A stretch of 64,000 bases of DNA from Moheibacter sediminis (GTDB taxonomy: Bacteria; Bacteroidota; Bacteroidia; Flavobacteriales; Weeksellaceae): the NCBI RefSeq assembly GCF_900176425.1, contig NZ_FWXS01000010.1, forward strand, positions 62,001-126,000, given 5' to 3'. The notes under the pieces are model-generated. The model was given only the letters and a program-made list of their open reading frames with translations. It was not told the origin of the DNA and made no database searches. Of the stretch, positions 1-64,000 are shown piece after piece (position 1 is the stretch's first letter; each line of letters starts with the position of its first letter). The position numbers were made by a program, and so were the translations under genes.

Positions 1-131
1 CCGGTGTTGGAAATGATTTGGAAGAAGGGAAATCTTATTTCGGTTCGCCCGCGGAAGAGGCAAGATCTATGTATAAGAAAATGGCTGCTAATCAGATTTT
101 AGTCAAAGAATATCTGAATAGAAAAAAATAA
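1..131 (+). CDS. C-terminal end of a hexapeptide-repeat acyltransferase-like protein (partial)
   Basis: Only the last 42 codons are present, ending in TAA at 129-131; the gene begins left of the window. The tail reads GVGNDLEEGKSYFGSPAEEA and then a Lys-rich helix ending NRKK. A short beta-turn stretch with a G-x-P-A element followed by a terminal helix is what is seen at the end of left-handed beta-helix acyltransferases such as LpxD. This is inference from a short piece, and another hexapeptide transferase is possible. A strong hairpin follows the stop directly. Confidence 0.4.
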   Translation, partial: GVGNDLEEGKSYFGSPAEEARSMYKKMAANQILVKEYLNRKK

Positions 132-156
132 AAGGCTTTCATTCCGAAAGCCTTTT
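131..156. terminator. Bidirectional rho-independent terminator
   Basis: The arms aaaggctttc (131-140) and gaaagccttt (146-155) enclose a 5-nt loop and are flanked by A-rich and T-rich runs. It lies between two convergent genes (ends at 131 and 182) and can serve both. Confidence 0.85.
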
Positions 157-181
157 ATTTAAATATTGTTAAATGGTAAGT

Positions 182-1237
182 TTATAAAAATTCAAAACCT
201 TTAACAGTATTTGCCGGAGCAACCTGTACATTTAAAACTTTTCCATTTGCATCCATTATAAACACTACAATCTCTAATTTGTTTACGTCTAAAGAGGTAT
301 AATTACTTGTAGCTAAATTAGGCAGTTCTATAATGTTTCCATACATAGATTGTCCCGATGGTAAAGCTTTACCAGCAATATTAGGGGTAGCATACCCGCG
401 AAGCGTGTGATTATGAACAAAATTTACGAGGGGATTTGTACCTCCGAATAATCCATTACTACCAGTGTAATAATTTACCTGATTTTCAACTAATCCGTTT
501 TCTAAGATATAAATACCATATTTTAAAGATTGATTGTAGTTAGCTCCAAAAGCAAAACGAACACTTACAGTACCATTATTTTCATCTAATTGAGAAGAAA
601 TAGAAATACCGATGGTTGAATTGGCATTGATTTTACTGGTTACCTCTTCGAGATTTTCATTTTCATTTATTGACCATACTGCTGACCTGTTGATAAACGC
701 TGTCGGATAACCTCCAAAATTAGGAACCAGGTTCTCTAATTGTGCATATTCTGGTATCTGGAATGAGTCACCACTATGAACACCAATAGGAACTACTTTA
801 TTAGTAATCTCGCTTAATTTTACAAAAGCATCCATTACACGAGGACAGTATCCGCACCATGTTCCGGTAAAGTCTTCTACCATAACTTTATGAGTAAATT
901 TGTTTTTTTCAGAAACTGCCAAAGAAATAGTATTACTCGTGGAATTGTCCTTTTGAGCGTACACTTCATAAGTTCCCGGTTCTGTTGGTGAAAATTCATT
1001 TCCTATAATAGGTGTGTCATTTACATAAATAGTGCTGGAAGAAGTTATATCCTCGTTTTGACTATTTTCCACAGTAAATTCAAATTTTCCCTCACCAAAA
1101 GGTATTGATGTTTCAGAGAGATTTGATGTAAGTTCAATAGTATTATTTGAACCACTTCCTTCATCGTCGCTACACGAATAAACAGCAAAAGTGAAAAGTA
1201 ATACCATTACAAATCGGATAGATTTTTTGTAATTCAT
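182..1237 (-). CDS. Omp28-like thioredoxin-fold lipoprotein (CGYC)
   Basis: A 351-residue protein with a lipoprotein signal (hydrophobic segment 8-20, lipidation Cys22 in YSC, then an acidic Ser/Asn stretch). Residues 33-110 look like an Ig-like beta domain and from about 117 an Omp28-type thioredoxin-like domain follows, with the motif EDFTGTWCGYCP (Cys128, Cys131) and later a cis-Pro-like GGYPTAFINR. It is probably anchored in the outer membrane or at the surface. A redox role is inferred from the CxxC; Omp28 family members have no well-defined reaction. The gene is a diverged paralogue of the lipoprotein at 2735-3862 with the same domain order. It is divergent from the lysine aminotransferase gene across a 120-bp AT-rich spacer. 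Confidence 0.85.
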   Translation of the reverse strand: MNYKKSIRFVMVLLFTFAVYSCSDDEGSGSNNTIELTSNLSETSIPFGEGKFEFTVENSQNEDITSSSTIYVNDTPIIGNEFSPTEPGTYEVYAQKDNSTSNTISLAVSEKNKFTHKVMVEDFTGTWCGYCPRVMDAFVKLSEITNKVVPIGVHSGDSFQIPEYAQLENLVPNFGGYPTAFINRSAVWSINENENLEEVTSKINANSTIGISISSQLDENNGTVSVRFAFGANYNQSLKYGIYILENGLVENQVNYYTGSNGLFGGTNPLVNFVHNHTLRGYATPNIAGKALPSGQSMYGNIIELPNLATSNYTSLDVNKLEIVVFIMDANGKVLNVQVAPANTVKGFEFL

Positions 1238-1317
1238 AGAGTTTATTTTAATTGGTTAATTAATTCTTAACGTAACTTCTTTATAAATATTGTGTTAATA
1301 ATTTAATGAAGAATCAT

Positions 1318-1325
1318 TAAGTTTG
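1318..1325 (+). promoter_or_regulatory. Putative -7 promoter box for lysine 6-aminotransferase
   Basis: TAAGTTTG matches the Bacteroidota -7 consensus TAnnTTTG exactly and lies 32 bp before the start codon. I see no TTG at the usual -33 spacing (the nearest, at 1290-1292, is 25 bp away), so this is a partial match. Confidence 0.45.
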
Positions 1326-1357
1326 CAACGCGCAAAAATCAAGCAATACAATAATAT

Positions 1358-2656
1358 ATGGAAGTAGCAACACAAACCGTACATGACCGATTGGGTAAAC
1401 ACATCTTGGCAGATGGTTATCCGATGGTAATGGACATAGAAAAATCACACGGTTCTTATATCGTAGATCAAAACGGAGACGAATACCTGGACATGTTCAG
1501 CATGTTTGCTTCCGCTTCAATTGGTTACAACCATCCGCATTTGGTTAGAAATATTGAGTTTTTAGGAAAAATGGCAATCAACAAACCAACCGTTTCTGAT
1601 GTTTATACAGAAGAATATGCAGAATTTGTAGATACATTCAGCCGTGTGGCGATCCCTGCTGAATTGCAATATGCATTCTTTGTAGAAGGCGGAGCCTTAG
1701 CTGTTGAAAATGCTTTGAAAGCTGCTTTTGACTGGAAAACAAGATTGAACAAATCAAAAGGAATAGACAAAGAAGCCGGTGGCGTAATTCATTTTCAGCA
1801 GGCATTTCACGGACGTTCAGGTTATACTTTGACATTGACCAATACAAAAGACCCGAGAAAACACATGTTTTTCCCGAAGTTCAATTGGCCAAGAATAATT
1901 AATCCGAAAATGTACTTTCCGGAAACGCAAGAAGGTTTAGAAAAAACTATTGAACAAGAAAAATTGGCGGTTGAACAAATCATAAATGCTTTGACTGAAA
2001 ATCCAAATGAAATCGCTTGTATCATTATAGAAACCATTCAGGCAGAAGGTGGAGACAATTATTTCAGAAATGAATTTTTCAAAGAATTGAGAAGAATCTG
2101 TGATGAACATGAAATCCTTTTCATTTTAGATGAAGTTCAGACCGGAATAGCTTTGACAGGTAAAATGTGGGGGTACCAGAACTATGATGTGATTCCAGAT
2201 GTGATTTCATTCGGAAAGAAAACTCAGGTTTGTGGAATTTTGGCAAACAAAGAAAAATTAGATATCGTACCTGATAATGTATTCAAAGAATCAAGCCGAA
2301 TCAATTCTACTTTCGGTGGAAACTACATCGATATGCTTCGCTTCAAATTGATTTTGGAAGTAATCGAACAAGAAAATTTATTGGAAAATGTGAACGTTCA
2401 GGGTGAATTCTTGAAAGGAGAATTGGATAAAATTGAATCTGATTTTGCAAACGTTACCAACGTTCGCGGAATGGGACTTTTCTTGGCTTTTGATTTGCCT
2501 TCAGATGCAGAAAGAAATGAAGTTGTGAAAAAAGCAATGGAAAAGAAATTAATCCTTTTGACTTGTGGCGAAAGAACGATTCGTTTTCGTCCGCACTTGA
2601 ATGTTACACGCGAAGATTTAGAAAAAACAATCACCATCGTAAGAGAAATTTTATAA
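1358..2656 (+). CDS. lat: L-lysine 6-aminotransferase (PLP, class III)
   Basis: Transfers the epsilon-amino group of L-lysine to 2-oxoglutarate, giving glutamate and allysine, which cyclises to piperideine-6-carboxylate. The 432-residue length and the sequence fit the lysine epsilon-aminotransferase family: N-terminal DRLGKHILADGYP, a substrate loop around NSTFGGNYIDMLR, the cofactor Asp in LDEVQTG (Asp258), and the Schiff-base lysine in SFGKKTQVCG (Lys287 or Lys288). The enzyme is cytoplasmic. No partner such as an aldehyde dehydrogenase or saccharopine enzyme lies nearby, so the catabolic or biosynthetic route cannot be read from context. The gene stands alone with its own terminator, between two Omp28 lipoprotein genes. 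Confidence 0.93.
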   Translation: MEVATQTVHDRLGKHILADGYPMVMDIEKSHGSYIVDQNGDEYLDMFSMFASASIGYNHPHLVRNIEFLGKMAINKPTVSDVYTEEYAEFVDTFSRVAIPAELQYAFFVEGGALAVENALKAAFDWKTRLNKSKGIDKEAGGVIHFQQAFHGRSGYTLTLTNTKDPRKHMFFPKFNWPRIINPKMYFPETQEGLEKTIEQEKLAVEQIINALTENPNEIACIIIETIQAEGGDNYFRNEFFKELRRICDEHEILFILDEVQTGIALTGKMWGYQNYDVIPDVISFGKKTQVCGILANKEKLDIVPDNVFKESSRINSTFGGNYIDMLRFKLILEVIEQENLLENVNVQGEFLKGELDKIESDFANVTNVRGMGLFLAFDLPSDAERNEVVKKAMEKKLILLTCGERTIRFRPHLNVTREDLEKTITIVREIL

Positions 2657-2680
2657 TAAATTTAGAATTTATAAAGCATA

Positions 2681-2710
2681 AAAAAGTCCCGAATCAATTC
2701 GGGACTTTTT
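2681..2710. terminator. Rho-independent terminator, bidirectional
   Basis: Perfect 13-bp arms aaaaagtcccgaa (2681-2693) and ttcgggacttttt (2698-2710) enclose a 4-nt loop. It lies between convergent genes lat and the Omp28 lipoprotein at 2735. Confidence 0.9.
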
Positions 2711-2734
2711 GTTTTCAATATTGTGAGACTTGAA

Positions 2735-3862
2735 TTAATCAAAATCTTGGTTCGTACCAACCTTCGCACTTTGAACATTGATTACACCTCTAGTTTTAAT
2801 CTGGTTTCCATTCCCTAAAACAAATGCAACAACGCTCAAATTAGAGGCATTAGTTACATTAGCTGGAAGCGTTACATTAAACGGTTTTGTATAAACAGCT
2901 CCATTTGAAATCTGGTTTGTCGGGATGATATCACCATAAATGTCAGTGAATGATTTTAACAGGACATGGTTGTGTGTAAACCCTTGTATTGGATGAGGCA
3001 TGCTTGAGTAATTATATTCAGGATCACAATTAGATCCAGATCCGCTGAAATAATTATATTGATTATGTATCAAACCATCTTCCACCAAAACTACCACCAA
3101 GCGTGCTTCCGGAACAACATCCGTGGAAAATCCAACTTTTACATTGATGCTTAAGCTGCTACCGCTTAGAGAAGAATTAATTGCTAATCCCAACGGAGCA
3201 GATTGATTTAAATAAGTATCGACTTGAGGATAATAAACTTCCCGCGTATTAGGGCAAGGGTGTTGTTGCTGAAATTGATCTAAAGTGTGAATTCTATTGA
3301 TTTTACCGGCAGGAGCAGCTCCAGCCCCGTAATTAGCAGTACTCGCCATATCTAAAGCGTACTCATAAACCCATGGGTCTTGTGGAGTGCCCTGCGTATG
3401 TATTGCAATTGGAATTATTTTGTCACTGTAATCAGTTAAATAATGCATAATAGAATTCATTCTTGGACACCATCCACACCAAGTTCCGGTATAGTCTTCC
3501 AATAATACTTTTTGAGTGTACTGTGACGGTATGACATCAGTAGAAGCAAACGTACTTGTGCTGCTGTTCTTGCCATTGTAAGATGCATAAACTTCATTGG
3601 TTTCATTTACTTCAGTCGGTATAAATGAGCTCCCTTCGATCTGCTGACCGTTTACAAAATAAACCGCATCAGAGGTAATGTCTCCTGCAATACTTGATGA
3701 AGCCGTAAATGTAATTTGAGACCCTACCGGAACCGACATTGCACTCATTGTCATTTGAATCGATTCGTCTGCTAAATCTTCCTCAGTTCCACAACTTAAC
3801 AGTAAGCCTGAAAATAAAGCGAGAAAAATAAATGTGTGTGTTAGATTATTTAATTTTTTCAT
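2735..3862 (-). CDS. Omp28-like thioredoxin-fold lipoprotein (CGWC)
   Basis: A 375-residue protein with a lipoprotein signal (GLLLSC, Cys24). Residues 35-105 form an Ig-like module with the same phrase order as the protein at 182-1237 (YFVNGQ..SFIPTEV). An Omp28-type thioredoxin-like domain follows from about 118 with EDYTGTWCGWCP (Cys129, Cys132). Unlike its paralogue it carries extra Cys residues (HPCPNTREV and GSNCDPE), which could form further disulfides. Expected location is the outer membrane or surface. It diverges from the TlpA gene at 3921 across a 58-bp spacer holding a near-palindromic gctaatttagc that could serve promoters on both strands. Enzymatic function is unknown; thiol-disulfide exchange is inferred. 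Confidence 0.85.
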   Translation of the reverse strand: MKKLNNLTHTFIFLALFSGLLLSCGTEEDLADESIQMTMSAMSVPVGSQITFTASSSIAGDITSDAVYFVNGQQIEGSSFIPTEVNETNEVYASYNGKNSSTSTFASTDVIPSQYTQKVLLEDYTGTWCGWCPRMNSIMHYLTDYSDKIIPIAIHTQGTPQDPWVYEYALDMASTANYGAGAAPAGKINRIHTLDQFQQQHPCPNTREVYYPQVDTYLNQSAPLGLAINSSLSGSSLSINVKVGFSTDVVPEARLVVVLVEDGLIHNQYNYFSGSGSNCDPEYNYSSMPHPIQGFTHNHVLLKSFTDIYGDIIPTNQISNGAVYTKPFNVTLPANVTNASNLSVVAFVLGNGNQIKTRGVINVQSAKVGTNQDFD

Positions 3863-3920
3863 AAATTAATATTAAATTTTTGCTAATTTAGCCCAATTAA
3901 CACACAAATAAAAAATTATA

Positions 3921-4412
3921 ATGAAAAAATTAATTACACTTTTCAGTCTAATTCTGGCGATTGGGGTATTGTCGGCACAAGAGACTGAATTTCCGGATTA
4001 TTCGATTCCGGATTTGAAAGGAAGCAAAATAGATATTAAGTCTATTTCAAAAAATGAAGGAAAACCTGTTGTTTTAGCATTTTGGGCTACTTGGTGCGGA
4101 CCATGTATTTTGGAATTGAATGCCATCAATGATAAGTTTGATGATTGGAATGCTGAAACTGAATTTAAATTCTATGCAGTGTCTGTAGATGATTCAAAAA
4201 CAGTAGGGAGAGTTCAGCCGATGGTCAATGGAAAGGGTTGGCCTTTTGATATTTTATTGGATACCAATAATGAATTGAAAAGACTATTGAATTTCTCTAC
4301 ACCTCCTTACGTTGTAGTGATAAAAGATGGGAAAATCGTTTATAAACACATTGGTTACCAGCCTGGTGCGGAAGATGAGCTTTACGAAAAAATCAAAGAA
4401 TACTCTAACTAG
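3921..4412 (+). CDS. TlpA-family periplasmic thioredoxin-like protein
   Basis: A 163-residue thioredoxin-fold protein with a Sec signal peptide (cleavage after LSAQ, residue 20). The AhpC/TSA-Redoxin-type fold has a classical active site FWATWCGPC (Cys59, Cys62) and a cis-Pro region FSTPPYVVV. Family members reduce disulfides in the periplasm. It starts a co-directional group with the DUF6029 gene (76 bp on) and the Omp28 T9SS cargo gene, which suggests these act together. What supplies its electrons (for example a DsbD/CcdA-type protein) is not in the window. Confidence 0.9.
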   Translation: MKKLITLFSLILAIGVLSAQETEFPDYSIPDLKGSKIDIKSISKNEGKPVVLAFWATWCGPCILELNAINDKFDDWNAETEFKFYAVSVDDSKTVGRVQPMVNGKGWPFDILLDTNNELKRLLNFSTPPYVVVIKDGKIVYKHIGYQPGAEDELYEKIKEYSN

Positions 4413-4416
4413 TTTT

Positions 4417-4463
4417 CAGAAAATTTATTGATTAAATTGGATTATAAATTAATCAAAATTCTG
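4417..4463. other. Intergenic hairpin between tlpA-like and DUF6029 genes
   Basis: The arms cagaa...ttgattaa (4417-4435) and ttaatcaa...ttctg (4449-4463) can fold back. There is no U-run after it, so it is less likely a terminator than an RNA-processing or stability element between two genes of one transcript. The role is inferred. Confidence 0.35.
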
Positions 4464-4488
4464 AGAATAAAATTATAATTATAAACAC

Positions 4489-6159
4489 ATGAAACAAATT
4501 TATGGTTTGATGCTTGCCTTTATAGCATCATCTGTTTCTTACGCACAAATTGATTTAGGAGCGGGAACTTTTTCTGGAGGAATTGAATCAACTTCTCAAT
4601 GGTACCAAACAGATGAAGATTTAGGATTTGAACAGCCAAACGACCCTTTTCGTTCTAATAATTACATAAGATTAGACTACAATTACGGAAAATTTTCAGC
4701 AGGTTTACAGTACGAAGCGTACTTACCAAGTGCATTACTAGGATATTCTGACAGATTTAATGATAATAAAATAGCAACTTATTATGTAAATTACAAAGGA
4801 GAACACTTAGATATAACTGCAGGTAATTTTTATGAGCAGTTTGGTAGTGGTATGGTTCTTAGAAGCTGGGAAGATCGCCAAATCGGGATTAATAATTCAA
4901 TCCGTGGTGTGCGTGTAGCTTATACGCCAAATGATTTTACCACAATTAAAGGATTGATTGGGAAGCCAAGGCTTGGTTTTGAAACTACGGAAGGAACCGT
5001 TGGTGGGTTAGACATTGAAACCAACATAGTCCGTTTATTTGACAAAGAGAATTATTCTAATTCTGTAACTGCTGGTTTCAGCTATGTAGGGCAACAGGAA
5101 AACTATACAGGAGCAATAGAAGATTTCCCGCAAAGTACAAATAATTATTCTGCAAGATTAGGATACTCAGGTAATTCAGGAGTTTACATCAATGCAGAAT
5201 ATGTTTACAAAAGCGAACGACCTTCTTTTTTCAGTCAAGTGCCCACCGAACAATATTATGATGGAAATGGTTTATTGGTTAATCTAGGCTATTCCACAAA
5301 AGGTTTCGGAATCAATACTACTTTCCGCAGATTGGAAAACATGGGAATTTTTGCACAAAGGAGTTTGAGTGAACCAGCCGAAAATTTATTTAATGAAGGA
5401 ATTGTAAATTATTTACCTGCACTGACCCGTCAACATGATTATTTATTGACAAACATATATGTATATCAGTCGCAGCCTAACATTAATTTTATAGAAAAGG
5501 AAGCAGGAGAAATTGGTGGGCAGTTGGATATTTACTATAACATGCCAAAAGGAACATTGTTGGGTGGTAAATACGGAACTAAATTGGCAGCAAACGCTTC
5601 TTACTGGAATGGTCTGAATGCAGAATTCAATGAAGCCGGAACCGAATACACTACAAACTTTTTTGATTTTGGACGAAAATTTTTCCACGATGTAAATTTT
5701 GAAGTAAATAAAAAATGGACAGATAAATTCTCATCCATCATTACTTATATGCATCAATACTATGACAAAGCAATCGTAGAAGGCGGAAATTACAGTCATA
5801 TTATTGCCAATGTAGTAGTTGGGGATTTCTTATATAAATTTAATCCAAAGAATTCAGTCCGATTTGAATTACAGCACCTTCAGACAAAAAGAGATCGTAA
5901 GAATTGGGCAGCTGCTTTAGTGGAATATAACTTGAACCAAAGATGGAATTTCTATGTAGGAGATAACTACAATTATGGAAATGATGATGAAGAAGAAAGG
6001 TTCCATTATTATATGGTAGGTGGAAGTTATGCCAAAGAATCTACACGTGTTTCCATGAATTACGGTCGCCAAAGAGGTGGGTTGATTTGTGTAGGAGGTG
6101 TGTGTAGGTATGTTCCTGAAAATACAGGATTTACACTTACATTAGTTAAAACATTTTAG
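4489..6159 (+). CDS. DUF6029-family putative outer-membrane beta-barrel
   Basis: A 556-residue protein with a Sec signal peptide (ending SVSYAQ, residue 20). The mature part is rich in alternating hydrophobic and aromatic strands and Asn/Tyr/Gly turns (for example NYIRLDYNYGKFSAGLQYEAY), and it ends in a strand with terminal Phe (GFTLTLVKTF), as outer-membrane barrels do. I assign it to DUF6029 from recall of that family's start and its TlpA/Omp28 neighbours; no biochemical role is known to me. The C-terminal GGLICVGGVCRYVP holds two Cys in a possible surface loop, which is unusual for a barrel and of interest next to CxxC proteins. It sits between tlpA-like and omp28-like genes. Confidence 0.7.
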   Translation: MKQIYGLMLAFIASSVSYAQIDLGAGTFSGGIESTSQWYQTDEDLGFEQPNDPFRSNNYIRLDYNYGKFSAGLQYEAYLPSALLGYSDRFNDNKIATYYVNYKGEHLDITAGNFYEQFGSGMVLRSWEDRQIGINNSIRGVRVAYTPNDFTTIKGLIGKPRLGFETTEGTVGGLDIETNIVRLFDKENYSNSVTAGFSYVGQQENYTGAIEDFPQSTNNYSARLGYSGNSGVYINAEYVYKSERPSFFSQVPTEQYYDGNGLLVNLGYSTKGFGINTTFRRLENMGIFAQRSLSEPAENLFNEGIVNYLPALTRQHDYLLTNIYVYQSQPNINFIEKEAGEIGGQLDIYYNMPKGTLLGGKYGTKLAANASYWNGLNAEFNEAGTEYTTNFFDFGRKFFHDVNFEVNKKWTDKFSSIITYMHQYYDKAIVEGGNYSHIIANVVVGDFLYKFNPKNSVRFELQHLQTKRDRKNWAAALVEYNLNQRWNFYVGDNYNYGNDDEEERFHYYMVGGSYAKESTRVSMNYGRQRGGLICVGGVCRYVPENTGFTLTLVKTF

Positions 6160-6212
6160 TATATTAGTAGGGTCAATATTTTTAAATAAACACACAAGAA
6201 ATAATTATTATT

Positions 6213-7883
6213 ATGAAAAACATTTTTACCAAGTTTTTGCTGGTGGGATTAGCTCCATTAGCAGCTTACGGGCAAACCATAGTAAGCACTACACCTGAGA
6301 ATAGAAAAGTTATTCTAGAGGAATTTACAGGTATAAACTGTGTATATTGTCCTCAAGGACATGTGATAGCTGAACAGATTTTAGAAAACAATCCCGGAAA
6401 AGCCTTCGCTATCAATATACACCAAGGAGGTTTTGCAACACCGCAAGGGGGGCAGCCTGATTTCCGTACACCTTTTGGAAATGCAATTGCAAATCAAACA
6501 GGTCTTACAGGATACCCTTCCGGGACAGTTAACAGACATGTATTTTTTAACAACAAAACTATTTTAGACAGAGGTCAGTGGGCGAGTTCAGCAAATCAGT
6601 TGCTCAACTTACCTTCTTATGTCAACATGGCTGTAGAAGCAAGCGTTGACATTGATACGCGTGTGTTAACTGTCCATGTAGAATCTTATTATACAGGAGA
6701 CAGTCCGCAATCAACTAATCGCTTAAATGTTGCTTTGTTGCAAAACAACACTACAGGGCCTCAAACAGGAGGTAATCAAGGTAACAACTATAACCACATG
6801 CGTAGATTAGTTCATTTGATTACCGGTCAATGGGGAGAAGAAGTTACTACAACAACTACAGGTAGTTTTGTAAACAAAAATTATACTTATACGATTCCTG
6901 AAAGTTACAATAACATACCTGCAATTTTATCCAATTTGGAAATTGTAGTTTTTATGTCTGAATCACAACAGGAGATAATTAGTGGTAATGGAACATTTCC
7001 TGCGCTTATAGGTCTTGAGCATGAAAATGATGCTTCGATAAAACAAATACGTGAGATTCCAAAATCTTGTACTGGAAATGCTTCACCAATTGTAGAAATT
7101 GAAAATTTAGGAGGAAATCTTATTACTTCTTTGACTTTTAATTATTCAATCAATTCGGGAGAACCATTAAGCTATACTTGGACAGGAACAATTGCTCCTT
7201 TGGTAACTAAAGAAATTCAACTTCCTGAAATTGTATATAGTGCCCAAGAAACAAATACGTTGAGTGTATCTATTCAGGATGATGAGAATTCAGAAAATAA
7301 TCAGCTTTCTCTAGATTTCTTAAATGCGATTTCTACAGAGTCTACAACTCTTACTCTTGAAATCCATACTGATGGTTTTGGAAATCAGACACGTTGGAAT
7401 ATTCGTAACTCAAATAACCAAACAATAAAGTCAGGTTATGGATATGGAAATAACCAAACCTACACTGAAACAATAGACTTACCTGCAAATGACTGTTACA
7501 CACTTAATGTAATAGATGTATCAAATAATGGTGGAGCAGCCATATCTTTGAAAGATGAAAACGGAGTGATATTAAGCGAATCTGACGGAAATTATGGATC
7601 AGGATACTCTGAGGATTTTGCAAAAGGTGCGTTAGGAGTTGATGATCTTAGTTCATTAGAGATCAGTGTATATCCAAACCCAACTACAGGAATTGTAAAT
7701 ATCAATTCAAAAGTACCAAATGCTCAAATTGAAGTATTTGATGCTTCAGGAAGAAAAATGTATTCTGTGAACTCAACTAAACAATTAACGACAATAGATT
7801 TATCATCTTATGGTAAAGGAATCTATTTAGTTAAAGTTGCTGAGGGTAAAAATATCATTACTAAAAAAGTAATAGTGAAATAA
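6213..7883 (+). CDS. Omp28-like thioredoxin-fold T9SS cargo (CVYC), copy 1
   Basis: A 556-residue secreted protein. Signal peptide 1-20 (AAYGQ); Omp28-type thioredoxin-like domain about 25-270 with EEFTGINCVYCPQGH (Cys43, Cys46) and a cis-Pro-like TGYPSGTVNRH; middle beta-sandwich region about 285-370; a second beta-sandwich about 375-465; and a T9SS type A sorting domain about 484-556 (VYPNPTTGIVNI ... KKVIVK). It should be exported across the outer membrane by T9SS. The protein at 8098 is a close tandem paralogue with the same domain order. The start is 53 bp after the DUF6029 stop, consistent with co-transcription, and a strong terminator follows. Confidence 0.88.
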   Translation: MKNIFTKFLLVGLAPLAAYGQTIVSTTPENRKVILEEFTGINCVYCPQGHVIAEQILENNPGKAFAINIHQGGFATPQGGQPDFRTPFGNAIANQTGLTGYPSGTVNRHVFFNNKTILDRGQWASSANQLLNLPSYVNMAVEASVDIDTRVLTVHVESYYTGDSPQSTNRLNVALLQNNTTGPQTGGNQGNNYNHMRRLVHLITGQWGEEVTTTTTGSFVNKNYTYTIPESYNNIPAILSNLEIVVFMSESQQEIISGNGTFPALIGLEHENDASIKQIREIPKSCTGNASPIVEIENLGGNLITSLTFNYSINSGEPLSYTWTGTIAPLVTKEIQLPEIVYSAQETNTLSVSIQDDENSENNQLSLDFLNAISTESTTLTLEIHTDGFGNQTRWNIRNSNNQTIKSGYGYGNNQTYTETIDLPANDCYTLNVIDVSNNGGAAISLKDENGVILSESDGNYGSGYSEDFAKGALGVDDLSSLEISVYPNPTTGIVNINSKVPNAQIEVFDASGRKMYSVNSTKQLTTIDLSSYGKGIYLVKVAEGKNIITKKVIVK

Positions 7884-7903
7884 ATTTTTAAACAGAAAAT
7901 TTC

Positions 7904-7936
7904 AAAAGCAGTCAATCAATTCGATTGACTGCTTTT
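7904..7936 (+). terminator. Rho-independent terminator
   Basis: The perfect 14-bp arms aaaagcagtcaatc (7904-7917) and gattgactgctttt (7923-7936) are followed by a T-run. This ends the tlpA-like/DUF6029/omp28 unit. Confidence 0.92.
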
Positions 7937-8033
7937 TTTATACACTCATGAATAATTGAATTTGTTAAAATTACTCATAATGCGCTGTTTAGTTAAAACA
8001 ACATAACTTTAAGTTATAATAAAAAAAAATTAA

Positions 8034-8041
8034 TATATTTG
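8034..8041 (+). promoter_or_regulatory. Putative -7 promoter box for Omp28 cargo copy 2
   Basis: TATATTTG is an exact TAnnTTTG match 56 bp before the start codon and downstream of a strong terminator, so the gene needs its own promoter. The leader then carries the motif aattaacacacaaat (8074-8088), which also precedes the gene at 3921. Confidence 0.55.
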
Positions 8042-8097
8042 TGTTTATGTAGATTTTATACATACTTTAACATAATTAACACACAAATTACAATTTT

Positions 8098-9792
8098 ATG
8101 AAACAAAATTTTACCAGATTTATTTTTGCCGCTTTGTTGCCGTTGGCTGCATATGGGCAAACAATTGTAAGCACTACTGCAGAGAATAAAAAAATTATTC
8201 TTGAAGAATTTACAGGAATAAACTGCGTTTATTGCCCTCAGGGACATGCGATTGCCAAAGCAATCCAAGACAATAACCCGGGAAATGTATTTTTAATTAA
8301 TATTCACCAGGGAGGTTTTGCAACCCCACAAGGAAGTCAACCAGATTTTAGAACTTCATTTGGAAATGGTATTGTAAATCAATCTTATTCCGGAGGTGGA
8401 TTCGGATATCCTTCCGGAACAGTTAACCGTCATGTTTTTCCAGGGAGAGAAATGACAGCAGATGGTACTACAGCTTTGGATAGAGGTCAGTGGACTGCAG
8501 CTGCTAATGAATTGCTTACTGAAAATTCTTATGTAAATGTTGCTTTGGAATCTAGCATCGATTCTCAATCACGTATAATGACTATAACTGCTGAAATTTA
8601 TTATACAGGAAATAGTCCGGTAAGTACTAATAAATTGAACATTGCATTGTTACAAAACAATACATTTGGTCCGCAAACGGGAGGTGGTCAAGGAAATAAC
8701 TACAACCACATGCACCGTTTGATTCACATGGTAACAGGTCAGTGGGGTGAGGAAATTACTACAACTTCTCAAGGTAATTTTGTTCAAAAAACATATACTT
8801 ATACAATTCCTGAATCCCATAACAATATTCCAATCGTTTTTGGAGATTTAGAATTGGTTGCGTTTATAGCGGAAGGTCAGCAAGAAATCATCAGCGGAAA
8901 TGGTACATCTCCTGCTTATACTAATTTGCCTTTGAACAATGATATGAGCATCAAGTCAATTAGAGAAATAACACCGCAATGTAGCGGTATGGCTTATCCG
9001 GTTATTGAAATTAAAAATAACGGTAACAATGTTTTGACAACCTTAGACATCACTTATTCAATCAATTCAGGTGCTCCACAAGTATATACTTGGACAGGTA
9101 GTTTGGGAGGTCTTCAATATGAAACTGTAACACTTCCTGGAATTCTTTACACCCAAGACGAAAATGTACTTCAAATTTCAATTCCTTCAGATGAAGATGA
9201 TTCCAATAATGTTGGGACAATCAATTTTAATGAAGCAGTTCAAACTTCGAATAATTTGATTTTATCTGTAAGAACAGATAACTGGGGAGATGAATGCTCT
9301 TGGGAAATTCTTGATTCTGCTGGTACAGTAGTTTATGAAGGTGGTCCTTACAATGGACAAAACAACCAAACATTTACTTTTGATTTAGCACTTCCTGGAG
9401 AATGTTATACATTTAAATTGTATGATGCATTTGGAGACGGTGGAGGAGCTGTTTCTCTTAAAGACAGTAATAACGTTGTAGTTTATTCAACTACCGGAGC
9501 TTATGGTGCAGGAGCCTCAGTTAATTTCTCAACAGAAGGAGTTATGGGCGTTTCTGACTTGACTGCTTCTAATGTGCAGATTTATCCAAACCCTTCAACA
9601 GGAATCATCAATGTTGAAGCTAAAAATGCCTCTTCAATTGATGTATATGATGTAACAGGAAAGAGAGTTTACTCTACTTCAAACGTTTCTCAGACTACTG
9701 CAATCAATTTGAGCGCATACGGAAAAGGAATTTTTGTAGTTAAAATTTCAGAAGGTAAAAATGTAACCACTAAAAAAGTAGTTATAAAATAA
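8098..9792 (+). CDS. Omp28-like thioredoxin-fold T9SS cargo (CVYC), copy 2
   Basis: A 564-residue tandem paralogue of the protein at 6213-7883 with the same layout. Signal peptide 1-20; thioredoxin-like domain with EEFTGINCVYCPQGH (Cys43, Cys46) and FGYPSGTVNRH; two beta-sandwich regions, the second with a GDGGGAVSLKD turn; and a T9SS type A sorting domain about 491-564 (IYPNPSTGIINV ... KKVVIK). The main length difference is an insertion near residues 95-125 around the cis-Pro loop. It has its own promoter and terminator, so the two copies may be expressed under different conditions. Secretion by T9SS is expected from the tail; redox activity is inferred. Confidence 0.88.
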   Translation: MKQNFTRFIFAALLPLAAYGQTIVSTTAENKKIILEEFTGINCVYCPQGHAIAKAIQDNNPGNVFLINIHQGGFATPQGSQPDFRTSFGNGIVNQSYSGGGFGYPSGTVNRHVFPGREMTADGTTALDRGQWTAAANELLTENSYVNVALESSIDSQSRIMTITAEIYYTGNSPVSTNKLNIALLQNNTFGPQTGGGQGNNYNHMHRLIHMVTGQWGEEITTTSQGNFVQKTYTYTIPESHNNIPIVFGDLELVAFIAEGQQEIISGNGTSPAYTNLPLNNDMSIKSIREITPQCSGMAYPVIEIKNNGNNVLTTLDITYSINSGAPQVYTWTGSLGGLQYETVTLPGILYTQDENVLQISIPSDEDDSNNVGTINFNEAVQTSNNLILSVRTDNWGDECSWEILDSAGTVVYEGGPYNGQNNQTFTFDLALPGECYTFKLYDAFGDGGGAVSLKDSNNVVVYSTTGAYGAGASVNFSTEGVMGVSDLTASNVQIYPNPSTGIINVEAKNASSIDVYDVTGKRVYSTSNVSQTTAINLSAYGKGIFVVKISEGKNVTTKKVVIK

Positions 9793-9804
9793 TTTAATAT
9801 AAAC

Positions 9805-9832
9805 AAAGCAGCTGGACTCTTTCAGCTGCTTT
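9805..9832 (+). terminator. Rho-independent terminator
   Basis: The arms aaagcagctg (9805-9814) and cagctgcttt (9823-9832) are followed by a T-run. The next start codon is only 20 bp downstream, so read-through may feed the gene at 9852. Confidence 0.85.
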
Positions 9833-9851
9833 TTCTAAAAAAAAAAGCAAA

Positions 9852-10601
9852 ATGAAAAAATTAATCTTATCAATGTTAACCGTAGTAGCTGTATCTGGAA
9901 CTTCTTATTCTCAGAGTTTTTCCATTACAGACTTAGATGGAGTTCCTTACGAAAATAATTCAGTGCATATTTTTAATGTACACGGAACTTTTGAAGACCC
10001 TATTGACGCAGCAAAATTACACTTAGTGATTAACAATATCACTGAAGCACCTATAACTGTAACTGGTCAAGTAGTTGAAATGACCAATACAGATGGTAAT
10101 TTGGCACAATTCTGTATCGGCGGACCATCTGGAAACTGTTTCTTTCCATTATTTGAAGGATCATTTTACCCAGGAGAAAACGGTGGAATTATACAGGCAG
10201 GCGGAAATTGGGGTAATTTTGATTATTTGATCAATTTAGATCCTACAGAGCTTGCAGAATACAAATTGAGATTTGTACAGTTAGACGGAAGTGGAGCTGA
10301 AATGCCAGATACTTCATTCTTTCTTACGTACAGATATGATTCTACTATGGCAGTTTCTGACTTAAATTCTATTGCAATCGCAGAAGTTTACCCAACTGTA
10401 GCAAAAGGATTTACCAATGTAACTTTGAAAGAAAACGCAGCAGTTCAGATTTTGAATGTTGAAGGTAAGTCTGTTAGATCAGTTAGCATGAAAAGCGGAA
10501 ACTCTCAGTTAGATCTTTCTGGTTTATCAAGCGGTGTTTACTGGATAGCCTTCAAAGGAGAGTCTGGAATGACTACAACCAAAAAGTTAATTGTTAAGTA
10601 A
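9852..10601 (+). CDS. Small secreted protein with T9SS type A sorting domain
   Basis: A 249-residue protein with a signal peptide ending TSYSQ (residue 21). Residues 22-165 form a beta-rich domain I do not recognise; it holds two Cys (QFCIGGPSGNCFF) and the phrase VHIFNVHGTFEDP. A T9SS type A sorting domain occupies about 177-249 (AEVYPTVAKGFTNVTL ... KKLIVK). It follows the Omp28 cargo copy 2 by 59 bp with a terminator between, and has its own terminator. Its position among redox-fold cargos suggests a shared setting but gives no function. Confidence 0.75.
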   Translation: MKKLILSMLTVVAVSGTSYSQSFSITDLDGVPYENNSVHIFNVHGTFEDPIDAAKLHLVINNITEAPITVTGQVVEMTNTDGNLAQFCIGGPSGNCFFPLFEGSFYPGENGGIIQAGGNWGNFDYLINLDPTELAEYKLRFVQLDGSGAEMPDTSFFLTYRYDSTMAVSDLNSIAIAEVYPTVAKGFTNVTLKENAAVQILNVEGKSVRSVSMKSGNSQLDLSGLSSGVYWIAFKGESGMTTTKKLIVK

Positions 10602-10625
10602 TTTATAATACAACAACGATATTTT

Positions 10626-10654
10626 AAAAGCCGTTTTCTTTGGGAACGGCTTTT
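10626..10654 (+). terminator. Rho-independent terminator
   Basis: The arms aaaagccgtt (10626-10635) and aacggctttt (10645-10654) enclose a 9-nt loop and are followed by T residues. It lies 25 bp after the gene ending at 10601. Confidence 0.88.
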
Positions 10655-10782
10655 TTATTGAATAAAAAATTAAAGTATAATCCTGACAATATGTAATATC
10701 ATTAATTATGACTGCCATTCATTTTGTTCCCAACTCAACTAAATTATATAGAAATCTTAAAATCCATAAATCACAGAACAAA

Positions 10783-10814
10783 AAAGTCCGACTCTTTAAT
10801 GAGAACCGGACTTT
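10783..10814 (-). terminator. Rho-independent terminator for the TlpA-like T9SS cargo
   Basis: The arms aaagtccg (10783-10790) and cggacttt (10807-10814) are preceded on the plus strand by an A-run, which is a U-run in the minus transcript. It lies just beyond the stop of the gene at 10835. Confidence 0.8.
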
Positions 10815-10834
10815 ATAAATTCTAAAATTTTTAA

Positions 10835-11608
10835 TTAATTCTTTACAATGATTTTCTTAGAACTGGTTTTGCCATCGACAGTAATAGTCATGATGTAAAT
10901 GCCCGAAGCAACTTTTAATCCCATTGAAATGTTTTGAGTATTATAGGAGCCGCTGTGAACGATTTTTCCAGTCATGTCATAAACCGCAATATCTGATTTA
11001 TTTGCCTCTGTCAAAGACACATTAAAGTTCCCGTCAGATATGGTAGGATATACACTATAGTTGCTATTATTAGTAAAATCATTAACACCTAATATTTCCA
11101 ATAGACCATCAGGGAAATCATCTTCAAATGTAGTCATATCTGTGATTGGCCAAATATCTGCTACTAAAAGCTTGTTATCCGGTCCGATGATACAATAAGT
11201 AGGAAATGCTGGAATCCCTAAATCTGTAATTACTGCGGGAGCACCTCCTTCAGTTCCTGCAGCAGGACAAGGTGTAAATCCGCCACTATATAATTCTTCA
11301 AATTCTTGTATAGTAGCATTGTTGTCAATAGGTGAAAGGGAAAGCATATAAACATGTTCCTGATTTTCTCCATAAGTTTCATACAATTCATAAAAATAAC
11401 GGCTTGTTTGCTGGCAAGGTCCACAATTTCTGAAAAAGAAATCTAAGAAAACGTATTTCCCAGTAGCTGTGATGTCATACAAAGTATGCTGAACTCCATG
11501 GGTATCGGTAATTGTAAAATTATCAACTACATCTCCAACATCATAATTGCTTACTTGCGCGTTGCTCAAACCGCTTACGATAAGCAGTAAAAATAAAAAT
11601 TGTCTCAT
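10835..11608 (-). CDS. TlpA-like thioredoxin-fold protein with T9SS sorting domain
   Basis: A 257-residue protein. Signal peptide 1-17 (SNAQ); thioredoxin-like domain with FFRNCGPCQQ (Cys62, Cys65) and a cis-Pro loop LGIPAFPTYCI; and a T9SS type A sorting domain about 185-257 (VYPTISDGNFNV ... KKIIVKN). The CGPC site is of the thioredoxin/TlpA type, but the sorting tail sends it outside the cell, so it is an extracellular counterpart of the TlpA protein at 3921. Two extra Cys (FTPCPAA and PTYCI) could form a structural disulfide. It is the last of six CxxC proteins in this stretch. Confidence 0.88.
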   Translation of the reverse strand: MRQFLFLLLIVSGLSNAQVSNYDVGDVVDNFTITDTHGVQHTLYDITATGKYVFLDFFFRNCGPCQQTSRYFYELYETYGENQEHVYMLSLSPIDNNATIQEFEELYSGGFTPCPAAGTEGGAPAVITDLGIPAFPTYCIIGPDNKLLVADIWPITDMTTFEDDFPDGLLEILGVNDFTNNSNYSVYPTISDGNFNVSLTEANKSDIAVYDMTGKIVHSGSYNTQNISMGLKVASGIYIMTITVDGKTSSKKIIVKN

Positions 11609-11674
11609 AAATTTGTGTTTTAATTATTTGTTAATCAAATATAAACAATTTTTTAACACAAATTATTTTCTATT

Positions 11675-12439
11675 TTATTTCCTATCCAAAGCACCAAAAA
11701 CATCTTTCAATGCCGATGTTGTTCTAAATGCAGCATTGTTTCTGATTCCTGCTTCTTTTTCAGCAACCATTTTAAAAACCCCTTCGATTGCTTGGTCTGT
11801 CACATACTCATTCAAATTAGTATTAATGCTTTTTCCTGTAAATGAATTATAAGTGTTGATGAGCTTTTCCCAAACTTTATTAGCGCCTACTTTATCTAAT
11901 GATGATGCAACCTTTGGTTCAAATGCATTGAAAAGCTGAACCGAAGTTTCCGATTCCAAATAATTAGTAGCTGCATTGTCATTACTCAACAAAATATTTT
12001 TAGCATCATCAAAACTGATAGAAGTAATGGCATTCGCAAAAATAGGAGCCGCTTGCGAAACTGCATCTTCAGCTGCCCGGTTAAATAATTTCACACCTTC
12101 ATCAGCCAGGCTGCTCAATCCGAAAGTACGCAAAGTATTTTCAACTTTTCTCAATTCTTCAGGCATCAGGATTTTTACCATTTCATTTTTATAAAAACCA
12201 TCTTCAGCCGAAAGCTTGGTAATTCCTTCTTCTACGCCTATATTCAACGCTTGCTTCAAAGCAGTGGAAACATCTCCGGAGCTGAGTCCTGATAAATCTA
12301 TTTTGGAATTGGTTGTTGAATTTTTCTCCGTATTCTTTTCGGTTACTTTTTTGATTCCTCCTAAAATTTCTCCGATGGATTGCGCTTGAAGGTTTAATCC
12401 TAAAAAAAGTAAACCTGCGGTTAAAATTATCTTTTTCAT
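11675..12439 (-). CDS. DUF4197 domain-containing secreted protein
   Basis: A 254-residue protein with a signal peptide ending LNLQAQ (residue 20), then an Asn/Thr/Lys-rich linker and a helical domain from about 45 to 250 (SGDVSTALKQALNIGVEEG, EDAVSQAAPIF, FDDAKNIL). This is the DUF4197 pattern. Members are periplasmic or lipoprotein-like and of unknown function. The gene is single, upstream of the TlpA-like cargo on the same strand with 66 bp between them, so co-transcription is possible but unproven. Confidence 0.85.
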   Translation of the reverse strand: MKKIILTAGLLFLGLNLQAQSIGEILGGIKKVTEKNTEKNSTTNSKIDLSGLSSGDVSTALKQALNIGVEEGITKLSAEDGFYKNEMVKILMPEELRKVENTLRTFGLSSLADEGVKLFNRAAEDAVSQAAPIFANAITSISFDDAKNILLSNDNAATNYLESETSVQLFNAFEPKVASSLDKVGANKVWEKLINTYNSFTGKSINTNLNEYVTDQAIEGVFKMVAEKEAGIRNNAAFRTTSALKDVFGALDRK

Positions 12440-12649
12440 CTGTTTGTGTTTATTTGTTTTTTATGGTTAGATGGAATTCACCAGCAAAATTTAGTTTGAC
12501 ATCAACTTGCATTGTGGCTCATTTCATTTTGTTTAAATTAAATTATGACTGTAATTATAATGATTAAACCACCTTGTCAGAAATGAAATCTACGAATTTC
12601 AAAATATAATAGACAAATGCCTTAATTAAATAGATTATAGAATTTTAAT

Positions 12650-14971
12650 TTACACGATAACTTTCAGTTTTGCAAAATTCAGCAACAACTTTTTTTCACC
12701 TGCATTGTCAAACAAAATCGTAGCTTTCACATTTCCTGGTTCACCTTCCAACGAAATTACTTTACCACGTCCAAATCGATCATGAACTACAATTTTATCA
12801 GCTGCCAAATTTACAGCCTCACCATTCGCCTGGTTGGTAATTTTAGCTTCAGCAACGGGTTTCATTTTAGCTTTTGGTATAAAAGATGAGGTTTCTGTAT
12901 TTTTTGCAGGTTTTTCTTTTCGTTCAAATTTTGGAATATCATTGTAATCATCAAACAGATTGGTATTTAATCCACTGTTATTAATCGGTAAACCAACATT
13001 CAGATTTTTCCAGTCAAGGTATTTGTCATCAATTTCTTCCAGGAAACGACTTGGTTCACTGTCAGTAATTTTTCCCCATCTGAATCTCGAAACCGAATAT
13101 GTCAAATGTGCAAATTTTTCGGCTCTTGTCAAAGCTACATAAAACAAGCGACGTTCTTCTTCCAGTTCCTGACGGGTATTCAAATTCATCATCGAAGGAA
13201 ATAAATTTTCCTCCAGACCAACGATGAAAACCGCCGGAAATTCCAGTCCTTTCGCCAAATGGACTGTCATCAGCGAGATTTTGTTTTTGTCATCATCCTC
13301 ATTGTCCGCATCGGTGGACAAAGCAACATTCTCCAAAAACCCGCTCAACGAAGGGTCGCCTTCATCCAATTGTTTTTGTTCCTCGACATATCCTTGTATG
13401 CTGTTCAATAATTCTTGTATATTTTCCAAACGGGAAATTCCCTCTGGCGTATCGTCTTCTTTCAGCATACCAATTAATTTCGTCGTTTTCGCAACGTGCA
13501 TACTCACTTCATAAACATCATGCGATTTCAACATCACTTGGAAACTTTTCATCATCGTCATAAACTCATCGAGTTTGTTTACGGTCCCGGCATTGATTCC
13601 CAATTTTGCAGCATATTGTCTGATGTTTTCCAAAACTTGAAAAACGGTAATCTGCAATTCATCAGCAGCAATCATGAGTTTGTTTATAGTTGTCTGACCA
13701 ATTCCACGCACCGGATAATTGATTACTCTCAACAAAGCTTCCTCGTCATTTTGATTAATTAATAATCTGAGATAGGCCACCAAATCTTTGATTTCTTTTC
13801 TTTGGTAAAATGAAGTTCCTCCAAAAACTCGGTAAGGCAAGCTTCTTTTTCTCAAAGCTTCTTCTATCGCTCTGGACTGTGCATTGGTTCTATATAAAAT
13901 AGCAATTTGATCATTTTTCAAATGCTGGGTCATCTGCAATTCAAAAATTTGTGAAGCAACATAACGTGCTTCATCAGCATCGGAAAGCGCACGGTAAACG
14001 GGAATCGTTTCTCCGTCTTCATTTGCTGTCCAGACATTTTTTTCCAACTGGTCACGATTTTGTGCGATGACTTGATTCGCCGCACCTACAATTGTTTTGG
14101 TCGAACGGTAATTTTGTTCCAATGGAATCACTTTTGCATCCGCATAATCCTTTTGAAACGAAAGAATGTTTCGGATGTTCGCGCCACGAAAGGCATAAAT
14201 ACTCTGTGCATCATCACCCACAACGCAAAGATTTTCATACCGAGAAGCCAAAGCTTTTACGATTAAATACTGCGAATGGTTTGTATCCTGATACTCATCA
14301 ACCAAAATGTACTTGAAACGTTCCTGGTATTTAGCCAGAACTTCCGGAAAACGTGTCAAAACTTCATTCGTTCTCAAAAGCAAATCATCAAAATCCATCG
14401 CGCCCGATTTGAAACATCTGTCCACATAAGCTCGGTAAATGTCACCCATTCTCGGTTTCATTGCCGCTGCATCAGCTTCCATTAATTCAGGCGTGTTTTG
14501 GTAAGCCCGTACGGTAATTAAATTATTTTTGAATTGTGAAATTCTATGTAAAACCTGTTTTGCTTTGTAAATGTCTTTGTCGAGCTGCAATTCATCAATG
14601 ACTTTACGCATCACACTTTGCGCATCCTGAGAATCATAAATTGTAAAGTCAGAAGGATAACCCAATTTCGTTGCCTCCACACGTAAAATCCTTGCGAAAA
14701 TCGAGTGAAAAGTTCCCATCCATAAACTCTTTGCTTCCGAAGCACCGATGACAGCAGAAATTCTTTCTTTCATTTCCCGTGCCGCCTTATTGGTAAAAGT
14801 CAGCGAAAGTATGTTGAACGGGTCAACTCCTTTTTCAATCAAATGGGCAATTCGATAAGTAAGCACTCTGGTTTTCCCGGAACCTGCGCCGGCAATTACC
14901 ATCAGCGGTCCTTCAGTGGTTTCGGCAGCAAGTCGCTGCGGTTCATTCAATTCGTCTAAGTAATTCTTCAT
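12650..14971 (-). CDS. uvrD: PcrA/UvrD-type superfamily 1 DNA helicase
   Basis: A 773-residue ATP-dependent 3'-5' DNA helicase of the UvrD/PcrA/Rep family, acting in excision repair and in removal of proteins from DNA. Visible motifs: Q-motif LNEPQRLAA, Walker A IAGAGSGKT (28-34), motif Ia LTFTNKAAREMK, DEYQDTN (motif II), VGDDAQSIYAFRGA (motif III), EQNYRS (motif IV), VHLAKGLEFPAVF and YVALTRAE (motifs V and VI). The C-terminal 60 residues (VVHDRFGRGKVISLEG) are the Tudor-like RNA-polymerase-binding domain typical of PcrA. Length and motif order are complete. The gene diverges from the regulator at 15095. Confidence 0.95.
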   Translation of the reverse strand: MKNYLDELNEPQRLAAETTEGPLMVIAGAGSGKTRVLTYRIAHLIEKGVDPFNILSLTFTNKAAREMKERISAVIGASEAKSLWMGTFHSIFARILRVEATKLGYPSDFTIYDSQDAQSVMRKVIDELQLDKDIYKAKQVLHRISQFKNNLITVRAYQNTPELMEADAAAMKPRMGDIYRAYVDRCFKSGAMDFDDLLLRTNEVLTRFPEVLAKYQERFKYILVDEYQDTNHSQYLIVKALASRYENLCVVGDDAQSIYAFRGANIRNILSFQKDYADAKVIPLEQNYRSTKTIVGAANQVIAQNRDQLEKNVWTANEDGETIPVYRALSDADEARYVASQIFELQMTQHLKNDQIAILYRTNAQSRAIEEALRKRSLPYRVFGGTSFYQRKEIKDLVAYLRLLINQNDEEALLRVINYPVRGIGQTTINKLMIAADELQITVFQVLENIRQYAAKLGINAGTVNKLDEFMTMMKSFQVMLKSHDVYEVSMHVAKTTKLIGMLKEDDTPEGISRLENIQELLNSIQGYVEEQKQLDEGDPSLSGFLENVALSTDADNEDDDKNKISLMTVHLAKGLEFPAVFIVGLEENLFPSMMNLNTRQELEEERRLFYVALTRAEKFAHLTYSVSRFRWGKITDSEPSRFLEEIDDKYLDWKNLNVGLPINNSGLNTNLFDDYNDIPKFERKEKPAKNTETSSFIPKAKMKPVAEAKITNQANGEAVNLAADKIVVHDRFGRGKVISLEGEPGNVKATILFDNAGEKKLLLNFAKLKVIV

Positions 14972-15078
14972 TGGATTGCAAAGTTAGAATTTACAAGTCA
15001 AAATTCAGGTATGAGAATTAGAATTTAATAACTCATTTATCATTTGTCTGAATAAAGGATTAAATGAAATATTGTTGC

Positions 15079-15086
15079 TATTTTTG
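15079..15086 (+). promoter_or_regulatory. Putative -7 promoter box for the PUL regulator
   Basis: TATTTTTG fits TAnnTTTG and ends 8 bp before the ATG, which would give a very short or leaderless mRNA. There is no TTG at the usual -33 spacing. Confidence 0.35.
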
Positions 15087-15094
15087 AATTTAAG

Positions 15095-17878
15095 ATGAGA
15101 AAAATTTCTGCCTTAATTTTTATTCTTTTGATATCCTCCGGTTTTGGTCAGGAATTACCACCTATCATTAAATTTTCAAAAGAAATTTACAACGGAGGAA
15201 ACCAGAATTGGATGATTTCCGAGGCAGAAAATCATTTCATTTATGTCGCAAATAACAAAGGTCTACTTGAGTATGACGGCGAAAGGTGGCGTTTATATGA
15301 ATCTCCCAATAAGAGCATCATACGTTCTGTGAAAGTTGTAAAAGATAAAATATATACAGGTTGTTATCGAGAGTTTGGATATTGGAAAAAACAGTTGGAT
15401 GGTTCTTTGAAATATTTCTCAATCAGTTCAAAACTTAAGAATACAATCAGCGAAGATGAGCAGTTCTGGAATATAATTGATAATGGGGAATTTATCTTGT
15501 TTCAGTCATTGAATCACCTTTACATTTTTCATGTCAACTCTGAGAAAATCAATATAATCTCCACACAAAGTTCTATTTCTAAAGTGTTTCAAACCGGGAA
15601 AAAAATATTTTACCAAGTATATGGCGAAGGACTTTATGAAATTGTAAAAGGAGATAAAATATTGAGAAGCAATCATATTTTGTTCAAAGACTCTAAAGTC
15701 GTTTCCATATTTGAATTCAATAATAAATTTGAAATTCATTTTCAATACGAAGGTATTTATACGATGTCCGGAAATGAATTAATGAAACTGGAAACACCTT
15801 TGCCATCTGTCAATCTATATTCGAGCATTAAACTTCAAAACGGGAATTATGCGATAGGAACAGTTTCAAACGGTGTTTATATTACCGATGAGAATTATAA
15901 TTTTCTCTATCACATAGAACAGTCAAACGGGTTGTCAAATAATACAATTCTGTCGCTTCATGAAGATGTGATGAACAATCTCTGGCTTGGTTTAGACAAT
16001 GGATTGGATTGTATCAATCTCAATTCTTTTGTAATGAATTATGATGATATAAATGGTGTATTGGGGACAGTATATGCATCAGTTTTGTATAAAGGAAATT
16101 TGTATCTCGGAACAAATCAAGGTTTGTTTGTTAAAAAACATGGCTCAAATAATCCATTTGAAATGGTTTCAAATACAAAAGGACAAGTCTGGGCTCTGTT
16201 TTTATATGAAGACACCTTGTTTTGTGGACATGATCTGGGGACTTTTATTGTTGAAAATAAGACAGCGCATACCTTACAAAAAGGCAATGGTACATGGAAA
16301 TTTTCTCAAACTAAGAATCTAAGTCTATTACTCGCAGGGAACTACGAAGGATTGTCTGTTTTAGAAAAAAAGGATGGTCAATGGAAATTTAGAAACAGAA
16401 TTGAGAATTACAATATCTCGAGTCGATTTTTCGAAATTTTAAATGAAGAGATATATGTCAATCATGAATACAAAGGAATTTTTCGTTTAAAATTAGATGA
16501 TGAATTGACGAAAGTGAATTCTATATATAATTACAAGTCTCCTGAAAAAGGTAATAATTCCAGCATTGCTAAATTCAATAACACTATTTATTATGCTTCA
16601 GAAGATGGTATTTTTGAATTGATTACAAAATCAAAGAAATTTGAACGCGATGAAAAACTGAGTAAGGTTTTTGATGATGGGAACTACATTTCTGGAAAAT
16701 TAATATCACAAGAGGAAAAAGTATTATGGATTTTTGGAAAGGATAATGTAAATAGATTTGAAAGTCAGTCTCTTACGAGTGATTTTCGGCTCACTTCCAT
16801 TCCGGTCAATTATATATATTCCAATTCGCTCACAAGTTTTGAAAATATTTCTCAGCTAAATCAAAACCTTTACCTCATCGGTAATTCAAATGGTTATATA
16901 ACACTCGATTTGGATAAAATTGAAAATTATGATAATCAATTGTATCTGAATGAGGTAATTTATTTTAAAACCGGATTTGATTCAAAAAGTTTAAATCTAA
17001 CTGAAAAAACAACCCTCAAGAATAAGGAAAATAATCTGATTTTTCATTTCAGTGTGCCACAATATTCGAAGATGACCAATGTAGAATATCGTTACCGCTT
17101 AGAGGGTAGTGATGATAACAAATGGTCAGATTGGTCAGAATTATCGTTTGCTGAATTTGCAAATCTCTCATGGGGAGACTATACATTTTATGTGCAGGCA
17201 CGCGTGGGGTATAATGAACTTGATTCGATTAAACAATTTTCATTTCAGATCAGAAAGCCTTGGTTTATTTCAAATGTAGCACTCGTTATTTATTTTGGAT
17301 TATTGATTTTGCTGGCCTGGTTTATTAATAAGACATATAAAAAATATTATGAGCGACAAAATGAAAAATTAATTCAGGAAAATCACCGAAGATTAGAAAT
17401 GAGTGAGTTAGAGAGTCAGCAGCAAATTATGAAGCTGAAAAATGAACAATTAGAAACTGATTTCGAAAATAAAAGTAAAGAACTTGCAACTTCCACAATG
17501 AATATCATCAATAAAAATGAAATTCTAAATAATATCCGTGAAAACCTAGAACAGACTGACAATAAAGACCCACATATTAAAAAGGTTTTGAAAATCATTG
17601 AAGAAAACTTGAATGATGAAGATACCTGGAATTTATTTGTCGAAACATTTAATAATACAGACAAAGATTTTCTAAAAAAGATCAAAGAACTTCATCCCTC
17701 TTTGACACCAAATGATTTGAAGTTATGCGCATATTTGAGGTTAAATTTGTCTTCAAAGGAAATAGCATCTCTTTTAAATATAACAATTAGAAGTGTGGAA
17801 GTTAAACGATATCGATTGCGTAAAAAAATGCAATTGGATCATGAAGATGGTTTAGTAGAGTATATTTTACAATTATAG
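15095..17878 (+). CDS. Membrane-spanning sensor-regulator: periplasmic propeller, Y_Y_Y domain, LuxR-like HTH
   Basis: A 927-residue one-component regulator. Signal sequence 1-18 (GFGQ); beta-propeller repeats about 30-640 (for example NNLWLGLDNGLDCINLN); Y_Y_Y domain about 646-709 (VEYRYRLEGSDDNKWSDWS); one membrane helix about 726-745; a cytoplasmic coiled coil 750-830; and a C-terminal helix-turn-helix about 870-927 (SSKEIASLLNITIRSVEVKRYRLRKKM). It has no histidine kinase, unlike hybrid two-component regulators. It lies directly upstream of susC on the same strand, so it probably senses a glycan in the periplasm and controls this locus. The direct repeats at 17879-17921 just after its stop are a candidate binding site. 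Confidence 0.9.
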   Translation: MRKISALIFILLISSGFGQELPPIIKFSKEIYNGGNQNWMISEAENHFIYVANNKGLLEYDGERWRLYESPNKSIIRSVKVVKDKIYTGCYREFGYWKKQLDGSLKYFSISSKLKNTISEDEQFWNIIDNGEFILFQSLNHLYIFHVNSEKINIISTQSSISKVFQTGKKIFYQVYGEGLYEIVKGDKILRSNHILFKDSKVVSIFEFNNKFEIHFQYEGIYTMSGNELMKLETPLPSVNLYSSIKLQNGNYAIGTVSNGVYITDENYNFLYHIEQSNGLSNNTILSLHEDVMNNLWLGLDNGLDCINLNSFVMNYDDINGVLGTVYASVLYKGNLYLGTNQGLFVKKHGSNNPFEMVSNTKGQVWALFLYEDTLFCGHDLGTFIVENKTAHTLQKGNGTWKFSQTKNLSLLLAGNYEGLSVLEKKDGQWKFRNRIENYNISSRFFEILNEEIYVNHEYKGIFRLKLDDELTKVNSIYNYKSPEKGNNSSIAKFNNTIYYASEDGIFELITKSKKFERDEKLSKVFDDGNYISGKLISQEEKVLWIFGKDNVNRFESQSLTSDFRLTSIPVNYIYSNSLTSFENISQLNQNLYLIGNSNGYITLDLDKIENYDNQLYLNEVIYFKTGFDSKSLNLTEKTTLKNKENNLIFHFSVPQYSKMTNVEYRYRLEGSDDNKWSDWSELSFAEFANLSWGDYTFYVQARVGYNELDSIKQFSFQIRKPWFISNVALVIYFGLLILLAWFINKTYKKYYERQNEKLIQENHRRLEMSELESQQQIMKLKNEQLETDFENKSKELATSTMNIINKNEILNNIRENLEQTDNKDPHIKKVLKIIEENLNDEDTWNLFVETFNNTDKDFLKKIKELHPSLTPNDLKLCAYLRLNLSSKEIASLLNITIRSVEVKRYRLRKKMQLDHEDGLVEYILQL

Positions 17879-17925
17879 ACTACAACAATATTTTAAATTA
17901 CCACAACATTACCACAACATAGTGG
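17879..17925. promoter_or_regulatory. Candidate operator: helically phased direct repeats upstream of susC
   Basis: Three copies of an 11-bp unit start at 17879 (ACTACAACAAT, 9/11), 17900 (ACCACAACATT) and 17911 (ACCACAACATA). The spacings of 21 and 11 bp place them on one face of the helix. The last unit is also half of a palindrome CCAC-N6-GTGG (17912-17925). The position between the regulator gene and susC, about 190 bp before the susC start, fits an activator site. Direct observation of the repeats is firm; the role is inferred. Confidence 0.5.
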
Positions 17926-18090
17926 CTTCGAAAACGTTGTAGAAAGGAATTTTTAAATTTAAATTAACTGCTTTAATATTGTTTTAACTTAATGTTAACG
18001 CATCTTTTATACATCAATAACATCTTTAAATTGACTTGTATGTTTTTTATAGCATAAAAGAATTGTGCATTCTCAATGTCATTTTATAAG

Positions 18091-18111
18091 TTAGTGTATC
18101 TAAAACACTAA
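18091..18111 (+). promoter_or_regulatory. Hairpin just before the susC start codon
   Basis: The perfect 7-bp arms ttagtgt (18091-18097) and acactaa (18105-18111) end 3 nt before the ATG at 18115. In mRNA this would place a stem over the ribosome-entry region. It may affect translation of susC; no such element is known to me. Confidence 0.4.
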
Positions 18112-18114
18112 TTT

Positions 18115-21100
18115 ATGAAGTACAATTTTTTACTAATTCTAATTCTTGTCATTTCGGGTTTTACACATGCTCAGATTACAGAATTAAGAGGAACAGTAAA
18201 AGATAAAGAAACCAAATTTCCACTTATGGATGTTTCCGTTTCTACCTCCGATCTTTTACAAGAAGTTCTTACTGATGATGAGGGGAATTTTACAATCACC
18301 AATCTAAATGAAGGCGATGTCTTATTGATTAGCGCCATAGGTTATGAAACGCTTGAATATAAAGTCGGTTCACAGACTTTCATTCAGGTTACATTGAATC
18401 CAGATACAGCTACTTTACTCGAAGACGCTGTGGTGATTGGTTACGGTACACAAACGAGAAAAGAAGTTACCGGAGCAGTTTCAGTGATAGGCTCTGAAAC
18501 AATAGAGGACTTAAGGCCTATAAAAACCGAACAAGCATTACAAGGAACAGTTGCCGGAGTGTATGTCTCCAGCGGTTCAGGTTCTCCCGGAGCCAATCTG
18601 GATATTAGAATCCGGGGTGTAGGCACAAATGGAAATAACGCACCTTCTGTAATTATTGATGGATTTGTAGGTGATTTAAGTACAATCAATCCTAATGATA
18701 TTGAAAGCTTAACGGTTCTGAAAGATGCACAAGCTGCAATTTATGGAACTATCGGAGCAAATGGAGTTATTTTAGTTACTACAAAAAAAGGGCGTAAAAA
18801 TCAGAAAACTTCAATTAATTACAATACCTATTATGGTTTTCAGGAAACTTCCAGAAAGTTGCCGTTATTAAATTCAACTGAATATGCTTTGTTGTTAAAT
18901 GAAGCTTACGCAAATGCAGGTCAGAATATCCCGTTTCCGGAAATAGGAAATACATTAGGGGTAGGAACTGATTGGCAGGATGAAGTTTTTGATTTGGCAA
19001 CTATTATGAGCCACGAATTAAGCGTAGCAGGTGGAGGAGAAAAAATCGCTTATACATTAAGTGCCTCAAATCTCGATCAGAATGGAATTGTAGGAAAAGA
19101 CAAGTCAGGCTTTAAAAGAAACACTGCACGCGTTTCATTGAGCGGAGATTTAAGTGACAAATGGAAATTCAATACAAACTTAAATTATATAGATTTAAGA
19201 AGAAAAACCTTAAATGAAAACGCTTTAGGTTCTGTATTGTTCAATGCATTGAATGCACCACCAACACTTTCTGTCAGAGATGACGAGGGAGCGTTTACTT
19301 TGTTTCCGGTAGGAGGATTAGGAAATGAAATCATAAATCCACTGGCACAGATTGCAGATACTTATAATGAATACGCTTACAGAAAAATCAGTGGAACTTT
19401 CGATTTGAATTACGAAGTGATTGAAGGATTGAAATTAACGGGTCGCATTGGATTCAATTCGGCCAATGATGACAGCCGTGTTTTCAGCCCGATTGTAAAT
19501 TACGGCGGGAAAGTATTTGATAATCCGCGCAGCCGCGTAACGCAATTCAAATCAAATTTCTATGATTATTCATTAGATTTCTTTGGAGAATATAGTAAAA
19601 ACATTGCTGATCATAACATGACCCTTACTTTGGGGACTACATATTTCAGAGAATGGGGCGATAACCTGACAGGAACAGGTTATGATGTGCCGGGAAATGC
19701 TTGGGAAAATGCAGATATAAGTCTTACTACAGGAACTTTTGATGGAATTCCCGTAAGCTCTTATAATTACATCGGAAAAAGACTTTCTTATTTTGGTAGA
19801 TTTCAATACAATTTCAAAGGACGTTATTTATTATCAGGTATGTTGAGAAGAGACGAATCAATTCGTTTTGGTCCGGATAAAAGTGCAGCATGGTTCCCTT
19901 CTGTAACTGCTGGTTGGATTATTTCAGAAGAATCATTCTTTGATGATACAGGAATTGTTAATTTCATGAAACTTCGCGGAAGCTGGGGTAAATTAGGAAG
20001 TGATTTAATTGGAAATTTTAGATATAGAGCATTACTAAACGGTGAGGCTACTTATGTTCTCAATGGATCATTGGTACAAGGAGTTGCAACCGGAGCAATA
20101 CCTAATCTTGAAGTAGGTTGGGAAGAGAGTGAAAAACTTGATATTGGTTTAGATATTAATTTCTTCAATAATAAATTAAACATAGTTGCTGATTACTTTG
20201 TTGACAGAAGAAATGATTTATTAATTGAAAATATTCCAGTTTCCGGAATCATTGGAGCAGGTGCTCCTGGAGGACAAATGCCAACTTTAAATGCAGGAAC
20301 AGTTGAAAATAAAGGTTTTGAATTTGCGCTTAACTTCAAAGATAAATTCGGAGAAAACTGGGGTGTTTCCTTAGGATATAATGTAACTTTTATTGATAAT
20401 ACAGTATTAGAAGTTAACAATGGAACAGGATATGTCGAAGGTGGTGCTTTCGGGGTTGGACAATTGGCGCCTTCCAGGATGCAAGTAGGTATGCCAATGG
20501 GTTATTTCTATGGATATCAAACTGCAGGCGTTTTCCAAAATCAGCAGGAAATTGACAACCATGCAGATCAGTCAACTTTGGGTGCTGAAGCTGCTCCGGG
20601 TGATTTACGATTTGTTGACCAAAATGGAGACGGGAAAATCACCGCTGAAGATCGAGTAAATATAGGAGACCCGATTGCAGATATAACTATGGGATTGAAT
20701 TTACAGGTAAGTTTCAAAAATCTTGATTTGACAGCATTTGCTTATGCTTCTATTGGTAATGATATGGTTAGAAATTACGAAAGAACCAACCCGGATGTAA
20801 ACCGATTGAATTATGCGTTAGACAGATGGCATGGTGAAGGCACAAGCAATTCAACACCAAGAGTGACGACAGGACCTCATAACAATAATCTTTTCTCAGA
20901 TTACTTTGTAGAAGATGCTTCTTTCCTGAGAATCCAAAATATACAATTAGGGTACACATTCGGAGAAAGATTTACGAATAGCACATTAATCAAAAACCTC
21001 AGAATCTATGCAGCGGTAAACAATGTTTATACATTTACTAAGTATAGAGGTTTTGATCCGGCGGCTACGTCCGGAGATGCAATCGGAGCAGGTATTGATT

Positions 21101-21156
21101 ACGGATTCTATCCGATTCCACGTACTTATATGTTAGGTTTAAATGTTAAATTCTAA
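18115..21156 (+). CDS. susC: SusC-like TonB-dependent outer-membrane transporter
   Basis: A 1013-residue SusC/RagA-family transporter that imports oligosaccharides across the outer membrane with SusD as lid. Signal peptide 1-19 (FTHAQ); carboxypeptidase-regulatory-like N-terminal domain about 22-105 (LRGTVKDKETKFPLMDVSV); TonB-box region; plug about 110-230 (VIGYGTQTRKEVTGAVSVI, IRGVGTNGNNAPSVIIDGF, LKDAQAAIYG); then a large barrel ending RTYMLGLNVKF with C-terminal Phe. It is the first structural gene of the locus and overlaps the longest susD reading frame by 14 bp. The substrate is inferred from the downstream GH16 and GH3 enzymes. Confidence 0.96.
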   Translation: MKYNFLLILILVISGFTHAQITELRGTVKDKETKFPLMDVSVSTSDLLQEVLTDDEGNFTITNLNEGDVLLISAIGYETLEYKVGSQTFIQVTLNPDTATLLEDAVVIGYGTQTRKEVTGAVSVIGSETIEDLRPIKTEQALQGTVAGVYVSSGSGSPGANLDIRIRGVGTNGNNAPSVIIDGFVGDLSTINPNDIESLTVLKDAQAAIYGTIGANGVILVTTKKGRKNQKTSINYNTYYGFQETSRKLPLLNSTEYALLLNEAYANAGQNIPFPEIGNTLGVGTDWQDEVFDLATIMSHELSVAGGGEKIAYTLSASNLDQNGIVGKDKSGFKRNTARVSLSGDLSDKWKFNTNLNYIDLRRKTLNENALGSVLFNALNAPPTLSVRDDEGAFTLFPVGGLGNEIINPLAQIADTYNEYAYRKISGTFDLNYEVIEGLKLTGRIGFNSANDDSRVFSPIVNYGGKVFDNPRSRVTQFKSNFYDYSLDFFGEYSKNIADHNMTLTLGTTYFREWGDNLTGTGYDVPGNAWENADISLTTGTFDGIPVSSYNYIGKRLSYFGRFQYNFKGRYLLSGMLRRDESIRFGPDKSAAWFPSVTAGWIISEESFFDDTGIVNFMKLRGSWGKLGSDLIGNFRYRALLNGEATYVLNGSLVQGVATGAIPNLEVGWEESEKLDIGLDINFFNNKLNIVADYFVDRRNDLLIENIPVSGIIGAGAPGGQMPTLNAGTVENKGFEFALNFKDKFGENWGVSLGYNVTFIDNTVLEVNNGTGYVEGGAFGVGQLAPSRMQVGMPMGYFYGYQTAGVFQNQQEIDNHADQSTLGAEAAPGDLRFVDQNGDGKITAEDRVNIGDPIADITMGLNLQVSFKNLDLTAFAYASIGNDMVRNYERTNPDVNRLNYALDRWHGEGTSNSTPRVTTGPHNNNLFSDYFVEDASFLRIQNIQLGYTFGERFTNSTLIKNLRIYAAVNNVYTFTKYRGFDPAATSGDAIGAGIDYGFYPIPRTYMLGLNVKF

Positions 21157-21160
21157 GAAA

Positions 21161-22636
21161 ATGAAAATCAAAAAAATTATATACACATTGACCATAGGAG
21201 CTTTTCTTACCCTTCCTTATGGTTGTGAAACAGATCTGGAAACAGATCCTATTTACACGCAGGATTCTGAAAATTATTTCAATAATCCCGATGATTATTA
21301 CAGAGGACTTATTGGAGCTTACGATTTGTTGCAATCAACTTATCTAAATGCTATTTTGGGAGAAATTGCTTCTGACAATACAGTGAGTGGGGGAGAAAGT
21401 GCAAATGATGTGATTGCATGGCAGCAAGTCGATGAAATGATGCATTCTTCTGTAAATGATCAGTTGAAAGCACTTTGGGACAGGATGTTTGCAGGAGTTC
21501 AGCGTTGTAATTTAGTTTTAACCAATAAAGATAAAATTGAGTTCGATGGGAAAGACCAAATCATAGCCGAAGTTCGTTTCTTGCGTGCTTACTACCATTT
21601 TGAATTGGTAAAGTGGTTTGGAGGAATCCCTATGAAAGGTGATGAACAATTTGTCATTGGAGATGAATTGACAATTCCTCGTTCTTCTGTAGAGGAAGTT
21701 TACGCATCCATTGAAGCTGATTTAATTTTTGCTACAGAAAATCTAAGTCCGGTTGCTCCAGAAGTTGGGAGAGTAACTCAAGGTGCAGCTTACGCCCTTT
21801 TAGGAAAAGCTTATTTGTATCAGAATAAATTTCAACAAGCTGCAACTGCATTGGATCAGGTAATTACATCAGGTAATTATTCTCTAGTTCAAAATTATAG
21901 CACCTTATTTGAATTTGATCAGGAAAATGGTGCTGAATCTGTTTTTGAAGTTCAGTACACAGATATAGAGGGTGCAGGATTTGGTTGTCTTCAGTGTAGT
22001 GAAGGAAACGTTGCGGTAGGATTTAGCGGTATCAGAAATTATAACGGACCTTTATTTTCTTCAGGATACAGTTTTAATCTTCCAACTGCTGAAGCTTATG
22101 ATGCTTTTGATGAGCAGGATTTAAGAAGAGATATTGCTATTTTAGACATTGAAGCTTGGGCATCTGAAACGGGAGCAACTTACGGAATGGGTTACAAACA
22201 TACCGGTTATTTTAACCGTAAATACCTTCCGAGAACGCGTAGTGAAGATGCAGCAGGTGATTTAAATCTGACCAATCCAAATAATTATCGTTCTATACGT
22301 TTTGCGGATGTTTTATTGATGGCGGCAGAAGCCTACAACCGGGGAAACATCAGCGATGCTACGGCAAGAGATTATCTGAACAGAGTCAGATCAAGAGCAT
22401 TTGGAAATACAAATAACAATGTTACAACTTCAGGTTCTGCACTTACAGAGGCAATATGGAGAGAAAGAAGATTGGAATTAATCGGTGAAGGACATCGTTT
22501 CTTTGATTTGGTCAGAACAGGAAAAGCGGTGGGAACGATTGCAGGATTTGTAGCAGGAAAACATGAATTGTTCCCAATTCCCTTCGAAGAAATTCAATTC
22601 TCAAACGGAAACTGGCAGCAAAATCCTAACTATTAA
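21161..22636 (+). CDS. susD: SusD/RagB-like glycan-binding lipoprotein
   Basis: A 491-residue surface lipoprotein that pairs with SusC to capture oligosaccharides. I chose the ATG at 21161 because it puts the lipobox LPYGC at Cys22; an in-frame ATG at 21143 overlaps susC and adds six residues. SusD hallmarks: early ENYFNNPDDYYRGLIGAYD, RFLRAYYHFELVKWFGGIP, TPR-like VTQGAAYALLGKAYLYQNK, and C-terminal WRERRLELIGEGHRFFDLVR with final FPIPFEEIQ...NPNY. The gap to susC is 4 bp, so co-translation is likely. Confidence 0.95.
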   Translation: MKIKKIIYTLTIGAFLTLPYGCETDLETDPIYTQDSENYFNNPDDYYRGLIGAYDLLQSTYLNAILGEIASDNTVSGGESANDVIAWQQVDEMMHSSVNDQLKALWDRMFAGVQRCNLVLTNKDKIEFDGKDQIIAEVRFLRAYYHFELVKWFGGIPMKGDEQFVIGDELTIPRSSVEEVYASIEADLIFATENLSPVAPEVGRVTQGAAYALLGKAYLYQNKFQQAATALDQVITSGNYSLVQNYSTLFEFDQENGAESVFEVQYTDIEGAGFGCLQCSEGNVAVGFSGIRNYNGPLFSSGYSFNLPTAEAYDAFDEQDLRRDIAILDIEAWASETGATYGMGYKHTGYFNRKYLPRTRSEDAAGDLNLTNPNNYRSIRFADVLLMAAEAYNRGNISDATARDYLNRVRSRAFGNTNNNVTTSGSALTEAIWRERRLELIGEGHRFFDLVRTGKAVGTIAGFVAGKHELFPIPFEEIQFSNGNWQQNPNY

Positions 22637-22648
22637 AATTTGAATACT

Positions 22649-24196
22649 ATGTATAAAACAATAAAAATATTAAGTTTTCTTCTAATTCCTTTAATTTTCG
22701 GTTGCTCCGATAATGATGATGGATTGAAGGAAGTAGCCAACATGGGAAATCCGGGAGATCTTTCCATGGACTTTAAAATTACTCAGGACAATACAGGATT
22801 GGTTACGATTACACCATCCGGTAGCAATGCGACATTGTTTCAAGTTGATTTTGGGGATGGAACAGAAGTTTCAGACGAATTAAGACCTGGAACAGCTGTT
22901 CAGCATGTTTATACGGAAGGAATTTATTCTGTAAAATTAATGGCAAAAAATTTAGCAGGAGAAAGATCAGAAGTGACACAGGAGTTAGAAGTTTCATTCC
23001 GTGCACCTGAAAATTTGGAAGTAACCATTACAAAAGACGCTACAAATCCTTTCTTGGTTAATGTCACTGCTGCTGCCGACTATGAAACTTTCTTTGAGGT
23101 TCATTTCGGAGAAAATCCAAATGCAGAGCCTATTTCATTCTTAGAAGGAGAAACAGCCTCGTATCAGTATGCAGAAACCGGAACTTATACTGTTACAGTA
23201 ATTGCATTCAGTGGTGGTGTTGAAACCACAACTTATACAGAAGAAATTGAAATATTTAATCCGGTTTTATTACCGATTGATTTCGAAAATCCTGATTTAC
23301 AATATTTATTTTATTATTTCGGGGGTGGTGATGGTCAGGTAGTGCAGGTTGTCAATAATCCAAATCCGGGTGGTGTAAATAGCAGCTCAAAAGTAGGTTC
23401 TTACACCAAACCTTCAGGTTCAGAAGTTTGGGCGGGCTCTGTAATTACATTAAATGAAAACATTGATTTCAGCGGACCAAAACTCATCAGCATAGATGTT
23501 TATTCTCCTGCTGCAGGCATACCTGTGATATTAAAGGTTGAAAATGGAAATGATGGTGGAATTGCTGCTGAAGCAACCGTAAACACTACCGTTGCAAATC
23601 AGTGGGAAAGATTAGTGTTTGAGCTTCCGGCCGATGCATCGCAAACTTACAGCAAAGTAGTACTGTTTTTTAATTTTGGTACACCGGGTGCAGGCGAAAC
23701 TTACTATTTCGATAACATTCAAAAATTGCCGTTGTCTTTGCCGCTTGATTTTGATACTTTCGATCCAAGTGCTTATGTTTTTACAGGATTTGGAGGAGCA
23801 ACTTCATTTGTAGAGGCAAATCCGCATAATAACGAACAGAATCCAAGTGCACATGTAGTAAGGTCAAACAAAGCTATGAATGCTGAAACTTGGGGGGGAA
23901 CCTTTATAGATTTGGACGAGCGCGTTCAATTCTCTAACGGAAATAAAATTCGCCTCAAAGTTTGGTCTCCGCAGGCAGGTATTGATATTTTGGTGAAATT
24001 TGAAAACCCGACAGATAATTCTCAGTTTGTGGAAGCAGTTACGACACTCAATACAGCAAATGCCTGGGAAACAATCGAAGTGGACTTTACAGGACAACCC
24101 GAAGGAAACTGGAGCAGAATGGTATTCTTTTTTGATTTTAATGAAACAGGTACCGGAACCGATTATTATTTTGATGATGTTGAACAAACAAATTAA
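22649..24196 (+). CDS. PKD-containing surface glycan-binding lipoprotein
   Basis: 515 residues from the ATG at 22649; a TTG nine bases earlier is in frame but less likely. Lipobox IFGC, Cys19. Two PKD-like modules lie about 35-120 (QVDFGDGTEVSD..VQHVYTEGIYSVKL) and 120-205 (FEVHFGEN..YQYAETGTYTVTV). Two homologous beta-jelly-roll modules follow at about 208-360 and 365-515; each starts LP(I/L)DF(E/D) and ends in a TYYFDN or TDYYFDD signature, resembling CBM4-type carbohydrate-binding modules. There are no catalytic residues. Its position directly after susD matches surface glycan-binding proteins of laminarin loci. Binding of beta-1,3-glucan is inferred from context. Confidence 0.85.
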   Translation: MYKTIKILSFLLIPLIFGCSDNDDGLKEVANMGNPGDLSMDFKITQDNTGLVTITPSGSNATLFQVDFGDGTEVSDELRPGTAVQHVYTEGIYSVKLMAKNLAGERSEVTQELEVSFRAPENLEVTITKDATNPFLVNVTAAADYETFFEVHFGENPNAEPISFLEGETASYQYAETGTYTVTVIAFSGGVETTTYTEEIEIFNPVLLPIDFENPDLQYLFYYFGGGDGQVVQVVNNPNPGGVNSSSKVGSYTKPSGSEVWAGSVITLNENIDFSGPKLISIDVYSPAAGIPVILKVENGNDGGIAAEATVNTTVANQWERLVFELPADASQTYSKVVLFFNFGTPGAGETYYFDNIQKLPLSLPLDFDTFDPSAYVFTGFGGATSFVEANPHNNEQNPSAHVVRSNKAMNAETWGGTFIDLDERVQFSNGNKIRLKVWSPQAGIDILVKFENPTDNSQFVEAVTTLNTANAWETIEVDFTGQPEGNWSRMVFFFDFNETGTGTDYYFDDVEQTN

Positions 24197-24201
24197 ACTT
24201 T

Positions 24202-25845
24202 ATGAATAATTTTAAAAAATATATAATGCTTTTTGCAGCAGTAATCGGAGGAATGATTACGCTCAATGGCTGCTATGAAGATGAAAGCACTTTTGGAGAC
24301 GTGATTGCTCCTTCCAATCTGACTATTGATTTCACCATTGCAAATGCAGATACGGAAAATCCTTACGGAGATGGCTCGGGAATAGTGAATTTTATAGCAA
24401 AGGCTGACAATGCCATGAATTATAAGTTTTATTTTGGTGATAATACCAATGCTTCAACTAATTCTGGAATTGTTGCACATCCTTTTGCATTGACTGGCGT
24501 AAACACTTATACGGTAACAGTAGTAGCAACAGGAACAGGTGGTGCTTCAAGCAGTATTTCTGAAACAGTAACTGTATTCAGCAGCTTCGATGATCCTGAA
24601 ACAAAACAATTACTCACAGGTGGCTCGACTAAGACTTGGTATATTGCCAAAGGAATGCCTGGGCATTTAGGTTTAGGACCAATGGATTCTGCAACTCCTG
24701 ATTGGTATAGCGCATCTCCATTTGAAAAAGACGAATGTTTCTATAATGATCAATTGGTATTTACACTAGAGGGCGACAATATTGTTTATAATTTAAATAA
24801 TCAAGGTGAAACTTTCTTTAATACTGCATTTCTAAGTGTAGGAGGAGGGTCAGGATCAGAAGATGCTTGTTTGCCTTATAATACTTCTGGTAATAAATTT
24901 GTGACTTTGGCTTCAGCTACTTCAGGGCTTCCTGAAGAAGTTTCTACCGGTACTCAAATGATGTTTTCTGATGGTGGATTTATGGGATATTATGTAGGGC
25001 AAAGTAATTATGAAGTTTTAGAAATATCAGATGATTATATGTATGTGAGATTTCAGATGACACCACCCGGAGATACAAATATTGCTTGGTACATGAAATT
25101 TACTACAGATCCCAATGGCGGAGGTGGATCAGGCGGAGGAGATGACGAACTTGAAACCGAATATACTGAACTTTTCTGGTCAGATGAATTTGACCAGGCA
25201 ACACTCGATATGAGCAAATGGAATTTCGAAATCGGTAACAACAACGGTTGGGGAAATCAGGAAAAACAATATTATACTGATCAAAATACCGTAATCGAAA
25301 ACGGAATCCTCAAAATTATTGCAAAAAGAGAAAACATGGAAGGTTTTGAATTTACTTCTGCAAGACTTAATACTAAAGGTAAATTTAATTTCACACATGG
25401 TAGAATGGAAGTTCGTGCTAAACTGCCAACAGGCGGAGGTACGTGGCCTGCGATTTGGATGTTGGGTGCAAATTTTGATAATGTAGGCTGGCCTTATTGT
25501 GGGGAAATCGATGTCATGGAACATGTGGGTAACGAACCCGGAAGAGTACAAAGTGCACTTCATTTTCCTGGTAATTCCGGTGGAAGTGCAGTTGTAGGTT
25601 CGACTGAATTACCAACTGCGCAATCCGAATTTCATAACTATACTGTAGAGTGGAGTCCGGAACATATCATTTTTGCGATTGACAATGTAATCTATCATGA
25701 ATTTCAAAATAACCCGGGAATTCCATTCAGTGCACCATATTTCATCATTCTGAACGTTGCTATGGGAGGTGCGTTAGGTGGTGACATAGACCCGGCTTTC
25801 CAGCAGAGTGCGATGGAAATCGATTATGTAAGAGTTTACAGATAA
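24202..25845 (+). CDS. GH16 endo-beta-1,3-glucanase lipoprotein (laminarinase-like)
   Basis: 547 residues with lipobox LNGC (Cys24). Layout: PKD-like module about 36-125; a middle domain about 130-300 starting GGSTKTWYIAKG, of a type seen in SusE-like or glycan-binding lipoproteins; a Gly-rich linker about 306-314; and a GH16 catalytic domain about 318-547. The catalytic signature is GEIDVMEHVG with nucleophile Glu435, Asp437 and acid/base Glu440. Other GH16 signs are FWSDEFDQ, a long GTWPAIWML stretch and the C-terminal MEIDYVRVYR. It hydrolyses internal beta-1,3 (or mixed) glucosidic bonds, probably at the cell surface. The gene starts 5 bp after the upstream stop. Confidence 0.92.
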   Translation: MNNFKKYIMLFAAVIGGMITLNGCYEDESTFGDVIAPSNLTIDFTIANADTENPYGDGSGIVNFIAKADNAMNYKFYFGDNTNASTNSGIVAHPFALTGVNTYTVTVVATGTGGASSSISETVTVFSSFDDPETKQLLTGGSTKTWYIAKGMPGHLGLGPMDSATPDWYSASPFEKDECFYNDQLVFTLEGDNIVYNLNNQGETFFNTAFLSVGGGSGSEDACLPYNTSGNKFVTLASATSGLPEEVSTGTQMMFSDGGFMGYYVGQSNYEVLEISDDYMYVRFQMTPPGDTNIAWYMKFTTDPNGGGGSGGGDDELETEYTELFWSDEFDQATLDMSKWNFEIGNNNGWGNQEKQYYTDQNTVIENGILKIIAKRENMEGFEFTSARLNTKGKFNFTHGRMEVRAKLPTGGGTWPAIWMLGANFDNVGWPYCGEIDVMEHVGNEPGRVQSALHFPGNSGGSAVVGSTELPTAQSEFHNYTVEWSPEHIIFAIDNVIYHEFQNNPGIPFSAPYFIILNVAMGGALGGDIDPAFQQSAMEIDYVRVYR

Positions 25846-25875
25846 AAAAAGTGTAGAATTAAAGATTGGTTAGAG

Positions 25876-25922
25876 AAGGCTGTCCTGATGTAAAGAATGG
25901 TAAAAACATTTTGGACAGTCTT
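25876..25922 (+). terminator. Probable terminator after the GH16 gene
   Basis: The arms aaggctgtcc (25876-25885) and ggacagtctt (25913-25922), with one G-U pair and a 27-nt loop, are followed by TTTTT. The long loop makes it a weaker call. Confidence 0.55.
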
Positions 25923-25959
25923 TTTATGTAGAATTTTTAATTCACATTACATCTTAATT

Positions 25960-25967
25960 TAAATTTG
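25960..25967 (+). promoter_or_regulatory. Putative -7 promoter box for the GH3 gene
   Basis: TAAATTTG is an exact TAnnTTTG match 31 bp before the GH3 start and after the probable terminator, suggesting separate transcription of GH3. Confidence 0.45.
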
Positions 25968-25998
25968 ACCACTGATTTAAACAAATAAAAAGCAAAAA

Positions 25999-28275
25999 AT
26001 GAAAAAGAGAATTACAGCGGTTATGTTGCTAAGTTTTTTGGCAGGAGCAAATCTCTCTGCCCAGAACAAGTCTTCACATCCTGATCTCAAAATCGAAAAC
26101 AAAGTAGATTCGGTTCTGAGATTAATGACATTGGACGAGAAAATCGGACAGATGACCCAATATAGTTCCAGTTGGGATTTGACAGGACCGCCCACCGATG
26201 TTAGCAATGAACAAAGGCTTCAAAATATAAAAGAAGGGAAAGTAGGTTCTATGTTGAATGTTGCTACCGCAAAATTAACACGAGAAGCACAAGACTGGAA
26301 CATGAAAAACTCAAGGCTAAAAATTCCTTTATTATTCGGATTAGATGTCATACACGGTTACAAAACTATGTTTCCAATTCCTCTTGGAGAAAGTGCAAGC
26401 TGGGATTTGAAATTAATGGAAAAAACGGCAGCAATTGCAGCCAAAGAAGCAGCCGCTTCCGGCATTGGATGGACTTTCTCGCCAATGATTGACGTTTCGC
26501 GTGATGCCCGTTGGGGACGTGTTATGGAAGGTTCTGGAGAAGATACTTATCTTACTTCATTAATTGGTGTTGCGAAAATCAAAGGTTACCAAGGTGATGA
26601 TTTGACTGCTCAGACTTCGATTGCGGCTTGTGCGAAACATTTTGCCGGATATGGTTTTGCAGAGTCAGGCAGGGATTATAATGCCGTAAATATTGGTATT
26701 CATGAACTAAACAATATTATTCTTCCGCCATTTAAAGCAGCTGTAGATGCAGGAGCTTTAACTTTTATGAACTCATTTAATGACTTGGATGGAATTCCGG
26801 CAACGGGAAATAAATACATCCAAAGAGATTTACTCAAAGGCGAATGGGGATTTCAGGGATTCATGGTTTCTGACTGGGGTTCGATAGCAGAAATGATTAA
26901 TCATGGTTATGCCAAAGACAAAAATCAGGCAGGAGACATTGCTGTTCATGCCGGTAGTGATATGGACATGGAAGGAAATGTTTATGAGTTTGAATTAAAA
27001 AAATTAGTTGAATCCGGAAAAGTAGATATAAAACTTATCGATGATGCAGTAAAAAGAATTTTAAGAGTGAAATTCCAGTTAGGATTATTTGACAATCCTT
27101 ACAAATACAGCGATGAAAAAGCTGAAAAGAACAATATTTATACAAAAGAAAATTTGGATGTTTCATTGGAAGCCGGCAAAAAATCAATTGTATTATTAAA
27201 AAATGAAAACAATTTATTACCGATTAAATCTTCTGTGAAATCAATTGCCGTAATTGGACCATTGGCGGATGACAAAGATTCTCCGCTTGGAAACTGGAGA
27301 GGAAAAGCAGACCCGAATTCAGCCGTTTCAGTTTTGGAAGGAATTAAAACTTATGCTCCCAAAGGTGTAAAAATAACTTACGCCAAAGGCGCGGATTTGT
27401 CTACAGGCGAAAGAAGTTTCTTGCGTCCGATGACTATCAATCAAACAGACAAATCAGGTTTTGCAGATGCAGTTAAACTTGCAAAAGAAGCTGAATTGGT
27501 AATTCTCGTTGTTGGCGAAGATGCTTTCCAGTCAGGTGAGGGCAGAAGCCAGACTGACATTGGTTTTGCAGGTGTTCAGGATGAATTAATCGCAGCTGTG
27601 AAAAATGCAAATTCAAATGTTGTGATGGTCGTGATGAGCGGCCGTCCGATGGATTTGACGTGGAGCGATGAAAATATTCCTGCGATTTTAGAAACTTGGT
27701 TATTAGGTTCTCAACACGGAAATGCCGTGGCTGAAGTATTGTTTGGGAAATACAATCCAGCAGGGAAATTGACCATGTCATTCCCGAGAAACGTTGGGCA
27801 ATTACCACTTTACTACAACCAGAAACCTACAGGACGCGGAGATGAAATCCAAGATGTAACTTATTCAGCATACAGAGATGTGAAGCGCGACGCACTTTAT
27901 CCGTTTGGATTTGGATTGAGCTATACGACTTTCGAATACGGGAAAATTAAACTGGACAAAACAACTTTACCAAAAGGCGGAGCGATTACCGCGTCTGTTG
28001 AAGTTACAAATTCCGGAAAGGTAAAAGGAGAGGAAGTTGTGCAGTTGTATCTGCGCGATTTGGTGGGAAGCCTCAGCCGTCCTTTGAAAGAATTGAAAGG
28101 ATTTGAAAAAATCGAATTAAATCCGGGAGAAACCAAAACCATACAATTCACGATTGATGAAAAGATGATTACATTCTTCACAGCAAACCAGAAATGGGAA
28201 GCAGAGTCTGGAGATTTCAAACTTTTCATCGGAACCAATTCCCGCGATGTACAGGAAACCTCATTTTATTATTGA
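25999..28275 (+). CDS. bglX: GH3 beta-glucosidase (BglX-like)
   Basis: 758 residues with a signal peptide ending ANLSAQ; a periplasmic exo-acting beta-glucosidase that releases glucose from oligosaccharide ends. Domain order is normal for GH3: TIM barrel about 30-385, alpha/beta sandwich about 395-610, and fibronectin III-like domain about 665-745 (VTNSGKVKGEEVVQLYLRDLVGS). The nucleophile is Asp292 in FMVSDWGS and the likely acid/base Glu514 in QSGEGRSQTDI. KHFAGYGFAESGRDYN contains the conserved substrate-binding KH. With SusCD and GH16 it completes laminarin breakdown. It has no lipobox, unlike the GH16 protein. Confidence 0.95.
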   Translation: MKKRITAVMLLSFLAGANLSAQNKSSHPDLKIENKVDSVLRLMTLDEKIGQMTQYSSSWDLTGPPTDVSNEQRLQNIKEGKVGSMLNVATAKLTREAQDWNMKNSRLKIPLLFGLDVIHGYKTMFPIPLGESASWDLKLMEKTAAIAAKEAAASGIGWTFSPMIDVSRDARWGRVMEGSGEDTYLTSLIGVAKIKGYQGDDLTAQTSIAACAKHFAGYGFAESGRDYNAVNIGIHELNNIILPPFKAAVDAGALTFMNSFNDLDGIPATGNKYIQRDLLKGEWGFQGFMVSDWGSIAEMINHGYAKDKNQAGDIAVHAGSDMDMEGNVYEFELKKLVESGKVDIKLIDDAVKRILRVKFQLGLFDNPYKYSDEKAEKNNIYTKENLDVSLEAGKKSIVLLKNENNLLPIKSSVKSIAVIGPLADDKDSPLGNWRGKADPNSAVSVLEGIKTYAPKGVKITYAKGADLSTGERSFLRPMTINQTDKSGFADAVKLAKEAELVILVVGEDAFQSGEGRSQTDIGFAGVQDELIAAVKNANSNVVMVVMSGRPMDLTWSDENIPAILETWLLGSQHGNAVAEVLFGKYNPAGKLTMSFPRNVGQLPLYYNQKPTGRGDEIQDVTYSAYRDVKRDALYPFGFGLSYTTFEYGKIKLDKTTLPKGGAITASVEVTNSGKVKGEEVVQLYLRDLVGSLSRPLKELKGFEKIELNPGETKTIQFTIDEKMITFFTANQKWEAESGDFKLFIGTNSRDVQETSFYY

Positions 28276-28296
28276 TACTTTATTTGTAAAGTGTAC

Positions 28297-28328
28297 CGTC
28301 CCGTTGCTTGTTGTTTAGCTGCGGGGCG
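28297..28328 (+). terminator. Rho-independent terminator after GH3
   Basis: The arms cgtcccg (28297-28303) and cggggcg (28322-28328), with one G-U pair, are followed by TTTTTT, 22 bp after the stop. Confidence 0.7.
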
Positions 28329-28340
28329 TTTTTTAATTTA

Positions 28341-28451
28341 TTAAATATGAACTTTACCCGAATCTAATACAACGATAGCTGCTAGAAACAGCAACGCTAA
28401 AATAGCAAGGAGTACTGTCCACAAACGCTTATTTACCTTTCCGTAATTCAT
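28341..28451 (-). CDS. 36-residue single-pass membrane protein, unknown function
   Basis: An ATG at 28449-28451 (minus strand) opens 36 codons ending TAA at 28341-28343. The peptide starts MNYGKVNKRLWTVLLAILAL and ends LDSGKVHI. A basic N-terminus (Lys5, Lys8, Arg9) precedes one hydrophobic helix of about 20 residues (11-30) and a short polar tail, as in a real small membrane protein with Lys/Arg inside. The codons are ordinary for the region. It lies divergent from aroC and convergent to GH3 in an otherwise empty 287-bp gap. I do not recognise a family. It may be spurious, but the amphipathic layout argues for coding. Confidence 0.55.
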   Translation of the reverse strand: MNYGKVNKRLWTVLLAILALLFLAAIVVLDSGKVHI

Positions 28452-28545
28452 AATATTCAATTTTTAAGTGAAACATTCTTTTAAAAGTGAACAGAGCTTA
28501 TTTTTTCGAATTAAATCTCAAGAACCATACCCGAGTATAATTCTT

Positions 28546-28553
28546 TATATTTG
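28546..28553 (+). promoter_or_regulatory. Putative -7 promoter box for aroC
   Basis: TATATTTG is an exact TAnnTTTG match ending 8 bp before the aroC ATG, implying a very short leader. Confidence 0.45.
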
Positions 28554-28561
28554 CTTACGAT

Positions 28562-29635
28562 ATGAACACCATCGGAAAAAATTACAGACTTACAACATTT
28601 GGAGAAAGCCATGGCGAAGCACTTGGAGGAATTATTGACGGTTGTCCTGCAGGAATTGAACTTGATTTTGAACAAATTCAATATGAGCTTGACCGTAGAA
28701 AACCCGGACAGTCCAACATCGTTACACAGCGAAAAGAAAGTGACACCGTAAAATTTCTTTCTGGAATTTTTGAAGGAAAAACCACAGGAACCTCCATTGG
28801 CTTCATCATACCAAACGAAAACCAGAAATCAAAAGACTATGGTCATATCGAAGATGTATTTCGTCCGTCACATGCCGATTTTACGTACCAGCAAAAATAT
28901 GGGATCCGCGACCATAGAGGAGGAGGAAGGAGTTCTGCGCGTGAAACTGCCAATTGGATTGTCGGTGGAGCCATCGCAAAACAAATTCTGAAAGGGATAG
29001 AAATTAATGCTTACACTTCCTCTGTCGGAGATTTATTTCTGGAAAAGCCTTATCAGGCATTGGATTTTTCAAAAGTAGAATCCAACATAGTTCGTTGTCC
29101 CGATGAGGAAGTAGCTGAACAAATGATTACCAAGATTCACGAAGTACGCAAAGCAGGCGATACCATTGGCGGCACGGTAACTTGTGTTTTAAAAAATGTG
29201 CAGATTGGTTTGGGTGAGCCGATTTTTGATAAATTGCATGCGAGATTAGGTCAGGCAATGTTAGGAATCAATGCGGTAAAAGGTTTCGAATACGGAAGCG
29301 GTTTTTGCGGTGCAAAAATGAAAGGTTCAGAGCACAACGATTTATTCAACGAAGATGGAACTACAAAATCAAATCTTTCCGGAGGAATTCAAGGAGGAAT
29401 TTCCAATGGGATGGATATTTATTTTCGTCTGGCATTTAAACCTGTAGCCACCATTATGCAGGAACAGGAAACAATTAATTCAAAAGGTGAAATCGTAAAA
29501 ATGCAAGGCAAAGGAAGACATGATCCTTGTGTAGTGCCACGGGCAGTACCAATTGTAGAAGCATTGGCGGCGATGGTTTTGCTTGATTTTGTTTTGCTTG
29601 ATAATTCACAGAATGATTCAGGTTTGTCATTCTGA
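28562..29635 (+). CDS. aroC: Chorismate synthase
   Basis: Converts 5-enolpyruvylshikimate 3-phosphate to chorismate using reduced FMN, the last step of the shikimate pathway, in the cytoplasm. Its 357 residues include all family signatures: [18 protein letters not shown] (14-31), [15 protein letters not shown] (about 119-133), and the C-terminal [19 protein letters not shown]. The gene stands alone, away from other aro genes. The last residues (GLSF and the stop) lie in a dispersed-repeat-like sequence (29625-29649), so the extreme C-terminus appears to be set by that repeat. Confidence 0.97.
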
Positions 29636-29654
29636 CGAACGAAGAATCTTTTTA
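29625..29654. repeat. Short copy of a dispersed intergenic repeat, between convergent aroC and oxyR
   Basis: The segment tgtcattctgacgaacgaag plus aatct (29625-29649) resembles a TGTCATTCTGA...GAAGAATCT element that I recall as common in flavobacterial intergenic regions. A second, longer copy-like segment lies at 63499-63575. It spans the aroC stop and abuts the oxyR stop. A small stem cgaag/cttcg here could end both transcripts. Confidence 0.5.
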
Positions 29655-30599
29655 CTTCGGCAGACTAATTAACGGTGAAGTCACATTTTCATTTTTATCC
29701 AAAAAGATTTTTCCGCGTAAAACACTTTGAATCGTTTTGCCTAAATTTTCTACAAAAGAAGTTCTTAAATTAGAATGGTGATAAACCAAACTTACCTGAC
29801 GTGTCGGCGCAGGGTCAGTAAAATAACGAACATTCTTTTTAAATTCAGAAGGTAAATCTTCCGCGTGCAAAGAAGGTAGCAAAGTCATTCCATAACCTTC
29901 ATTTGCTAATTTAACCAAAGTGTCCAAACTTCCACTGTCTAGACGAACAGGCTGCGCTTTCAATTTTGCAGGTTCGCATAAATTCAACACATTATTTCGG
30001 AAACAATGTCCTTCTTTGAGTAACAACAAACTATCCGATTCCAAGTCAGAAACATCAATCGATTTTTTTGCATGTAATGGATGTGAGGCCGGAACGTAAC
30101 CTACCAAAGGCTCGTAATACAGCACTTTTTCCACAATGTGTTCTTCGTGCAAAGGCGTCACGACAATCCCGAAATCCAATGTTCCTTCCTGAAGTGCATT
30201 GATGATTTCATCGGTCTGCATTTCTTTGATGATGAGGTTTGATTTTGGAAAAGCTTTTTCAAAAGTTCTGTAAAACATCGGAACCAAAGTCGGCAAAACT
30301 GTCGGAATGACGCCGATATAAAAATCGCCTTCCACTTGTCCTTTTTCCTCAAAAACCAAATGTGACATTTTGTTGGCTTCGCGCAAAATGATTTTGGCTT
30401 GTTCCACTACTTTTTCTCCGATTTGAGTCAATTTAATTGGCTGCCCCGATCGGTCAAATATTTCTATGTTTAATTCTTTTTCTAACTTTTGAATCTGCAT
30501 ACTCAAAGTCGGTTGCGTTACGAAAGACTTATCGGCGGCAAGCGTGAAATTTTTGTATTCAGCGACAGCCAAAACATATTGTAATTGAACAAGTGTCAT
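29652..30599 (-). CDS. oxyR: OxyR-type LysR-family peroxide sensor
   Basis: A 315-residue LysR-type regulator. N-terminal winged HTH about 1-60 (FTLAADKSFVTQPTLSMQIQ) and a substrate-binding-like regulatory domain about 90-300. The redox pair of OxyR is present in GHCFRNNVLNLC: Cys199 and Cys208, the same numbers as in the Escherichia coli protein. It should sense hydrogen peroxide by disulfide formation and activate genes such as dps, katA or ahpC. A dps gene lies about 1.2 kb away at 31752, across the EamA transporter gene. The gene is convergent with aroC. Confidence 0.93.
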   Translation of the reverse strand: MTLVQLQYVLAVAEYKNFTLAADKSFVTQPTLSMQIQKLEKELNIEIFDRSGQPIKLTQIGEKVVEQAKIILREANKMSHLVFEEKGQVEGDFYIGVIPTVLPTLVPMFYRTFEKAFPKSNLIIKEMQTDEIINALQEGTLDFGIVVTPLHEEHIVEKVLYYEPLVGYVPASHPLHAKKSIDVSDLESDSLLLLKEGHCFRNNVLNLCEPAKLKAQPVRLDSGSLDTLVKLANEGYGMTLLPSLHAEDLPSEFKKNVRYFTDPAPTRQVSLVYHHSNLRTSFVENLGKTIQSVLRGKIFLDKNENVTSPLISLPK

Positions 30600-30690
30600 T
30601 TATAGAAATTTTTGATAAATGTACAAAAAGTATAAATTTTAATTATCATTAATTTGAAATGAATTTATCGAACCTGATAAAAATTATGCT

Positions 30691-31584
30691 TCATTTAGAA
30701 AGCGGTTTCGGTTTGTAATTTGTGATAAAAACACCGAAAATTATTAAAACCGCTGCAATGATAAATTTGAATGAAATTTCTTCGTCAAGAATCAACCAAC
30801 CCAGAAAGATTGCAATGATCGTATTTACATAAGATAAAATCGAAATCTGAGTAGGGGTTATTTTTTTCAAGGCATAATGGAAAGCAAAATAAGCAATGAC
30901 AGAACCGAAAATCGCCAGATAAATTACCGACAAACCACTTCTCAAATTCCAGTGTTCAAAATTATAATTTTTAGTAAATGTAAATGCAATAACTAACTGA
31001 GCGATTCCTGCGAATGAAAATTGATAAAATAAATTCAAAAAGATATTTTCATTTTTATAATTCATTTTTTTAGTGAAAATACTTCCGAGTGCCCAACCTG
31101 AAATTGCAATGAACAGAAAAATAATTCCCATACGGAAATCGCGGTTGAGCAAATCATTAATCCCATCCCAAAATATAAAGACAATTCCTGCAAATCCCAT
31201 CAAAATCCCAGCCAGCGAGCGATAGCTAAATTTTTGCAGCCCAAAAACGATACTTCCGATAAAAACAAAAATAGGTGTGATAGCGCTAATTAGCGAAGCC
31301 AGGCTACTTGAAATATTTTCTTCGGCAACGGTCGTCATTCCATTGGCGATGATGAGCATCAGGATTGAAAATATAATCTGGATTCTGAGATTTTTCCAGC
31401 CAATCCATTTTAATTCTTTCTTATAAATTAAAACAAAAAATAAAATAATTCCCGCCAGAAGTTGTCGAATTCCTGCTACAAACCAAGCCGGTATTGTTTC
31501 CACAGAAATCCTGATTCCTAAAAATGTAGTTCCCCAAATGATGGCAACAGCCAAAATCGCAAAAATTAGATTGTAATCTTTCAA
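30691..31584 (-). CDS. EamA/DMT-family transporter
   Basis: A 297-residue protein with about ten hydrophobic helices in two homologous five-helix halves (the EamA repeat). The first half starts AILAVAIIWGTTFLGIRIS and the second around FLFIAISGWALGSIFTKKM. The Pro-rich turn TPIFVFIGSI and the C-terminal Lys-rich tail facing the cytoplasm are typical. These inner-membrane exporters carry metabolites or amino acids; the substrate cannot be read from sequence. It lies on the same strand as oxyR, 91 bp upstream of it, so a shared transcript is possible. Confidence 0.9.
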   Translation of the reverse strand: MKDYNLIFAILAVAIIWGTTFLGIRISVETIPAWFVAGIRQLLAGIILFFVLIYKKELKWIGWKNLRIQIIFSILMLIIANGMTTVAEENISSSLASLISAITPIFVFIGSIVFGLQKFSYRSLAGILMGFAGIVFIFWDGINDLLNRDFRMGIIFLFIAISGWALGSIFTKKMNYKNENIFLNLFYQFSFAGIAQLVIAFTFTKNYNFEHWNLRSGLSVIYLAIFGSVIAYFAFHYALKKITPTQISILSYVNTIIAIFLGWLILDEEISFKFIIAAVLIIFGVFITNYKPKPLSK

Positions 31585-31751
31585 GGCAAGAATTATAATT
31601 TGCGAAGGTATTTAATTAAAAGGCGTGAAAATTTATTTCCTAAAAATATTAATCAAAATGAGATGAAAACAGAGTCAGTTTGGAATGGTTTTAGCAAAAT
31701 ATTATAGAGACTGGAATTTGAAATCTCAATATTTAATTAAATTTTAATTTT

Positions 31752-32228
31752 ATGAAACTAACAACGATAGGTTTGGAAAAATCAAACAGTAAAGAAATTT
31801 CCGAAGATTTGAATGTATTATTGGCAAATCTTCAGGTGTATTATCAAAATTTACGTGGTGTGCATTGGAATATCAAAGGTGAGCAATTTTTTCAGCTTCA
31901 TCCGAAATTTGAAGAATTGTATTTGGACGCGCAGGAAAAGGTTGATTTGGTGGCGGAAAGGATTTTAACTTTGGGCGTTACGCCGCTTCATACTTTTGAA
32001 GATTACATAGAAAATGCATCGGTAAAAGTTGGTAAAAATGTTTCAGATGCGGCGAAATCAGTTCAATTGGTTTTGGATTCGATTCAGGAATTACTCAAAA
32101 TCGAACGAGAAATTTTAGATAAATCTTCAGAATTAAATGATGAAGGAACGAATTCTATGATGAGTGATTTCATTTCATTTCAGGAAAAAACCGCATGGAT
32201 GCTCAAAGCATTTTTAGGCGGAAAATAA
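31752..32228 (+). CDS. dps: Dps-family DNA-binding ferritin
   Basis: A 158-residue four-helix ferritin-like protein that forms a dodecamer, oxidises Fe(II) with peroxide and stores iron. The intersubunit ferroxidase residues are all recognisable: His38 (in VHWNIKG), His50, Glu54, Asp65 and Glu69, at the spacing of known Dps proteins (Asp at position 54 is Glu here). The N-terminus carries only a few Lys, so DNA binding may be weak. The nearby oxyR suggests peroxide induction. Confidence 0.93.
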   Translation: MKLTTIGLEKSNSKEISEDLNVLLANLQVYYQNLRGVHWNIKGEQFFQLHPKFEELYLDAQEKVDLVAERILTLGVTPLHTFEDYIENASVKVGKNVSDAAKSVQLVLDSIQELLKIEREILDKSSELNDEGTNSMMSDFISFQEKTAWMLKAFLGGK

Positions 32229-32241
32229 TTATATATTCTTG

Positions 32242-32309
32242 TCCCGGCTTTTCGCGTTTTGGTGAAATTTTGATTTAATTGTTTTCATTCAATCCGTTCA
32301 GAGCCGGGA
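32242..32309. terminator. Possible terminator with long loop between convergent dps and M15 genes
   Basis: The arms tcccggct (32242-32249) and agccggga (32302-32309) are followed by TTTTT. The 52-nt loop makes efficient termination uncertain. Confidence 0.4.
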
Positions 32310-32312
32310 TTT

Positions 32313-33047
32313 TTACGGCAATAAGTCAGGATTGATGTCCAAAATGTTTTCACGTGTGTATTTTTCGATGAATTCATCCGTGAAATTTTCACTTCCCATT
32401 AATTTATTATTTTGAAGTAATTTTTTGATGTCCAGCATTTTATATTCTTTCAGCATTTTGAATGAAAGTGGTTTGTAAGAAAAATGCCAAGGTTCGTACG
32501 CAAAACCTTTTCTTCCTTTGACATTGGTATAAACCAAATAAAATCCGAATTTTTCTGAATTTTCATCCAGCCATAATTTGAATTTGTGCATGCGTCCGCC
32601 TTCGTTGAAATGCGTCTCGCTTAATGGATTTGAGGGAATTCCTTTGGTGCTGTCGATGATATCCAAATCTGTACCCCAATGGTGGCGCGAAGTTCCGGGA
32701 ATCGTACTGTATTCGATAATTTTTTCGATGGTTTTCTGATGTGAAAGCCCTTGATTCCGATAGCTTTTGTATTTGCGCTCCCAGATTCCGTTTTGGTGCG
32801 TATAATTTCTGTAGCTAGAAACCACATGGATATTGAATCCGCTTTCTTTGGCGGCTTTTTTCATTAAATTAAAATCCAGACGTGCAGTTTCGCGCAATTT
32901 GAAATCTTCTCCATACAAGGCAGGATTTCCTTTTCCGATTAATTCATCTTGTGAAAATTCCTGAAATAAATTCAAATCCAAAACCGGATTCAGAAATAAT
33001 AATCCTCCCGCAAAAGAAGATTTTTTGATAAAGTCGCGTCTTTGCAT
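32313..33047 (-). CDS. M15-family (VanY-like) D-alanyl-D-alanine carboxypeptidase, Tat-type signal
   Basis: A 244-residue zinc peptidase of peptidoglycan. The N-terminus MQRRDFIKKSS followed by a Gly/Leu stretch resembles a twin-arginine signal. The catalytic motif SxHxxGxxxD appears as SRHHWGTDLD (Ser120, His122, Asp129), and the second motif ExWH-like EPWHFSY gives Glu185 and the third ligand His188. VSSYRNYTHQNGIW is the upstream family signature. It should trim the terminal D-Ala of cell-wall peptides. Its start lies 3 bp after the stop of the head-GIN gene, so they form an operon. Confidence 0.9.
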   Translation of the reverse strand: MQRRDFIKKSSFAGGLLFLNPVLDLNLFQEFSQDELIGKGNPALYGEDFKLRETARLDFNLMKKAAKESGFNIHVVSSYRNYTHQNGIWERKYKSYRNQGLSHQKTIEKIIEYSTIPGTSRHHWGTDLDIIDSTKGIPSNPLSETHFNEGGRMHKFKLWLDENSEKFGFYLVYTNVKGRKGFAYEPWHFSYKPLSFKMLKEYKMLDIKKLLQNNKLMGSENFTDEFIEKYTRENILDINPDLLP

Positions 33048-33050
33048 TTT

Positions 33051-33713
33051 CTAATGTATGTGAACTTTTCCTCCGGCAATTTTTTCCTGTGTTACCTGAG
33101 CACCGCCAAATATATGAATATTTCCCCCGGCACGTGTTTTGGCATTGACAGATTCTGTGGCATAAACTTTGGCTTCTCCGCCTGCATTTACGGTAACTTC
33201 AGTTTTTGCAGTTTCCAATTTTTCTCCATCATAAATCCCGCCGGAGTTGGAAATTACAGATTGAAAATCTGCAGTTCCATTCACATAAATTTTACCGCCG
33301 GTATTGGTTTTAATTTCCAATGAATTAGTTTCGATGGGCAAACGGATTTCCGCACCTTCTTTTGCGTTCAATAAAATTGTGGAAGCACTAATAGGATTTT
33401 CAGATGAAATGTATGCACCTTCATTGGCATGAATTTCATTTAATCCTTGATAGTAAAGTATTACTTTTACTTCATCACCTTTGAGCAGATTTTTTGTATT
33501 CATTCGGATTTTAAGCTGTTGGTTTTTAGTAATTAATTCTACTTCGTTTGCTCGGGAGCCGGAAATTTCAATGTAATCTTTGTCTGATTTGACCAATGTA
33601 ACCGGAATTTTATCGAAAACTTCCACAAAATTAAATTCGCCTAAATTTTGTGTTTTTTGAGCGAATGATATAGAAAATAAGGCGATTATTAGGATTGAAA
33701 ATATGGTTTTCAT
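33051..33713 (-). CDS. Head-GIN domain (DUF2807) secreted protein
   Basis: I place the start at Met21 of the longest frame (ATG ending at 33713) because it gives a clear signal peptide MKTIFSILIIALFSISFAQ; this makes 220 residues. The rest is a beta-helix-like DUF2807 domain: FVEVFDKIPVTLVKSDKDY, then repeated strands such as LNEIHANEGAYISS, GAEIRL, GGKIYVNGTA, GGIYDG and GGNIHIFGGAQVT. Head-GIN proteins are putative auto-transporter-like adhesins with no defined reaction. It forms an operon with the M15 peptidase, which suggests a cell-envelope role. Confidence 0.88.
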   Translation of the reverse strand: MKTIFSILIIALFSISFAQKTQNLGEFNFVEVFDKIPVTLVKSDKDYIEISGSRANEVELITKNQQLKIRMNTKNLLKGDEVKVILYYQGLNEIHANEGAYISSENPISASTILLNAKEGAEIRLPIETNSLEIKTNTGGKIYVNGTADFQSVISNSGGIYDGEKLETAKTEVTVNAGGEAKVYATESVNAKTRAGGNIHIFGGAQVTQEKIAGGKVHIH

Positions 33714-33829
33714 CTTTGAATTTTTTGCGAATTTAATTTCAAAGATTAAGCCAAAAAGAATTTTGATTTTCAACCTACGAGTTCTAAATATTTAAATTTA
33801 ATTTAAAATTAAAAATCGAATTTAAATTA

Positions 33830-36800
33830 TCAATTCCTTAAATTGATGTGTCCTGAAATTCTGTCTCCGTTTTCCAAAGTTAAAATGTACCAATAGCTTC
33901 CACTAGGAAGAGATTGACCGTTGTATTTTCCGTCCCATTCATAATTTGTTTGCAATACTTTATCAACAAACTGTTTTCCATATCTGTCGAATATTTGTAA
34001 TCTGGAGTTGGGGTAAGCTTCGATACCTCTTATTTGCCATGTGTCGTTTCTGCCATCTCCGTTTGGGCTGATGAAATTGGGTACACCAATTATGCCTGCT
34101 TGTTTGGATGAGGAACCACAACCCTTTATGTCACGTACATAAACGTAGTAAATTCCTGATTGCAGATTTGTAAAAACCGGACTGCTTTGCCAAAAGATGT
34201 TGTTTAGACTGTACTCAAAGGGTCCGTTTCCGGAAACAGAGATTGTAAGCGTATTTTCTGTTGTTTTGATTTCTGTGATGGCTGGTGCAGTTGAGAAACT
34301 TACTTCAAGGTCTCTGAAAATGGGACAAGGTATAGCATTGATTCCTGCGATGAGCTTATACAATCCTTCTTCTGTGAAAACAATATTTGGCCCTGTACTT
34401 ATGATGTTGCCATACTGGTCAGTCCATTCGTAATAATCAAATCCTTCAGGAGCAGTAAATTCGTAGGATGTTCCCTCACAGATTAATATATCTTCCAATT
34501 CCTGCATCTCGGGAGTCGGATACACGGTTACTGTTATGGGTTTTCTCTCTGATGTGCAGCTTCCTGTTTGAGACTCCAACCAAAATGTGGTGGTAACCGT
34601 AAGTTCTATTGAATAGGTATTCCCTGTATGGATGGGTGATCCAGAGAATTCAGATGTGTACCAATTTATTATCTCTCCGGTTGAACTGACTGTAATCGTA
34701 ACGGGCTGGGCAACACAACTGATAATTTCTTCTTCCGGTAAATAGAGTTCTGGAGTTTCAACAACTTCTATCGTCATAGTTATTTCTTGTGTTGAACATA
34801 GTTCTTCATCGGGATGAAAAGTATAAGTTGTCGTTACAGTATTGTTGGCTACCGGTGTCCAATTTCCAGTAATTCCGTTGATGGATTGATTTGGTAAGGT
34901 AAATTCTTGACCATAACAAACGGGTTCTATCTGCTCAAACTGTGGAATTATTTCATCGATAACAAATGCTTCTACAGGAATTCTTTCGCTATTACAGTTT
35001 TCAGTGCTTACAGCTTCTGCATAAAAGGTAACAGAGCTGTTGAGAGGAGGAGTGATGAAAGGATTTCCTGTGAAAACAGGATTTGTGTCAAATTCGTTTT
35101 CGTACCAATTTACTGTAATTCCGTTGGTTGCTACACTCAGTTCAGAAGAACTTCCAATACAAACCGGATCTGCTGCTAAAGATTCGATTGTCGGTAATTG
35201 GTTTACCATTATAATGAGTCTCTGTCTTTCGGATATACATTCACCTGCCTGAGCTTCTATCCAATAAGTTGTGGTTTGATTTAATTCAGGAGTAGTGTAA
35301 CTCATACCAACAAAAAAAGGAATTTCATCAAATTCTCCATTGTACCATTTTACTGTATTTTCTACAGCAGTCTGAACTTCTATGGTGATAGAATTTCCTA
35401 AGCAAATCTCTACCATTTCATCAATGGAAAATTCTGGAGTATTATTAATTATTAAATCAAAAGTGCGCAAAACAAAACATCCATTTTCGTCTTCTATTCT
35501 TACCCAGATTGTAGTGGTTTCATCTGTAGTGTAAGCAGTCTGTGGATTTTCATTATTTTCAGCTTCTTCTTGGGATAAATGAAATGTAACGATGTCAGAA
35601 GCGTTTCCTACATTAATTTCATCTAAATTAAAGGTATAAGATTCTCCTTCATCTAAACAAACTTCTAAATCAGACATTTGCTCAACATTCGGCGGACCGG
35701 TTATTGTAATTTCAAAAGTGCGGATGTGTTCTTCTCCATCTACTATCAAAGTTAGGGTAACTGTATATGTGCCAGGTTCAGAATAATTGTGTTGTGGATA
35801 CATTTCCGTAGATTCTTGTCCATCTCCAAAGTTCCAATGAACGCTCTCGATTTCACCACCTTGATAACAATAGTTAAAATCCAAAGTATTTCCCGAACAA
35901 TAAAGCTGTTCTTCATCTATCGATAATCCATTGACATTTATGGATACCCGAAAATAATTATTTAGAAAAGTAGGCAATCCAAATGAAGGAGTCATTTGGG
36001 TTATATAGGGACTTAAATCTATATACTTGCGGTCATAAGAGGGAACCTCTCCTGTTCCAGGATTATAGGCTACATCCGGATTTTTGATAGCACCAATGTA
36101 TTTACTACTCGAATCCTGATGTCCTGAATTATAAATTTTCCCGTCCAAAGCTAATTGTAATGCTCCATAATGTGCATTTAAGGAAACTATATATTTCGAA
36201 TTTATGATCGAAGGAGCAGTTAAATTATATTGTTCTATATATACTTTCAGTGTATTCCCTAAGATTATATTTGTGGCATATAATAGATTTCCATTTGGAG
36301 AAAATTCAATACCATAATAATTTCCGGGTGTGGTTGTAGGCTCGTATAAAATAGTTTCATTCGAAACAATTCCTGTTTCAGTATCAAAGTCATAAACAGA
36401 TAAATAGCCTGCATTTTCATTGTTGGCTGAAGAAAACATACCCATGCCCAATTTTGAACCATCAGGTGATGCCTTTAAATAACCTATAAATTTCTCACTA
36501 CCTATGGTTGAAGGAGAAATTATCGGGTTTAAATCTATTCCGTGTTCATCAATTGAAAAAGCATAAAAATTACCTTCGAAATGGGTTACGATCCAATAAC
36601 CTGTTTTATCAGAATTACTTATTGCCGCCAACTTTTCATAACCTTGCTGAATTCCGTTTATAGGAATTTCGATATTCTTTTCTAGGACAGCGCCCATCCC
36701 GCCATTGAGGCTCATGTCAATTATATTGTATTGAATTCCTTTTTGGCGTCGTTCTCGTGCATCTATCGTAAATAAATAATAGAGATTGCAATCATTTGGT

Positions 36801-37108
36801 TTGGGTAAAATAACGGCAGATGAAGTACTTGAAGAATGACCATTTAAACCCTGACCATTTTGCATGATGTTATGGGTTCGATCATAAACTTTTTGACCAT
36901 CTGAATAAAACAGTAAATTTCCATATTCATCGGAAATACTTGTGCATCCTTCCATCGTTTCAACCATACCATTGGTGTCAATTGCCGGATTTCCACTGGT
37001 AAAATCCAAACCAACATTGTAACCAAAATACCAATATGCTTTCTGTAATTGGGCGTTTAAGCTTACGGAAACAACGAAAAGGAAAAATATATTACAGAGA
37101 TATTTCAT
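33830..37108 (-). CDS. Large T9SS type B cargo with PKD and Ig-like modules
   Basis: 1092 residues. Signal peptide 1-20 (SLNAQ). An N-terminal propeller-like domain about 22-385 carries the usual phrases of this class (YWYFGYNVGLDF, EGCTSISDEYGNLLFYSDG). A PKD module lies about 400-470 (NFGDGQESTEMYPQHNYSEP). Several Ig-like modules follow with repeated signatures WYxxEFD..P and TTTYWIEAQxGxCxSER. A gliding-motility-type C-terminal domain (T9SS type B) occupies about 1005-1092 (FISPNGDGRNDTWQIRGIE, LQIFDRYGKQ, YWYILTLENG). It is probably cell-surface bound, as an adhesin or motility-associated protein. The ligand is unknown. The next gene upstream (37194) is another giant cargo. Confidence 0.88.
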   Translation of the reverse strand: MKYLCNIFFLFVVSVSLNAQLQKAYWYFGYNVGLDFTSGNPAIDTNGMVETMEGCTSISDEYGNLLFYSDGQKVYDRTHNIMQNGQGLNGHSSSTSSAVILPKPNDCNLYYLFTIDARERRQKGIQYNIIDMSLNGGMGAVLEKNIEIPINGIQQGYEKLAAISNSDKTGYWIVTHFEGNFYAFSIDEHGIDLNPIISPSTIGSEKFIGYLKASPDGSKLGMGMFSSANNENAGYLSVYDFDTETGIVSNETILYEPTTTPGNYYGIEFSPNGNLLYATNIILGNTLKVYIEQYNLTAPSIINSKYIVSLNAHYGALQLALDGKIYNSGHQDSSSKYIGAIKNPDVAYNPGTGEVPSYDRKYIDLSPYITQMTPSFGLPTFLNNYFRVSINVNGLSIDEEQLYCSGNTLDFNYCYQGGEIESVHWNFGDGQESTEMYPQHNYSEPGTYTVTLTLIVDGEEHIRTFEITITGPPNVEQMSDLEVCLDEGESYTFNLDEINVGNASDIVTFHLSQEEAENNENPQTAYTTDETTTIWVRIEDENGCFVLRTFDLIINNTPEFSIDEMVEICLGNSITIEVQTAVENTVKWYNGEFDEIPFFVGMSYTTPELNQTTTYWIEAQAGECISERQRLIIMVNQLPTIESLAADPVCIGSSSELSVATNGITVNWYENEFDTNPVFTGNPFITPPLNSSVTFYAEAVSTENCNSERIPVEAFVIDEIIPQFEQIEPVCYGQEFTLPNQSINGITGNWTPVANNTVTTTYTFHPDEELCSTQEITMTIEVVETPELYLPEEEIISCVAQPVTITVSSTGEIINWYTSEFSGSPIHTGNTYSIELTVTTTFWLESQTGSCTSERKPITVTVYPTPEMQELEDILICEGTSYEFTAPEGFDYYEWTDQYGNIISTGPNIVFTEEGLYKLIAGINAIPCPIFRDLEVSFSTAPAITEIKTTENTLTISVSGNGPFEYSLNNIFWQSSPVFTNLQSGIYYVYVRDIKGCGSSSKQAGIIGVPNFISPNGDGRNDTWQIRGIEAYPNSRLQIFDRYGKQFVDKVLQTNYEWDGKYNGQSLPSGSYWYILTLENGDRISGHINLRN

Positions 37109-37132
37109 TTAAATTTTTGAAAATGAATTAAA

Positions 37133-37169
37133 CCCGATGACTTATTGGTGAGATATGAAAGTCATCGGG
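37133..37169 (-). terminator. Probable terminator after the 1123-residue cargo gene
   Basis: The arms cccgatgactt (37133-37143) and aagtcatcggg (37159-37169) enclose a 15-nt loop, and the minus transcript continues with a U-rich stretch. It separates the two giant cargo genes. Confidence 0.7.
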
Positions 37170-37193
37170 ATTTAATCTGAGTAGAAATGATGA

Positions 37194-40100
37194 TTATTTT
37201 TTGATGATTTTAAATGTTTCAACTTGATCTCCCTCAAGTATTACTCTAAATACATAAGCTCCCGGAGTCAATGAATCAACATTAATTTGTCCATTCGTAA
37301 CTTTTAAATCATTGATTACTTTCTGACCGGTTAAATTAAATACCGATACTGATTTCACCTTAGATTTGGATGATATGTTCAGTATGTCTTTTACTGGGTT
37401 TGGATAATATGAAAATTCAAAAGAATTTAAATCTGAAACTCCTAATTCTGAGCAAATCAACTCAAAAGCAAGCTGGTCTTTCGAATCCATACTTTCCCAC
37501 ACATCGTCTGTCCAATTATAAGCCGCATCCGGATGACCAAGCCTCATCGGTTCAAATTCAGTATATCCCCAGCCCATTGAATTGCAATCTATTTGTATCC
37601 AGTAGGTTGTATTTGGTTGAAATACAACCGGATCAAATTTAACTGTGTATTTTAGAACCGGTACAGAAAATAAAGTTCCCAAGTTTTCACTGCTTTCTAT
37701 GGCTCCGGCTCTGGTAAACAATTCTTCTCCCGGAATTCCATCGTTATCTTCAAAAAATATAAAATTAAAATACGTGGACGGACTAAGAACGGTAGGCACA
37801 AACCCCTCTATTGTATAACCATTGTCACCCACCGGAATGTCTACAGCATATTGAGTTCCAAAGCTTCCTACGTGTCCCAAAGTCATAGCATCTTGCATAT
37901 TGTCTGAAGGAACTAAAGTGGTTTCACAATTAAGCTCAGCTGGTGCTTCACCACAGGTCAAACTGATTTCATAAGCACCTTTTGACAGCGATTCAGGATA
38001 AATTTTACCTTCTACCATAATGATATAAGTTGAAATCCCGTCTGAAACAAAAGATAATTCTGACTGATTTCCATGACAGGATAAAGAATTACTGTTAGCA
38101 ACAATCTCTTCTGTTAATGCACAGTCTTTGAACACACGTAAATATGTATTGTATGTAGATCCGCAAAGTGAAACTGTCACAAGTTCAGGCTCACCTTCTC
38201 CGGTGTAAGAATAAAATACGTCAGACGTGGAATTACCACCTGAGTCAGTTGCAAAAATAGTGTTACCCATTTCTGTTTCTCCACAAGATAGCGCTATTGC
38301 ATCTTCACAGTTGTCATTTGCAGGTATATCTGTTCCTGTACAATTAACTTTCAACTCATAATTACCAAAGCTTGAACCAGCTCCTTCAATCATAATAACG
38401 TAATTCGAAGTTCCGTCGGAAGTAAAACTGACCTGCGACTGCGTGCCACAGAAATTATCATTAAATGCAATTTCATTTGTCAAAGTACAATCCGAATATA
38501 CTCTTATATATGTGTCATAGTTCGATCCGCACAAGGATAGCGTTACAAATTCCTCCGTACCGTTTCCTGTATAAGTATAGAATACATCTTTGGCAGGATT
38601 TCCTCCTGAATCTGATGCTCCCATAGTAGAGCCTGTATAGGTGTTACCACAAGTAAGTGCTATCGCGTCTTCACAGTTGTCGTTTTCAGGTATCACAGGA
38701 CAATCTTCTGAAATCACATTCATTGTATATTCTCCTAATTTATTATAGTTTATCGCAATTGGAATATAATAAGTTCCCGCAGGCAGGTCATAGAAATGAA
38801 CGGTTCCCAACTCATAAGTTCCTTCACAACTTGTGTTGTTGGCAATTCCCGTTGTATAAGTTGTAGCTGAACAGGAATCTAAATAGACTTTCAACATACT
38901 CCAGTAATTCACAATTTCCGAATCCGTTCCGCAAAAATCTATGGTCAGATTATTACAACTTCCCGTAAGGGTCACAGCTTCCCAAACCACAGGCTTTCCA
39001 AATACACTTATTTCGTGGGGATTTGAGGTTCCGCCTAAAGTTGTACCGTTAAAGGTCACGGGAATTCCGTTGATCAGTTCCGTTGGTATAACATCCTCGC
39101 AATTATCGTTTGCCGGCGCAGTTGGACAGTCTTCCGAAAGCACGGTCATTGTATATTCGCCCAGAGTGCTACTTGATAAGTCAGTTATGACCGGAATATA
39201 GTAGGTTCCGGCAGGAAGGTTGTACCAATATAAAGTTAACTTACCGTCTTCACAGCTTGAAAAGTCAGTGGTATTGGAATACATTCTTTCTCCTGCCGTT
39301 GGAGAGCAGCTTTGTGTAATGAAACTGTTCATACCAACATTAGTGCTTGCCGGGGTTCCGCAGTAGCTTACGGAAAGTGTATTGCATTCTCCGGTAATGG
39401 TTACTGCTTCCCATACTACAGGTCTATTGCCTGCAATAACCGTCTCTGCTGGATTTGCAGTCGCTCCCACAGTAGTACCAGAAAAACTGGCAGAAATTCC
39501 GTTAGTAAGCTGTGTTGGCGCTACGTCCACGCAGTTATCATTTGCAGGGGCAGGAGGACAATTTTCGGAAATAACATTCATCGTGTAACTTCCTGTCGGA
39601 TTGCCGCTATATGGGTCAAGTATGACTGGAAGATAATAAATCCCCGAGGGTAAATTATAGAAATGAGCTGTTGTATTTCCATCACTACAGGTTGAGGTAT
39701 CAGAACGGTGTGCTGAAAAATATTCAGATGCAGGACAACTCTTTGTGTAGTATATGGTTGATGCGAATTGAGACGTAGTTCCACAAAAGTCCACTGTAAG
39801 ATTATTGCATTCACCTGTCAGGGTTACTGCCTCCCAAACAACAGGTCTTCCAAAAACACTTAACTCTTCCGGACTCGCAGTTTGCATCTCGGTTTGACCT
39901 GTAAAACTAACGGAAGTCCCGTTGGTCAACACAGTAGGAGTAATGTCTTCGCAGTTATCATTCGCAGGAGCAGAAGGACAAGCCACTGCAATCACGTTCA
40001 TCGTGTATTCTCCCAATGTACTGTAATCAGGGTTTGCCATAATCGGAAGATAATAAGTTCCTGCGGGCAAATTTTTAAACGTATAACTTTTATTACCATC

Positions 40101-40565
40101 ATCGCAATCATTATATTCATTGGGATAAGAAAAATCACTGAAAAAGCAATCTTTTGCGGCGATGGTATATATTTCGTTCATATTGCCGGCAGCAGTTCCG
40201 CAAAAGTCCACAGTCAATGTACTACATTCTGTCAGCGTTACGGCTTCCCATACCACCGCTTCTCCCAAATTATTCATCTCATCATCACTAGCAGTTCCTC
40301 CGACGGTGGTACCTATGAAAGTAACAGGAATGCCATTGGTTAATTGTATTGGCGTAACATCTTCACAGTTGTCATTAGCTGGTGGAGATAGAATTCCATT
40401 CTCCTTTAAAGTTCCATAAGAATTTGTATCGTCTTTATTGAGTTCAGAAGATTCTGTGTTGGATAATAGTGAACTTCTCGCCTGAGCCCATAATGAGCCT
40501 AAAAAAGATTGACCAGTTAATAGGACTAAAGATAAAAATCCTATATAAAATAAATATTTTCTCAT
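37194..40565 (-). CDS. Giant repeat-containing T9SS type A cargo (ANDNCED modules)
   Basis: 1123 residues. Signal peptide about 1-28 (LWAQ). Four tandem modules of about 140 residues (about 61-620) each start (P)PANDNCED and contain PVVWEAVTLT, CNNLTVDFCGT and LPAGTYYLP.....GEYTMNV. Two further ANDNCEDAIAL modules (about 625-890) have DSGG...DVFYxYTG and VTxSLCGS. A unique region with FNFIFFEDNDGIPGEE follows, then a T9SS type A domain about 1050-1123 (YYPNPVKDILNI ... FKIIKK). Paired Cys in each module suggest disulfide-stabilised beta-sandwiches. No catalytic motif is seen; adhesion or glycan binding is inferred. It is flanked by another giant cargo. Confidence 0.85.
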   Translation of the reverse strand: MRKYLFYIGFLSLVLLTGQSFLGSLWAQARSSLLSNTESSELNKDDTNSYGTLKENGILSPPANDNCEDVTPIQLTNGIPVTFIGTTVGGTASDDEMNNLGEAVVWEAVTLTECSTLTVDFCGTAAGNMNEIYTIAAKDCFFSDFSYPNEYNDCDDGNKSYTFKNLPAGTYYLPIMANPDYSTLGEYTMNVIAVACPSAPANDNCEDITPTVLTNGTSVSFTGQTEMQTASPEELSVFGRPVVWEAVTLTGECNNLTVDFCGTTSQFASTIYYTKSCPASEYFSAHRSDTSTCSDGNTTAHFYNLPSGIYYLPVILDPYSGNPTGSYTMNVISENCPPAPANDNCVDVAPTQLTNGISASFSGTTVGATANPAETVIAGNRPVVWEAVTITGECNTLSVSYCGTPASTNVGMNSFITQSCSPTAGERMYSNTTDFSSCEDGKLTLYWYNLPAGTYYIPVITDLSSSTLGEYTMTVLSEDCPTAPANDNCEDVIPTELINGIPVTFNGTTLGGTSNPHEISVFGKPVVWEAVTLTGSCNNLTIDFCGTDSEIVNYWSMLKVYLDSCSATTYTTGIANNTSCEGTYELGTVHFYDLPAGTYYIPIAINYNKLGEYTMNVISEDCPVIPENDNCEDAIALTCGNTYTGSTMGASDSGGNPAKDVFYTYTGNGTEEFVTLSLCGSNYDTYIRVYSDCTLTNEIAFNDNFCGTQSQVSFTSDGTSNYVIMIEGAGSSFGNYELKVNCTGTDIPANDNCEDAIALSCGETEMGNTIFATDSGGNSTSDVFYSYTGEGEPELVTVSLCGSTYNTYLRVFKDCALTEEIVANSNSLSCHGNQSELSFVSDGISTYIIMVEGKIYPESLSKGAYEISLTCGEAPAELNCETTLVPSDNMQDAMTLGHVGSFGTQYAVDIPVGDNGYTIEGFVPTVLSPSTYFNFIFFEDNDGIPGEELFTRAGAIESSENLGTLFSVPVLKYTVKFDPVVFQPNTTYWIQIDCNSMGWGYTEFEPMRLGHPDAAYNWTDDVWESMDSKDQLAFELICSELGVSDLNSFEFSYYPNPVKDILNISSKSKVKSVSVFNLTGQKVINDLKVTNGQINVDSLTPGAYVFRVILEGDQVETFKIIKK
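38300..40390 (-). repeat. Tandem coding repeat, six modules of about 360-430 bp
   Basis: The DNA for the NDNCED phrase (plus strand cagttrtc then rtttgcag-like) recurs near 40371, 39955, 39533, 39101, 38672 and 38310. The spacings are about 416, 422, 432, 429 and 362 bp. The modules are diverged, so the array is old or under diversifying selection rather than freshly duplicated. Confidence 0.8.
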
Positions 40566-40755
40566 GATTATTATTAGTTTATTTAGACTAAATTAAAATA
40601 ACAAAATTAACGTACTTATTGAATGAACTGCTATAATGCGTTATGATATTTATCAATGCACTATAAATCAATAATATTTATTTTATAAAATGGAGATTTT
40701 GAGAAGTGTAAAAACAAATATTAGTTTATCTATTTGTTTTTCTTTCATATCTAAA

Positions 40756-41379
40756 TCACAAAAGAGAAACCGAATGTTTCTCTTCAATGAATTTAAAAAA
40801 CATATACAATTTATGTTCAAATTCTAATCCGTAAAAAATTTTGGAATCATAGTCAATAGGCATTTCATAAATTTCAGGATTGCCTATCAAAACTCTTTGA
40901 TTCCATACTGAAACATATCGTTGATTTTTGTTTTGTAAATAATTCAAAGTAAAAGTTCCCGCTGAAGGCTGCATTTTTAAGAAATTATCATACCCCAAAT
41001 CCAAAACGGTGAGGTCGTATTCATTTGATTTAGAGTTTAAATCCTTTGTTGTAACAACAATTACATATTCTTTATTAATACTAAAATTTAATTCCTTTGT
41101 TTCCATTCTTTTAACGGATTTAATTTCGTCTGGTTTTAAGTTTTTAATTGTATCAAAAGAAACCGGAACACCATTTAGAATATATAAAATATTTTCCCCT
41201 TCACTGATTGAATTAATCTTTGTAATTTCTAAATCTTTATTTTTATGAGACTGAATGACTAAACAACTTGGTGAATTTGTTAGCATTTCTCCTATACTTT
41301 GATTTTTAAAACCCAAAGAATCTACCTGCGCCCAACTAACAAAAGGTAAAATCAAAATAAGTAGAAATATTTTTTTCAT
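40756..41379 (-). CDS. Secreted small protein with TonB-plug-like core, unknown
   Basis: 207 residues with a signal peptide ending FVSWAQ (residue 18). Residues about 65-115 read ILYILNGVPVSFDTIKNLKP, then DEIKSVKRMETKE and YVIVVTTK. This order (name-a-partner VxxVLxGxPV, LxPxDIxSxxVLK, GVIxVTTK) is that of TonB-dependent receptor plug domains, but no barrel follows. The C-terminal 90 residues are not recognised. It may be a free-standing plug-like periplasmic protein. It stands alone between pepT and the giant cargo gene. Confidence 0.6.
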   Translation of the reverse strand: MKKIFLLILILPFVSWAQVDSLGFKNQSIGEMLTNSPSCLVIQSHKNKDLEITKINSISEGENILYILNGVPVSFDTIKNLKPDEIKSVKRMETKELNFSINKEYVIVVTTKDLNSKSNEYDLTVLDLGYDNFLKMQPSAGTFTLNYLQNKNQRYVSVWNQRVLIGNPEIYEMPIDYDSKIFYGLEFEHKLYMFFKFIEEKHSVSLL

Positions 41380-41413
41380 AGCAAAAGAGTTTGGTTTTTA
41401 AAGATAAGAAAAA

Positions 41414-41442
41414 TCCTCACAAATTTTTAAAACTTGTGAGGA
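41414..41442 (-). terminator. Rho-independent terminator for pepT
   Basis: The arms tcctcacaa (41414-41422) and ttgtgagga (41434-41442) lie 30 bp beyond the pepT stop on the minus strand. An A-rich run on the plus side gives U's in the transcript. Confidence 0.75.
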
Positions 41443-41471
41443 CTCTTATGTCTAAATACTTGTGTCTATGT

Positions 41472-42716
41472 TTAATCTTTCTCTGCAACCAATTCTCCGA
41501 TTCTTACAATCACTTCCGTTGCTTTTTCCATAGACTGCAAAGGAACATATTCGTAAGGTCCGTGGAAATTGTGTCCGCCTGCGAAAATGTTCGGACAAGG
41601 CAATCCCATAAAACTCAAACGAGAACCATCAGTTCCGCCGCGAATCGGTTTGATGTTTGGTTCGATTCCTACATCTTTCAATGCTTGTTCAGCAATTTCA
41701 ACCGAAATAAATTTTTCCTTAACCTTTTCGATCATGTTGTAATATTGGTCTTTCATTTCCAGCGTTACATTGTCCTCGCCGTATTGCTCTTTGAATTCAT
41801 TTACAATTTGCTGGATCAAATCTTTTCTGGCATTGAATTGTTCCATGTCGTGGTCACGGATGATGTATTGCAATTCCGCTTCCGAAACATTTCCTTTCAT
41901 CGTATGCAAATGGAAAAATCCTTCACGTCCGGTTGTTTGTTCAGGAACTTCGTCTTCCGGTAATTCATCCGCAAATTCTCTCGCGATTTTGTTCGCATTG
42001 ACCATTTGGTCTTTTGCATAACCGGGGTGCACGCTTTTTCCTTTGAAAGTGATGTGCGCATAAGCCGCATTGAAATTCTCGTATTCCAACTCGCCGATTT
42101 CGCTTCCGTCCATCGTATAAGCCCATTCCGCTCCGAATTTTTCAACCGGATAAAAATCTGCGCCACGACCTACTTCTTCGTCAGGTGTAAATCCGATGGC
42201 AATTCTTCCATGTTTGATTTCAGGATGAGCCATCAAATATTCTGCTGCTGTAACGATTTCTGCAACACCCGCTTTGTCATCTGCACCCAACAAAGTTGTT
42301 CCATCAGTTGTGATGATAGTTTGCCCTTTGTATTGTTTCAACTCAGGAAATTCATCGGGATTTAAATTCATTTTTAATTCTGCATTCAACAAAATATTTC
42401 CGCCGTCATAATTTTCAATGATTTGCGGTTTTACATTTTCTCCCGAATAATCTGGCGAAGTATCAAAGTGAGAAATGAATCCGATGGTCGGCACTTTTTT
42501 GTCAATATTGGAAGGTATAAATCCCATCACATATGCGTTTTCATCGATGGAAACATCTTCCAGTCCGATTGATTTTAATTCTTCAAATAAATATTTGGCA
42601 ATGTCCCATTGTCTTTCTGAGCTGGGGAATTGCTCTTGAAACGGAATGCTTTCCGAATAAAAACTTACATATTTTAAAAATCTGTTTTTTAGTTTATCAC
42701 TCCAAATTTTGTCCAT
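41472..42716 (-). CDS. pepT: Peptidase T (tripeptide aminopeptidase, M20B)
   Basis: 414 residues. This zinc enzyme removes the N-terminal residue of tripeptides in the cytoplasm. Metal-binding and catalytic motifs of the M20 family are intact: ISHFDTSPDY (His83, Asp85), LLGADDKAGVAEI (Asp146), GFTPDEEVGRGAD (Glu180, Glu181), MDGSEIGELEYE, and a late HNFHGPYEYVPL. Length and order match PepT. The gene is divergent from the HMG-CoA lyase gene with a 66-bp shared spacer. Confidence 0.95.
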   Translation of the reverse strand: MDKIWSDKLKNRFLKYVSFYSESIPFQEQFPSSERQWDIAKYLFEELKSIGLEDVSIDENAYVMGFIPSNIDKKVPTIGFISHFDTSPDYSGENVKPQIIENYDGGNILLNAELKMNLNPDEFPELKQYKGQTIITTDGTTLLGADDKAGVAEIVTAAEYLMAHPEIKHGRIAIGFTPDEEVGRGADFYPVEKFGAEWAYTMDGSEIGELEYENFNAAYAHITFKGKSVHPGYAKDQMVNANKIAREFADELPEDEVPEQTTGREGFFHLHTMKGNVSEAELQYIIRDHDMEQFNARKDLIQQIVNEFKEQYGEDNVTLEMKDQYYNMIEKVKEKFISVEIAEQALKDVGIEPNIKPIRGGTDGSRLSFMGLPCPNIFAGGHNFHGPYEYVPLQSMEKATEVIVRIGELVAEKD

Positions 42717-42782
42717 CTTCTTTAAAATTTTTGGTAAAAGTAGGAAATTCTATATCTTTCCATTCGCAAATAACAAACAAAA

Positions 42783-43640
42783 ATGAGCCAAAAGATAAAG
42801 ATTGTGGATTGTCCGAGAGATGCGATGCAGGGACGGCATGAATTTATTCCGACTCAGGATAAAATCGACCATCTTCAGAAATTGCTGAAAGTAGGTTTTG
42901 AAATGATTGACTGCGGAAGTTTTGTTTCTCCGAAAATCATTCCGCAAATGGCTGATACAAAAGAAGTTTTAAACGGGATTGATAGATCAAATTCAGAAAC
43001 GAAATTATCGGTAATTATAGCAAGTGAAGGCGGTGCAGACCGCGCATTGGCACATGATAAAGTGGATGTTTTAGGATTTCCATTTTCTATTTCGGAACAA
43101 TTTCAACAAGACAATACCAACAAAAGCCGTGAGGAAGCATTTGAAGCTGTAAAAAATATCCAGAAAAAATTAGAAGGTTCTGACAAAGAACTTTTGATTT
43201 ATTTTTCGATGGCATTTGGAAATCCGTATAAAGATGAATGGAGCGTGGAGTTGGTAAAAGATTGGGCAAATAAATTTGCGGATATTGGAATCACTAAAAT
43301 TAATTTATCCGATACAACTTCTGTTGCAAATCCTGAAGATGTGAGCGAATTATTTCAAAATTTAATTCCTAAATATCCTGAAATCGAATTCGGAGCGCAT
43401 TTCCATTCCGAATACAACGAATGGTTTACGAAAGTGGACGCCGCTTATCAAAATGGTTGCCGTAGTTTTGACGGAGCCATCAAAGGTTTTGGCGGATGTC
43501 CGATGGCAAAAAGCGATTTGGTAGGGAACATTCCGACAGAAAAATTAATTACTTACGCAGAAAGTGTAAAAGCAGAACACGGATTGAATTTATTTGCCTT
43601 TGAAGCCGCTTATAATTCTGCTTTGAAAGTGATGGGATAA
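42783..43640 (+). CDS. Hydroxymethylglutaryl-CoA lyase-like protein
   Basis: A 285-residue HMGL-like TIM barrel. Visible motifs: VDCPRDAMQG (catalytic Arg-Asp at the start), MIDCGSFVSPKIIPQMAD, FSISEQFQQDNTNKSREEA, a metal-binding HFHSEYNEW, and FGGCPMAKSDLVGNIPTEKL with the conserved Cys of HMG-CoA lyases. The family splits HMG-CoA into acetyl-CoA and acetoacetate in leucine breakdown or ketone metabolism. No leucine-degradation neighbours are present, so a related aldolase-type reaction cannot be excluded. Confidence 0.85.
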   Translation: MSQKIKIVDCPRDAMQGRHEFIPTQDKIDHLQKLLKVGFEMIDCGSFVSPKIIPQMADTKEVLNGIDRSNSETKLSVIIASEGGADRALAHDKVDVLGFPFSISEQFQQDNTNKSREEAFEAVKNIQKKLEGSDKELLIYFSMAFGNPYKDEWSVELVKDWANKFADIGITKINLSDTTSVANPEDVSELFQNLIPKYPEIEFGAHFHSEYNEWFTKVDAAYQNGCRSFDGAIKGFGGCPMAKSDLVGNIPTEKLITYAESVKAEHGLNLFAFEAAYNSALKVMG

Positions 43641-43679
43641 TGAAAGACAAATAAATTCGTTCTAAGAAAAATAAGATTA

Positions 43680-44549
43680 ATGAAAGTGAAGTTGATTTGG
43701 ATTTTGATTGTAGTTGGATTTGTTTCGTGCAAAGACAAATTAGAATTCTCAAAAAAGAAAGCAGAAGACGAAAAAATAATTGTTCAATACGGCGAACATT
43801 TCCTTACTGATAAAGATATTCGATTGATTTTGCCAAAAGACGTGAGCAAAGAAGACAGCGCAAAGTTGGTTAAAACCTACATCGAGGAATGGGTAAAAAA
43901 GAAAGCAATCGTTGACAAAGCAGAAGAAAATATAGATGAGCTGACACTCAAGGAAATAGACAATAAAATGGTCGAATACCGTCAGGATCTATTAATCAAC
44001 GCTTATAATAATTATCTCATTGAAAAAAATCTGAAAGATTCTTTACCTGAAAGTGAGATTTTATCATATTTTGAAAAACACAAAGAAAGTTTTCCATTGA
44101 GCAAAGACATCGTTCAGTACCGTTATGTTTCTGTCAATAAATCGGATGAATTACGTGCTGAAAAATTATTTAATTCAGGAAATGATGAAGATTTTGATGA
44201 ATTGATGAAAATCGTGCTGACTTCAGGAAATCATTACCATGACAAAGACAGCGTATGGTATGGCGCAGACATACTGCCGGCACAAATTCCGATGCTGAAT
44301 GGTGCGGATAATTTGAGAGAATTATTGAATAGAAGACGCTTGAAAATCACAAATGATTCCCTCGTGACGATGGTTAAAATTCTTAAATTAAAGCCAAAAG
44401 GAAGTGAAGCACCGTTTAATTTTGTTAAACCTACGATAAAAAATCTTTTACTTAACAAAAGAAAGTTAAATTTGCTCGGCGATTTACAAAAACAATTGTA
44501 CAAAGAAGCCATTAACAATAATGAAATCAAAATAAATGAAAAGCCCTGA
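43680..44549 (+). CDS. Periplasmic foldase-like lipoprotein (SurA-N/PPIase related)
   Basis: 289 residues with lipobox GFVSC (Cys17). A Lys/Glu-rich helical protein: YGEHFLTDKDIRLILPKD resembles the N-terminal chaperone part of SurA/PrsA proteins, and residues 125-230 (SEILSYFEKHKESFPLSKDI) a degenerate parvulin-like region. The usual parvulin active-site residues are not clear, so chaperone rather than isomerase function is likely. It lies 35 bp upstream of the SurA-like gene, forming an operon for outer-membrane protein assembly. Confidence 0.75.
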   Translation: MKVKLIWILIVVGFVSCKDKLEFSKKKAEDEKIIVQYGEHFLTDKDIRLILPKDVSKEDSAKLVKTYIEEWVKKKAIVDKAEENIDELTLKEIDNKMVEYRQDLLINAYNNYLIEKNLKDSLPESEILSYFEKHKESFPLSKDIVQYRYVSVNKSDELRAEKLFNSGNDEDFDELMKIVLTSGNHYHDKDSVWYGADILPAQIPMLNGADNLRELLNRRRLKITNDSLVTMVKILKLKPKGSEAPFNFVKPTIKNLLLNKRKLNLLGDLQKQLYKEAINNNEIKINEKP

Positions 44550-44584
44550 GCCGTTCATTTGACTTTAAAACATAACATTTACAA

Positions 44585-45940
44585 ATGAAATCAAACAAAT
44601 ACATTTTATCATTCCTTTGTGTGATGGCAGCTGTCATCGCTTTTGCACAGCCAAAACCTGAGGACAAGCAATTTAAGTTAGATGGAGTTGCAGCTGTGGT
44701 TGGGAATGAAATCATTTTGGATTCTGACATTGAACGTGATTTCGTTCAGGCGAAAGCACAAGGTTATCAGATAGAAAATGAATGTGAATTCCTTGAAAAC
44801 ATTTTGGTTGACAAAATTTTATTATCCAAAGCAAAGGAAGATACTTTGATCAACATCACAGATGACCAGGTAACACGTCAGGTAGATGGGACGATTCAAA
44901 GATTTTTAACACAAGGTCCTGAGGCGGAAATCCTTAAGTTCTTTGGTTACAATACCATGGCAGAATTTAAACAGGAATTGCGTGGAATTATGAAAGATCA
45001 GGCCTATTCACAAGAAAAGCAAAGTTTAATTACCAAAGGAATTGATGCTACACCGGAAGAAGTTCGTTTGTTTTACGAGCAATACAAAGATGAATTACCG
45101 GAAGTCCCGGAAGAAGTTGAAATCAGTCACATCGTCGTTTATCCGGATATTTTTCCGGAAAATGAACAAAAAGTCATCGATCAATTGGCTACAATCAAAA
45201 AAGAAGTTGAAGAAGGAGCGAGTTTCGCGACCAAAGCGATTTTGTATTCCAACGACCCTGGTTCGTCGAGCAACGGAGGTTTGATGACCAAAGTAACCCG
45301 CGGAATGATGGTGCCTGAATTTGATGCCGTGATTTTCAATTTGCAGGAAGGCGAGATTTCAGATCCATTCAAAACTGATTTCGGTTACCACATTGCGATG
45401 ATGGACAAAAGAAAAGGACAGGAGGTAGATGTGCGCCACATTTTGATTCAGTTGAAACCAACACCGGAAGAAATTGCAATTACCAAATCCAGATTAGATT
45501 CTTTGAGCTTATTGGTATCAAAAGGAGAATTGACTTTCAAAGAAGTTGCTTCCCGTTTTTCAGTTGACAAATATACCAAATTCAATGCAGGAAGATTGAG
45601 CGATAACCAAACAGGAGAAGACCGTCTGGAGCGTTCTAAATTACCAGCAAAAACTTTGGCAGCAATTGCTACCTTAAACGAAGGGGATATTTCATCTACT
45701 TTCGAAGATGAGTTTGACAGACGTATGGTTTTGAAAATTGTACAATTGAGAAGAGTAGTTCCGGCACATAAAGTGAACTATGAAACCGATTATTCAAGAT
45801 TGAAAAATATGACAATCAATACCAAAAGGCAAGAAATTTTGATGAAATGGGTAGGGGAACAAATCCCTGATACATTCATAAAAGTTGATGATGAATACAA
45901 CAATTGTGAATTCAAATTAAATTGGGACAAATCCGAATAA
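44585..45940 (+). CDS. SurA-like peptidyl-prolyl isomerase with two parvulin domains
   Basis: 451 residues with a signal peptide ending VIAFAQ (residue 22). N-terminal SurA-type chaperone domain about 30-165 (VAAVVGNEIILDSDIERDF, ILVDKILL). First PpiC-type rotamase about 175-280 (VEISHIVVYP, YSNDPGSSSNGGLMTKVTRG, FGYHIAMMDKRKG) and second about 285-385 (VRHILIQLKP, NAGRLSDNQTG). It acts in the periplasm to fold outer-membrane proteins, needed here for SusC, barrels and T9SS parts. A terminator follows. Confidence 0.93.
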   Translation: MKSNKYILSFLCVMAAVIAFAQPKPEDKQFKLDGVAAVVGNEIILDSDIERDFVQAKAQGYQIENECEFLENILVDKILLSKAKEDTLINITDDQVTRQVDGTIQRFLTQGPEAEILKFFGYNTMAEFKQELRGIMKDQAYSQEKQSLITKGIDATPEEVRLFYEQYKDELPEVPEEVEISHIVVYPDIFPENEQKVIDQLATIKKEVEEGASFATKAILYSNDPGSSSNGGLMTKVTRGMMVPEFDAVIFNLQEGEISDPFKTDFGYHIAMMDKRKGQEVDVRHILIQLKPTPEEIAITKSRLDSLSLLVSKGELTFKEVASRFSVDKYTKFNAGRLSDNQTGEDRLERSKLPAKTLAAIATLNEGDISSTFEDEFDRRMVLKIVQLRRVVPAHKVNYETDYSRLKNMTINTKRQEILMKWVGEQIPDTFIKVDDEYNNCEFKLNWDKSE

Positions 45941-45966
45941 GATTTAAATCCATTAAATATAAATAC

Positions 45967-45994
45967 AAACGCATCCGTGAAAACTGATGCGTTT
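45967..45994 (+). terminator. Rho-independent terminator after the SurA-like gene
   Basis: The arms aaacgcatc (45967-45975) and gatgcgttt (45986-45994) are followed by TTT. Confidence 0.88.
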
Positions 45995-46050
45995 TTTATT
46001 TCAAACCTTCGATGATAGAAATGACATTTATGAATTTGAACTTGATTTTT

Positions 46051-46124
46051 GGGCGACTTATCGGGCTGCTTCGGGGTTCCGTACTCGCTCACGCTCGCAC
46101 CAAGCCCTTCGTATCCCGGTCGCA
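46051..46124. repeat. GC-rich structured intergenic element
   Basis: A 74-bp island much richer in GC than its surroundings, flanked by T-runs on both sides. The ends pair as gcgac (46053-46057) with gtcgc (46119-46123) and cggg (46062-46065) with cccg (46115-46118). The inside holds a ctcgctcacgctcg direct repeat. It lies between convergent genes and resembles dispersed GGGCG...CGGTCGC elements I recall from Bacteroidota intergenic regions. Only one copy is visible in this window. Confidence 0.55.
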
Positions 46125-46134
46125 TTTTTAAAGA

Positions 46135-47091
46135 TTATTTCCCAAAGAAGCTGTCCACAAATTCAAATTTGTCAAAAGCCTGCAGATCATTCATTCCTTC
46201 ACCGACACCGATGTATTTTACCGGAATCTGAAACTGATCAGAGATACCGATTACCACGCCGCCTTTTGCAGTACCATCAAGTTTGGTAACGGCAAGAGCA
46301 GAAACTTCAGTCGCTTGCGTAAATTGTTTCGCCTGCTCAAATGCATTTTGTCCTGTGGAACCATCCAAAACCAATAAAACTTCATGTGGTGCATCCGGAT
46401 AAACCTTCTGCATCACACGTTTGATTTTCGAAAGTTCATTCATCAGATTCACTTTATTGTGCAAACGTCCCGCAGTATCGATCAAAACCACATCAGCACC
46501 TTGTGCTTTGGCAGACTGCAACGTATCAAACGCCACCGAGGCAGGATCCGATCCCATTGCTTGTTTCACAATCGTCACACCTACTCGTTCTGCCCAAATG
46601 ACCAATTGGTCAACTGCAGCCGCACGGAAAGTATCGCCTGCACCCAATACAACTTTTTTACCGTTTTGTTTGAACTGATGTGCCAGTTTGCCAATGGTAG
46701 TAGTTTTCCCAACGCCGTTGACGCCGACCACCATGATGACATAAGGTTCATTTTTTACAGGGATTTCAAATCCTCGGGTCCGATCGGAATTGTTCTCCGA
46801 AAGTAAACCAGCAATTTCCTCACGCAAAATGCGGTTGAGTTCGTCAGTACCTACATATTTATCACGTGCAACGCGTTCTTCTATTCTTTTGATGATTTTT
46901 AATGTTGTTTCCACGCCGACATCAGAAGTGATGAGCACTTCTTCTAAGTTGTCAAGGACTTCGTCGTCAACTTTTGATTTTCCGGCAACGGAACGGCTGA
47001 GTTTGTCGAAAAATGATTGTTTAGATTTTTCTAATCCTTCGTCTAATTTTTCTTTGCTTTCTTTACCGAGAATTTTTTTGAACCAGCTCAC
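46135..47091 (-). CDS. ftsY: Signal recognition particle receptor FtsY
   Basis: A 318-residue SRP GTPase that docks ribosome-SRP complexes at the inner membrane. A short charged A-region (1-40) precedes the N domain (41-105) and G domain. GTPase motifs: VVGVNGVGKTTTIGKL (G1, 122-136), DTAGRLHNK (G3), TKLDGTAKGGV (G4 and closing loop), and the C-terminal GVGEGMNDLQAFD. The protein is complete with a minimal A domain, as is usual in Bacteroidota. It has a possible promoter of its own (47114-47121) just downstream of the terminator of the ribosomal protein operon. Confidence 0.97.
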   Translation of the reverse strand: MSWFKKILGKESKEKLDEGLEKSKQSFFDKLSRSVAGKSKVDDEVLDNLEEVLITSDVGVETTLKIIKRIEERVARDKYVGTDELNRILREEIAGLLSENNSDRTRGFEIPVKNEPYVIMVVGVNGVGKTTTIGKLAHQFKQNGKKVVLGAGDTFRAAAVDQLVIWAERVGVTIVKQAMGSDPASVAFDTLQSAKAQGADVVLIDTAGRLHNKVNLMNELSKIKRVMQKVYPDAPHEVLLVLDGSTGQNAFEQAKQFTQATEVSALAVTKLDGTAKGGVVIGISDQFQIPVKYIGVGEGMNDLQAFDKFEFVDSFFGK

Positions 47092-47113
47092 GTATTTTAA
47101 TTTCTTTAAGTTG

Positions 47114-47121
47114 CAAAGATA
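47114..47121 (-). promoter_or_regulatory. Putative -7 promoter box for ftsY
   Basis: The minus strand reads TATCTTTG, an exact TAnnTTTG match 22 bp before the ftsY start. No correctly spaced -33 element is seen. Confidence 0.4.
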
Positions 47122-47137
47122 AGGAGTTGAAACAAAA

Positions 47138-47161
47138 AAAGGTCACAAATTTGTGACCTTT
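47138..47161 (-). terminator. Terminator of the rpmB-rpmG-DUF4295 operon
   Basis: A perfect 24-bp palindrome (aaaggtcacaaa at 47138-47149, tttgtgaccttt at 47150-47161) is followed on the minus strand by a U-run. Confidence 0.9.
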
Positions 47162-47190
47162 AAAACCTTTAAAATATTGTAATCGTAATT

Positions 47191-47340
47191 TTATTTGAAG
47201 AAGCTATCGACTTCGTCAGCATTCATTACTTTTTCTTCAAAAATGTAAGCACCAGTTTTCGGCGATTTTACCATTTTGATAACCTTCGTCATTTTCTTAG
47301 ATGCACCTGTTTGTAAGGTTGCTACGGTCTTTTTTGCCAT
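47191..47340 (-). CDS. DUF4295 family small basic protein
   Basis: 49 residues starting MAKKTVATLQTGASKKMTKV and ending DEVDSFFK. This is the DUF4295 family, conserved in Bacteroidota next to rpmB and rpmG; the basic composition and the operon suggest a ribosome-associated protein. The start is 12 bp after the rpmG stop. The function is not established. Confidence 0.9.
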   Translation of the reverse strand: MAKKTVATLQTGASKKMTKVIKMVKSPKTGAYIFEEKVMNADEVDSFFK

Positions 47341-47351
47341 GGTTCGCTAAT

Positions 47352-47534
47352 TTATTTGATTTCTTTATGAACTGTATATTTCTTCAAAACCGGATTGAAT
47401 TTTTTCAATTCAATTCTGTCAGGAGTGTTCTTTTTATTTTTCGTAGTGATATAACGAGACATTCCCGGCATACCGCTTTCTTTGTGTTCAGTACATTCCA
47501 AAATTACCTGAACTCTGTTTCCTTTCTTTGCCAT
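47352..47534 (-). CDS. rpmG: 50S ribosomal protein L33 (bL33)
   Basis: 60 residues, full length for bL33. The sequence [20 protein letters not shown] and later [19 protein letters not shown] are diagnostic. Only one Cys remains (in LECTEHK), so this is the zinc-free (C-minus) form. It is part of the rpmB-rpmG-DUF4295 operon with 12-bp spacings. Confidence 0.96.
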
Positions 47535-47546
47535 GATTAATTATTA

Positions 47547-47783
47547 TTAAGCGATTAATCCGTTTTTACGTCCACGTTTTACTGCTTCTTCTACACCGAT
47601 TTTGTTAATGGTTTTTAATCCATTAGCAGAAACTTTAAGTGTAATCCACTCTCCGGTTTCCGGCATGAAAAATTTCTTTTTAAACAAATTCACTTCAAAA
47701 GTGCGCTTTGATTTATTGTTAGCATGAGAAACATTGTTTCCCACCATTCTCTTCTTACCTGTGATTTGACAAATTTTAGACAT
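47547..47783 (-). CDS. rpmB: 50S ribosomal protein L28 (bL28)
   Basis: 78 residues, full length. Diagnostic sequence: MSKICQITGKKRMVGNNVSH, ANNKSKRTFEVNL, and a C-terminal GLKTINKIGVEEAVKRG. First gene of the operon with a good promoter at 47809-47840 on the minus strand. Only one N-terminal Cys is present, so no zinc site is expected. Confidence 0.97.
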   Translation of the reverse strand: MSKICQITGKKRMVGNNVSHANNKSKRTFEVNLFKKKFFMPETGEWITLKVSANGLKTINKIGVEEAVKRGRKNGLIA

Positions 47784-47808
47784 TTGTTCTGTGTTTTTTT
47801 TCGGACTG

Positions 47809-47840
47809 CAAATATAGGAATTTAAATTTCAGAAAAACAA
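47809..47840 (-). promoter_or_regulatory. Promoter of the rpmB operon
   Basis: On the minus strand TTG (47838-47840) is followed after 21 bp by TATATTTG (47809-47816), an exact -7 box. The start codon lies 25 bp downstream. Confidence 0.65.
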
Positions 47841-47993
47841 TACTTTTAATATTAATTTTTTGAGAATGTTTTTTTGATAACACTGAGGGCTTACAAATCA
47901 TCCTCCGCCGTGTGGTCAAGTATGTATGAAATTCTTTGTCATAATATAATTATTTTCAACTAAAATCATTATTTTTAATTTAAATAAAATCTT

Positions 47994-49565
47994 ATGAAAC
48001 AAATATTTATACTTATTTTTTTGATTCTGAATTTAATGTTTGCCAGTGCACAATTATTGGAATGGCATAAGGTTTTTGACAGGCATTCTTTTGGAGGTTT
48101 TGCACCTATTTCGCCTGCTGCAGTTAAAGATGTTCATAACTCGGTTTATATTTCAGTTGCTGAAAATGATACCTTGAAAATCTATAAGTATTTTGAGGAT
48201 GGAATTTTGAGTGGAATCTTAGATACAAACCTTCATTTTGATAAATCTACTCCGATGATCAATTTGCCGAATGGAGAGTTTGCTGTTGTTTTTCGTGCAA
48301 ACTTTGTTGATGACATAATATATTTTCTTCAATTTGATTCTTCTCTTAATGTAACAAGGTTTAGCCAGCTAAACTTTGCTGAATTTGATTTTATAGCCGA
48401 TCCTCAAAATCTTATAATCTCGCAGGAGCAACTTTTTTTGACACTTTTTGATGGTCTGGAACATCAATTATACAAGTTAAACAATACAGATACCCCGGAA
48501 CTTTTATATTCGGCAAATGTTGAAATAGCATTTGGAGAAGATGTGTTGGTGATGGAAAATGGAAATTTAATCTTCTCATATCAAAATAGCAATCAGCATA
48601 TGGTTCGTTGTGTTTCTTCTAGTGACGGTTCGGTTGTCTGGGAGCATCTCACAGAGCTTCAACACTGGCAGCTGAGAAAATACAAGGTTTTTAACGCGGA
48701 TAATCATTTATTGAAATTTACTCACGATATAGTGTGGCAGGACTCGGACGCGATTGGCACGTTTAAAGTTATAAAATTGGATAGCAATACCGGACAGGAA
48801 ATAAGCAGTTTAGAATTATTTCCGGATATGACATGTGTTTATGCTATTTTTGATATGGTATATAATGAGACTAATGGGAATATGTACTTGGCATATTTTA
48901 ATAGCTGCAATAATGCTTTTATCAGCCTGCTGGAATTTAATCCTTTAGAAGTGGCTCCTCTGCATTCGTCTACATTTGAATATATAAATGATCCGCTTAA
49001 TATCGGTCAGCAAGCTCATTTGTCAATATTAGACAATGGAAAACCTGCATTCATTTATAAAAAATATATCGATGAAACTGAACACGGAAATTTGTTTATA
49101 GTAAAATTAAATTCTGATTTATCAGTAGAAAGTACGCTGGAAATCAATTTTGATCCTCCAAATGGAAGTGAGTCTATAGCAAATATTCTTCCAGTAGATG
49201 GCTCTAAATTTTTGATTTCAGGTGTAATTCCTAATAATGATCCCTTTATTTTTTGGGAGGAAGTAAAATATTTCACTGCAATGATTGATTTGGGTGGAAT
49301 CATGAGCATTAAAGATTTTACGGCTTCAAATGATAAATTATTGATTTATCCCAATCCGGCAAAACAATTTGCCAATGTTCATTTACCCGAGGCCGGATTC
49401 GGAACTTTATCTATTTTTAACTTGGCGGGTCAGATTGTTTATAGTGAATCTCAATTATTTGAAAACGATTATAAATTAAATCTAAGCTTATTCAAGCAGG
49501 GAAATTATGTAGTTAACTTTTCTGTGGGAAATAAAAAATACTTTGGGCGTTTGATGGTAAACTAA
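47994..49565 (+). CDS. Secreted protein with T9SS type A sorting domain, unknown
   Basis: 523 residues with a signal peptide ending FASAQ (residue 20). The region 21-440 is a set of beta-strand segments with regular spacing (LLEWHKVFDRHSFGG, VVWEHLTELQHWQL), probably a beta-propeller, but I recognise no family. A type A sorting domain occupies about 448-523 (IYPNPAKQFANVHL ... GRLMVN). Its TAA (49563-49565) overlaps the stop codon of the convergent lnt gene (49562-49564), so there is no room for a terminator. Confidence 0.75.
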   Translation: MKQIFILIFLILNLMFASAQLLEWHKVFDRHSFGGFAPISPAAVKDVHNSVYISVAENDTLKIYKYFEDGILSGILDTNLHFDKSTPMINLPNGEFAVVFRANFVDDIIYFLQFDSSLNVTRFSQLNFAEFDFIADPQNLIISQEQLFLTLFDGLEHQLYKLNNTDTPELLYSANVEIAFGEDVLVMENGNLIFSYQNSNQHMVRCVSSSDGSVVWEHLTELQHWQLRKYKVFNADNHLLKFTHDIVWQDSDAIGTFKVIKLDSNTGQEISSLELFPDMTCVYAIFDMVYNETNGNMYLAYFNSCNNAFISLLEFNPLEVAPLHSSTFEYINDPLNIGQQAHLSILDNGKPAFIYKKYIDETEHGNLFIVKLNSDLSVESTLEINFDPPNGSESIANILPVDGSKFLISGVIPNNDPFIFWEEVKYFTAMIDLGGIMSIKDFTASNDKLLIYPNPAKQFANVHLPEAGFGTLSIFNLAGQIVYSESQLFENDYKLNLSLFKQGNYVVNFSVGNKKYFGRLMVN

Positions 49566-51217
49566 TTTCTTTTTTTTCGGAAATTCATAATCTGAAGTAC
49601 AATTGTATAGCCTAAAAGAATTCCAGAAAGTAATAAACCAATTCGAGCTAAGTAATCTCCGTGTTTTGTATAGAAAGTGATTTTATCATTCAGTTTAGCT
49701 TTTCCTGTCAAAGCACCTTCTTTTTCATAACCTAACGAAGAAATGATATCTCCTTTCTGATTGATAAATGCGGAAACCCCGGAATTAGCAGAACGTACAA
49801 TGTCACGACGTGTTTCAATTGCTCTTATGTTTCCAAATTGCAGCAATTCTCTGTGTCCGTCCGTATTCCCCCACCATGAGTCATTCGTCATGATGAACAA
49901 AACATTCGCTCCGTTTTTCACATAACCTGTAGTATATTCTCCATAAATCGATTCATAACAGATAATCGGCGCAATCACCGCATCATTAAATGAATTTCTG
50001 AAAACAGAGCGTTCTTCCTGTGTCACGTGCGTCCTCACAGTCCCGCCAAAGTTCAGCATCAAATCACCAAGAAGAGGTTTCAAAACTTTCATATAAGGAA
50101 AATGTTCTACACCCACTACCAATTTCGATTTGTGGTAAGTTTGAATCGTATCTTTTTGGTTAAATTGAATGGCAGAATTGGTCACATCTACCCAAGTATC
50201 GGAATTCCCATATTTAGTTGCCGTAGGTGTTGCCAATTTCTCATACGGGTAAAACCTCATTAGCTCAACACCAGATACAAACGTCATTTGCGGATAGTTC
50301 CTGAAATTATTTTTAAATTGTTCCAACAAAAAATCCGATTCCAATTTATCCATGTTCAGTCCTGGTCCTGGTCCCGGAAATGCTGTTTCTGGCGCCACTA
50401 CAAACTGAACTTCAGGTGTGATGTTTTGGTGTGTCAGTTGAATCAATCCATCCACAATCTGGAAAGGATCTTTGGCGTATTTCTCCGTATAAGGATTCAA
50501 TTCAGGCTGCAAAACCATCGCCGTGATCTCATTTCCTTTTTCTTCATAAGAATTGTAAATCCAATAAGAAATCCCAATCGGAATCGCAATCCACAATGTT
50601 GTATAAATTATTAATTTATTTCTGAATTCTGTTTTTTTGGTATTGATGAAAGCATACAGAAAATAAAAAACGATGATGTTTCCAACTAGAATCCAAAGCG
50701 TCCCACCAAAAGTTCCCGTAAATTCATACCATTGAATCCATTGATGGTAATTCGAAAATCCATTTCCTAAATTGAACCAAGGCCAGGTCATTTCCCAATT
50801 CAAATGAAATTTTTCAAAACTCATCCAAATCGCAGGAAGGAAAAGCAAACCATAAAAATTTCCTGCTTTGAATTTTACCCAATGGAACAATTGAAATACG
50901 ATGCTCATCAGTAAAGAATTGGCAATCACCGGAAACAAATAGGAAATCCATGAATTTTGAAGCTCCCCGTCAGCGTTATATTCCTGCGCGTAATGCAGCC
51001 ACCAAATCCCAATCGCATTCCAAATAATAAAAGCCAAATAAGACAGTCCAAATATTTTCAGTCCTTTTCTTTTTAAATCTTTGATCTGGCTGATTTTATT
51101 TTCAGCAAATAACAACGGTACAAATCCAAAGAACAATAAAATAGGAAAACCTTGTGTAGGCCATCCGAAAGCCAGCAACAGCCCTGATATGATGGCGTAA
51201 ATTACATACTTATACAT
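49562..51217 (-). CDS. lnt: Apolipoprotein N-acyltransferase
   Basis: I prefer the ATG at 51215-51217 (551 residues); an upstream in-frame ATG adds eight residues of poor signal. Several N-terminal membrane helices precede a nitrilase-type domain. The catalytic triad is recognisable: Glu in VVAPETAFPG, Lys in YHKSKLVVGVEHFP and Cys in PIICYESIYGEY, with NDSWWGNTDG and RAIETRR typical of Lnt. It adds the third acyl chain to lipoproteins at the periplasmic face of the inner membrane, as needed for the lipoproteins encoded here. Confidence 0.95.
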   Translation of the reverse strand: MYKYVIYAIISGLLLAFGWPTQGFPILLFFGFVPLLFAENKISQIKDLKRKGLKIFGLSYLAFIIWNAIGIWWLHYAQEYNADGELQNSWISYLFPVIANSLLMSIVFQLFHWVKFKAGNFYGLLFLPAIWMSFEKFHLNWEMTWPWFNLGNGFSNYHQWIQWYEFTGTFGGTLWILVGNIIVFYFLYAFINTKKTEFRNKLIIYTTLWIAIPIGISYWIYNSYEEKGNEITAMVLQPELNPYTEKYAKDPFQIVDGLIQLTHQNITPEVQFVVAPETAFPGPGPGLNMDKLESDFLLEQFKNNFRNYPQMTFVSGVELMRFYPYEKLATPTATKYGNSDTWVDVTNSAIQFNQKDTIQTYHKSKLVVGVEHFPYMKVLKPLLGDLMLNFGGTVRTHVTQEERSVFRNSFNDAVIAPIICYESIYGEYTTGYVKNGANVLFIMTNDSWWGNTDGHRELLQFGNIRAIETRRDIVRSANSGVSAFINQKGDIISSLGYEKEGALTGKAKLNDKITFYTKHGDYLARIGLLLSGILLGYTIVLQIMNFRKKRN

Positions 51218-51303
51218 AACGGCAAAGGTAAAAGAATTCACACAAGTAAAAGTGAGAATTGAATCCGGAAATGATATAACTCATGAGTTAGGAAATGATT
51301 AAA

Positions 51304-51335
51304 TTTTTGCAAAGTTTAAAATTGTTATACATTTG
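51304..51335 (+). promoter_or_regulatory. Promoter of the SRP RNA gene
   Basis: TTTTTG (51304-51309) and TACATTTG (51328-51335) are separated by 18 bp, a full match to the Bacteroidota -33/-7 promoter. The RNA begins about 6 bp after the box. This is the best promoter in the window. Confidence 0.8.
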
Positions 51336-51340
51336 CACCG

Positions 51341-51436
51341 AGGCAAGTCCTACACAACCAGCTCCTGGTCAATCCCCCAGGGTGGGAACACAGCAAGGGT
51401 ATCCGGTTGTAGCGGTGTGATGTAGTCAGCTTGCCT
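51341..51436 (+). ncRNA. ffs: Bacterial small SRP RNA (4.5S-type)
   Basis: A 96-nt RNA with terminal stem aggcaag (51341-51347) pairing with cttgcct (51430-51436), then a T-run as terminator. The apical part contains ctcctggtcaatcccccagg, a GUG-GGAA-CAC hairpin with GNRA loop (51382-51391), and AGCAAGGG (51392-51399), which are the conserved domain IV elements recognised by Ffh. It is needed for co-translational membrane targeting together with FtsY, encoded 4 kb away. The terminal T-run touches the end of the convergent gene at 51440. Confidence 0.9.
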
Positions 51437-51439
51437 TTT

Positions 51440-52516
51440 TTATTTCCTTATAATTTTCTCCGAATAAATCCCTTTTGAAGTTTCAATTTTTACAGTATAA
51501 ATTCCTTTTGGATTTTGACTTAAATCCAATTGATTACCGATTAATTTACCTGATTGATCATAAATCTGAATCGATTTTATAGTTTCATTTTGATTTAATT
51601 TCAAATTCAATTTTCCGGTTGTAGGGTTCGGATAAACTACAGACTGATTCGAATTTAAATCATTTACAGCCATTCCATCTTGATAAACATAGGTAACCAT
51701 TCCGGGAACAAATTCTCCGGCTACTTCAGTTCCTGTGACCATCAAAACCGGAATGCCGTAATTTTTGTCAAACCAATAATAAGTAGTTGCCGAAACGGGA
51801 ACCTCGCTGTGTTGCTCTTCGTAATAAATATTGAAATTCTGATTTGAAATAGAACGGACTTTTATTGTATTTGCATAAGTATGATTTCGTACTTTCAATT
51901 CACCCCAGCCGACAACATTATTGGTTCTCGTTCCATCCATCGTCACCACTAAATCAATTCCTAATGAGTTGAAATCCATATCAATTCCACTTGTGTCGGT
52001 ATATCCTGCGTTGTACATCATCGGAAACTGAAACAAAACATCAGGGTCATTGTATTCCAAAATTGCCGGTAGAGTCGTTCCACCCAGATTTACATTGGCA
52101 CCAAACATTTTGGATTGTAATTCTGAGGAAGTTTTCATCAAATGCTGGTAAGGATTTTCAAAAGCATATTCACCGATTGAGAAACTTTGCGGTAAAGTCA
52201 TTCCCATGTTGAAATTCTGGTCAAACATCGAGTCACAATTGAAAAGATGAAAATGATACAAGCACCATGTATTTTTAAATGGAGAATTATTCGGGTCTTC
52301 ATAACCATAATTTGCAACATCACTTATCGGAATCGAAGAATAATCCCAAGTATAATTTATGCCTGCTTGTGTGAAATCAAGTCCGTTGGTTTCAATGATA
52401 TTGACTACTTCAAAAGTTTCTCCGACGGTAGCAAAATCTGAAGAATTGTAAGTGATTTGAGCAAGCGAAAAAGAAAAACAAGAAAGAATAAGAGCAGAAA
52501 ATAGATTTTTTTTCAT
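51440..52516 (-). CDS. Secreted protein with T9SS type A sorting domain, unknown
   Basis: 358 residues with a signal peptide ending FSLAQ (residue 20). The body (21-280) is beta-rich with Cys in WCLYHFHLFNCDSMF, no recognised family. A type A sorting domain about 288-358 (VYPNPTTGKLNLKL ... YSEKIIRK) shows export through T9SS. Its stop codon lies inside the T-run that ends the SRP RNA. Confidence 0.78.
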   Translation of the reverse strand: MKKNLFSALILSCFSFSLAQITYNSSDFATVGETFEVVNIIETNGLDFTQAGINYTWDYSSIPISDVANYGYEDPNNSPFKNTWCLYHFHLFNCDSMFDQNFNMGMTLPQSFSIGEYAFENPYQHLMKTSSELQSKMFGANVNLGGTTLPAILEYNDPDVLFQFPMMYNAGYTDTSGIDMDFNSLGIDLVVTMDGTRTNNVVGWGELKVRNHTYANTIKVRSISNQNFNIYYEEQHSEVPVSATTYYWFDKNYGIPVLMVTGTEVAGEFVPGMVTYVYQDGMAVNDLNSNQSVVYPNPTTGKLNLKLNQNETIKSIQIYDQSGKLIGNQLDLSQNPKGIYTVKIETSKGIYSEKIIRK

Positions 52517-52631
52517 AGTAATTAGAGTTAAAATTGTGTTTCAAATTTAACCAAAAGAATTGATTTCAAAATAATTAAGTGCAATTTGATTTAAAGTTGG
52601 AAGAATAAAAAATTAACTCAATTATTTACCG

Positions 52632-52639
52632 TAATTTTG
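52632..52639 (+). promoter_or_regulatory. Putative -7 promoter box for pyrG
   Basis: TAATTTTG matches TAnnTTTG 22 bp before the start. A hairpin (ccattga 52643-52649, tcaatgg 52659-52665) covers the start codon and could modulate translation. Confidence 0.4.
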
Positions 52640-52649
52640 CACCCATTGA

Positions 52650-56157
<3,508 letters not shown>

Positions 56158-56178
56158 TTCTTTTTAGGATATAAATTG

Positions 56179-56204
56179 AAAGTCGGAAATTAATTTCCGA
56201 CTTT
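56179..56204 (+). terminator. Terminator of pyrG-yidC
   Basis: The 12-bp arms aaagtcggaaat (56179-56190) and atttccgacttt (56193-56204) are followed by a T-run. Confidence 0.92.
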
Positions 56205-56270
56205 TTTATTTAAATTTCATTTGTCAAATACTTTTAGAATATCATATTTTTACGCATAATCTTAAAAATC

Positions 56271-56657
56271 ATGGAACACATTACTTCAATCTGCATACTT
56301 GCACTTTTGGCAATCGTTTTTTTACAATCAGGTATTGATAAAGTAACGGATTGGAAAGGAAATTTAGGTTGGTTGCAATCTCACTTTGCAAATTCTCCAT
56401 TGAAAAATTCAGTTCCCTTGTCATTAGGGATCATCACACTTCTGGAAATTGGTTCAGGTGTAACAGCAATCATTGGCGCTGTTCTTTTATATGTTCAAGG
56501 TGATAATTGTATTGCAATTCTTAGTGGAAGTCTTTCAGCAGTTACATTTTTGATGTTGTTTTTGGGACAAAGATTAGCCAAAGATTATCCCGGCGCACAG
56601 GGAATTGTAGTTTATTTCATTCCTACTGTATTTTTGCTTTATATTTTGTTGAATTAA
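56271..56657 (+). CDS. DoxX-family membrane protein
   Basis: 128 residues with four hydrophobic helices (about 5-22, 45-72, 75-97, 108-126). The first helix ends LQSGIDKVTDWKG and the third region has a LGQRLAKDYPGAQG loop. This fits the small DoxX-like integral membrane family, whose role in most bacteria is unknown. The gene stands alone, with its stop directly next to the stop of the convergent regulator gene at 56658. Confidence 0.75.
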   Translation: MEHITSICILALLAIVFLQSGIDKVTDWKGNLGWLQSHFANSPLKNSVPLSLGIITLLEIGSGVTAIIGAVLLYVQGDNCIAILSGSLSAVTFLMLFLGQRLAKDYPGAQGIVVYFIPTVFLLYILLN

Positions 56658-58157
56658 TTACAATTCCGACAGAAAATCTTCTACAGAATTATAATCTTCT
56701 CCCTGAAGTTTTTTCTTCAAACGCATTTTGGTGACGCGTACACTTTGGGGAGAAATTCCCAATGTGTTTGCCATTTCCTTGGCGCTTAATTTCAATCTTA
56801 ACAATACAAGAAATCTGATTTCAGCTTCAGTTATTACAGATTTAAGTAATTTAATTTTGGGTAGGAAATTCGGATAAATGGTTTGGAATTTTGATTTGAA
56901 TTTCTCCCAGTCTTCATCCGTCAGGATTTTTTGATTGAGCAATTGAGCGACCTGACTTTCCTGATTTGAATTTTCATTGTTCAAATCATTTTGCAGTTGT
57001 GAAATCAACTGATTTTTTTGAGTCAGATCTACAATGTAGTTTTTCAATTCTTTCTTTTTAATTTGAAGAATTCTATTTGAATTTTCCAATTCGAATTCCA
57101 ACCTTTTTTTATTGATTCTAATGCTTGAGATCCTTCTGTAAATTAATAATGAAGCAATTAAAACAATGATTAAAATTCCACCGATGATCATCAGCATTCT
57201 GTTTCTGACAATGATTTTTTCATTTTCCAGATTTTGAATTCTTAATAATTTTACTTCATGTCCTAAATTCGCTTGATATTCGGCCAATTTATCAGATTGA
57301 TTGGACATCAGCATTTGAATCTGATGCTGGCTGTATTTTTTATGGTATTTCAAAGCCGAATCAGAATTTGAAAACTGTTCGTAGGTTTCCGATAATTTCA
57401 GGTAGCCTTCGCTGATTCTCACTTTGCTCTGACTTTCAATTCCGAGTTCCAAACTTTTCTCGGCAGCTTTTATGGCTTCATGTTCCATTTTTTTGAAAGT
57501 ATAAACATCTGAAAGATTGTAATAAGTTGCGGCCATACCATCCTTATAATGAATCGTATCATAGATGTCCAATGCTTTTTCGTAATATAATCTTGCGGAA
57601 TCCATCATCGATTGATTTTTATAAATCTGTCCGTGATTGTTATAAGCAATAGCTAATTCGCGGGAAGCTTTTATTTTCTTGAAAATATCTATGGCCTGTT
57701 TGCTGTGTTCAAGTGCACTGATGTAAATATTTTTTTCTTTCAAAATAAGTGCACGGTTCGTATGTGTCAATCCCAAAAGGCGCTGAAGGTTTTGTTTTTT
57801 TGCAAGCTGTGCTGCTTCCACATAACATTCCATTGCGGATTTGTTATCTTCCAAACGCCAATGTACAAGCCCTAAATTGTTGAGCGTATTTGCCATTTGC
57901 ACCTCATCTCCCTTTTCTTTTACCTGATTGTAAACGATTGACAAATAAGTAAGTGCTTCCTGATAATTTCCTTTTTCCCACTGATTGATAGCATAATTAT
58001 TTAGTTCTTCGCTATCCGCATTCTTATCAGGTGGAGAAATCGTATCTTCTTCTGATGTATTAGTTTTCTGCTCAACTTCAGGGTTGGGATTACTGCAACT
58101 AACTGAGGTAAGTAAAAGAATTATGATTAAAACTAATATTTGAATTATATGACTCAT
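56658..58157 (-). CDS. TPR-containing membrane regulator with LuxR-like HTH
   Basis: 499 residues. N-terminal hydrophobic signal with a lipobox-like TSVSC (Cys21); TPR repeats about 48-290 (YAINQWEKGNYQEALTYLSI, ANTLNNLGLVHWRLEDN); one membrane helix about 320-340; a coiled coil about 345-410; and a HTH about 440-499 (SAKEMANTLGISPQSVRVTKMRLKKKL). Topology thus places the TPRs in the periplasm and the HTH in the cytoplasm. The C-terminal 100 residues are clearly homologous to the regulator at 15095 (shared W..F...F......FL..IK and the HTH). The signal sensed and targets are unknown. A lipidated Cys on a regulator that must stay in the inner membrane is unusual. Confidence 0.85.
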   Translation of the reverse strand: MSHIIQILVLIIILLLTSVSCSNPNPEVEQKTNTSEEDTISPPDKNADSEELNNYAINQWEKGNYQEALTYLSIVYNQVKEKGDEVQMANTLNNLGLVHWRLEDNKSAMECYVEAAQLAKKQNLQRLLGLTHTNRALILKEKNIYISALEHSKQAIDIFKKIKASRELAIAYNNHGQIYKNQSMMDSARLYYEKALDIYDTIHYKDGMAATYYNLSDVYTFKKMEHEAIKAAEKSLELGIESQSKVRISEGYLKLSETYEQFSNSDSALKYHKKYSQHQIQMLMSNQSDKLAEYQANLGHEVKLLRIQNLENEKIIVRNRMLMIIGGILIIVLIASLLIYRRISSIRINKKRLEFELENSNRILQIKKKELKNYIVDLTQKNQLISQLQNDLNNENSNQESQVAQLLNQKILTDEDWEKFKSKFQTIYPNFLPKIKLLKSVITEAEIRFLVLLRLKLSAKEMANTLGISPQSVRVTKMRLKKKLQGEDYNSVEDFLSEL

Positions 58158-58198
58158 TTACAATTATAAAGGTAATAAATTGATTTTTTACGAAAATG

Positions 58199-58233
58199 AA
58201 ATTCCCCTGTCATATTGTATGACAAGGGAATTT
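58199..58233 (-). terminator. Terminator of the 1037-residue cargo gene
   Basis: The arms aaattcccctgtcata (58199-58214) and tatgacaagggaattt (58218-58233) carry one mismatch. It lies 26 bp beyond the stop of the gene at 58259. Confidence 0.8.
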
Positions 58234-58258
58234 TCACAACTAAAATAGAATTAACACT

Positions 58259-61200
58259 TTACTTAATTATGATTTTTCTGGCTTGTTTAAAGCCGCTCGC
58301 ATTCATTTGGTAGAAGTAAATTCCACTTGATAATCCATTAAGATTTACTGAAATTGAATTTTCTCCTTGAGTAAAATATCGATTGGTCAATTCTTTTATA
58401 TATCGACCGGTTGAATCATAAAGTCTGATGCTCACCTTCCCGCTTTCAGTTATATGAAATGGAATTTGCGTTTGTTCAGTTGCGGGATTAGGATAATTTT
58501 GACCTAATTTATTTCGGTTTGAATCCATATCTGAATCATTTGAACCTAAAACTTCATGCGATGAAGTGAAGAAATAAATTCCTGAAAAATGTGAGATTTC
58601 ACTGCTTATTGTATTTCCCAAAAGTAGTCTTCCATCGTGGAGCGGAACCAATCGGTCAGGATTGGAATCAGAATATTGCGGTGCGATAAAAAATTCTTCT
58701 TCAACATTTCCATCTGGCGAAATCTTCATCAATCCGTTTATAGTAAAAGGACTTGGAGTGAAGTAAATCCTCCTTGGATGAGTGGTTGAATACACTTGGT
58801 TTAAAACATAAATATTGTCCAAATCATCTACATAAACATCACGGTAAAATTCGTTAAAATCAGAGTTGACTTCCCATTCTAAATCTCCTTCTTCATCAAA
58901 CTTTAAAGTAACGACACGATTATTTGTTCCATCAAGCACGCTAAATCCTGTTACGATTAATTCTCCTGTAGATAAAGGCTTTACCGCATAAGAGCGAACT
59001 CTTCTTCCTGTTTGCCCATAACTTTTTCCCCAAACTAAATCTCCTTCGGGACTGTATTTGTAAATTAGTAATTCTCCCAGATTGATGTTGGTTTTGTTTT
59101 CTTTCCAACCCACAGCATAGGCCTGTCCTTGTTCATCTACGTATAGATTGTTGGCGCCTGAATTCCATCCTGTGATGTCAGAAGCATTTATCCAGTTCAA
59201 TTCACCGTTTTGTGATAATTGGAAAGTTGTAAGATTGGTAGTCTGAGAAAAGAAAGAGCCTGCTCCTGAGTGTCCGGAGAATGTAATGTTTGACATTGAA
59301 TCAGTTGCTGCTTTTGAGATGTAATATAAATTATCTTCTTCATTTCCAGATGAAATCCATTTTGTCCACTGTTCATTTCCATCATCCGAAATTTTAATTA
59401 CAGTAAATCGGGGTGAGTACTGATCTTCGAATTCGTGTGTATTTCCCGCAATGAAAATATTATCGTTGTCATCTATTGTGATGGTGTTGATTTCAGGCTG
59501 AATAAATGTTTTTTCAAATTCCCATATCAATTCGCCATCAACAGAATATTTTTTTACAAATATCGGATTAGAATCAAAAGGAGAAGATGTCAATGCTACA
59601 ATCGTTTCACCTGCAGAATTTATGTCCATCATGATTCTTGTTGCAGGATTTCCATTGTCAGGATTAAAGGAATGTTGCCATAGAATATCTCCTGAAGGAC
59701 TATATTTTGCTAAAAAGAAATTCTGCATATAGGAAATAGATTCGGTGATAGAGCCATAATTCCCAATGATTATAGTATTTCCAAATTCATCGGGAAGAGC
59801 ATCTGTCAGACTGGTATTGCTTCCTCCCATATTCCCGTAGAAATTGTTCCATTCAGGAATGTCGTTCTCAGTATTAAATTGGGTAAATTCATATACATTT
59901 CCTTCTTCGGTGTAACGATTATCCATTACGATTGTATAGTCGTCATTTTCGCTAATTCCTAATCCAATCAATCCGTTAACAACAAAAATTCCCGTCAGTT
60001 CTTTTACGTAATTTTTCTCATCTATCAGTTCTCCTTGTTCGTCATACTTCATGATATTGATAGCATGTTTAGATTCTTCATTCTGACCACGGACAGCTAC
60101 GACGGGATTTTTCTGAGAATCGAATTCTAAATGTACATAAGTTCCCAAACCACTTCCCAGGATTTGTAAATTAGAGGTTTCCTTTACCCAGTTTTGATTT
60201 CCGTCTGGGTCATAAGAGATTAATATAGACCCTCCCTCAGGGCTGCTTGTACGATGCATCCCTGCTACATAAATTTTGTCGTTATCGGTTTTCAATTCAT
60301 AACCGTAATTCATTCGGTTAGGAATTTCATGGGCATCTACCCAGATTTCTTCTCCTTCAGGTGAATATTTGATGGTACCCATTTTACTGAACGGACTCCC
60401 TGTTGCAAATGTGCCTGTTACGTAACAATTTCCATCATTGTCAAATGCAACATCATTGGCTACAGAATTTGTCTGATTTCCATCAATAGTAAAAAGATAA
60501 TTTTGTTTCCAAAGAATTTCTCCATCTGCAGAATATTTAATCGTGTAATAAGTTTGATAAAAATTTTCATTCGAACCATATCCAACCACTGCTATGTTTC
60601 CATTATTATCAGAACTAATTGCGCTTGGTTCTATCCATATTCCTTCGACATCATTTTCTTCTATTTTGCTCCAAAGTAAATTTCCTTCAGAATTATATTT
60701 TAAAATAGTATAGTTTACAGATTCTACTTCATTGTTGTTTACATAACTAATTCCTAAAACCAATACATTGCCTTGATTGTCAACTGTAATTTGTGATGGA
60801 TAATCCAATCCGCTGAATCCGCCATCAAAAATAGATTTCCAGATACTAGCTCCGGAACTTTTATCATATTTCACTGTGCGGATGTCCATATCACTTCCGT
60901 TCCATTCTACGCCTGCGACTACAGGATTATTTTCAGCATCCAAAGAAATTGCAAATCCAAATTCCGATGCAAAATCAACTACATTTTCTCTTGTCATCCA
61001 TAGGATTTCTCCTTCAGGATTCACTTTCATAGTAAGCATATTTCCAGCAGGTGCTTCTTCATGAGAACTTGTTCCTGTAATATATGTATTTCCTTCGTTA
61101 TCGGTTATACTTTGCATCGGTTTGCTAACACCTTGATAAGGAAATTCGATATAAAAACTTCTTGAAAAAGGAGCATTGTAAGAATTTGAATGAATGTTAT

Positions 61201-61372
61201 TAATTTGACTTAAATTATTATCAGCAGCATCTGTTTGAAATCTAGATAAAAAATAACTTTCAGCTGTAGTGTTCTCTTTGAACTTATTCACGCCTGCTTG
61301 TGAAAGAAGTTGTGCCTTTCCAAAAATTCCGAAGAAAAAAATGAACAGACATGTTAAATAAAATTGTTTCAT
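58259..61372 (-). CDS. Large beta-propeller T9SS type A cargo
   Basis: 1037 residues. Signal peptide 1-21 (FGKAQ). About 900 residues of repeats of the type (D/N)xxGNxxVxGxS.....(F/Y)xxxKYSxxGExLWxxxxx, for example DNEGNTYITGTSSHE and KYSPEGDLVWGKSYG, at about 50-55-residue intervals. This is a delta-60/SBBP-type propeller. A type A sorting domain about 965-1037 (NYPNPATEQTQIPFHI ... ARKIIIK) follows. Such proteins are surface or secreted and of unknown function. It is followed by its own terminator and lies divergent from dnaG. Confidence 0.85.
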   Translation of the reverse strand: MKQFYLTCLFIFFFGIFGKAQLLSQAGVNKFKENTTAESYFLSRFQTDAADNNLSQINNIHSNSYNAPFSRSFYIEFPYQGVSKPMQSITDNEGNTYITGTSSHEEAPAGNMLTMKVNPEGEILWMTRENVVDFASEFGFAISLDAENNPVVAGVEWNGSDMDIRTVKYDKSSGASIWKSIFDGGFSGLDYPSQITVDNQGNVLVLGISYVNNNEVESVNYTILKYNSEGNLLWSKIEENDVEGIWIEPSAISSDNNGNIAVVGYGSNENFYQTYYTIKYSADGEILWKQNYLFTIDGNQTNSVANDVAFDNDGNCYVTGTFATGSPFSKMGTIKYSPEGEEIWVDAHEIPNRMNYGYELKTDNDKIYVAGMHRTSSPEGGSILISYDPDGNQNWVKETSNLQILGSGLGTYVHLEFDSQKNPVVAVRGQNEESKHAINIMKYDEQGELIDEKNYVKELTGIFVVNGLIGLGISENDDYTIVMDNRYTEEGNVYEFTQFNTENDIPEWNNFYGNMGGSNTSLTDALPDEFGNTIIIGNYGSITESISYMQNFFLAKYSPSGDILWQHSFNPDNGNPATRIMMDINSAGETIVALTSSPFDSNPIFVKKYSVDGELIWEFEKTFIQPEINTITIDDNDNIFIAGNTHEFEDQYSPRFTVIKISDDGNEQWTKWISSGNEEDNLYYISKAATDSMSNITFSGHSGAGSFFSQTTNLTTFQLSQNGELNWINASDITGWNSGANNLYVDEQGQAYAVGWKENKTNINLGELLIYKYSPEGDLVWGKSYGQTGRRVRSYAVKPLSTGELIVTGFSVLDGTNNRVVTLKFDEEGDLEWEVNSDFNEFYRDVYVDDLDNIYVLNQVYSTTHPRRIYFTPSPFTINGLMKISPDGNVEEEFFIAPQYSDSNPDRLVPLHDGRLLLGNTISSEISHFSGIYFFTSSHEVLGSNDSDMDSNRNKLGQNYPNPATEQTQIPFHITESGKVSIRLYDSTGRYIKELTNRYFTQGENSISVNLNGLSSGIYFYQMNASGFKQARKIIIK

Positions 61373-61548
61373 GTGTTGTGTTTTTTATGATTTAGATGTT
61401 TCATTGTGTTTGCCAAAGGAATAGTTAATCCTTTATAAATGCAAAAATTAGGCGTTGACAAAAGTGTTGACATTATACATTTCTGTATTTTTAAATTAAA
61501 AAACTTTGATTCGTAGCTAATCAAAATGAACTTTCATATTTTTACCGA

Positions 61549-63477
61549 ATGATTACACGTCAGACCATAGATACAATTTTTTCGGCGGCGAGGGTAGAGG
61601 AAGTAATTGGAGACTTCGTCCATCTCAAACGCGCCGGCGGAAATTTGAAAGGACTTTCACCGTTTGTGGACGAAAAGTCGCCATCGTTTATGGTTTCTCC
61701 GGCGAAACAGATTTGGAAAGATTTCTCTTCGGGAAAGGGTGGGAACGTAGTTACATTTCTGATGGAACACGAACAATTTACTTATCCTGAGGCACTTCGC
61801 TGGCTGGCAAAAAGGTACAACATCGAAATCGAAGAAGACCGCGAACAGTCGGATGAACAAAAAGAGGAAGTTAAGCTCCGCGAAAGCTTATACATCGTTT
61901 CAGAATTTGCCAAAAAATATTTTGTCGAACAATTGAATGAAACTGAGGAAGGCAAAAATATCGGTTTAAGTTATTTCAAGGAAAGAGGATTTACCAAAGA
62001 AACCATTCTGAAATTTGAATTGGGTTATTCGCCCGCACAACGCAATGCTTTTACCGAATATGCCGAGAAAAAAGGCTACAGCAAAGCTTTGCTCGAAGCT
62101 TCAGGTTTGTCTGTTTTTAATGAACAAGGAAATGGAATTGACCGTTTTCGCGAACGTGTGATGTTTCCGATTCATAGTTTTTCAGGACGGGTTTTAGGTT
62201 TTGGCGGAAGGATTTTGCGAAGCGATGCCAAAGCAGCAAAATATTTAAATTCGCCTGAAACTGAAATCTACCACAAGAGTAAAATTCTCTATGGAATTTT
62301 CCAGTCCAAACAAGCAATTCTGAAACAAAATGAATGTTTGCTGGTTGAAGGTTATACCGATGTGATTTCGCTTCATCAATCAGGAATTGAAAATGTGGTA
62401 TCGAGTTCAGGAACTGCTTTGACGCCGGATCAAATTCGTTTAATCAAAAGATTGACTCCCAATGTTACAATTTTGTATGATGGCGATTCTGCAGGAATCA
62501 AAGCTTCATTTCGTGGGATTGATTTGATTTTGGAACAGGAATTAAACGTGAAAGTGCTTTTGTTTCCTGAGGGAAACGATCCGGATTCTTTTGCACAGAA
62601 ACATTCTTCCGAAGAAATTCAAAATTACATTGCAGAAAATGCTACGGATTTCATCCAGTTCAAAGCAAAAATTTTACTAGAAGATGCAAAAAACGATCCG
62701 GTCAAAAAAGCGGATTTAATTCGGGACATCATTCAAAGCATTTCGTTGGTTCCCAATATGATTCAACGCGAATTGTACATTCAGGAAACTTCAAAATTGA
62801 TGGATGTCCGCGAGGAAGTTTTGTTCAAGGAATTGGCGCAAATTCTTCAAAGAAAAGGAAAAGAAGACGTACCTGCACAGCGGGAATCCAAACCGTTGGA
62901 AGTTGTCAAAGAAGTTGAAAAAGTTGTTATCGACCCCATCAATATTGTAGAGGAGGAAATCATCAAACTCATCATGCAATTTGGTAATTTGGTCATTGAA
63001 CTGACTGCTGATGACGATGAAAAATATGAAACCACGGTCATCGAAGAAATTATCAGGCAGTTCGAAGTGAATGATCTACAATTGAAAAATGAATTGTACC
63101 AATCTATTCTCGAAGATGTGAAATTAGGCTACGAACAAGAAGAATTGCGTGCGGGAGATTTTTTCATAAAATTATTTGATGAAAGCAAAACCAGCGTAGC
63201 TTCGGAAGCGATGATTGAAAAATATTCAATTAGCAAAAACTGGGCGGACAAAATGGGGATTTACATCAAACCCAAAGAAGACCACATTGTCAAAGACATT
63301 ACCGACACGATTTTGCGTTACAAAAGTTTTTATCTTGATGAAAAAATAAAAGAATTTTCATTTATTTTAAAAGATGAAAATATCACGGGAGAATTGAGAA
63401 TCGAACAAATCGAAAAGATTATGATCCTGACGCAAATGCGTTCCAAAATTTTCGTTGCACTCAATCGAGTAATCTAA
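61549..63477 (+). CDS. dnaG: DNA primase with degenerate zinc-finger
   Basis: 642 residues. N-terminal CHC2-type fold is present in outline (GLSPFVDEKSPSFMVSP, WKDFSSGKGGNVVTF), but the four zinc-ligand positions are Ser37, Val40, Asp58 and Ser61 instead of Cys/His/Cys/Cys. TOPRIM polymerase domain about 150-370 is intact: LLVEGYTDVISLHQSG and LYDGDSAGIKAS with the metal-binding acidic residues. The C-terminal helicase-binding domain (about 450-642) is diverged and very Glu-rich. It makes RNA primers for replication. The zinc loss is discussed as a finding. It lies divergent from the propeller cargo gene. Confidence 0.95.
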   Translation: MITRQTIDTIFSAARVEEVIGDFVHLKRAGGNLKGLSPFVDEKSPSFMVSPAKQIWKDFSSGKGGNVVTFLMEHEQFTYPEALRWLAKRYNIEIEEDREQSDEQKEEVKLRESLYIVSEFAKKYFVEQLNETEEGKNIGLSYFKERGFTKETILKFELGYSPAQRNAFTEYAEKKGYSKALLEASGLSVFNEQGNGIDRFRERVMFPIHSFSGRVLGFGGRILRSDAKAAKYLNSPETEIYHKSKILYGIFQSKQAILKQNECLLVEGYTDVISLHQSGIENVVSSSGTALTPDQIRLIKRLTPNVTILYDGDSAGIKASFRGIDLILEQELNVKVLLFPEGNDPDSFAQKHSSEEIQNYIAENATDFIQFKAKILLEDAKNDPVKKADLIRDIIQSISLVPNMIQRELYIQETSKLMDVREEVLFKELAQILQRKGKEDVPAQRESKPLEVVKEVEKVVIDPINIVEEEIIKLIMQFGNLVIELTADDDEKYETTVIEEIIRQFEVNDLQLKNELYQSILEDVKLGYEQEELRAGDFFIKLFDESKTSVASEAMIEKYSISKNWADKMGIYIKPKEDHIVKDITDTILRYKSFYLDEKIKEFSFILKDENITGELRIEQIEKIMILTQMRSKIFVALNRVI

Positions 63478-63498
63478 TTTTAATAAAAATTGTTTTCT

Positions 63499-63575
63499 GT
63501 CACTCAGGACTAAATGTAATTAAGCGAAGAATCTACTGAAAACTATATAGATTCTTTTTTTTGTCGAAATGAAAA
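63499..63575. repeat. Dispersed intergenic repeat with terminator-like hairpin
   Basis: tgtcactcagg (63499-63509), cgaagaatct (63525-63534) and agattct (63549-63555) followed by a long T-run, then gtcgaaatg. The order is that of an inverted-repeat element (TGTCA..GAAGAATCT...AGATTCTT...) partly shared with 29625-29649. The agaatct/agattct hairpin and T-run probably end dnaG transcription. Confidence 0.55.
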
Positions 63576-63576
63576 A

Positions 63577-64000
63577 TTAATTCTTAATCAAATTGCAACG
63601 AAATTTTTCATTGTAAATGAATGATGCAGGAAAATTTCTTTTGGCTTTATTAAGTGTTGAGGAAGCATCATTTCTCGATTCAAAATATCCGACATAAACT
63701 TTATAATCAGGTGAATGATACACGATGTTTGAATATAAATTAGGAAACAATTGTTTGGCTTCTTTCAATTTCTGATCCGCTTCCGAACGGTTTTTGCTGT
63801 AAAAAATTTGAACACGGGCACCGTCGCAGAATTCCTTTATAGGTGGTGGAGGCAGTGCAGGAGTTTCACAAACCGCATTGGCTTTTTCCATCATTAATTT
63901 CTGCAAACTTTCTTCATACTCAATCGTCAGGTTTCCGTAAGTTTCGGAAACATAATTGGTTTGCGCCACCGCAATTGAACTGATAAAAACAAATATACTT
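63577..64000 (-). CDS. SPOR-domain secreted protein (5' end missing)
   Basis: The frame is open to the right edge of the window, so the start lies beyond it. The visible part begins inside a signal peptide (SIFVFISSIAVAQ) and continues TNYVSETYGN. The GTG at 63967-63969 is in frame but falls in the signal sequence, so it is not the start. The C-terminal 75 residues (RVQIFYSKNRSEADQKLKEA ... YKVYVGYFESRNDASSTLNKAKRNFP) are a SPOR domain, which binds denuded peptidoglycan. An envelope or division role is likely. Confidence 0.85.
   Translation of the reverse strand, partial: SIFVFISSIAVAQTNYVSETYGNLTIEYEESLQKLMMEKANAVCETPALPPPPIKEFCDGARVQIFYSKNRSEADQKLKEAKQLFPNLYSNIVYHSPDYKVYVGYFESRNDASSTLNKAKRNFPASFIYNEKFRCNLIKN

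Follow-up and report, generated by a model that had tools for sequence, protein, structure and literature searches.

The locus described here occupies positions 182 to 11,608 of the window, i.e. the whole stretch of 64,000 nucleotides of Moheibacter sediminis that was analysed, and consists of the following features:

182..1237, minus strand: Omp28-family lipoprotein with a CGYC thioredoxin motif (WCGYC), in the divergent lipoprotein slot (Pfam, motif).
2735..3862, minus strand: second Omp28-family lipoprotein, divergent from tlpA, with a CGWC thioredoxin motif (WCGWC; Pfam, AF2 model).
3863..3920, no strand: divergent intergenic region of 58 bp between omp28 (2735) and tlpA (3921), defined by position only.
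3921..4412, plus strand: soluble periplasmic thioredoxin of the TlpA/ResA type, WCGPC (Pfam, motif).
4489..6159, plus strand: DUF6029 outer-membrane beta-barrel with 24 predicted strands (Pfam, AF2).
6088..6105, plus strand: invariant CX4C of the barrel, C534-VGGV-C539; its loop is predicted to be the final extracellular one (homologue comparison).
6213..7883, plus strand: T9SS-secreted Omp28-type thioredoxin, CVYC (NCVYC; Pfam; T9SS tail, E 5e-15).
8098..9792, plus strand: tandem copy, a T9SS-secreted Omp28-type thioredoxin, CVYC (NCVYC; 55% identical to 6213; T9SS tail).
9852..10601, plus strand: PorA-family T9SS cargo with a signal peptide, an Ig-like domain with a Cys pair, and a T9SS tail.
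10113..10139, plus strand: the Cys pair of the PorA-family protein, C88...C96, invariant.
10835..11608, minus strand: accessory thioredoxin of the AhpC/TSA type with a T9SS tail, CGPC (NCGPC; Pfam/NCBIfam).

An earlier note on this DNA had pointed to six exported CxxC proteins, and their coordinates, motifs and export signals (two lipoproteins, one periplasmic protein, three T9SS tails) are as it described. Its six genes are not quite the set that we retain: the gene at 10835 is accessory, a close homologue in that position being present in just two further loci of those examined (L146 and L174), and the PorA-family gene at 9852, a member of the module, had been overlooked. T9SS tails (PF18962/TIGR04183) score above the cut-off in 6213, 8098, 9852 and 10835, and these four are classed as T9SS cargo, each having a C-terminal sorting domain and SprA encoded in the same genome. 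The genome also encodes VKOR and, away from the locus, DsbD. An aminotransferase gene at 1358 is unrelated to the module.

Four of the thioredoxin-like proteins belong to the Omp28 family (PF11551, cut-off 34.9 bits), scoring 77 (182), 135 (2735), 68 (6213) and 63 (8098) bits; as the whole 3.23 Mb genome holds five Omp28 genes, of which these four lie inside 10 kb, they are clustered more than chance would allow, although 6213 and 8098 are a tandem duplicate. Each of the two minus-strand genes carries a lipobox, read from the sequence (YSC-SDDEG in 182 and LSC-GTEED in 2735); the SDDEG that follows the lipobox of 182 is a possible surface-export signal, both lipoproteins are probably exposed at the surface, and in related genera it is orthologues of 182 that fill this divergent lipoprotein position. 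The thioredoxin-like fold attributed to the family is borne out by the AF2 model of 2735 (pLDDT 87.9), which superposes on HBP35 of Porphyromonas gingivalis (5Y1A) with Z 24.1 and an rmsd of 2.4 over 221 residues; the Omp28 profile likewise matches HBP35 (E 1.7e-14). For 2735, the lipobox Cys, the CxxC and the cis-Pro (Pro184) are invariant in 45 sequences, and the CxxC is kept in 96 of 97 Omp28 proteins; loss of these cysteines had been named beforehand as an outcome that would count against a redox system.

The further statement that Omp28 proteins have no defined reaction proved too strong: HBP35, the closest solved relative, is a T9SS-secreted thioredoxin with a measured, Cys-dependent insulin-reductase activity (PMC2907840), and by analogy the Omp28 proteins of the locus may be thiol reductases. 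Two other leads on the family were dropped: a match that suggested selenocysteine in an Omp28 protein (G177) contains one TGA, which is an ordinary stop codon, and the ‘Omp28-related’ protein 00502 of Paraprevotella clara, required for trypsin degradation, is a WD40 plus Ig protein in its published model and gives no functional clue.

The thioredoxin encoded at 3921 has a signal peptide without a lipobox and matches the AhpC-TSA and Redoxin families of Pfam (AhpC-TSA, E 2.7e-18), but falls below the NCBIfam cut-offs for the named TlpA, ResA and DsbE families (the best, a ResA subfamily, gives 61 bits against 170), and we therefore call it only TlpA-like.

The gene that follows it encodes a DUF6029 protein (PF19494, E 1.4e-204, 681 bits), for which the AF2 model has a pLDDT of 92.8 and a pTM of 0.87. 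Every full-length homologue examined contains the CX4C, and hardly any other Cys is conserved; the loop that carries it (residues 529-544), which strand parity in the model suggests to be the last extracellular one, has the highest conservation of all the barrel's loops (3.92, versus 2.27 for the strands). That this barrel takes part in a relay had been proposed before its cysteines were compared, and the invariant CX4C supports the idea strongly; in a trans-membrane relay of the DsbD-like kind, DUF6029 would supply a putative redox-active Cys pair between thioredoxins on the two sides. The family is limited to T9SS genomes (97 of 98) and was not found in viral contigs; matches of its profile to RecA in the PDB were discarded, as they had no matched stretch.

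Judged by its sequence profile, the 249-residue protein encoded at 9852 (Por_Secre_tail, E 2.3e-12) is a member of the PorA family of P. gingivalis: the profile of its family matches PorA (PDB 6KJK) with E 1e-4 and with the Cys pairs aligned, and it is on this profile that the homology rests, a single PorA fragment reaching only E 0.02 against single sequences. Residues Cys 88 and Cys 96 are invariant in 46 of 46 members. PorA has been published as restricted to Porphyromonas; in P. gingivalis it acts on the PorXY-SigP pathway and is a binding partner of PorV-Sov. When three Bacteroidales families, in which P. gingivalis is probably not included, were searched directly for its porA locus with the 6KJK fragment, no match was returned.

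The conservation of the gene set has been surveyed in 395 Bacteroidota genomes, with neighbourhoods taken from 80 named loci. A strong DUF6029 match occurs in 77 of the 395 genomes, and 76 of these 77 also encode Omp28 (Fisher 6e-72, without phylogenetic correction), so that the proposal has withstood the second outcome named against it, a failure of the genes to co-occur elsewhere; in the host's own family (148 genomes), DUF6029 and Omp28 above the cut-off are each found in 18. Gene adjacency is likewise kept throughout the phylum. The gene immediately 5' of DUF6029 is tlpA in 77 of the 80 loci, the other three being cut by contig ends; in these 77 loci the gap has a median of 4 bp, and the TlpA lacks a lipobox in all 77. 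Its CxPC is conserved in the module loci. Among the T9SS-tailed reading frames within 4.5 kb of DUF6029, 104 of 126 encode thioredoxins or PorA.

Two features of the survey count against the relay proposed below: many module genomes hold further Omp28 copies outside the locus, and several loci (L037-L039 and L041) have no T9SS thioredoxins. Where Omp28 is missing, unrelated redoxins occupy the same slots: in one family without Omp28 (f24), a redoxin lipoprotein (CPHC/CTHC), a T9SS-tailed redoxin, or both come after TlpA-DUF6029, and in some Flavobacterium loci a TlpA-like protein takes the T9SS slot. DsbD lies directly 3' of DUF6029 in only three loci, from two genera (L033, L035 and L036). 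The only neighbour families that recur strongly are the module's own, and no regulatory gene was recognised among the recurring neighbours, whose annotation is not exhaustive. A module of TlpA, DUF6029 and surface thioredoxins, conserved across the phylum, is well supported.

The best explanation of the module, to which we give an even chance of being right, is a thiol relay across the outer membrane, running from DsbD through TlpA and DUF6029 to the surface thioredoxins and PorA. DsbD of the inner membrane would reduce the periplasmic TlpA (3921), which would exchange disulfides with the CX4C, the sole conserved Cys pair of DUF6029 (4489); the barrel would then hand the equivalents to the Omp28 lipoproteins 182 and 2735 at the outer face, as well as to the T9SS-secreted thioredoxins 6213 and 8098 and the accessory protein 10835. 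For 9852, the PorA-family member, which brings an invariant Cys pair of its own, the role would be that of a dedicated client at the surface or of a redox-sensing output. In favour of this relay stand the co-occurrence and adjacency of the genes, the conserved Cys pairs in the other parts as well as in DUF6029, the high conservation of the CX4C loop, the unrelated redoxins in the surface slots, the many thioredoxins and PorA proteins among the T9SS-tailed neighbours, the DsbD genes next to DUF6029, the limitation of DUF6029 to T9SS genomes, and the measured activity of HBP35. The weakest step is the access of TlpA to a CX4C that would sit in an extracellular or lumenal loop, and electron transfer through the barrel itself has, in our estimate, roughly as much in its favour as against it. 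The protein-protein exchanges and their reductive direction are likewise inferred; as VKOR is present in the genome and DsbD is linked in three loci only, oxidation is also possible. The fuller version, in which the CX4C exchanges disulfides with both TlpA and the surface Omp28 and PorA proteins, powers reductases outside the cell and lets PorA sense the redox state there, falls a little short of an even chance.

We know of no conduit for thiols across the outer membrane, and such a relay looks like a previously undescribed way for thiol electrons to pass it. For surface thioredoxins such as HBP35, no source of electrons has been known so far, while PorA was regarded as an orphan signal protein of the T9SS, confined to Porphyromonas; the two families now fall into one phylum-wide module centred on a still uncharacterised barrel whose Cys pair is invariant, which offers a concrete, testable outer-membrane route, a function for DUF6029, and perhaps an explanation of disulfide and redox management on the surfaces of T9SS bacteria.

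The same gene order could serve disulfide maturation, which we consider a minority prospect, at about half the weight given to the relay: TlpA and Omp28 would act as foldases or reductases reserved for DUF6029 and PorA, whose disulfides they would form or proofread, with no electron transfer through a barrel whose own job would be that of a pore, a receptor or an anchor. The constant place of TlpA directly 5' of DUF6029 fits this reading, as does the single conserved Cys pair in DUF6029 and likewise in PorA, and a cross-strand hairpin disulfide may be purely structural; LptD, too, is a barrel, and its disulfides depend on Dsb enzymes. What it fails to account for is the presence of active-site thioredoxins, even non-homologous ones, in the surface lipoprotein and T9SS slots, and it is disfavoured because a catalyst of folding would have to act in the periplasm rather than outside.

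Less probable again is a T9SS redox sensor, in which the module would mainly set the thiol state of PorA and DUF6029 would relay a signal across the membrane. Deletion of PorA lowers T9SS gene expression in P. gingivalis, and what is missing is a factor that would connect PorA with PorY (PMC7712824); 9852 is related to PorA, and DUF6029 and Omp28 are encoded in each of the 20 genomes in which the PorA profile finds a match (Fisher 7e-16). Against this, PorA lies within 10 kb in only 28 of the 80 loci, and the recurring neighbours include no recognised regulatory gene. Such a sensor is compatible with the relay, and signalling by 9852 is putative, by analogy with the PorA of P. gingivalis.

We regard it as quite improbable that DUF6029 functions as a pore through which polysaccharide or PorA itself is exported, with the thioredoxins serving the pore or its cargo. 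Wzi-like barrels are similar to DUF6029 by HHpred (PMC9603273), the AF2 model matches the usher barrels FimD/PapC (Z 17-18) as well as AlgE, and PorA arrives at the surface without the T9SS translocon; the barrel matches are nevertheless generic, with low TM-scores (the top Foldseek match is MtrB, 6r2q_B), no families besides the module's own recur strongly as neighbours, and among the loops it is the one with the Cys pair that is best conserved. Ordinary clustering, i.e. duplicated Omp28 genes that have come to lie by chance near an unrelated barrel, is very improbable: 6213 and 8098 are indeed tandem duplicates, but the phylum-wide co-occurrence and adjacency and the non-homologous replacement thioredoxins contradict it.

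Returning to the trans-outer-membrane relay, its components resemble several known systems. HBP35 (PG0616/PGN_0659) is secreted to the surface by the T9SS and has an Omp28-like thioredoxin architecture, but has been studied as a single hemin-binding protein, with no barrel, TlpA or electron source described for it. PorA (PG2172/PGN_0123) shares with 9852 the signal peptide, the Ig-like domain, the T9SS tail and a length of about 246-249 residues, and adjoins an Omp28 lipoprotein, PG2173, by consecutive locus tags (PMC9722745); it has been published as a regulator, and neither a thiol role nor a link to DUF6029 or TlpA is described. The pneumococcal Etrx1/Etrx2 are surface-exposed thioredoxin-family lipoproteins that have SpMsrAB2 as redox partner and serve resistance to extracellular oxidative stress (PMC3914529), whereas their Gram-positive host has no outer membrane to cross, no T9SS and no barrel. 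Porin-cytochrome conduits of the MtrCAB type move electrons over the outer membrane by means of a large barrel, as is proposed for DUF6029, but hold a haem wire within it; the module would use thiols only, has no CxxCH cytochrome, and its structural likeness to them is generic. Finally, the reductive DsbD/CcdA-TlpA pathways (ResA, CcmG) employ a periplasmic WCxPC thioredoxin like that of the module, in which DsbD and DUF6029 are neighbours in two genera; those pathways stop in the periplasm, whereas the conserved partner of the module's thioredoxin is an outer-membrane barrel, together with surface thioredoxins.

The locus is a conserved gene module, whose genes are named here by their start coordinates in the window. 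The six thioredoxin-fold genes described in the earlier note are present in the window sequence at the same positions and with the same motifs: 182 (CGYC), 2735 (CGWC), 3921 (CGPC), 6213 and 8098 (both CVYC) and 10835 (CGPC). Pfam and NCBIfam identify 182, 2735, 6213 and 8098 as Omp28, 3921 as AhpC-TSA/TlpA-like and 4489 as DUF6029; they also find the three claimed type IX secretion system (T9SS) tails, on 6213, 8098 and 10835, and a further such tail on a seventh gene, 9852. The Omp28 proteins 182 and 2735 carry lipoboxes, and the residues after the lipobox cysteine (SDDEG, GTEED) are presumably akin to Bacteroidota surface-lipoprotein signals; both lipoproteins are probably surface-exposed. 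The genome encodes five Omp28 genes, four of them inside this locus; the fifth (locus L007, G000:C8:10904-11446) is a 645-aa frame outside the cluster. An L-lysine 6-aminotransferase gene (1358-2656, forward strand; TIGR03251, 616 bits) lies between the two Omp28 lipoprotein genes, and in the other loci compared for gene order none was found next to the module. Downstream of the cluster, 15095-17878 (forward strand) encodes a sensor-like protein of 927 aa, which seems to have an extracellular region, a single membrane helix and a C-terminus resembling a DNA-binding region; a similar ORF holds the equivalent place in another locus (L031).

The co-occurrence of DUF6029 and Omp28, which the earlier note made a test of its idea, is borne out across genomes: the family is represented by 148 genomes, of which 18 have DUF6029 and the identical 18 have Omp28 above the cut-off, and among 395 genomes of the phylum, counted without regard to kinship, DUF6029 is clear in 77, of which 76 hold Omp28; Omp28 without DUF6029 occurs in only seven of the 395, mostly as weak matches. 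That the distribution is patchy speaks against simple descent as the source of this co-occurrence. In the 80 named loci, i.e. the best matches, mostly from Flavobacteriia, TlpA lies directly 5' of DUF6029 in 77 (median gap 4 bp), the other three all being cut by contig ends, and Omp28 lies within 10 kb of DUF6029 in 75. The common order is an Omp28 lipoprotein gene divergent from TlpA-DUF6029, followed by T9SS thioredoxins and a PorA-family gene; minimal versions consist of Omp28, TlpA and DUF6029 alone.

All full-length DUF6029 sequences examined carry the motif C-x-x-G-[VI]-C, located 17-22 residues before the C-terminus. This CX4C pair is found in 45/45 sequences of the first set and in 80/80 of the best-matching named loci, and is kept in a more distant phylum set, which includes a family without Omp28 (f24; CTSGICY); further cysteines are rare and unconserved. 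The AlphaFold2 model of 4489 is a confident 24-strand barrel (pLDDT 92.8). In barrels assembled by BAM, both termini are periplasmic; if this is assumed here, strand parity places the CX4C pair in what is predicted to be the last extracellular loop, in a tight hairpin (strands 531-535 and 538-542) across which C534 and C539 are expected to be opposite each other. Conservation is higher in this loop than in any other (3.92, versus 2.27 for the strands), with loop 115-137 second (3.42), in contrast to typical porins, whose outer loops are variable. The likeness of the model to FimD/PapC, AlgE and MtrB is generic to barrels and has not been used as functional evidence; in the literature searched, DUF6029 is mentioned in a single paper, as a possible polysaccharide porin (PMC9603273).

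The conservation of the Omp28 CxxC, also at stake in the earlier note, extends to 96 of the 97 Omp28 proteins encoded at the named loci, and the one that lacks it is a truncated frame; in 45 Omp28 lipoproteins the lipobox cysteine, the CxxC and the cis-proline are all invariant. Omp28 combines a thioredoxin domain with a beta-sandwich: the predicted structure of 2735 resembles that of HBP35 (Z 24.1), and the best solved relatives by Omp28 profile are HBP35 and Porphyromonas gingivalis Omp28. HBP35 itself is secreted to the cell surface by the T9SS and reduces insulin in a Cys-dependent manner (PMC2907840). Of the 126 ORFs with a T9SS tail that lie no more than 4.5 kb from DUF6029, 57 encode thioredoxins and 47 PorA-family proteins. 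In several Flavobacterium loci, a TlpA-like protein takes the place of Omp28 in the T9SS slot. The most telling case is f24 (L108, L109, L110, L112), where the distant DUF6029 group occurs with no Omp28: after TlpA-DUF6029, three of the four loci carry both a redoxin lipoprotein (CPHC/CTHC) and a T9SS-tailed redoxin, the fourth carries a single redoxin, and none of these redoxins matches the Omp28 profiles. The slot appears to need an external thioredoxin, whichever its family.

The Cys pair of the 9852 family is invariant (46/46), and the family profile matches the N-domain of P. gingivalis PorA (PDB 6KJK; E 1e-4), and the Cys pair aligns as well; this profile points to homology with PorA, single-sequence matches being weak. 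PorA had previously been reported from Porphyromonas only. Its N-domain profile is found in 20 of the 395 genomes, and each of the 20 also has DUF6029 and Omp28 (Fisher 7e-16); SprA/Sov, by contrast, occur in 303. In other families, the same slot is held by more distant relatives with CFxxCF-type pairs, one of them with three domains. At L113, where DUF6029 is accompanied by several Omp28 genes, a T9SS-type protein (L113:6866-8350) has three tandem PorA-like Ig domains with one CFxxCF-type Cys pair each. In Porphyromonas, the locus tags of porA (PG2172) and the omp28 lipoprotein gene (PG2173) are consecutive (PMC9722745). Deletion of PorA reduces the expression of T9SS genes, and the published pathway has no known connection from PorA, outside, to PorY, inside (PMC7712824).

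The genome encodes both DsbD and VKOR. In three loci from two other genera of the family, full-length DsbD lies directly downstream of DUF6029:

L033:6964-9114, same strand as DUF6029, DsbD
L035:7150-9213, same strand as DUF6029, DsbD
L036:17914-19980, same strand as DUF6029, DsbD

This adjacency, although a small sample of three loci, favours a reductive flow. The likeliest working of the module would be a relay, in which DsbD would reduce TlpA, TlpA would exchange with C534/C539 of DUF6029, and the barrel would hand the equivalents to the surface Omp28 thioredoxins, which may in turn act on the disulfides of PorA, T9SS cargo or targets outside the cell, by reduction or isomerisation. The main rival is that TlpA and its partners are dedicated to maturing the disulfides of DUF6029 and PorA, which explains TlpA well but leaves the near-obligate external thioredoxins unexplained. 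Sensing by way of PorA would fit with the DsbD-to-surface relay.

In the literature searched, we have found no description of this gene set as one system. The component families are known, while their assembly, the CX4C pair of DUF6029 and the link to PorA are new; the relay, if it proves real, would be categorically new.
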